From positions 1 through 22,812 of the IMG/VR virus record IMGVR_UViG_3300033145_002526: DNA of 22,812 bases. One strand, written 5' to 3'. Position 1 is the stretch's first letter, and each line of letters opens with the position of its first letter. The DNA comes from a virus. The notes under the pieces are model-generated. The model ran no database searches. It was not told the DNA's origin and saw nothing but the letters and a program-made list of their open reading frames with translations. A program made the translations under genes and the position numbers. Shown in pieces: positions 1 through 22,812 of this stretch.

Positions 1-2
1 CT

Positions 3-302
3 GGCGTAGCACCGTATCAAAGCGGAGAACTGGCGGGTTTTCCCGAAGCAGAGGCAGAACAGCTAATCAAGGCCGGCGTGGCTGAACTCTACACAGAAAA
101 TCTCGGCGCACCCTCTTCCGCACCAGAAGCGGCTACAGACACGGCGACTACCGGCACGAGTGCCCCTGGCGAGGAGGTGCCGGAGAATGCAACAGCTTCA
201 GCGCAGTCCGTTGATGACGGGAACGAGGGATCCGGATCCCAGGATGAAGCCTTGGCCGAGCAGCCCGGAAGCGAAGGATCTCGTAGAACCAGACGTAGAT
301 AA
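3..302 (+). CDS. Hypothetical phage protein, 5' end outside window
   Basis: This frame is open from the first bases and stops with TAA at 300-302, so the gene begins before the window. The visible part starts GVAPYQSGELAGFPEAEAEQ and continues with a short amphipathic segment (LIKAGVAEL). The rest is a low-complexity Ala/Ser/Thr/Glu/Gly tail ending in an Arg-rich RRTRRR. Small proteins with a YxxGExAGFP-like core are common between the capsid and connector genes of siphoviruses, and that is its position here, just before a head-tail connector. Function is unknown. An internal GTG at 78 could start a 74-aa product, but the conserved-looking YQSGE part lies upstream of it. Confidence 0.6.
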   Translation, partial: GVAPYQSGELAGFPEAEAEQLIKAGVAELYTENLGAPSSAPEAATDTATTGTSAPGEEVPENATASAQSVDDGNEGSGSQDEALAEQPGSEGSRRTRRR

Positions 303-341
303 AATGATTAGCAAGCCGGTTTTGAGGAAGTGACAGGCCAA

Positions 342-918
342 ATGCTTGAAGTGCTTATACCCGCAACTAATAAGCAACTTACCACATTGTCTGCCGTCAA
401 AGCAGTGCTGGACATCCCGGAGGAGGATACTTCCCGGGATGTCTTCCTTAATGCTCTGATTGACCAGGCCGTACCGCGAGACTCTGCCCGGCTACGGTGG
501 CACCCGCCTGATGTTGAGCCGTACGCCAATCACCGAGGTTGATTCTGTCCTGTATGATAATGACCCGGTGGTTGACTATGTTCTGGAGGACCCGGAGGCA
601 GGCTTTTTGCACCGCTCCCAGGGCTGGCAGTGGACGGTAAGCCGGTGGTGGAACATTACTTCGCATCCTATGCCCGGGAGCGAGGAACCCAAATTCGTGG
701 TGACCTACATTGCAGGCTATATTCTGCCGGGTGACCAGGGCGATAGAACATTGCCGAATGATATTGAGCGGGCCTGTATCGAGATCGTGAGGGCCTGGTT
801 CCTAGACAAAGCAGATACTTTCACTGCGGCTGGCGGCGAGACTAACGAGGCAAGATCGGCAAGCAGCATTCTCTTTGAAGTTACCAAGCTTCTTGCCCCA
901 TGGAGGCGGGTTGTATGA
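342..918 (+). pseudogene. Head-tail connector (gp6-like), interrupted by a frameshift or deletion
   Basis: Two reading frames together make one head-tail connector, the protein that joins the portal to the tail in siphoviruses. The first (ATG at 342 after GAGGAAG; GTG at 330 also possible) gives the N-terminal helices, with LTTLSAVKAVLDIPEED and ALIDQA. It then runs into an unrelated tail ending at 542. The second frame carries YRETLPGYGGTRLMLSRTPI from about 472, then the beta-rich part and C-terminal helices to a TGA at 916-918. Family members have about 15 residues (roughly SAAIExYCxRxFA) between these parts. Here they are missing, and the frame changes at about 470. The next gene starts in the ATGA overlap at 915. 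It could be a real disabling deletion or a sequence error. A separate TTG-started C-terminal product (460) is possible but lacks a clear ribosome-binding site. Confidence 0.7.
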
Positions 919-1430
919 CCGAGCCGGTAATCCGTATTACGTGGAAGCCACCCTTTGAGGAATTGATAAGGCACAAAGGCGATCGGTTGGCGCCCGCCTT
1001 AATGCGTATACTCGATGCTCTGGCCATGGAAGGGGAGGCCTTCGCCAAAAAGAGCACTCCGGTGGATACTGGTCGGCTGCAGGCCAGCATTACCTGGAGC
1101 CGATTGCCCAACCCCATGGCGCGGGCGGTCGGCACCAATGTGAGCTACGCTCCGTTCATCTTGGGCGACGTGAAGCCGTTCATCATCCGGGCCAGGAACA
1201 AAAAGGCTCTGGCCTGGGTGGTCTACCGCGGCGGCAGGAGCAAGGCCATCAGGCCAGCTTCGGACGACGTTCAGGGATGGAGGAGGCTTAAAAAGCGGGG
1301 CCTGGCAGCTTACGCTAAGTGGGTGTGCCATCCTGGAGGTCGGGATGTGTTCGGAAAGACGGCGGATCACCTGATACGCAGGGCTCCCAGCATTGTTGCC
1401 AGGATTCTAAAAGCCGAGGAGGTAACGTAG
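915..1430 (+). CDS. HK97 gp10-like head-tail joining / minor tail protein
   Basis: This 171-aa protein resembles the HK97 gp10 family, which act at the neck or tail completion of siphoviruses. The N-terminal half has the family pattern: a long helix (RLAPALMRILDALAMEGEAF), then KKSTPVDTGRLQASITW, where the TPVDTGRL motif is characteristic, then VGTNVSYAPFILGDVKPF. The centre has a longer insertion than usual (about residues 95-145, RARNKKALAWVVYRGG to KWVCHPGGRD) before the C-terminal helix. Start ATG 915 is preceded by GGAGGCGGG and overlaps the upstream TGA in an ATGA, implying translational coupling. It lies between connector and tail terminator, the usual order. Confidence 0.8.
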   Translation: MTEPVIRITWKPPFEELIRHKGDRLAPALMRILDALAMEGEAFAKKSTPVDTGRLQASITWSRLPNPMARAVGTNVSYAPFILGDVKPFIIRARNKKALAWVVYRGGRSKAIRPASDDVQGWRRLKKRGLAAYAKWVCHPGGRDVFGKTADHLIRRAPSIVARILKAEEVT

Positions 1431-1853
1431 GTGGGCTACGCCGAGGACTACTTCGCCGTGGTCGAAGCGATCAAGGGCAGGCTAGCCACGGTAGCCGCCC
1501 TGAAAAGCACCATTTTCGGAGAGAAAGAGAGCCCTGCGCAGGTACAATTTCCGGCTGTGTTCATTATCCCCGGCCCGGATGAGATTTCCGAGTCCACCAA
1601 CGTCGAGTTTCAGCACGAGTACAGCTTTGAGCTCGTGATAGTCCTGAAGAACTACGGGATAGAAGCCGGGCTTACGGAAGTGATTAGCCTGGCCAGTCAG
1701 TGCTATGACGTCATCATGGCCGACCGGCAGTTGGGAGGCACGGCCCTGTGGGCGAAAATTACCAGCGTCGATTCGGGTTACGGCAAGTCTGAAGGTGGCC
1801 CGGTGCTGCACTGGGCGACTATAAACCTAACAGTGGCGAAGGTGACTTACTAG
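1431..1853 (+). CDS. Tail terminator / tail completion protein
   Basis: This 140-aa protein occupies the usual tail-terminator slot, between the gp10-like protein and the tail tube. The pattern is that of such proteins: an N-terminal helix (YAEDYFAVVEAIKGRL), then beta-strands around FPAVFIIPGPDEI, FQHEYSFELVIVLKNYG, and a C-terminal strand (VLHWATINLTVAKV). Tail terminators form a hexameric ring that caps the growing tail tube and joins it to the head. The start is GTG 1431 with GAGGAGGT seven bases upstream, immediately after the preceding stop. The assignment rests on size, fold pattern and gene order, not on a diagnostic motif. Confidence 0.6.
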   Translation: MGYAEDYFAVVEAIKGRLATVAALKSTIFGEKESPAQVQFPAVFIIPGPDEISESTNVEFQHEYSFELVIVLKNYGIEAGLTEVISLASQCYDVIMADRQLGGTALWAKITSVDSGYGKSEGGPVLHWATINLTVAKVTY

Positions 1854-1870
1854 AAGTAAGGGGTGAAAAC

Positions 1871-2083
1871 GTGAAAGCCAGGTACATTGGTGGCGCGCCT
1901 GTGCTGCTCGCAGACGGGTGCGTTGTAAATCCCGGGGACGTGATCGACATAGCCGACCACGAGGCTGAGAGGCCTGATTTCGAACCCGTGAAGGAGGCGA
2001 GCGAGGATGCCAGTAGCGCAGAAACTGGGCTACATCGGCCTGGCAAAGCAGACCGCAAAGGGGACGGGAATAGCGCCGAGTAA
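1871..2083 (+). CDS. Small phage protein overlapping the tail tube gene
   Basis: A 70-aa ORF starts at GTG 1871 behind AAGGGGTG. Its first 40 residues (MKARYIGGAPVLLADGCVVN, then PGDVIDIADHEA) look like a compact beta domain with a conserved-looking GGxPVLLADG segment, seen in small proteins near phage head and tail genes. The last 25 residues are translated from DNA that also encodes the start of the tail tube protein in another frame, an overlap of 77 bases. The C-terminal extension is polar and low-complexity, so an ancestral stop may have been lost. Function unknown. Confidence 0.5.
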   Translation: MKARYIGGAPVLLADGCVVNPGDVIDIADHEAERPDFEPVKEASEDASSAETGLHRPGKADRKGDGNSAE

Positions 2084-2978
2084 GTTCGTCAAATGGACCG
2101 GAGAAACCGGGATGACTCCAGCTCAGGCATACACACAGCACTGGGAAGGAGGCATGGGGCTTGACCCCGGCGTTGCATTAAAAGAGAGCCAGAAATATGA
2201 TATGAATTTCAGCTGTTTTGCAAGACCTGACATTGCAGCGTTTTTGTTGGCGATGTTGCTGGGCGTAGATACAGTCTCTGGGGCAGAGGACCCGTATACA
2301 CACACAATCACGCCACACGCCAGTACCATTCCTTGGTTGACAGTGGAGCGGTACGTGGAGGGTCTGTCCTTAGTGGAGCGGGTCACGGACTGTAGAATTC
2401 AGCAAATTGAAATATCAGGAGAAGCCTCAAGACCCGTTACAATGGCAGTTCAGATACGAGGCATAGAAGGCAGCATTGAGGCAGGTCCTGGAACAGCTAC
2501 GTATGAAACAAGTATGCCTTTTGTGTTTTTCAACGGGACGTATTCAGTTGACGGGGCGGAAACTGCCTTGATAAGGGATTTCAGGCTAACGCTTGCCAAT
2601 GAATTAGGAGAAGACATTTTCACAACTGGCGTGACAAGAGCAGATATCCCTTTGCTCGCAAGGAGAGTTACAGGGCAGTTTACGCTACTGCTAGACGATG
2701 CAACTCACTATAAGAATGTGTTTTATGGAGGAGGAACATCAGTACCCCTTACCCTCAAAGAAGGGAGTATTGATATAGACCTCAGCTATACAGAAGACAG
2801 TGCAAACAGGCAGCTTAAAATTACAGTTCCTGAAGTCTATCACGTAAACGCTCCTGTAGAGCTAAATGCAGAACCCGGGATGCTGGCTGTTCAGTGTTCC
2901 ATCGAGGCCAAGAAAGGTTCAGGAGACCTGGTGACTGTAGTGGCTCAAAACGCAACTGCTACGAGCTACACAGAATAA
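2007..2978 (+). CDS. Major tail tube protein
   Basis: The 323-aa product looks like a siphovirus tail tube protein, which stacks as hexameric rings around the tape measure. The N-terminus (MPVAQKLGYIGLAKQTAKGT followed by GIAPSKFVKWT) is the pattern seen in many Firmicute phage tail tube proteins. The remainder is rich in alternating beta-strands, such as VTMAVQIRG, TSMPFVFFNGTYSV and RDFRLTLANEL. Start ATG 2007 has AAGGAGGCGAGCGAGG upstream. The gene sits directly before the two tail assembly chaperone frames and the tape measure gene, the canonical order. Base composition drops after about 2160 relative to the GC-rich start, suggesting mosaic origin. It is longer than minimal tube proteins and may carry an extra domain in its C-terminal third. 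Confidence 0.75.
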   Translation: MPVAQKLGYIGLAKQTAKGTGIAPSKFVKWTGETGMTPAQAYTQHWEGGMGLDPGVALKESQKYDMNFSCFARPDIAAFLLAMLLGVDTVSGAEDPYTHTITPHASTIPWLTVERYVEGLSLVERVTDCRIQQIEISGEASRPVTMAVQIRGIEGSIEAGPGTATYETSMPFVFFNGTYSVDGAETALIRDFRLTLANELGEDIFTTGVTRADIPLLARRVTGQFTLLLDDATHYKNVFYGGGTSVPLTLKEGSIDIDLSYTEDSANRQLKITVPEVYHVNAPVELNAEPGMLAVQCSIEAKKGSGDLVTVVAQNATATSYTE

Positions 2979-2991
2979 GGGAGGATAAAGC

Positions 2992-3309
2992 ATGAGTAAG
3001 ATAATTGACCTGGATGCAATGGTGCCGGAGGATATAACGGTCAAACTGGGTGGAAAAGAGTACAAGATTCCCGCCGATCTTGACCTCGTTACCACAGCAA
3101 AGCTGATCGGACTAGGCAAGAAGCTGGCGGAGGACCCCGCGCCGGAGACGGTGCAGGAGTTCGAGCAGTTCATAGCTGAACTGCTGAACATCCGTCAAAA
3201 ATCACCGGCCTCCTTGAAGCTAACAATGAGCCAGGCCCTAGCCCTGGTCAGAGCTGTGACCGGAGTAGCGCAAGAGTTAGCGGAGCAGACAACCCCTTTT
3301 GCCGGTTGA
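2992..3309 (+). CDS. Tail assembly chaperone, short form (gpG-like)
   Basis: This 105-aa protein starts at ATG 2992 behind GGGAGGATAAAGC. It begins with a small beta unit (VKLGGKEYKIPADLDLV), then helices (KLIGLGKKL, VQEFEQFIAELLNI, MSQALALVRAVTGVAQELAE). In siphoviruses the gene between tail tube and tape measure encodes the G-type chaperone, which coats the tape measure and guides tail assembly but is not in the virion. It ends in PFAG just after a slippery CCCTTTT. A fraction of ribosomes should shift there to make the longer form. Family assignment is from position, size and the frameshift arrangement. Confidence 0.8.
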   Translation: MSKIIDLDAMVPEDITVKLGGKEYKIPADLDLVTTAKLIGLGKKLAEDPAPETVQEFEQFIAELLNIRQKSPASLKLTMSQALALVRAVTGVAQELAEQTTPFAG

Positions 3310-3512
3310 TAGTGGCCCTAGCCCGAGCCTTCGGGTGGACGTATCGGGATATAGTAGAAATGCCGTATTACATCCTGCAGGGGTGCTTACAGGTTCTGGC
3401 GGAGGAAAGGACGGGGCGGCAAACGTCTGAAACTAATCCGGAATGGGCAGAGTGGGAACAGCACTGTAACGAGTGGGTGAGGGCACAATGGCCGAAACAC
3501 GTACCCAGGTAA
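2992..3512 (+). CDS. Tail assembly chaperone, -1 frameshift product (gpGT-like)
   Basis: A second open frame overlaps the end of the short chaperone and continues in the -1 frame to a stop at 3510-3512. Slippage at 3294-3300 would yield a fusion of about 173 aa, reading ...TTPF, then CRLIVALARAFGWTYRDIVE and on through MPYYILQGCLQVLAEE. The T-part contains the helical segment and Trp-rich end (NEWVRAQWPKHVPR) typical of the second chaperone frame. In lambda and many other tailed phages this fixed-ratio fusion is needed for tail assembly. Independent translation is unlikely because the only nearby start is a TTG at 3306 without a clear ribosome-binding site. The stop overlaps the tape measure start at 3488. 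Confidence 0.75.
3294..3300 (+). other. -1 ribosomal slippery heptamer CCCTTTT
   Basis: The bases read C CCT TTT in the frame of the short chaperone, an exact X XXY YYZ heptamer. After a one-base backward slip, Pro and Phe tRNAs re-pair with CCC and TTT, and reading continues as TGC CGG TTG ATA in the T frame. The zero-frame stop TGA follows only two codons later (3307-3309). A modest GC stem (CCCGA/TCGGG, about 3321-3337) lies downstream and may stimulate slippage. It is further away than usual. Confidence 0.75.
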
Positions 3513-6500
3513 TCATAACCGGCGATGCTTCTGGGGCGAAACGCGCCTTGAGGGAAGTTGAGCAGGCTTCCCGGCAAACCGAAAGCGTATTCAAAGCTAT
3601 CGGCAGACAGATACTCGGCGTGGCCGGTGGTATGGCCCTGTTCGAGAGTGCAAAGCGCGCGATCCAGAACACCGTGGTAGCCGGGCTGAGAATGAACGCC
3701 CAGTTGGAGCAGGCGACGATCCAGTTCAAGGTGCTCACCGGCTCGGTTGAAGAGGCGCAGAAGACGGTCAAGTACTTGTATGATTATGCCGCCAAGACTC
3801 CGTTTGAATTCCAGGGTATCATGCAGGCTGCGTCTATTATCCGCGGTGCCAAACTTGACATGGAGAAGTGGGTCCCGGTCATCGGCGACATGGCCGCCGC
3901 GGGGCAGGCCGCGGGCCTCACCATGGACCAGGTGGCCATGGCTATCGCCCGCGTGCGTTCGGGCAATGTAGGTGAATTCTTTGAACGTGTTGGAGCATAC
4001 CTCGGAATTACTCGTGAAGATTTGCGTAAATACGGAATCGAATGGGACAACGCAGGCGCACTTGCGGACAGATCAGCAGCTGGAATACAGCGTGTGATAC
4101 AAGCAATATATGAAGAATCAAGGGCAAGATTCGGAGGAATGGCAAAAGAACAATCAGAAACTTTCGCAGGTATGTGGAGCACCATCAAAGATACCTTTGG
4201 CATGATCCAGGCGGAGGTGATGGAGCCGCTGTTTGGCTATCTTAAGACTAGGCTGCTACCAGCGCTCCGGGAGCTGTCTGACCGCTTCCTGGAAGCCTAC
4301 GAGAAGGGCGGCCTATTGGCGGCTCTAAAGACCGTTATCCCGCCTGAACTTACCAGCGCCGTTGAAAAACTTGCCGGTGCTTGGAACAGTTTCAGAGAGG
4401 CGGCGCAGAAAGCCTGGGCGGCGGTCGAGCCGTTTGCTACCGAAATGGGCCGGCTGGCGCTTGTGCCCCTCGGTGGTGTCATCTCTGCGTCTGCCGAACT
4501 GGTGAAAGCCCTTTCGGAGCTGATAGGTAAGCTAATGGAATTACCCGGTGCCGGCCTGGTTGTGCAGGCTTTGGTTGGCAGTTTTCTGCTCTTCCGGGGT
4601 GTGATACCCCTGGTCAGGATGCTTGGCTCCGTGCTGGCCGGCAGCCTTCCCATCGTTGCGATACGCAACGCAATAGAGTTGGTCAGGACTTTCGCCTGGG
4701 GCATCGGTACCCTTTGGGCGATGGCGGCTGCCCGTGGGGTGAGCGTGCTCGGCAGGGTGGTTCTCGTTCTAAGGACGCTCGCTACCGGATTGCTGACGTC
4801 TGTCTCCTTCTGGGCAACTTTCGCGGCGGCGGCTGCGGCGGCGGCTGTCTTGGTGATCCGCAACTGGGAAAAGGTCGGGCCGTTCTTTTCGGCTGTCGGC
4901 AAGATGATGGTAGCAAGCATGACCTGGACCAAGGCTGCCGTTATAGCCGCTCTTGAAGAAATGCGTTACTCAGGGAATCAGACCGTTCACGGGTTAGTAT
5001 CCGGCATAACGGCCAAATTTGCCAAGCTGATAGACTTTTTACTGCCTCTTGCCGGCAAGATTTTACCTGACACCTGGCTTGCGCCGTTGCGGAGGGCGTC
5101 CGAAGCGGCGAAGAGTTTTGCGGCCAGCCAGGCGGCCATAGTCGGCGCCGCTGCCAGCAGGCTTGATGCGGCCAAGACCGAGATGGGCCGAGCAGCCGCC
5201 GAGCTAGCTTCTGCCTGGGGCAAGGTAAAAGAGACGGGCGCCGCAGCCGGAAAGGCCGTCTGGGAAGACCTTAAGGGCATAGCAAAATCTGCCGGGGCCG
5301 CCTTCAAGGATTTGGGCCAGCAGGCCCAGAACGCGACGCCTCCTGTAGACAACTTGGGCCACAGCGCCGGAAATGCGGGAGATAATCTAGATGAGGGCGG
5401 GAAAGCCGCCGACAGGATGAAAGAGGCCCTGGAAAAGCTCGGTCAAACCGCAGCATCGGTGGCAGACTCTCTCGGGTCAGTCTTTTCCGAGTTTGGCCGG
5501 GTGCTTGGGGCCGGTCCTGCGGCGGCTGGTGGGCTGATCAAACAGATACAGCTTGCTATGGTAGACGTAGAAAATTACATTGCCGCTGGCGGCGAACAAT
5601 CCGGCCGGGTTCTGTTACAGCAATTGCGGGCCGCGCTAAACATGCTCCCTTGGGCCGTGCAGGAAATAGGGCCAAAGACCACCGCTCTCTTGAAGCAACT
5701 GGGTCAGGCAGCAGCGTTGCTGGTGCAAATTCCCATGGAGGAGGCTAAAAAACGCGGGATCGAGCTCGCGGCCGCTGTAAATGAAGCCTGGGCCGACCTA
5801 CGGGACAAGGCCAGGGACTATGCCTACGATGCCATGCGCCATATTGCTAGCATCGGTGGCATGACTGCCTGGCAGCAAGTGAACTATCTGCGCCAGCTTA
5901 TCGACGCTTACGAGTGGAGCACCGAGGAACGCTGGCGGCTTGAGGAAGAGCTTTATCAAAAGAACTTGGATATCCTCGATGATCAGGTCCAGGCAGTCAG
6001 GGACGCCTATGACCAGCGGTTGCAGGCGGTTGAGAATGAAGTTAATGCCGAGGTCAAGGTTCTGGAAGACCGCTTGAAGGCCCTGGACGAATCCGATAAG
6101 CTGGCTGACCGCGAAAAGGACCGCCGTGAGCATGAAAAGAGATTGACCGAGCTGGCCGAACAGCGGCGGTATCATGAGCTGCGGACTGGCAGAGAGCATC
6201 AGAAAGCAATCGCCGACATCGACAAGCAGATCGCCGAAGAAAACCAGCGCTGGCAGGAGCAGCAACACGATTGGGCGATAGAGGACCAGAAGGAGCAGAT
6301 ACGGGAAGAAATTGACCTGGCCAAAGAGCGGGGCGAGGAAAGGAAGAAGGCCCTCAAGCAGGAGTTCGATGATACCATCAGATTGTATGAGGATCAATTC
6401 AAAAAGCTTTCCGCCCGGCTGGCTATCTGGGAGCCGAAATATCTGGATAAGTATGCCGAGATAGGCAGAAAGGCCATCGAAGCTCTGGCCGAAGGACAAA

Positions 6501-7153
6501 AAGCGGGTATGCCGGCCCTGGAAGTTGTGAGACGACAAATTGAAGAGATGCTACCCGGAATGGAAACTCGGGCGGAGGCATATGCCCCCGCGCCGCCGGC
6601 GCCTGCGGAAGCGGTTGGCAAAGTGTCGGAAACTCACGCAATCATGCGTAACCAGTACGAGACAATAAACGGCCGGGCCGCCATGCCTGCCCGAACGTTG
6701 GCCGGGTTATTAAATCTACCCACCCCCGAATGGGATGCAGCTCGGGGGTGGGTAATAATCGGCGGGAAGCGGTTCGGCCCGCTCGACCTGCGCGAGGGCA
6801 CGTCCTGGCTGTCAATTAGAGAAGTAGGGGAAGCCTTCGGGTACCGGGTGAATTGGGACCCGAGCGGCCAACTTTTGCTCCAGAAGGCCCACTCGGGGGG
6901 CAAGGTACGCACGTCGGGGATTGCAGAGCTCGCGCCCGGCGAACTGATCTTCCCGGCGGGGCTGTCGTCTAAGCTCGAGCGGCTCATTTCCGTGCTGCAA
7001 GGGCAGCCAGCGGCGAAGGTGGGCGGGGTGGTGTTCAATGCTCCGCTATTCCAGGCAGAAAAAGTCGAGTTGAATGATGAACAGGACATGGAAATCCTCA
7101 GCCGCGAGCTCGGACGGACAGCAAAACTTATCATTGGGGGTGCATCAGCTTGA
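3488..7153 (+). CDS. Tape measure protein with C-terminal CuAO-N-like domain
   Basis: This 1221-aa protein sets tail length and helps DNA entry. The N-terminal 250 residues contain a PhageMin_Tail-type module (NAQLEQATIQFKVLTGSVEE, AKTPFEFQGIMQAASI, MAAAGQAAGLTMDQVAMAI). Hydrophobic, potentially membrane-inserting segments lie at about residues 357-376 (GSFLLFRGVIPLV) and 440-457 (an Ala-rich run). Alanine-rich helices follow, then a long charged coiled coil at about residues 813-980. The C-terminal part (about 1085-1133, GWVIIGGKRFGPLDL to GYRVNWDPSGQLLL) matches the copper amine oxidase N-terminal-like fold pattern, unusual for a tape measure. The extreme C-terminus (VVFNAPLFQAEKVELNDEQD) is typical of the family. 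Start ATG 3488 has GTGAGGG upstream; GTG 3473 would add five residues. Bases 3961-4200 are much poorer in GC than their surroundings. Confidence 0.93.
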   Translation: MAETRTQVIITGDASGAKRALREVEQASRQTESVFKAIGRQILGVAGGMALFESAKRAIQNTVVAGLRMNAQLEQATIQFKVLTGSVEEAQKTVKYLYDYAAKTPFEFQGIMQAASIIRGAKLDMEKWVPVIGDMAAAGQAAGLTMDQVAMAIARVRSGNVGEFFERVGAYLGITREDLRKYGIEWDNAGALADRSAAGIQRVIQAIYEESRARFGGMAKEQSETFAGMWSTIKDTFGMIQAEVMEPLFGYLKTRLLPALRELSDRFLEAYEKGGLLAALKTVIPPELTSAVEKLAGAWNSFREAAQKAWAAVEPFATEMGRLALVPLGGVISASAELVKALSELIGKLMELPGAGLVVQALVGSFLLFRGVIPLVRMLGSVLAGSLPIVAIRNAIELVRTFAWGIGTLWAMAAARGVSVLGRVVLVLRTLATGLLTSVSFWATFAAAAAAAAVLVIRNWEKVGPFFSAVGKMMVASMTWTKAAVIAALEEMRYSGNQTVHGLVSGITAKFAKLIDFLLPLAGKILPDTWLAPLRRASEAAKSFAASQAAIVGAAASRLDAAKTEMGRAAAELASAWGKVKETGAAAGKAVWEDLKGIAKSAGAAFKDLGQQAQNATPPVDNLGHSAGNAGDNLDEGGKAADRMKEALEKLGQTAASVADSLGSVFSEFGRVLGAGPAAAGGLIKQIQLAMVDVENYIAAGGEQSGRVLLQQLRAALNMLPWAVQEIGPKTTALLKQLGQAAALLVQIPMEEAKKRGIELAAAVNEAWADLRDKARDYAYDAMRHIASIGGMTAWQQVNYLRQLIDAYEWSTEERWRLEEELYQKNLDILDDQVQAVRDAYDQRLQAVENEVNAEVKVLEDRLKALDESDKLADREKDRREHEKRLTELAEQRRYHELRTGREHQKAIADIDKQIAEENQRWQEQQHDWAIEDQKEQIREEIDLAKERGEERKKALKQEFDDTIRLYEDQFKKLSARLAIWEPKYLDKYAEIGRKAIEALAEGQKAGMPALEVVRRQIEEMLPGMETRAEAYAPAPPAPAEAVGKVSETHAIMRNQYETINGRAAMPARTLAGLLNLPTPEWDAARGWVIIGGKRFGPLDLREGTSWLSIREVGEAFGYRVNWDPSGQLLLQKAHSGGKVRTSGIAELAPGELIFPAGLSSKLERLISVLQGQPAAKVGGVVFNAPLFQAEKVELNDEQDMEILSRELGRTAKLIIGGASA
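6717..6754 (+). repeat. 13-bp perfect inverted repeat inside the tape measure gene
   Basis: The arm TACCCACCCCCGA at 6717-6729 is the exact reverse complement of TCGGGGGTGGGTA at 6742-6754, with a 12-base loop between. The RNA hairpin would be very stable. It lies within coding sequence, at the start of the C-terminal CuAO-N-like domain (residues NLPTPEWDAARGWV). No T-run follows, so it does not look like a terminator. It may slow translation at a domain boundary or mark an old recombination join. Confidence 0.8.
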
Positions 7154-7680
7154 CATACGAACAGGCAAAGGCAATAGATGGCATGAGAGTCGGGGCTGCT
7201 GCCAGTGTGCGTGAGTGTGCAAAGTGGCAGCCACATTGGAAAATTGAGAAATATCATGGCGAAGCCAGACCGGAAAATCTGTATGCTATTGAAGAATTCG
7301 AAGGAAACCTGCTGTTGAATGAAGGTATCACTGAACTGCTCACTCTACTCATTGGAGGGTCTGCCACGGCGTTTAACAACGCCAATGCCAGAATCGGTGT
7401 AGGCGACAGCACCACAGCAGCAGACGCAACACAGACAGACTTGCAGGCAGCTACAAACAAGACTTATAAAGCTATGGATGCTACTTATCCCCAGGTTTCA
7501 AACCAAACAGTTACCTTCCGGGCAACATTCGGGGCCGATGATGCAAACTATGACTGGCAGGAGTTTGTAGTTGATAATGGTGCTGTAGCGGGGAAAACAC
7601 TCAATAGGAAGGTCGAATCACATGGCACAAAAGCTAGCGGTGACACGTGGGTAATTGAAGTATCCATTATAATTAGTTAG
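7150..7680 (+). CDS. Phage structural protein, tail-associated, function unknown
   Basis: This 176-aa product starts at TTG 7150, overlapping the tape measure stop by four bases, with a GGGGG run upstream. A later ATG at 7183 is an alternative. The middle contains FEGNLLLNEGITELLTLLIG followed by NANARIGVGDSTTAA. That pattern recurs in small virion or tail-tip proteins of many phages and contractile injection-like clusters. The C-terminal half is beta-rich (TVTFRATFGADDANYDWQEF, VIEVSIIIS). The position between tape measure and fibre genes suggests a tail-tip or adaptor component. I recognise the pattern but cannot assign a biochemical role. Confidence 0.65.
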   Translation: MTYEQAKAIDGMRVGAAASVRECAKWQPHWKIEKYHGEARPENLYAIEEFEGNLLLNEGITELLTLLIGGSATAFNNANARIGVGDSTTAADATQTDLQAATNKTYKAMDATYPQVSNQTVTFRATFGADDANYDWQEFVVDNGAVAGKTLNRKVESHGTKASGDTWVIEVSIIIS

Positions 7681-7694
7681 TGGGTGAAGCGGAT

Positions 7695-9134
7695 ATGGCT
7701 AAGACGAACTGGCAAGATCCAGAAACAACCGAAATACGGTCGACCCATATAGCTGGATTGCAAGAAGCGGTGGGTAAACTTGAGGACGCTGTCGATCTGG
7801 AGACTACAACTGCGACTGATGTGCCTCTGACGGAGGTTTATATCTCAGACAGCGACAGGTACCGTATATACCAGGCTGCGGGATACCGTAACTGGCTGGC
7901 TTCTCCCGCGCCTGTTATTAAAGTAAATGGAATAGAAGTTACTTCTGGCTTTACAATTGATTATGGCGGAGGTGCGGTGATTTTCAGCCCAGCGCTCACA
8001 GAAGGGGATATAGTAACCGCCAGTTTCACATATATAACCAACCAAACAACTAAATTTGCCTTATCAACTCACGCTAGTACTCATGCTACAGGCGGGAGTG
8101 ATGAGTTAACTCCTGCAAGCATAGGGGCAGAAACCCCCGCCGGGGCGCAAGCTAAAGCTGATACAGCAGAGGCGAATGCAAACAGCTATACTGATACCCA
8201 AAAAGCCGACCTTGCCGGCGCAGGTCGAACGACCGAAACTGTCAAGGGAAATGCTGATGATCTTGATGCACATTTGGCCGAAACTGCGCAATCCGATGAC
8301 GTTCACGGCCTAAAAACCCTGTTCCAAAATCAACAATTCGCCAACCTTCTCAAAAATGGCGACTTTGCTTCTTGGAGTGCAGGGGATACTGCTGCGCCGG
8401 ATGGGTGGGCATTAGACCCCAACGGCAGTTCTGTTTCAAGAGTCGCAGGTATTTACGGCAAAAATGCTGCAAGCCTGACAAATGCAGATACTTATGAAGG
8501 ATATATGCAAGTTCGTATTATAGACGCAGATGTTTTAAAGCAATTTTCAGGGAAAGCAGTAACCTTTGCGGCGCTTGTCAAAACTACTGTTGCAAACAGA
8601 GTAGATCTTTACATTTGGGAAGATGATGGAACGGGATACGCCACAGCTAAGAGCAATTACCATTCGGGTAGTGATAGTTATGAACTTTTAACAGCAACTA
8701 AACAGTTAAGAACAGGTTTAACAGAGCTTGTTTTTAGGCTTCACATTGAAAGTGGTTCTGTAGTCACTGCCGATTTTGAAAAAGCCATAGCTGTTTTTGG
8801 CGAACTCCCCGCAGCCTTCGCAAACCACCCCAACGACCAGCACTTGAAGGCGGTGGATTATCAGGATAGTGCGGGGACGAATTATGAGTATGGGTTATTG
8901 AAAATTCAAATGGGAGAAGCTATACAAACAGCCAGCACTTCGAGTGTTAATGTAACGTTTCCGAAGGCTTTTACAAAATTCTTAGGAGGACCGGCTGCAC
9001 CAAATACAACTGATATATGTGTAGCTGTTGGTTCTACAAGTACAACTAGTATGACTTTATATGCCAGAGATATTGCTGGCAATTACCCTGCTTCTGATGT
9101 GGTTTTAAGATGGATAGCCGTGGGGGTGGAATAA
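7695..9134 (+). CDS. Tail fibre / receptor-binding protein with jelly-roll domain
   Basis: This 479-aa protein starts at ATG 7695 after GGGTGAAGCGG. Residues 1-30 (MAKTNWQDPETTEIRSTHIA) resemble attachment domains of small fibre proteins. A beta domain follows (VIKVNGIEVTSG to VTASFTYI), then the fibre repeat motif HASTHATGGSDELTPASIGA and an Ala-rich coiled stretch (AGAQAKADTAEANANSYTD). About residues 215-380 look like a CBM4/9-type jelly roll, opening NLLKNGDFASWSAGDTAAPD. The C-terminal domain (VNVTFPKAFTKFLGG to ASDVVLRWIAVGVE) resembles the beta-sandwich at the end of many phage fibres. It probably recognises cell-surface carbohydrate. The gene is AT-rich compared with the tape measure, consistent with exchange of host-range genes. 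Confidence 0.8.
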   Translation: MAKTNWQDPETTEIRSTHIAGLQEAVGKLEDAVDLETTTATDVPLTEVYISDSDRYRIYQAAGYRNWLASPAPVIKVNGIEVTSGFTIDYGGGAVIFSPALTEGDIVTASFTYITNQTTKFALSTHASTHATGGSDELTPASIGAETPAGAQAKADTAEANANSYTDTQKADLAGAGRTTETVKGNADDLDAHLAETAQSDDVHGLKTLFQNQQFANLLKNGDFASWSAGDTAAPDGWALDPNGSSVSRVAGIYGKNAASLTNADTYEGYMQVRIIDADVLKQFSGKAVTFAALVKTTVANRVDLYIWEDDGTGYATAKSNYHSGSDSYELLTATKQLRTGLTELVFRLHIESGSVVTADFEKAIAVFGELPAAFANHPNDQHLKAVDYQDSAGTNYEYGLLKIQMGEAIQTASTSSVNVTFPKAFTKFLGGPAAPNTTDICVAVGSTSTTSMTLYARDIAGNYPASDVVLRWIAVGVE

Positions 9135-9464
9135 ATGCAAATTAAATATATAACCCAAAAATCAACCAAACAAAAAGGTTTCTGGCAACCCACCCTTGTT
9201 GACAATGGAGACGGCACGGTAACACTCCAACCAACAACTTTCTATTTCCGTGACTTGGAAATAGAAATACCCAAAGAAACCTGGACACCCGCCGAAGGTG
9301 ACCGCATTTACGTTGAAAATGACCCAGTTGACCCACTGTATCGTATAACTTCTGATGCGGAGCATGATTACCAACCTCTTAGTGGGGAGAAGGAATCTTC
9401 GCCGGGGGCAGTTATTTGGGTTGAGAATGAGGTTGTCAATGTGTTGACGCATAAGGAGGGGTAA
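9135..9464 (+). CDS. Small tail-region protein, unknown function
   Basis: The 109-aa ORF begins at ATG 9135, directly after the fibre stop, with GGGGGTGGA upstream. It contains two short beta units (FWQPTLVDNGDGTVTLQPTT, FYFRDLEIEIPKETW), acidic loops and a C-terminal strand (GAVIWVENEVVNVLTH). There are no Cys residues, membrane segments or catalytic motifs. Its place directly behind the fibre gene and before a 58-aa charged protein suggests a fibre-associated accessory protein or fibre chaperone, but nothing in the sequence proves this. Confidence 0.65.
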   Translation: MQIKYITQKSTKQKGFWQPTLVDNGDGTVTLQPTTFYFRDLEIEIPKETWTPAEGDRIYVENDPVDPLYRITSDAEHDYQPLSGEKESSPGAVIWVENEVVNVLTHKEG

Positions 9465-9465
9465 T

Positions 9466-9642
9466 ATGAGGATAGCAAAACCTTCCAAAGAAGTTATAGA
9501 GCGAAAACGGCGAGAGGAACAGGGGAAACAGGAATTAAAGCAACTCAAAAATCGACTAAAGGGTAAAAAGCAATTTACCCAGGAGGATATAAACGACCTT
9601 GTTGTGGCTATGGCGAAACAGCAGGGACTTATTGCGGATTAG
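9466..9642 (+). CDS. Small charged helical protein (58 aa), XkdX-like position
   Basis: The ORF starts at ATG 9466 with AAGGAGGGG upstream and stops with TAG at 9640-9642. It encodes MRIAKPSKEVIERKRREEQG, a Lys/Arg/Glu-rich helix, then the segment GKKQFTQEDINDLVVAMAKQ and the end QGLIAD. The strong ribosome-binding site, tight spacing to the upstream gene and coherent helical sequence support a real gene. Very small proteins after fibre genes are common in Firmicute phages (XkdX and similar). The sequence itself is not clearly XkdX. Confidence 0.65.
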   Translation: MRIAKPSKEVIERKRREEQGKQELKQLKNRLKGKKQFTQEDINDLVVAMAKQQGLIAD

Positions 9643-9660
9643 GACTTAAATATGCAGCAC

Positions 9661-9679
9661 GGCCCCCGGCATGGGGGCC
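9661..9679 (+). terminator. GC hairpin after the fibre operon, possible weak terminator
   Basis: GGCCCCC and GGGGGCC form a perfect 7-bp stem around GGCAT. It lies in the 93-base gap between the 58-aa gene and the first distal tail gene, the longest gap in this part of the tail operon. No T-run follows, so factor-independent termination would be inefficient. It may be an RNA processing or stability element. Confidence 0.35.
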
Positions 9680-9735
9680 TAAGTTATGCCGCCGGAGTAT
9701 TCCTCAGTTATTAGTATGTTGAAGGAAGATCGCTC

Positions 9736-10809
9736 ATGGCTAATTACAACAGCGGGAAAACATATAATACCAAAACACCCTATGGCGGGGCTATGTATAA
9801 TTCCGGGCCATTTTTAGTACGAATCTTAGACCAAGCAACACCGACCAACGATTTCATAGGTGCCCTAACAGCGCAGCTTACTGCTGAAGATATAGGAACA
9901 GGAATATCACTCCTGGACTTATCCTCATCTCTGCAAACAATGGATATAGGAATCAGCGAAGATAGCAGCGCCCTTTTGGCTAATATCTTTGGTGCGGATG
10001 CTGGCATAGGTCAGGATCGACACCAATCCCTTCTAGTCTACGTGGCAACGGTAGATACCGGAGCAGGAACAGAAATATCGAGAGTAGCTAAAACCTATTT
10101 CATCATTACTCCCGATGGCATCCTCCAGCCGCTGGGCGTACTTGTACTCAGGGACAGCCGGGAAGAAGTAATGCCGGGAGTAAAAAGTTACCGGGAGGCT
10201 ATTCCGGGGAGGCACGGGGAAATCAGGCTGAAAAGCGAATTTATGCCCAGGTATCTTGAGATCCATGTTGCTACACCGAATGAGCTTAGCAGGAGCGAAC
10301 TTGAGAAGTTGAAGCGGAATATTGCCACCAAGCTTAATACGCTGCTGGGCGTTAAAAATCTCGTGTTTGCAGATGACACAGAGAAAATATATCGAGTCAA
10401 GTATTCGGGGAGAATTAACTTAAACCGGATATTTACAAACTGGATAGAGTTTACAATACCGTTCAAGGCTGGGAACCCGTTTGTTATCGGCTTATTTGAA
10501 AAAATACATGTCGGTAGCGGCACTCTAACAAACGAAGGGAATATAGAAACACCGCTTTCGATAGAAATTACCGGTCCTGTAACGAACCCTAGCATTGTAA
10601 TTGGAACAGACACTCTTACCTGGACAGGTACAGTTGAGGAAGGAGAAACGCTTGTTATAGATACTGAAACAATGACAGTTGGACTGGATGGTGTCAATGC
10701 TATAGCCGACTACACCGGCGGGTTTCCGAAGCTACAACCGGGGGAGACAGCAGTTACGGCTGCGAGTGGCGGGGCAACCGTATTTCGCTGGAGGGACAGG
10801 TGGTTATAA
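9736..10809 (+). CDS. Distal tail protein (Dit), copy 1, with N-terminal extension
   Basis: This 357-aa protein starts at ATG 9736 behind GAAGGAAG. The first ~120 residues form an extra beta-rich domain with TYFIITPDGILQPLGVLVLR at its end. The rest follows the Dit pattern of siphovirus distal tail proteins, which form the hub joining the tail tube to the baseplate: EIRLKSEFMPRYLEIHVAT, a helix (SRSELEKLKRNIATKLNTLL), VFADDTEKIYRVKYSGRINL and WIEFTIPFKAGNPFVIG. The C-terminal galectin-like domain includes IEITGPVTNPSIVIGTDTL and ADYTGGFPKLQPGE and ends FRWRDRWL. The next gene is a paralogue lacking the N-terminal domain. Confidence 0.78.
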   Translation: MANYNSGKTYNTKTPYGGAMYNSGPFLVRILDQATPTNDFIGALTAQLTAEDIGTGISLLDLSSSLQTMDIGISEDSSALLANIFGADAGIGQDRHQSLLVYVATVDTGAGTEISRVAKTYFIITPDGILQPLGVLVLRDSREEVMPGVKSYREAIPGRHGEIRLKSEFMPRYLEIHVATPNELSRSELEKLKRNIATKLNTLLGVKNLVFADDTEKIYRVKYSGRINLNRIFTNWIEFTIPFKAGNPFVIGLFEKIHVGSGTLTNEGNIETPLSIEITGPVTNPSIVIGTDTLTWTGTVEEGETLVIDTETMTVGLDGVNAIADYTGGFPKLQPGETAVTAASGGATVFRWRDRWL

Positions 10810-11523
10810 ATGGCCGATCTTTATGTTGATACGAACGGAATACTGCAACCGCTCGGTGTAGCGGTGCTTCGGGACAGCAGAGAAGACCTTTTGCCTCCTA
10901 CACGAGATAAGGTAGAAACCATAGCGGGAATGGACGGAGAATTTGACTTTGGCAGTGAGCTAAATTCGAGAACAATCGAGTTACACGTTTGCACAGACAT
11001 AATGACTCCTTCGGAACGCGAAACAATGAAACGAACAATAGCGGGATGTCTCAATCCGAAAACCGGGGCAAAAACTTTTGCTTTTAATGATAGTCCAGAT
11101 AAAATATATCATGTTTTTTGCGACGGTAGGATCCAGGTGCAAAGCATCGGGCGTTGGATAACGTTTGTTATTCCACTTAGGATAGACGGGTCATTTATAG
11201 TTAGCGCAGATCTTCATACTCAGGTAGGTAGCGGAGTACTCGCCAACAGCGGCAATATAGAAACACCGCTTACAATAGAAATTACTGGCCCTGTGACAAA
11301 TCCAAGCGTAACTGTAGGAAGTGATACATTATCGTGGACGGGCACTGTAGGGGTTAGCGACAAGCTGGAAATTGATACCGAATACATGACTGTGAAATTT
11401 AACGGCAGCAATGCTATAGCCGACTACACCGGCGGGTTTCCGAAGCTACAGCCGGGGGAGACAGTTGTGGTGGCGGCGGCTGCAGGGACAACGACCTGGA
11501 AATGGCGGGATAGGTGGATTTAA
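10810..11523 (+). CDS. Distal tail protein (Dit), copy 2
   Basis: This 237-aa paralogue follows copy 1 with no gap (stop 10807-10809, ATG 10810). It aligns with copy 1 from GILQPLG to the C-terminus: VLRDSREDLLP, RTIELHVCTDIM, a helix TPSERETMKRTIAGCL, FAFNDSPDKIYHVFCDGRIQ, WITFVIPLRIDGSF, IEITGPVTNPSVTVGSDTL, and ADYTGGFPKLQPGE with WKWRDRWI. The 54 bases at 11411-11464 differ from 10697-10750 at one position, whereas the rest is much more diverged. This points to recent recombination between the copies or strong constraint. One copy may form the hub and the other an adapter ring. Confidence 0.78.
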   Translation: MADLYVDTNGILQPLGVAVLRDSREDLLPPTRDKVETIAGMDGEFDFGSELNSRTIELHVCTDIMTPSERETMKRTIAGCLNPKTGAKTFAFNDSPDKIYHVFCDGRIQVQSIGRWITFVIPLRIDGSFIVSADLHTQVGSGVLANSGNIETPLTIEITGPVTNPSVTVGSDTLSWTGTVGVSDKLEIDTEYMTVKFNGSNAIADYTGGFPKLQPGETVVVAAAAGTTTWKWRDRWI

Positions 11524-11541
11524 AAAAAGTAGGTGGTTAGG

Positions 11542-13044
11542 TTGCCGTTAACGATACCGGAATATATAGAAATAAGAGACGCCGCCGGGCAACTGGCGGC
11601 TGTTCTGTCTCCCGAAGCCGACGGCCTGAAAGAATGCTGGATAGACCAGAGATTGAACGCTGAATGCACTCTAACTTTCCTTCTCCCGCTTACTTCCGAG
11701 AAATGGAGCGAGCTAACAGCCGAGTGCCGTATTCGGGCTGGAGGGCGAGAGTTTGTGGTCCTCCGGCCTGACGCCGTGGATGTGGAACGGGATAAGCAGG
11801 GCAAGGTTTGGGGTAAAGTGATGGCCGCGGAAAATTGGACGCTGCTGGATAAGCAGTATCCCACTATCCCGGCTGGAGCGACCGACCTGACGGTGACCAT
11901 CCTTTCTTCCGACCCGGGCGAGGGCGGCTTTTCCGCTGGCAGCGCAGGCAGCACTTTATACCGATTGCTGCAGGATTCCGGCTGGTCGGTCGGCACGGTG
12001 GACGTGACCGGCACTCATGACCTGGAGACAGAGAAGCTTTCTCTGCTGGAAAACATCCAGGAGGTCCAAAAAACCTGGGGCGGATACCTGGTCTGGGACA
12101 GCATAAACAAGACCGTTTCCCTGCGGGCCGAGAGCACCTGGCAGAACTATACAGGGTTCCAGGTGCGATATGCAAAGAACTTGAAAAGCATCACCAGGAC
12201 GGCCAACTACGATCTGATTACTCGGCTCTACCCCTTCGGCGAGAACGACCTGGACATCAGCAGCGTGAACGGCGGAGTCAAGTACCTGGAGAACTTCAGC
12301 TACACCACCAACGTCTATGTTGGCATTTACCAGAACCAGGACATAGACGACCCGCAGGAACTCAAAGACAAGGCCACAGAAGCCTTAGCAAAGCTCTGCA
12401 AGCCACGATACACATACCGGGTGCGGATGGTGGATCTGCGCACCCTGCCGGAATACGCCCATGAGGACTTCGCCCTGGGCGACATGGTGGACGTGATCGA
12501 TGAGGAACTGAGTATCAACGTCCGGGCCAGGGTGGTGCGGCATAAATTTGACATATTCCAGCCCTGGAAGTGTGAGCTCGAAATAGGAGAGCCGGAGGAC
12601 AGGCTGGCGGCAAGGTTGGCGGAGGCCTTCGATGTGGCCAAGTTTGTGCAAGATGTTCTGCGGCCCAACCCGACTGTCTCCAACCTGTTCAAGGGGTTTA
12701 TATCTACCTTCGCCACACAGATCAACTCCGCCAACGGCAAGCTGGTCTGGAACGACAGCACGCTTGAGGCCATCGAGATTGATGAAAACGGGAATGAGAC
12801 CGGCAAGCGAGTAAGAATTACTCCGGGCGGGGTAGGAATCAGCACTGACGGCGGGCAGACCTATGTAACGGCGATGACGGGCCAGGGTATTCTTGCCAAT
12901 ACAATTATTGTCAACGCCCTTTATGCCCTGGCAACCGATGACGGCTATACCAAGCTAGTGGGCTACACGTCTATGATGAGAGTGCGGTTGAGAGACTTAT
13001 CGCCGGCTGGTGGATGGACGGGGCAACAAAACGGTTCGGGCTGA
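11542..13044 (+). CDS. Tail-associated (Tal-like) baseplate protein, 3' end probably frameshifted
   Basis: The product (500 aa) is of the phage minor structural / Tal type that closes the tail tip below Dit. The N-terminal part (YIEIRDAAGQLAAVLSPEAD, ECWIDQRLNAECTLTFLLPL) and the middle (LLENIQEVQKTWGGYLVWDS, YDLITRLYPFGENDLDISS, YTYRVRMVDLRTLPEYAHED, FALGDMVDVIDEEL) follow the gp27/gp44-like hub. A linker then carries VRITPGGVGISTDGGQTYVT and ANTIIVNALYAL. Start TTG 11542 has AGGTGG upstream; GTG 11533 is possible. The frame ends at 13044 in WTGQQNGSG. The -1 frame across 13003-13014 instead continues naturally into the next ORF, so one protein has probably been split. The gene is GC-rich (for example 67% in 12421-12480) compared with the genes either side. 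Confidence 0.8.
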   Translation: MPLTIPEYIEIRDAAGQLAAVLSPEADGLKECWIDQRLNAECTLTFLLPLTSEKWSELTAECRIRAGGREFVVLRPDAVDVERDKQGKVWGKVMAAENWTLLDKQYPTIPAGATDLTVTILSSDPGEGGFSAGSAGSTLYRLLQDSGWSVGTVDVTGTHDLETEKLSLLENIQEVQKTWGGYLVWDSINKTVSLRAESTWQNYTGFQVRYAKNLKSITRTANYDLITRLYPFGENDLDISSVNGGVKYLENFSYTTNVYVGIYQNQDIDDPQELKDKATEALAKLCKPRYTYRVRMVDLRTLPEYAHEDFALGDMVDVIDEELSINVRARVVRHKFDIFQPWKCELEIGEPEDRLAARLAEAFDVAKFVQDVLRPNPTVSNLFKGFISTFATQINSANGKLVWNDSTLEAIEIDENGNETGKRVRITPGGVGISTDGGQTYVTAMTGQGILANTIIVNALYALATDDGYTKLVGYTSMMRVRLRDLSPAGGWTGQQNGSG

Positions 13045-13889
13045 ACGTGAAAGCAGAGGACGGCCAGACTACTTTGCTTGACGACCGGGGATTGTTGCAG
13101 ACGTGGGAACGAGGGTTCCCCGATAACGTCGATGCTTCGCATCCTTGGACTACGAAATTTTTCTTGCCAGCAGAAATAAGGACTATCAAAAAAGCACTAT
13201 TACGGTTTAGCCTGATGCCCTTCCGCGCCTATGAGACTGGGGCAGCTAGTGGCGGAGGGCAGACTACTCCTTCTGCCGGAACACACCGCCATAGGGTATT
13301 TAAATGGGCAGGTGGAGGAATATGGGAAGACGTAGAATATTATGATACAGGTTCTGGTGGAGCACATAATCACGGTGGAGCCACGGGGTTGGCTGGAGGT
13401 CATAACCATGGTCTAACAGACCATCAGCATGGAAGATCGGAAAACCTCCCCCAAGGTTCGGCAATAGGTGACCATGACCATACAATTTCTAGCGAAGCGT
13501 CCCACACGCACCAGCAAATCGTCCCTATAATGCGGACATGGGACTGCCAGGATGAAAACGGAACCTGGCAGAATGTTGGGATTGGTAGCCCCTTAAATTA
13601 TGCTGATATTTGGACATATGAAGCGGCAGGGGGTCATACACATCAGATTAGTGATCATACTCACCCTCTAAACTTTGGTATCTACGAGGGTACTACTCCA
13701 CTTGACGTTACAGTTAATATAAATGGAGTAGATAGAACCGCAACACTAGGAGGGCCGTTTAACTCTGATCAGAGCAATCTAGATATAACCTCTTACCTGA
13801 TAGCAGGATGGAATACCATAGAACTTGGCAGTAGCCGATTGGGACGGCTTGACGTTGCGCTATTTATTCAGGTGCTGATGGGCTTGTAA
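13014..13889 (+). CDS. Histidine-rich tail fibre domain (HxH repeats), likely C-terminal part of Tal
   Basis: The 291-aa frame opens MDGATKRFGLNVKAEDGQTT, which reads as a continuation of the Tal frame, overlaps it by 31 bases and has only GGTGG directly before the ATG. After a beta domain (FFLPAEIRTIKKALLRFSLM) comes a region with eight HxH motifs: HRH, HNH, HNH, HQH, HDH, HTH, HTH and HTH, roughly bases 13283-13665. In phage T4 gp37, HxH motifs from three chains coordinate metal ions along a thin needle, so a trimeric metal-threaded fibre is likely here. The C-terminus (LDVTVNINGVDRTATLGGPF, SYLIAGWNTIELGSSRLGRL) is a beta-sandwich. It ends in a 26-base convergent overlap with the minus-strand gene. 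Confidence 0.75.
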   Translation: MDGATKRFGLNVKAEDGQTTLLDDRGLLQTWERGFPDNVDASHPWTTKFFLPAEIRTIKKALLRFSLMPFRAYETGAASGGGQTTPSAGTHRHRVFKWAGGGIWEDVEYYDTGSGGAHNHGGATGLAGGHNHGLTDHQHGRSENLPQGSAIGDHDHTISSEASHTHQQIVPIMRTWDCQDENGTWQNVGIGSPLNYADIWTYEAAGGHTHQISDHTHPLNFGIYEGTTPLDVTVNINGVDRTATLGGPFNSDQSNLDITSYLIAGWNTIELGSSRLGRLDVALFIQVLMGL

Positions 13890-14397
13890 TCGGTTCTACC
13901 GAGAAAGCAATTATCCAGCAGTTTTGTCCATTATCAAGTTCTATTTCGTACCATTCAACAATCTCAGGATACTTTTTATTCATGAGCCTGTCCAGCACCT
14001 TGAATGTTTCGCCCTCGTAAACCTGGCAGATAATATTCTGCGCATGAGAATCTGGCGTGCTTCTTACGTTTACTACATCAGCAACAACGCACACTTCTTT
14101 GCAACTAGCAGCTTCTGTTTCTTTGGCACCCAACCCTTTTAGAGAGCCGCTTATGCTGGAGCAAACTACTACGGCCCTATTTGCCTCATCCCACTCCACC
14201 TTCGCCCCCAACGCCTCGGCTACAAAGCGGACAGGCACGAACACCCTGCCACCGATCATCTGCGGCGGGGGGTCGCAGGGGACTTCGCGGCCGTTGACGA
14301 TGAGTTTAATCGGCTGAGCCGCCAGACCGAAGCTGGCCGTAGCGAGAAAAACGCCAGCGAGCAGGCCGGAAAGCAGGCCGATAAGAAAGCGTCTCAT
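13864..14397 (-). CDS. Secreted protein: CuAO-N-like domain plus bacterial SH3 domain
   Basis: This 177-aa product starts at ATG 14397-14395 with AAGGAGGA upstream; longer in-frame starts are not needed. Residues 1-30 (MRRFLIGLLSGLLAGVFLAT to FGLAA) are a clear signal peptide. Residues ~31-80 match the CuAO N-terminal-like domain: IKLIVNGREVPCDPPPQMIG, GRVFVPVRFVAEALGAKVEW. Residues ~95-170 resemble a bacterial SH3 domain (VADVVNVRSTPDSHAQNIIC, YEGETFKVLD, WYEIELDNGQNCWI). Such proteins act at the Gram-positive cell wall. Opposite orientation to the tail genes and its own possible promoter suggest a moron expressed from the prophage that alters the host surface. Five cysteines after the signal peptide could form disulfides. 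Confidence 0.85.
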   Translation of the reverse strand: MRRFLIGLLSGLLAGVFLATASFGLAAQPIKLIVNGREVPCDPPPQMIGGRVFVPVRFVAEALGAKVEWDEANRAVVVCSSISGSLKGLGAKETEAASCKEVCVVADVVNVRSTPDSHAQNIICQVYEGETFKVLDRLMNKKYPEIVEWYEIELDNGQNCWIIAFSVEPITSPSAPE

Positions 14398-14421
14398 TTT
14401 GGCATTTCCTCCTTGTAAGTA

Positions 14422-14450
14422 AGTATACGAAAGGGGTGTTTCACTATGAA
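14422..14450 (-). promoter_or_regulatory. Possible promoter for the secreted SH3 gene
   Basis: On the minus strand TTCATA (14450-14445) and TATACT (14427-14422) are separated by 17 bases, a fair match to a vegetative promoter. The ribosome-binding site AAGGAGGA (14414-14407) and ATG follow at once. The -35-like hexamer lies inside a 25-base tandem duplication, so the upstream element exists twice. Confidence 0.4.
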
Positions 14451-14487
14451 CTGCACTCTTTTGTTTCACTATGAACTGCACTCTTTG
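14438..14487 (+). repeat. Two tandem copies of a 25-bp unit
   Basis: Units 14438-14462 and 14463-14487 begin GTTTCACTATGAACTGCACT and agree at 24 of 25 positions. Each copy carries ATG AAC TGC ACT CTT. The only Shine-Dalgarno-like sequence (AAAGGGG, about 14430-14436) precedes the first copy. Reading from the first ATG (14446) stops after 20 codons. The longer ORF starts in the second copy. Confidence 0.9.
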
Positions 14488-14668
14488 CCAGCCACGGGTG
14501 AAAACTAAAGGTGATGTTAAAGTAATTTACCGAGACCCAGATTGGTTTGAAGCATTTTGCCCACCCTTTCCTAACTGGGGTTCTATACAAATGTACGGAA
14601 CCGAGACACATCAGGTGATAATAAGCGCAGTACCTTATGTGCGGCGAAATAAGCCTGATCAGGCGTAA
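14471..14668 (+). CDS. Small CxxC protein, possibly silenced by an upstream duplication
   Basis: The 65-aa ORF reads MNCTLCQPRVKTKGDVKVIY and RDPDWFEAFCPPFPNWGSIQ, then HQVIISAVPYVRRNKPDQA. CxxC at residues 3-6 plus a third Cys near 30 could bind metal or be redox active. I do not recognise the family. The start lies in the second 25-bp repeat copy and has no ribosome-binding site of its own. The AAAGGGG before copy one is 35 bases away, so the gene may have been uncoupled from its translation signal. A perfect palindrome GCCTGATCAGGC (14653-14664) overlaps the last codons. It could instead be non-coding DNA of a small inserted element. Confidence 0.4.
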   Translation: MNCTLCQPRVKTKGDVKVIYRDPDWFEAFCPPFPNWGSIQMYGTETHQVIISAVPYVRRNKPDQA

Positions 14669-14677
14669 TTACTAATA

Positions 14678-14715
14678 CGTCTACCGGGCCACCCAACGTC
14701 TACCGGGCCACCCAA
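14678..14715 (+). repeat. Two perfect tandem copies of a 19-bp unit
   Basis: CGTCTACCGGGCCACCCAA occurs at 14678-14696 and again at 14697-14715 with no differences. The rest of the 14669-14853 gap shows no convincing gene. This tandem pair, the 25-bp pair 190 bases upstream and the nearby palindrome make the stretch resemble the multi-repeat ends of an insertion element or a site of replication slippage. Confidence 0.9.
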
Positions 14716-14853
14716 TTGATCATTATCTAGCATCGGATTCACTCCTTTGATGTGGGGTAGTTCGCGAGGGAGCATAAAAATCCTTCTATGAGGTGAGGGC
14801 ACGTAAGCAGGACAACTGAATAAGGAGCGGCTTCCGGAAATTCAATTACCCCC

Positions 14854-14883
14854 TTGACAATGCTATAAATGAAACATTATAAT
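14854..14883 (+). promoter_or_regulatory. Consensus vegetative promoter for the HTH-immA operon
   Basis: TTGACA (14854-14859) and TATAAT (14878-14883) are both perfect hexamers with an 18-base spacer. Transcription should start near 14890. It is the only full-consensus promoter in this accessory region and would make a new transcript independent of the tail operon, fitting expression in the lysogen. Confidence 0.85.
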
Positions 14884-14920
14884 AACAATGAAACGTAAGA
14901 CAACAAAAAGGGGGTGGAAT

Positions 14921-15097
14921 GTGGATAAAGAACTACTTACTACCGATGAGCTTTGCCAGTGGCTCCGAATTAGCAGATCTACGGCTTGGCGCTGGCGGAA
15001 GGAAGGAATGCCCTTCATTGGACGCGGAAGAAGTATTCGGTATGAGAAAGCTAAGGTTCAAAAATGGTTAGAAAAGCAAACTAGCCAGAAAAATTGA
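14921..15097 (+). CDS. Small helix-turn-helix DNA-binding protein (excisionase/MerR-like)
   Basis: The 58-aa protein starts at GTG 14921 behind AAGGGGGTGG. An ATG at 14888 lies only five bases past the -10 box and would not be in the transcript. It has the Xis/DUF-HTH-17 pattern: LLTTDELCQWLRISRSTAWR, WRKEGMPFIGRGRSIRY, KAKVQKWLEK, that is, a winged helix with the recognition helix at RSTAWRWRKEG. Such proteins are phage excisionases or regulators. It is 5 kb from the integrase and heads the immA-parB operon, so regulator is the more likely role. It is followed directly by a structured leader. Confidence 0.8.
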   Translation: MDKELLTTDELCQWLRISRSTAWRWRKEGMPFIGRGRSIRYEKAKVQKWLEKQTSQKN

Positions 15098-15218
15098 GGA
15101 AGCCGCCCCTCGGCAAAGGTAATCGGCTTCCTCCCGAAACAGCCCCCGAAGGGGAATGCTCCATTGAACAGTATACCATGGAGCAACCTCCTCGGCAAGG
15201 GCACTAGAGGAGGTTTTT
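15096..15218 (+). promoter_or_regulatory. Three-hairpin leader burying the immA ribosome-binding site
   Basis: Three perfect inverted repeats follow in series. The first is GAGGAAGCCG/CGGCTTCCTC (15096-15105, 15124-15133). The second is TGCTCCAT/ATGGAGCA (15157-15164, 15178-15185). The third is ACCTCCTC/GAGGAGGT (15186-15193, 15207-15214). The last right arm is the Shine-Dalgarno of the next gene (ATG 15221), and TTTTT at 15214-15218 follows it. The third hairpin can therefore act as an intrinsic terminator or block translation. Hairpins two and three abut. CTCGGCAA occurs in the loop of hairpin one and again within hairpin three. The design suggests a switch responding to a protein, RNA or translation of the upstream HTH gene. 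Confidence 0.6.
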
Positions 15219-15220
15219 CT

Positions 15221-15640
15221 ATGCCCGAGCGCAAGGGTTTCGAGGTGATAAAGGTCAACAGGCTGCGAAATCCCGAGGCGGATCCGATATGGCAGCGGAT
15301 GGTAGACATGGCGACCAAGAGGGGTATTACTGTATATCTCGCTAACCAGATTTGCGAGAAAGTTATCGGCTTTTACTGCAAGCTAGAGGATCGTCAATAT
15401 ATCGCAATTGACTGGAACCTGACTGGCGAGAAACTGCGGTACGTCATGGCCCATGAGCTGGGGCACGCAGTGCTCCACGAAGGTAAGGCTGATTGGCTGT
15501 ACTACTACAAGAACCGTTACTACCGGAAGCAGGTCGAACAGGAGGCAAACGCCTTTGCGGAGAGGCTTCTGCGGTGGTTGGAAAGGAGAGGGAAGCTTGA
15601 AACTGCGGATCAGCGAAATCATAGTGGGCGAACGGCGTAG
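15221..15640 (+). CDS. ImmA/IrrE-family metallopeptidase
   Basis: This 139-aa protein has the zinc peptidase motif HELGH at residues 78-82 (VMAHELGHAVLHEGK) and a downstream glutamate in VEQEANAFAERLL (about residue 108) as third ligand. That is the ImmA/IrrE (DUF955) arrangement. In ICEBs1 and many prophages ImmA cleaves the element's repressor to trigger induction. Here the repressor encoded at the right end appears to be a LexA-type S24 protein, so the target may differ. Start ATG 15221 is chosen because GAGGAGGT lies just upstream; 15164 has no such signal. The 3' end overlaps the ParB-like start by 44 bases. Confidence 0.88.
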   Translation: MPERKGFEVIKVNRLRNPEADPIWQRMVDMATKRGITVYLANQICEKVIGFYCKLEDRQYIAIDWNLTGEKLRYVMAHELGHAVLHEGKADWLYYYKNRYYRKQVEQEANAFAERLLRWLERRGKLETADQRNHSGRTA

Positions 15641-16484
15641 AGAGGACTTGGGGGATATTGAAGCTCTGGCAAAGAGTATCCGGCAGTATGGATTGTTGCA
15701 CCCCATCGTGGTGGACGACAAGAAGCGTTTAGTAGCTGGCGAAAGGCGGCTTGAGGCATGTAAGCAGCTTGGGTGGGAGGAAATCTCAGTTACTTTCTTG
15801 GGGGAACTTACCGAAGAGCAACTTTGTGAGATCGAACTGGAAGAAAACATCCGCCGCAAAGACCTGAGCGAATACGAGTTATCAAAGAGCATGGTGGAAT
15901 TAGCAGAACTAAAAAAAGAAACTATGGCGACGCCCGCCATAGTTTTAGGAACAAGAGGTTCGGATGAAGGTTTTTACGAGGGTCGTAAAAACCCCGGCGG
16001 GCGACCTCCAAAAGACCGCATTCCAGAGAAAGCCATAGCTGAAGCGGTAGGAGTTCCCCTTCAGACATTGCGTGACGCTAAAGCTCATGTAGAGGCCGTA
16101 GAAGAATTCCCTGAACTAGCCTCTGTTCCCAAGACTCATGCCATTGAAATTGCTAGGCAATTGAAATCTGTGCCCGAACCTTTGCGGGAAGAAAAACGAC
16201 GCCAGATTAAACAGATACAGGAAGAAGGACAACGCAAAGAGGAACGTATCGAAGAGGTTTATCGTATCAAAAAATCGTTTCAACAAGTCCTGTACGGGGC
16301 AGCCACGCTCAAGATTGATGATGACCGTTTGAATGCTTGGCTTTCAAATATGCCCCAAGCCGACATTCAGAGGCAGTGGGAGCTAGTAGAAGAAGGAATA
16401 GCTAACTTAATGGTACTCCGGGACTACTTTAAAAAGATGTTTGGCGGACCAAGATTGGTGAAATTGGGGAGTGGTAAAAATTGA
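15597..16484 (+). CDS. ParB/Spo0J-like DNA-binding protein
   Basis: The 295-aa protein starts at TTG 15597 behind GGAAAGGAGAGGG. Residues 1-90 follow the ParB N-terminal fold: LKLRISEIIVGERRREDLGD, IEALAKSIRQYGLLHPIVV, KRLVAGERRLEACKQLGW, ELEENIRRKDLSEYE. GERR and ENIRR correspond to its CTP/nucleotide-binding boxes. A linker with two DNA hairpins follows, then a likely HTH (IAEAVGVPLQTLRDAKAHVE) and a charged helical C-terminus (LREEKRRQIKQIQEEGQRKE). Phage ParB-like proteins act in plasmid-like partition or as regulators. No ParA is visible, which favours a regulator. It lies in an operon with the ImmA and the next gene. Confidence 0.85.
   Translation: MKLRISEIIVGERRREDLGDIEALAKSIRQYGLLHPIVVDDKKRLVAGERRLEACKQLGWEEISVTFLGELTEEQLCEIELEENIRRKDLSEYELSKSMVELAELKKETMATPAIVLGTRGSDEGFYEGRKNPGGRPPKDRIPEKAIAEAVGVPLQTLRDAKAHVEAVEEFPELASVPKTHAIEIARQLKSVPEPLREEKRRQIKQIQEEGQRKEERIEEVYRIKKSFQQVLYGAATLKIDDDRLNAWLSNMPQADIQRQWELVEEGIANLMVLRDYFKKMFGGPRLVKLGSGKN
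15921..15993 (+). repeat. Two perfect inverted repeats inside the ParB-like gene
   Basis: ACTATGGCG/CGCCATAGT (15921-15929, 15935-15943) has a 5-base centre. GGTTTTTACGA/TCGTAAAAACC (15969-15979, 15983-15993) has a 3-base centre. Both fall in the linker between the ParB-fold and the putative HTH, where coding constraint is probably low. Possible roles are a parS-like binding site for the encoded protein, an mRNA element, or inserted palindromes. Confidence 0.8.
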
Positions 16485-16909
16485 AATGGAGCGAAGAAAT
16501 CCGGCAGGCATTTATCGAACAATTCGCGGGGACTGATTTTACGAGGGAAGAAGTAGAAGAATTTATTAAGCCATATTTTGATCTTGACCCAGAGAAGGCA
16601 TATAGGCAAGCTTTAGCCCGCGAAGCTCAGCGGCTTATAGCTTCATACAGGGACTCGCGAAATGTGCGGGACTGCTTTGGATTTGAGTTGGATGGACAGT
16701 TGAAGTTTGGTTGGCCCTTATATACCAGCGACTTGATAAAGCTCGAAAAAATGGAAGAACGATTGATTAAACAGAAAATGGGGTTGGAGAAATCTATTGC
16801 TAAAGTTCAGTCTCGAATTTGGTTACTTAAACACCAGGTGACTATCTTTGATGTAATAAATAATCGTAAGAGCGAGGACACCCAACAACCCTACAGTATC
16901 AATCCCTAA
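16481..16909 (+). CDS. Hypothetical helical protein in the immA-parB operon
   Basis: The 142-aa ORF starts at TTG 16481, overlapping the ParB-like stop by four bases, with GGGGAGTGG upstream. It is highly charged and mostly helical: WSEEIRQAFIEQFAGTDFTR, KAYRQALAREAQRLIASY. A middle segment RDCFGFELDGQLKFGWPLYT is followed by a predicted coiled coil (LIKLEKMEERLIKQKMGLEK) and a terminal helix. No catalytic motif or membrane segment is visible. The coupling to the ParB-like gene and a terminator 30 bases downstream show it ends this operon. It may be a partner of the ParB-like protein. Function unknown. Confidence 0.7.
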   Translation: MKWSEEIRQAFIEQFAGTDFTREEVEEFIKPYFDLDPEKAYRQALAREAQRLIASYRDSRNVRDCFGFELDGQLKFGWPLYTSDLIKLEKMEERLIKQKMGLEKSIAKVQSRIWLLKHQVTIFDVINNRKSEDTQQPYSINP

Positions 16910-16938
16910 TGACATAGGGACAGTAAAGCAACAGTGAC

Positions 16939-16970
16939 AAGCACCCTTCAGCGCGGGTGCTTTTGTTTTG
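16939..16970 (+). terminator. Rho-independent terminator of the immA-parB operon
   Basis: AAGCACCC (16939-16946) pairs with GGGTGCTT (16955-16962) around an 8-base loop and is followed by TTGTTTTG. It separates the accessory operon from the holin genes, which therefore need late read-through, anti-termination or a promoter not evident here. Confidence 0.8.
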
Positions 16971-16997
16971 TACTAATTTTACCTGGAGGTGGTAGCG

Positions 16998-17198
16998 TTG
17001 AGCGTGCAAGACGAAATTGCAATCTTACGCCAGGAAGTAGCCAGCCACAACGCGGATTTAGCCAATCTCAGAGACTGGCAAGCCCGGCAAAATGGGGATA
17101 TCCAGGATATACGCAAAATGGTCTTTAACCTGCTTGTTTTGAGCATATCCACGCTGACCGCCACTGTTGCCACCCTCCTGGGGGTGGTGCTGAAGTGA
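16998..17198 (+). CDS. XhlA-type holin-associated membrane protein
   Basis: This 66-aa protein starts at TTG 16998 with GGAGGTGG five bases upstream; GTG 16989 or 17004 are alternatives. The first ~45 residues are a charged amphipathic helix (LRQEVASHNADLANLRDWQA, NGDIQDIRKM) and the C-terminal ~22 are one membrane span (VFNLLVLSISTLTATVATLL). That is the haemolysin XhlA arrangement known from PBSX-like lysis cassettes, where XhlA works with a holin and amidase. The gene heads the lysis cassette here and overlaps the next start by four bases (GTGA). Confidence 0.8.
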   Translation: MSVQDEIAILRQEVASHNADLANLRDWQARQNGDIQDIRKMVFNLLVLSISTLTATVATLLGVVLK

Positions 17199-17491
17199 AA
17201 GGATTCTGGAACGATCCGGATGGATTAAATATTGCTGAATTGACTGTTCTTATCGCGCTTCCTCCCTGGGTTTATACAGCATACAAATATGCCCTGGCAG
17301 CCAACCTTTCTGCCAATCAGGTAGATTTTTTTCTTGTGCTGACTTATCCCCTGCTAGCGGTTCTAGGCAAGGAAGCGTTAATGCGTCTGCCTCAAATGTT
17401 GCACCAGAGGCGGACGAGTTTACCCCAAGATAAGTATGGAGGGAGGGATGATCGTGGTTCCTATCCGACAGATATTCCTCACGAAAGGTAG
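17195..17491 (+). CDS. Small membrane protein of the lysis cassette
   Basis: The 98-aa product begins at GTG 17195 within the stop of the XhlA-like gene and has GGGGGTGG upstream. It has two hydrophobic segments, AELTVLIALPPWVYTAYKYA (about residues 14-34) and VDFFLVLTYPLLAVLGKEAL (about 43-62), joined by a short turn. A basic tail (MLHQRRTSLPQDKYGGRDD) overlaps the amidase start by 44 bases. Two spans beside an XhlA-like protein suggest a holin or pinholin partner. I do not recognise a named family. Confidence 0.65.
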   Translation: MKGFWNDPDGLNIAELTVLIALPPWVYTAYKYALAANLSANQVDFFLVLTYPLLAVLGKEALMRLPQMLHQRRTSLPQDKYGGRDDRGSYPTDIPHER

Positions 17492-18230
17492 AGGCGGCAG
17501 GCCGGGGCGTAAAATTACGCCTAAAGCCTTGGTAATCCACTGGACGGCAAACACGGATAAGGGCGCAAATGCCAAGCGCAACCGGGACTACTTTGAGCAC
17601 CACCCGCAGAACAAAGTTTCCGCGCATTACATCGTAGACGACAAAGAAATAGTCCAGTGCATCCCCGAAGATGAAATGGCCTATCACGTGGGAGCCAGGC
17701 GTTACAAGCCCGAAGCCTTGGCGCGGCTCTCCAGTTACCCGAACGATTGCACCATCGGGATTGAGGTTTGCGTCAATCCCGATGGTAACTTTGACCGCGC
17801 CTTGAGGAATGCCGTTGAACTGGCCACCAACATATGCCGCCGCTATGGGTGGAGCAAAGATCAGCTCTGGAGACACTACGATGTTACGGGCAAGGTTTGT
17901 CCTGCTTTCTTTGTCAACGACGGGGACGCCTGGGCTTACAGGTTCGGCTCGGCTCACCAGGCGTGGAAACGGTTTAAGGCTGATGTTGAAATAGGACTGA
18001 TGGGTCTTCAAGAGACGGCAGATACTCCGGCCCAGCCAACGGGCGAAACTGGCCAAGTTGAGGAGGTTGCTGAAGACGTGACGCCAACAAAGGTTCTCTA
18101 CCGAAACAAGGAACTAGACGGCTTTATCAGGGACGGACGCACCTTTGTGGAGGTGCGGCGGCTATGTGAAACGTTCGGGAAGCAGGTAGTTTGGAACACT
18201 GAAAAACGGCTTGTGGAGGTAAGAGACTAA
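17448..18230 (+). CDS. N-acetylmuramoyl-L-alanine amidase endolysin with CuAO-N-like C-terminus
   Basis: The 260-aa lysin starts at ATG 17448 after GGAGGGAGGG; ATG 17436 would add four residues. Residues 1-170 are an Amidase_2/PGRP domain that cuts the amide bond between MurNAc and L-Ala of peptidoglycan. Zinc ligands are visible at H31 (LVIHWTAN), H143 (WRHYDVTG) and C151 (GKVCPAFF). SAHYIVDD, MAYHVG and TIGIEVCVNPDG are also typical. After a Glu/Thr/Pro linker (GETGQVEEVAEDVTPT), residues ~214-260 (LDGFIRDGRTFVEVRRLCET, FGKQVVWNTEKRLVEV) match the second half of a CuAO-N-like domain, probably for wall binding. There is no signal peptide, so release depends on the neighbouring holins. Confidence 0.92.
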   Translation: MIVVPIRQIFLTKGRGGRPGRKITPKALVIHWTANTDKGANAKRNRDYFEHHPQNKVSAHYIVDDKEIVQCIPEDEMAYHVGARRYKPEALARLSSYPNDCTIGIEVCVNPDGNFDRALRNAVELATNICRRYGWSKDQLWRHYDVTGKVCPAFFVNDGDAWAYRFGSAHQAWKRFKADVEIGLMGLQETADTPAQPTGETGQVEEVAEDVTPTKVLYRNKELDGFIRDGRTFVEVRRLCETFGKQVVWNTEKRLVEVRD

Positions 18231-18586
18231 TGCATGATTTGCTGATCAGAGTACTATATGACGTGCTTATTCTTCTAGCCACTGTCGCCGCCGGCTATAC
18301 CGTGGCGTGGTTCCGCAAACGCCTGGGCGTAGAGGGTATGAAGCGGATTGAGGCCGAGTTAGCCACGAAGCAGGAGCTCGCAGCCCTAGCCGTCAGATTC
18401 GTGGAACAGGTCTATCGGGATCTGCAGGGTGAACAGAAATACCAGAAGGCGGCCGAGTGGCTGGCGGCCAGGGCAGCGGAACTCGGCCTAGTGGTGACGG
18501 CGGACGAGATCAAGGGGCTCATCGAGGCTGCGCTTCGGGCGTTTAAAGACAAATTCGGCGAGGAATGGGCAAAGGTCGTGAAATAA
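18230..18586 (+). CDS. Phage holin, LLH family
   Basis: The 118-aa protein begins at ATG 18230, one base into the amidase stop, with GGAGGT upstream. An N-terminal membrane span (LLIRVLYDVLILLATVAAGY) is followed by a basic turn (AWFRKRLG). The soluble helical part has the LLH-type pattern: AALAVRFVEQVYRDLQGEQK, YQKAAEWLAARAAELGLVVT, EIKGLIEAALRAFKDKFGEE and W near the end. LLH holins (phage_holin_LLH) sit beside lysins in Firmicute phages and form the lesion that lets the lysin out. The XhlA-like protein upstream means this cassette has at least two candidate membrane-lesion proteins. Confidence 0.85.
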   Translation: MHDLLIRVLYDVLILLATVAAGYTVAWFRKRLGVEGMKRIEAELATKQELAALAVRFVEQVYRDLQGEQKYQKAAEWLAARAAELGLVVTADEIKGLIEAALRAFKDKFGEEWAKVVK

Positions 18587-18636
18587 TCACTGTTTCAAAC
18601 GCGGCTTGTACGTCATCCTCGTAGGAGGTGGTGGCC

Positions 18637-18921
18637 ATGCCTTCATGTGCCAAAATAGACTGTATCCACTACCTCCGCCCCGCCTGCATAGACTGCGTCT
18701 GGTCCGCACCTGACCGGCGAGACCGCTATCGGCCGGCGGTGCCCCGGATGCTGCCGAGCGAGTTGACCATTGAGGAAGTTGAAGTCATCGTCTGCGTCCT
18801 CGATCTCGCCTGGCAGTATAGCTGGCTTGGTGAGGAAGAAAAGGAGCGGGCAACGGCGGCCAGGGAAAAGCTGTTGCGGTACGTAGCGGACGAGTGCTGC
18901 TGGCACGGGCGGGTGGGGTAA
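18637..18921 (+). CDS. Cys-rich small protein, unknown function
   Basis: The 94-aa ORF starts at ATG 18637 with GGAGGTGG upstream; GTG 18628 is less likely. The N-terminus holds four Cys and a His in a zinc-knuckle-like order (CAKIDCIHYLRPACIDCVW). The C-terminal half is helical (LTIEEVEVIVCVLDLAWQYS, EKERATAAREKLLRYVADEC) and ends in CCWHG. The helical part is related to a headless fragment at 19806-19943 (WQYGWLDKREKEL, TAREKLLRYL). The gene follows the lysis cassette and precedes a strong terminator. It may be a zinc-binding regulator or superinfection factor; no family is recognised. Confidence 0.7.
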   Translation: MPSCAKIDCIHYLRPACIDCVWSAPDRRDRYRPAVPRMLPSELTIEEVEVIVCVLDLAWQYSWLGEEEKERATAAREKLLRYVADECCWHGRVG

Positions 18922-18953
18922 AAATTTTATAAGGAGGCAATATTTAGCTCAGG

Positions 18954-18983
18954 AACCCGGAGTGTTGGCCTCCGGGTTTTTTT
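18954..18983 (+). terminator. Strong rho-independent terminator after the lysis operon
   Basis: AACCCGGA (18954-18961) pairs perfectly with TCCGGGTT (18971-18978), followed by a T-run to 18983. An AAGGAGG at about 18931 upstream is not followed by a usable ORF, only a few codons to a TAG. Confidence 0.9.
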
Positions 18984-19032
18984 ATTTCTTGGGGTTGGGG
19001 TGAAAAAATCCTAAAAAATTTTTTAAAACCTC

Positions 19033-19060
19033 TTGACATATAGTGCATACATGCTATAAT
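19033..19060 (+). promoter_or_regulatory. Consensus promoter with an overlapping inverted repeat
   Basis: TTGACA (19033-19038) and TATAAT (19055-19060) are both perfect, with a 16-base spacer. An imperfect inverted repeat, TATAGTGCAT (19039-19048) against ATGCTATA (19051-19058), covers the spacer and -10 box and could be a repressor operator. The gene start is at 19098 behind AAAGGAGGAGG. A repressor such as the S24 protein at the right end or the nearby RHH protein could bind here. Confidence 0.8.
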
Positions 19061-19097
19061 TATCATAGACAGGATAATTAAGAAAGGAGGAGGAAAA

Positions 19098-19517
19098 ATG
19101 GCACAGTATACCGTCAAATATAGTTGCGGTCATGCTGGAGTAATAAGTCTCACTGGACCGGTCAAAGATCGTAAGGCAAAGTTAGATTGGTTCGAGAAGA
19201 GAGTATGCCCAGAATGCTACAAAGCCAAAAGGGAGGCGGACTCGGCGGAACTCCAGAGAGAGTATGGCTTAATCGAGCTTACCGGCAGTGACAAACAAGT
19301 GCAGTGGGCAAACAGCATCCGCGCGGAGTTCGTGGAACGGATGCAAGAACGTATAGATCGACGTGTTGCGCATGACGACCGCCAAAAAGCATTAGCAGCA
19401 CTTACTGCCGCTGTAAATACACAAGACACGGCAAAATGGTGGATTGACCACCGCAGTAATTTGTCTGCTGCACTTAACCCCATTTACGAGACAAAGGCAA
19501 AAGAAATTAGCACGTAA
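19098..19517 (+). CDS. Small protein with Cys/His cluster (zinc-ribbon-like)
   Basis: The 139-aa product starts at ATG 19098 with a strong AAAGGAGGAGG. Residues 4-45 show YTVKYSCGHAGVISLTG and KRVCPECYKAKREAD, which give CxH plus CxxC, enough for one zinc site. The C-terminal two thirds are helical: IELTGSDKQVQWANSIRAEF, MQERIDRRVAHDDRQKALAA, DTAKWWIDHRSNLSAAL. Proteins with a CGH...CPxC head and an LTGSxKQxxWAxxIR motif are found on plasmids and phages of Firmicutes, but their role is not known to me. It has its own consensus promoter, so it is probably expressed in the lysogen or early. It precedes an RHH gene. Confidence 0.75.
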   Translation: MAQYTVKYSCGHAGVISLTGPVKDRKAKLDWFEKRVCPECYKAKREADSAELQREYGLIELTGSDKQVQWANSIRAEFVERMQERIDRRVAHDDRQKALAALTAAVNTQDTAKWWIDHRSNLSAALNPIYETKAKEIST

Positions 19518-19580
19518 CCTCGGCCCGTTGGGGGCCGTAACCCTGGCACCCGCCGCAAGGCAGGAGAAAGGAGAAAGGAA

Positions 19581-19805
19581 ATGACTAAGAAACGCATAGG
19601 GCGGCCAAGACGTGCTACCCAGCCGCAAACTCAGATTGTGGTGTACCTGGACTTACTCACGCTGGAACAGATGGATCGGGTGGCCGATCGCGAAGGTGTA
19701 TCCCGATCCGAGTGGATAAGAGCAGCGATTCGGGAAAAGCTGGAGAGAGAAAAAGAACGACGCCCCGAGACTCTTATCATTCCTGGAGCCCACAATCGGG
19801 ATTGA
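19581..19805 (+). CDS. Ribbon-helix-helix (CopG/Arc-type) regulator
   Basis: This 74-aa protein starts at ATG 19581 after GAGAAAGGAGAAAGG. A basic arm (KKRIGRPRRATQPQ) leads to the RHH fold: strand TQIVVYLDLLTLEQMDRVAD, turn REGVSRSEWIRAAIREKLER. The VSRSEWIRxAI motif is the hallmark of the family. RHH dimers bind operators through the strand, often autoregulating small operons or TA modules. A GC hairpin (CGGCCC/GGGCCG, 19521-19537) lies in the gap after the upstream gene. The TGA at 19803-19805 is in frame with the downstream paralogue fragment. Confidence 0.85.
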   Translation: MTKKRIGRPRRATQPQTQIVVYLDLLTLEQMDRVADREGVSRSEWIRAAIREKLEREKERRPETLIIPGAHNRD

Positions 19806-19943
19806 ACTGGTAACCTCCGCCTTACCAAGTGCTGGCAGTACGGCTGGTTAGACAAGCGCGAGAAAGAATTAGTCGATACGGCCAGGGAGAAGCTACTCCG
19901 ATACCTGCGATTTGTTGATGGCAAGAGTATGACTCCATTTTGA
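19806..19943 (+). pseudogene. Headless fragment related to the Cys-rich protein at 18637
   Basis: Directly after the RHH stop the same frame stays open to TGA 19941-19943 and encodes CWQYGWLDKREKELVDTARE and KLLRYLRFVDGKSMTPF. This aligns with AWQYSWLGEEEKER and TAREKLLRYV in the gene at 18637. There is no usable start codon or ribosome-binding site before the homologous part and the Cys-rich head is absent. It therefore looks like a decayed partial copy. Its last codons overlap an arm-like repeat of the attachment region. Confidence 0.7.
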
Positions 19944-19949
19944 TTCCCA
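19930..19949 (+). repeat. Left arm-type repeat of the attachment region
   Basis: TGACTCCATTTTGATTCCCA contains TTGATTCC and TGACTCC 11 bases apart. It matches the right repeat (20193-20212) at 18 of 20 positions, with the C/T variation swapped. A short palindrome TCCCAACTTGGGA (19945-19957) overlaps its end. Paired sites about one helical turn apart on both sides of a core are typical of integrase arm sites. Assignment is inferred. Confidence 0.55.
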
Positions 19950-19970
19950 ACTTGGGATGTAGGGTTGCTT

Positions 19971-19990
19971 TTATCTGCATTTATTTGCAT
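19971..19990 (+). repeat. Tandem decamers near the left arm
   Basis: TTATCTGCAT is followed directly by TTATTTGCAT, differing at one base, with a looser ACATCGCAT after it. Direct repeats between arm and core are often binding sites for excisionase or accessory DNA-bending proteins. This is inference from position only. Confidence 0.4.
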
Positions 19991-20094
19991 ACATCGCATA
20001 TACCCCCAGACCGCCAATGCTAGGTGCTACAACGGTTTTGGCCGTTAGGCGGCGCGGAGCAAGACATGGGCGGAAGGGGCAAATTGACAGGGGG

Positions 20095-20144
20095 TCTGCT
20101 TGACGCGCAGGGGGTCAGAGGTTCAAATCCTCTCGGACGCACCA
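20095..20144 (+). other. 3' half of a tRNA(GAC, Val-type): attachment core
   Basis: The DNA folds as the 3' part of a tRNA. It has an anticodon stem TCTGC/GCAGG with 7-base loop TTGACGC (anticodon GAC at 20102-20104) and a variable loop GGGTC. The T arm is AGAGG-TTCAAAT-CCTCT, followed by the acceptor strand CGGACGC, discriminator A and encoded CCA. The matching 5' acceptor (GCGTCCG) and a D arm are not found upstream, so it is not a complete tRNA gene. Tyrosine integrases commonly use tRNA 3' halves as crossover sites, and the integrase gene ends 16 bases away. It is therefore very probably the att core. Confidence 0.82.
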
Positions 20145-20159
20145 GGAATGATAAAGGTT

Positions 20160-21242
20160 TCAGGGTTCGGGTATATCGTCCGGACCCTTTTTTGATTCCA
20201 TTTTGACTCCCACTTCGAGCACCCTATCCATTTTGGCTACCGCACGGCGCTTCAGTTGAGGGGACACGTGGGCATAGAGGTCTGCGGTAATATTGATCCT
20301 GGCATGGCCCAGGAGTTCTTGGACTACCTTTAGGTTCTCTCCCATCTCCAGGAGGCGTGTGGCGAACGTATGCCGCAAGGCATGGAGGTTCACGTTCGGA
20401 ATACCAGCCCGCTTCCGCAGCCGGTAAAACGTTCGGTTGAAATTGCGCGGGATGATCGGCGTGCCTTCGCGGGTGCAGAACATGGGTCCGTCCAGGCGGT
20501 AATTCTCTTCCTGAAGCATTCGGTCTTTATGCGCCTGAAGGGCGGATGCCACAATGCCGGGTAGCGGAACGCTGCGGGCCGATTTATCGGTTTTCGGCCT
20601 ATCTCGGTACAGCCCGGCCGTCTTGGTGAACGTCACACCATGCCGGATATGGATAATGCCCCGGCTCAGGTCCACATCGCGCCAGGTTAGCGCCAGGAGT
20701 TCTCCTCGCCGCAGCCCCGTGCCGAGGAGGAGAATAAAGGCGGCACCCAGGCGGTCTTCCTGGGCGGCGGTCAAAAACCGGTCAGTCTCCTCGGGAGTCA
20801 AGGCCTGGCGCTCGGAATACTTGAGCTGCGGAAGCTTTGTCCCCTTGGCAGGGTTGTAGGGAATCAGCCGGTTTCGTATCGCCTGGTCTAAAGCTCCGTG
20901 AATGACCTGGTGGATATGTCGCACGGTAGAGCTGGAAAGCTGTTCCCCGACCTTGGTCCGATAAAGAGTTTGAATCTGGTCTGTAGTCAAGCTTTGCAGC
21001 TGCACGGCACCAATTGCTGGCTTGATATGCACCCGCACCAAGTATTCGTAACTCTCCCAGGTGGTGGGGCGCAGGTCAAGCTTTTTATAATCGCTTAACC
21101 ACCTGTCCAGCCATTCTGCTACAGTAATTTTAACTATTCGCTGCCGCTTTCCGTCCGGGCACTTGCCGAGCTCGATGAAGATGCGCCAGTAGCCGGGGAC
21201 TATCTTGCCGTTCTTGCGGACGTGCTGGACGTGGCCGGGCAT
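20160..21242 (-). CDS. int: Tyrosine-type site-specific integrase
   Basis: This 360-aa recombinase starts at ATG 21242-21240 behind GGGGTG. Catalytic residues are all visible: R178 (GTGLRRGELLALTW), K217 (PKTDKSARSVPL), H287 and R290 (LHALRHTFATRLLE), H313 (ELLGHARINI) and nucleophile Y323 (DLYAHV). Residues ~38-130 are the core-binding SAM-like domain (WLDRWLSDYKKLDLRPTTWE, LTTDQIQTLYRTKVGEQLSS). The N-terminal arm-binding domain is short. GKRQRIVK runs straight into ITVAEWLDRW, whereas relatives usually have about 35 further residues (a Lys-rich helix and EPSK-type linker) between. The gene converges on the tRNA core, and its 3' end holds the right arm repeat. Confidence 0.95.
   Translation of the reverse strand: MPGHVQHVRKNGKIVPGYWRIFIELGKCPDGKRQRIVKITVAEWLDRWLSDYKKLDLRPTTWESYEYLVRVHIKPAIGAVQLQSLTTDQIQTLYRTKVGEQLSSSTVRHIHQVIHGALDQAIRNRLIPYNPAKGTKLPQLKYSERQALTPEETDRFLTAAQEDRLGAAFILLLGTGLRRGELLALTWRDVDLSRGIIHIRHGVTFTKTAGLYRDRPKTDKSARSVPLPGIVASALQAHKDRMLQEENYRLDGPMFCTREGTPIIPRNFNRTFYRLRKRAGIPNVNLHALRHTFATRLLEMGENLKVVQELLGHARINITADLYAHVSPQLKRRAVAKMDRVLEVGVKMESKKGPDDIPEP
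20163..20193 (+). terminator. Terminator downstream of the att core
   Basis: GGGTTCGG (20163-20170) pairs with CCGGACCC (20180-20187), with one G-T wobble, and is followed by TTTTTT. It would stop rightward transcription just past the tRNA fragment and overlaps the 3' end of the convergent integrase gene. It may be part of the sequence shared with the host tRNA terminator. Confidence 0.75.
20192..20212 (+). repeat. Right arm-type repeat of the attachment region
   Basis: TTGATTCCATTTTGACTCCC at 20192-20211 lies inside the 3' coding end of the integrase (encoding VKMESKK on the other strand). It is the partner of the left repeat at 19930-19949 (18 of 20 bases over the shared part). The two pairs flank the tRNA core at distances of about 150 and 50 bases, like unequal P and P' arms. 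Confidence 0.55.
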
Positions 21243-21246
21243 GGAA

Positions 21247-21324
21247 TCACCCCAGGGAATTATACTGGCGTACTTTCAGGTACTCCGGTACTAGTTCTGG
21301 CGAAACGGTTGCTTGTTGGCACAT
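21247..21324 (-). CDS. Micro-ORF (25 aa) directly upstream of the integrase
   Basis: An ATG at 21324-21322 has GGAGGACTTTAT upstream, a better ribosome-binding site than the integrase itself. It opens a 25-codon frame (MCQQATVSPELVPEYLKVRQ, YNSLG) ending at TGA 21249-21247, five bases before the integrase ATG. The tight spacing fits a leader peptide coupling translation of the integrase, or the remnant of a longer gene between the DUF1828-type gene and the integrase. Too short for any family assignment. Confidence 0.4.
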   Translation of the reverse strand: MCQQATVSPELVPEYLKVRQYNSLG

Positions 21325-21339
21325 ATAAAGTCCTCCTAC

Positions 21340-22116
21340 CTAAATGATTAAACGCAAGAGTTCTTCTCGTCTGCTCCAAAAAATTGTCTTATCCAGATAC
21401 TCCTGCAAAATCCGTAGGGGCTCACCCCCCCAGATGTTATCTTCGTCGTTTACTACGGCAGTAGCTAGGAACTGGGGAAACTGTTCTGACTTGCGGATAT
21501 CGATACAGGAAAACATCGCCTCAACGGCTAGTGTGCGTGCATAACTGCCAGTGACAGTCGAGAGGGTGCGAATTAGTATAGTTTGCTGGTATTCGACCAG
21601 ATAATCGAACCTATGGTTCTTTATCCGGCCCGGGATTTCAATGTCGCTCTGAAAAGTAATTCGGTTTTCCCTCAAGTACTCGCCAACCTTTTCCTTGAAT
21701 GTCCTAGGCGTAAATGGAACGGCATGGTGTGCTAGTCCCATAAGACTAGTAATAGCGCTAACAAGTCGGTGAAGAGCTGGTCCCAGCTCTTCTTCTGCTT
21801 CTACCTTTATGGTTATTTCACTGTCTGTCCAATAAACCTGATTATCTTCCAGGCAGCGCTTAAGTATGAGTTGCCGCCGCACGGACCGAGTGCGGGCAAG
21901 ATCTATACCGTACATAAACAATAGTTCATTAGCCTGCCCGTTGTCTGAAAGCACAAAGCCAGTGCTACCATTTGACCTAACGGTGATCTCAATACAATCT
22001 CCGTTCGGATCCAAGTAAGGAGTGGCAATTACACACTCGTCCTCTTCGGTTCTAAGAGTCTCGAAGCTGTTACCGAGCCACTCAAGATACCGCCGTACAA
22101 TTTGCTCGCACTTCAT
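21340..22116 (-). CDS. DUF1828/DUF1829-type protein, possible defence or immunity gene
   Basis: The 258-aa product starts at ATG 22116-22114 with GAGGAG upstream; a TTG at 22125 would sit on the ribosome-binding site. Residues 1-95 (YLEWLGNSFETLRTEEDECV, ATPYLDPNGDCIEITVRSNG, GFVLSDNGQANELLFMYGID) match the DUF1828 pattern. The C-terminal part (FKEKVGEYLRENRITFQSDI, KNHRFDYLVEYQQTILIRTL) matches DUF1829. Proteins of this type occur on mobile elements; their activity is not established to my knowledge. The upstream gene's TGA lies in the same GAGGAG region, so the two genes form a coupled operon reading toward the integrase. Confidence 0.78.
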   Translation of the reverse strand: MKCEQIVRRYLEWLGNSFETLRTEEDECVIATPYLDPNGDCIEITVRSNGSTGFVLSDNGQANELLFMYGIDLARTRSVRRQLILKRCLEDNQVYWTDSEITIKVEAEEELGPALHRLVSAITSLMGLAHHAVPFTPRTFKEKVGEYLRENRITFQSDIEIPGRIKNHRFDYLVEYQQTILIRTLSTVTGSYARTLAVEAMFSCIDIRKSEQFPQFLATAVVNDEDNIWGGEPLRILQEYLDKTIFWSRREELLRLII

Positions 22117-22129
22117 TATGTCCAACTCC

Positions 22130-22552
22130 TCATTGAAATCTGAGACGGAGTTGGTAACTATAGACCCCGACTATCTTAATATTACATTCCCGGAGAAAAC
22201 TTAGCAATGCCTCCTCGGGATCACTAATGGGAATATCGTGCACTCTATAAGCCCACCTGACACTCTGTCTGTCTGACTTAGGATGTTTGTGCGGTCCGAC
22301 TATTCGGTCGCCGTCGGGATTCTTATGACGGTGCAAGTCAAACCACCGAATAGGTATTACGCCCTTGTATAGTAGTGCAAAAGAAAACTTTTTTCGGACA
22401 ACGCCGCGCAACAATAATTGCTCTCCGTTCAAACGATGTACTGGTGCGCTTAGAGTACGTTGACTACCCAGAGAAACCCATATAAGATCCGCGCCGTTAA
22501 TAAGCTTGTCCTCTCGATATAACAGTTCCCGAAGCGCAGGGTCGATAAGCAA
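22130..22552 (-). CDS. DUF6978-like partner protein
   Basis: This 140-aa protein starts at TTG 22552-22550; an in-frame TAA lies just upstream, and GGGAGG is about 10 bases before. The core is KKFSFALLYKGVIPIRWFDL followed by HRHKNPDGDRIVGPHKHPKS and SVRWAYRVHDIPISDPEEAL. The pattern (R-x-D/F-x-x-x-H-x-NPDG, then PHxH, then WAY) recalls the DUF6978 family, which is often paired with DUF1828 proteins. The His/Asp-rich HRHKNPDGD...PHKH segment could bind metal. No enzyme class is proven. It is the upstream gene of the pair and probably acts with it. Confidence 0.65.
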   Translation of the reverse strand: MLIDPALRELLYREDKLINGADLIWVSLGSQRTLSAPVHRLNGEQLLLRGVVRKKFSFALLYKGVIPIRWFDLHRHKNPDGDRIVGPHKHPKSDRQSVRWAYRVHDIPISDPEEALLSFLRECNIKIVGVYSYQLRLRFQ

Positions 22553-22709
22553 TTACTCATCGCCTCCCAGGCGAAAACTACTCCTGAGCCTCTTTTACAG
22601 TTTCCACTTACTTCCTATCCGCATTGGCTAAACTGCGCGCTGATTTGAGCCGATAGCTTTTGCATGTCTTCCTTGAAACCTATTTAGCACCTCTCCTCCC
22701 TTTATGGAG
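22553..22709 (-). other. Gap between repressor and DUF6978-like gene
   Basis: I see no promoter matching consensus on the minus strand here. Two very short frames follow ribosome-binding-like sequences: GTG after GGGAGGAGAG (about 20 codons) and ATG after AAGGAAG (16 codons, MQKLSAQISAQFSQCG). They overlap in different frames and are too short to support as genes. They may be remnants of a small gene. Confidence 0.3.
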
Positions 22710-22812
22710 TTACCTTCCATTAAACTTGATCTTCGCCTCTACGACTTCACCTACGATCCGCACATCCGTCACTGGGGCTATGATCGGCTCGTATGATGGA
22801 TTTTCCGGCTTC
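22710..22812 (-). CDS. S24-type (LexA/CI-like) repressor, C-terminal end only
   Basis: The gene enters from the right edge and stops with TAA at 22712-22710. The visible 33 residues read KPENPSYEPIIAPVTDVRIV followed by GEVVEAKIKFNGR. This is the ending of S24 peptidase-domain repressors: xNPxYxPI, then a VRIxGxVV strand. Such proteins keep the lysogenic state and cleave themselves on RecA activation. Its position beside the integrase and opposite the late genes fits the prophage repressor. The N-terminal HTH and Ser/Lys catalytic residues are outside the window. Confidence 0.75.
   Translation of the reverse strand, partial: KPENPSYEPIIAPVTDVRIVGEVVEAKIKFNGR

Follow-up and report, generated by a model that had tools for sequence, protein, structure and literature searches.

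Genes and features of the analyzed stretch

The window, a 22,812-base IMG/VR virus record analyzed over its whole length, is occupied in its left part by tail genes, including those for tape-measure-like and Dit-like proteins, and carries an endolysin and a holin at 17.4 to 18.6 kb. Since homologues of the tail genes come from genomes of Peptococcaceae, Desulfotomaculum, and Ruminiclostridium, the phage host is probably a member of the Bacillota of the Desulfotomaculia kind. A cassette made up of an HTH_17 gene, a leader, an immA-like gene, and a ParB-like gene is placed between the tail and lysis genes:

14854..14883, plus strand: sense promoter of the HTH-leader-immA transcript, TTGACA-18-TATAAT (from the sequence)
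14921..15097, plus strand: small HTH_17 (excisionase-like) DNA-binding gene, 58 amino acids, GTG start (Pfam HTH_17, E 4.9e-12; same arrangement in relatives)
15221..15640, plus strand: immA-like metallopeptidase gene, HELGH motif, 139 amino acids (Pfam Peptidase_M78, E 6.7e-9)
15597..16484, plus strand: ParB-like gene overlapping the end of immA (Pfam ParB_N, E 8.1e-11; PHROGs ParB-like)
20160-21242, minus strand: tyrosine integrase gene

Strong sense promoters are found at the corresponding place in front of the HTH gene in most relatives inspected. The ParB-like gene is probably in one operon with immA; its coding sequence contains two perfect 11-bp inverted repeats (15919-15945 and 15969-15993; loops of 3 to 5 nt, 24 nt apart), which are possible sites for ParB or another protein. 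A weak tRNA-like match at 20070-20141 (22 bits, below the gathering score) adjoins the integrase gene and may represent the 3' end of a host tRNA copied in the attachment site. Two short tandem duplications (14435-14480 and 14680-14715) precede the HTH promoter; their units, TTTCACTATGAACTGCACTCTT and GTCTACCGGGCCACCCAA, are each present twice. Between the tail and HTH genes lies a minus-strand gene (13864-14481) whose product has copper amine oxidase N-terminal and SH3_3 domains, and two other loci, L002 and L013, have a gene resembling it after the same tail gene.

Stems of the immA leader

The sense leader between the HTH and immA genes contains three perfect stems:

15096-15105 with 15124-15133: stem 1, GAGGAAGCCG/CGGCTTCCTC, 10 bp
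15157-15164 with 15178-15185: stem 2, TGCTCCAT/ATGGAGCA, 8 bp
15185-15193 with 15207-15215: stem 3, AACCTCCTC/GAGGAGGTT, 9 bp, followed by U's

The 22.8-kb window has only 23 perfect inverted repeats of at least 8 bp with spacers of no more than 25 nt, three of which cluster within 120 nt at the immA leader. Compared with dinucleotide shuffles, this stretch has a better predicted fold (z -3.0; 1 of 200). An earlier note on this DNA had described stems of 10, 8, and 8 bp standing in series, with the HTH gene ending inside the first and the immA Shine-Dalgarno in the last, which ends in a T-run. All three stems were recovered, stem 3 being one pair longer; the HTH stop codon TGA (15095-15097) indeed sits at the foot of stem 1, and the Shine-Dalgarno (15209-15213) lies inside stem 3 with U's following it, so that stem 3 can hide it as proposed. 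The serial arrangement, however, was not borne out. Besides stem 1, the predicted minimum-energy fold has a single tall hairpin (15142-15202) that incorporates stem 2 and is in competition with stem 3.

A predicted antisense RNA opposite the leader

The minus strand of the leader, for which the earlier note had listed neither promoter nor terminator, carries a sigma-70-type promoter, TTGCCG-17-TATACT, which is enclosed by stem 2 and overlapped by stem 3. Its score was reached by none of 300 shuffles. From this promoter, an antisense RNA of about 78 nt, running from about 15164 to 15087, is predicted:

15087..15164, minus strand: predicted antisense RNA, about 78 nt, two hairpins (covariance models R1/R2; folds of 11 relatives; covariation)
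15089..15133, minus strand: predicted intrinsic terminator of the antisense RNA, equal to stem 1, 10-bp hairpin then AA-UUUUU (covariation; A-run kept on the plus strand)
15143..15154, minus strand: predicted 5' hairpin of the antisense RNA, CCCC-UUCG-GGGG type (sequence; folds; weaker covariation, 82.7% paired)
15170..15175, minus strand: -10 box TATACT of the antisense promoter, in the stem 2 loop (promoter score)
15193..15198, minus strand: -35 box TTGCCG, 17 bp from the -10 box (position conserved in relatives)

In all 11 elements first collected, the distance from the -10 box to the end of the U-run was 72 to 91 nt, and minus-strand promoter scores exceeded plus-strand scores. The RNAs predicted from these elements are 66 to 85 nt long and alike in fold, with a 5' hairpin followed by a terminator hairpin, the former being highly variable and less well supported. 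The terminator loop, UUUGCC in the window and UUGGCG in many relatives, is often UUGGCG or UUUG, of the YUNR U-turn type, and loops of this type speed antisense pairing (PMC4485353). A peptide encoded by the antisense RNA was considered and rejected, as the AUG at the 5' end in the window is not conserved.

Relatives of the element and covariation

Searches of viral and genome contigs with the ImmA or ParB protein found no close relatives, and no near DNA matches to the window were present among phages and plasmids. A scan of viral contigs for the loop motif CCTCGGCAANGGNACTA gave 29 stretches lacking a hairpin or immA context, which were discarded as chance matches, and a strict stem 1 pattern occurred in no viral contigs and in one genome only. 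A weaker ImmA search of 113 genomes of the Desulfotomaculia class revealed a locus, L052, in which a hairpin resembling stem 1, with two compensatory changes, likewise lies at the end of an HTH gene. Searching the same 113 genomes with the HTH protein gave several more loci with the element, with differing genes downstream.

Covariance models were built from the antisense RNA body alone, leaving out the promoter. These found new members in the Desulfotomaculia class, in 398 Bacillota genomes sampled across the phylum, and in two viral contigs. Each of the eight untrained matches scoring above 30 bits had a minus-strand promoter 3 to 11 nt from the predicted 5' end (p 0.002 to 0.032). Five weaker matches also had such a promoter, while the other 15 weak matches did not (p above 0.12). 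Both the promoter and the expected arrangement were present in the weaker matches L146, L160, L161, and L162; L143 had the promoter and no clear context, and the remaining 15 weak matches had neither. Low-scoring matches with neither promoter nor small regulator gene (e.g., L117-L129, L144, and L145, as well as L147-L157 and L159) were rejected as false.

In an alignment of 13 members fitted to the covariance model, 10 of 18 base pairs had changed on both sides, with 24 doubly changed cells observed compared with 6.7 in shuffles (0 of 500). Within the terminator stem, 7 of 10 pairs carried changes on both sides. An alignment not fitted to the model still gave seven doubly changed pairs. The anatomy of the predicted antisense locus and its conservation can be read from sequence and alignment. 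The conserved pairing for which the earlier note had suggested a covariance search exists, although immA lies downstream in only a few relatives. An element acting at the DNA level only, such as operators, an origin, or attachment-site repeats, is extremely improbable: small DNA-binding genes do adjoin the palindromes, which could bind protein, but the U-run and promoter are strand specific, the loops are conserved, compensatory changes run across asymmetric hairpins, and variable Shine-Dalgarnos are paired.

No Rfam 15 family matches over the element in the window or the relatives scanned, and no description of such an antisense arrangement in phages or integrative elements was found in the literature searched. 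Where the contigs of L052 and L085 end (1-100), unrelated GC-rich sequence takes the place of the HTH gene's 5' part, which probably reflects an assembly error. L049 and L050 (both 56-290) match Rfam BsrG (RF01412) above the gathering score near a phage-like immA gene, and L146 (940-1167) has a weaker BsrG (RF01412) match. L051 (1429-2393) holds a tandem pair of immA-like genes behind a diverged copy of the element.

Genes surrounding the element

A small DNA-binding gene, in most cases HTH_17, usually precedes the strong matches; ribbon-helix-helix-looking genes stand upstream in L139, L141, L142, and L160, and the upstream gene is different or not recognized in L116, L137, L138, and L161. 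A type I toxin-antitoxin locus was rejected, because the upstream product, where identifiable, is an HTH or ribbon-helix-helix protein and not a hydrophobic peptide. Downstream, the genes are varied and include unknown phage genes, with immA in few relatives only. Since integrases, anti-repressors, endolysins, and portal and head proteins populate the neighborhoods, along with transposases and some chromosomal genes, prophages are the main, though perhaps not the sole, location of the family. The element is missing next to the HTH homologues of named Bacillus, Listeria, Lysinibacillus, and Lactobacillus phages and of two plasmids, where the next gene follows within 13 nt.

The antisense terminator overlaps the HTH stop codon in most HTH-bearing members, an arrangement that could be read in two other ways. 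A stand-alone leader switch or translation-coupled attenuator would have ribosomes finishing the HTH gene open stem 1, causing refolding downstream; the earlier note had proposed such a self-contained switch of immA. In its favor, the stop codon sits at the base of stem 1 both in the window and in most HTH-bearing relatives, and stem 3 hides the Shine-Dalgarno. However, the opening of stem 1 by ribosomes is not conserved, because relatives differ in how far stem 1 lies from the upstream stop codon, and a clear small regulator gene is missing upstream in some of them. Moreover, this reading leaves unaccounted for the conserved minus-strand promoter, located in stems 2 and 3, and the U-run behind stem 1, and the strongest covariation falls on stem 1, which is best explained as the antisense terminator. 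We consider a stand-alone switch improbable, and the stems are best read as parts of one two-strand device.

The second reading resembles lambda OOP: a duplex over the HTH 3' end would be cleaved by RNase III and the HTH transcript lost, with little direct effect on immA. OOP, 77 nt long, overlaps the cII 3' end, and we know of no Shine-Dalgarno switch associated with it in the next gene. It is a phage antisense RNA against a regulator gene and acts through RNase III decay of cII mRNA (PMC12197685). The predicted RNA is likewise antisense to the 3' end of an upstream regulator gene, and it fits in size and position, being short, with its own promoter and with a terminator that overlaps a small DNA-binding gene at the 3' end. 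OOP-like action would nevertheless leave unexplained a conserved, covarying pairing downstream of the antisense target (see below); in L132, the upstream gene stops 39 nt before the start of the element, and some members lack a clear small regulator gene. On balance, we regard this reading as unlikely, if the least improbable of the alternatives.

Mutually exclusive pairing of the Shine-Dalgarno

The sense leader contains the following features downstream of stem 1:

15142..15202, plus strand: sense hairpin P2 ("pre-emptor"), containing stem 2 (minimum-energy fold; arm pairing beats shuffles in 25 members)
15185..15193, plus strand: anti-Shine-Dalgarno segment AACCTCCTC, common to P2 and stem 3
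15207..15218, plus strand: Shine-Dalgarno arm GAGGAGGTT and U-run, making stem 3, which would sequester the Shine-Dalgarno and may act as an attenuator

The 5' arm of P2 (15142-15164) lies within the antisense target and its 3' arm (15178-15202) lies outside, so that the mRNA segment AACCTCCT has as alternative partners either an upstream arm inside the target or the Shine-Dalgarno. For 25 members, the stretch lying between the antisense start and the Shine-Dalgarno was compared with each of its two potential partners, the Shine-Dalgarno itself and the segment covered by the antisense RNA. Each helix outperformed dinucleotide shuffles, with combined p values, which overstate independence because the members are related, of about 5e-17 for the anti-Shine-Dalgarno:Shine-Dalgarno helix and 2e-19 for P2. 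In 25 of 25 members the two helices share 8 to 19 nt of the 3' arm and are thus mutually exclusive. Where the Shine-Dalgarno departs from AGGAGG, the arm departs alongside it (e.g., in L142, L146, L160, and L165), giving matched pairs such as GAAAGGAT/ATCCTTTC in L142, AAAGAGGC/GCCTCTTT in L146, and AAGGAAGT/ACTTCCTT in L165. Collectively, the exclusive helices and the matched arm changes suggest that the antisense RNA probably forces sequestration of the Shine-Dalgarno.

Masking of the antisense target in folding reduced the predicted probability that the Shine-Dalgarno is unpaired from 0.27 to 0.00 in the window and closed the Shine-Dalgarno in most members, the exceptions including L053 and L081. 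In L116, L131, L100, and L081, the Shine-Dalgarno is predicted to be paired even without the antisense RNA. A U-run follows the Shine-Dalgarno stem in the window, in L132, and in some others, making the stem terminator-like there; as it is not universal, termination is not a general feature. An ACCUCC-like sequence is often found in the 5' part of the antisense RNA, as would be expected if it acted mostly in trans, using this anti-Shine-Dalgarno-like part to bind other Shine-Dalgarnos, the overlap with the leader being incidental. The conserved alternative pairing within the sense leader itself points instead to control in cis, and we consider a chiefly trans-acting role very improbable.

Proposed mechanism

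We therefore favor, as the likely reading, gating of the cassette that follows the small DNA-binding gene by a cis-antisense RNA. The sense promoter (14854) would produce an mRNA of the HTH, leader, immA, and parB-like genes, while the counter-promoter in the leader would give the RNA of about 78 nt ending at the terminator over the HTH stop codon. As long as the antisense RNA is not bound, P2 would form and hold the anti-Shine-Dalgarno segment, leaving the Shine-Dalgarno usable. Pairing of the antisense RNA to stem 1 and to the P2 5' arm would release the 3' arm, which would then pair with the Shine-Dalgarno and block immA translation; where a U-run follows, transcription may end as well. Antisense transcription, duplex formation, and repression are what we infer from the conserved anatomy.

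Comparison with known antisense systems

Antisense RNAs that flip a leader between open and Shine-Dalgarno-hiding folds are textbook plasmid copy control. RNAI of pSK41, of the staphylococcal RepA_N plasmids, is an antisense RNA of about 83 nt with two stem-loops; when it binds, a stem forms in which the ribosome binding site is concealed (PMC5703833). The phage element shares with it a two-hairpin RNA directed against a leader and a sequestered ribosome binding site; unlike the phage element, RNAI controls plasmid rep, lies about 100 nt upstream of the start region, and is not situated between a small DNA-binding gene and phage genes. The likeness is put forward as one of mechanism. In pT181, where RNAI is 87 nt, a leader pre-emptor opposes stem-loop IV, which contains the ribosome binding site and is terminator-like (PMC5703833). 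The pre-emptor logic of pT181 RNAI and pIP501 RNAIII is that predicted here, and pIP501 likewise joins an HTH Cop protein with an antisense RNA. Those systems serve plasmid replication genes and act mainly by termination, whereas the phage U-run is not universal.

The placement next to a small DNA-binding gene recalls copG-RNAII-repB of pMV158 and CopR-RNAIII of pIP501 (PMC4485353, PMC5703833). RNAII of pMV158 is counter-transcribed over the intergenic region and ends in a terminator hairpin, and its inhibition is attributed to the duplex hindering ribosome binding (PMC4485353). Common to both is the order of small DNA-binding gene, counter-transcribed intergenic RNA, and controlled gene; RNAII, however, is 48 nt long with one hairpin, no U-turn, and no induced Shine-Dalgarno stem, whereas the phage RNAs are predicted to have 66 to 85 nt, two hairpins, and in most a U-turn-like loop. 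As in the pT181/pSK41 type, the leader contains a predicted counter-transcribed RNA with conserved promoter and terminator and two exclusive helices, one hiding the ribosome binding site and the other using the antisense-target segment. We do not class the family with that type, because the downstream genes are immA-like or unknown phage genes and not replication initiators.

By eye and promoter score, the same layout is seen after related ribbon-helix-helix genes in the Streptococcus satellite Javan747, in Clostridioides phage pCD1602_4, in Fusobacterium phage phiFN37, and in two further phages:

L196 (Javan747) 1547-1730; L193, L194, L195, and L197, corresponding places: antisense-like layout after ribbon-helix-helix genes

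These five loci remain leads, since they are too diverged for the covariance models to pick up by sequence and only two of the five have significant pairing of the Shine-Dalgarno. A large undescribed class in phages and satellites, in which a small DNA-binding gene, an antisense RNA, and a gated cassette combine in plasmid-style control, might span the Bacillota prophages and the diverged Streptococcus, Clostridioides, and Fusobacterium phages or satellites; we put this forward tentatively, as somewhat less probable than its converse. If true, such control would couple the expression of accessory genes to the copy number of the element or to its lysogenic state.

The narrower conclusion, a previously undescribed antisense RNA family of Bacillota prophages built of ordinary parts in an unusual place, is well supported. 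The covariance model is ready for use and predicts a small RNA that annotation and Rfam have missed. The family would bring plasmid copy-control logic into Bacillota prophages, where it would gate varied genes, including those for ImmA-type metallopeptidases, and it bears on how temperate phages keep accessory genes silent.
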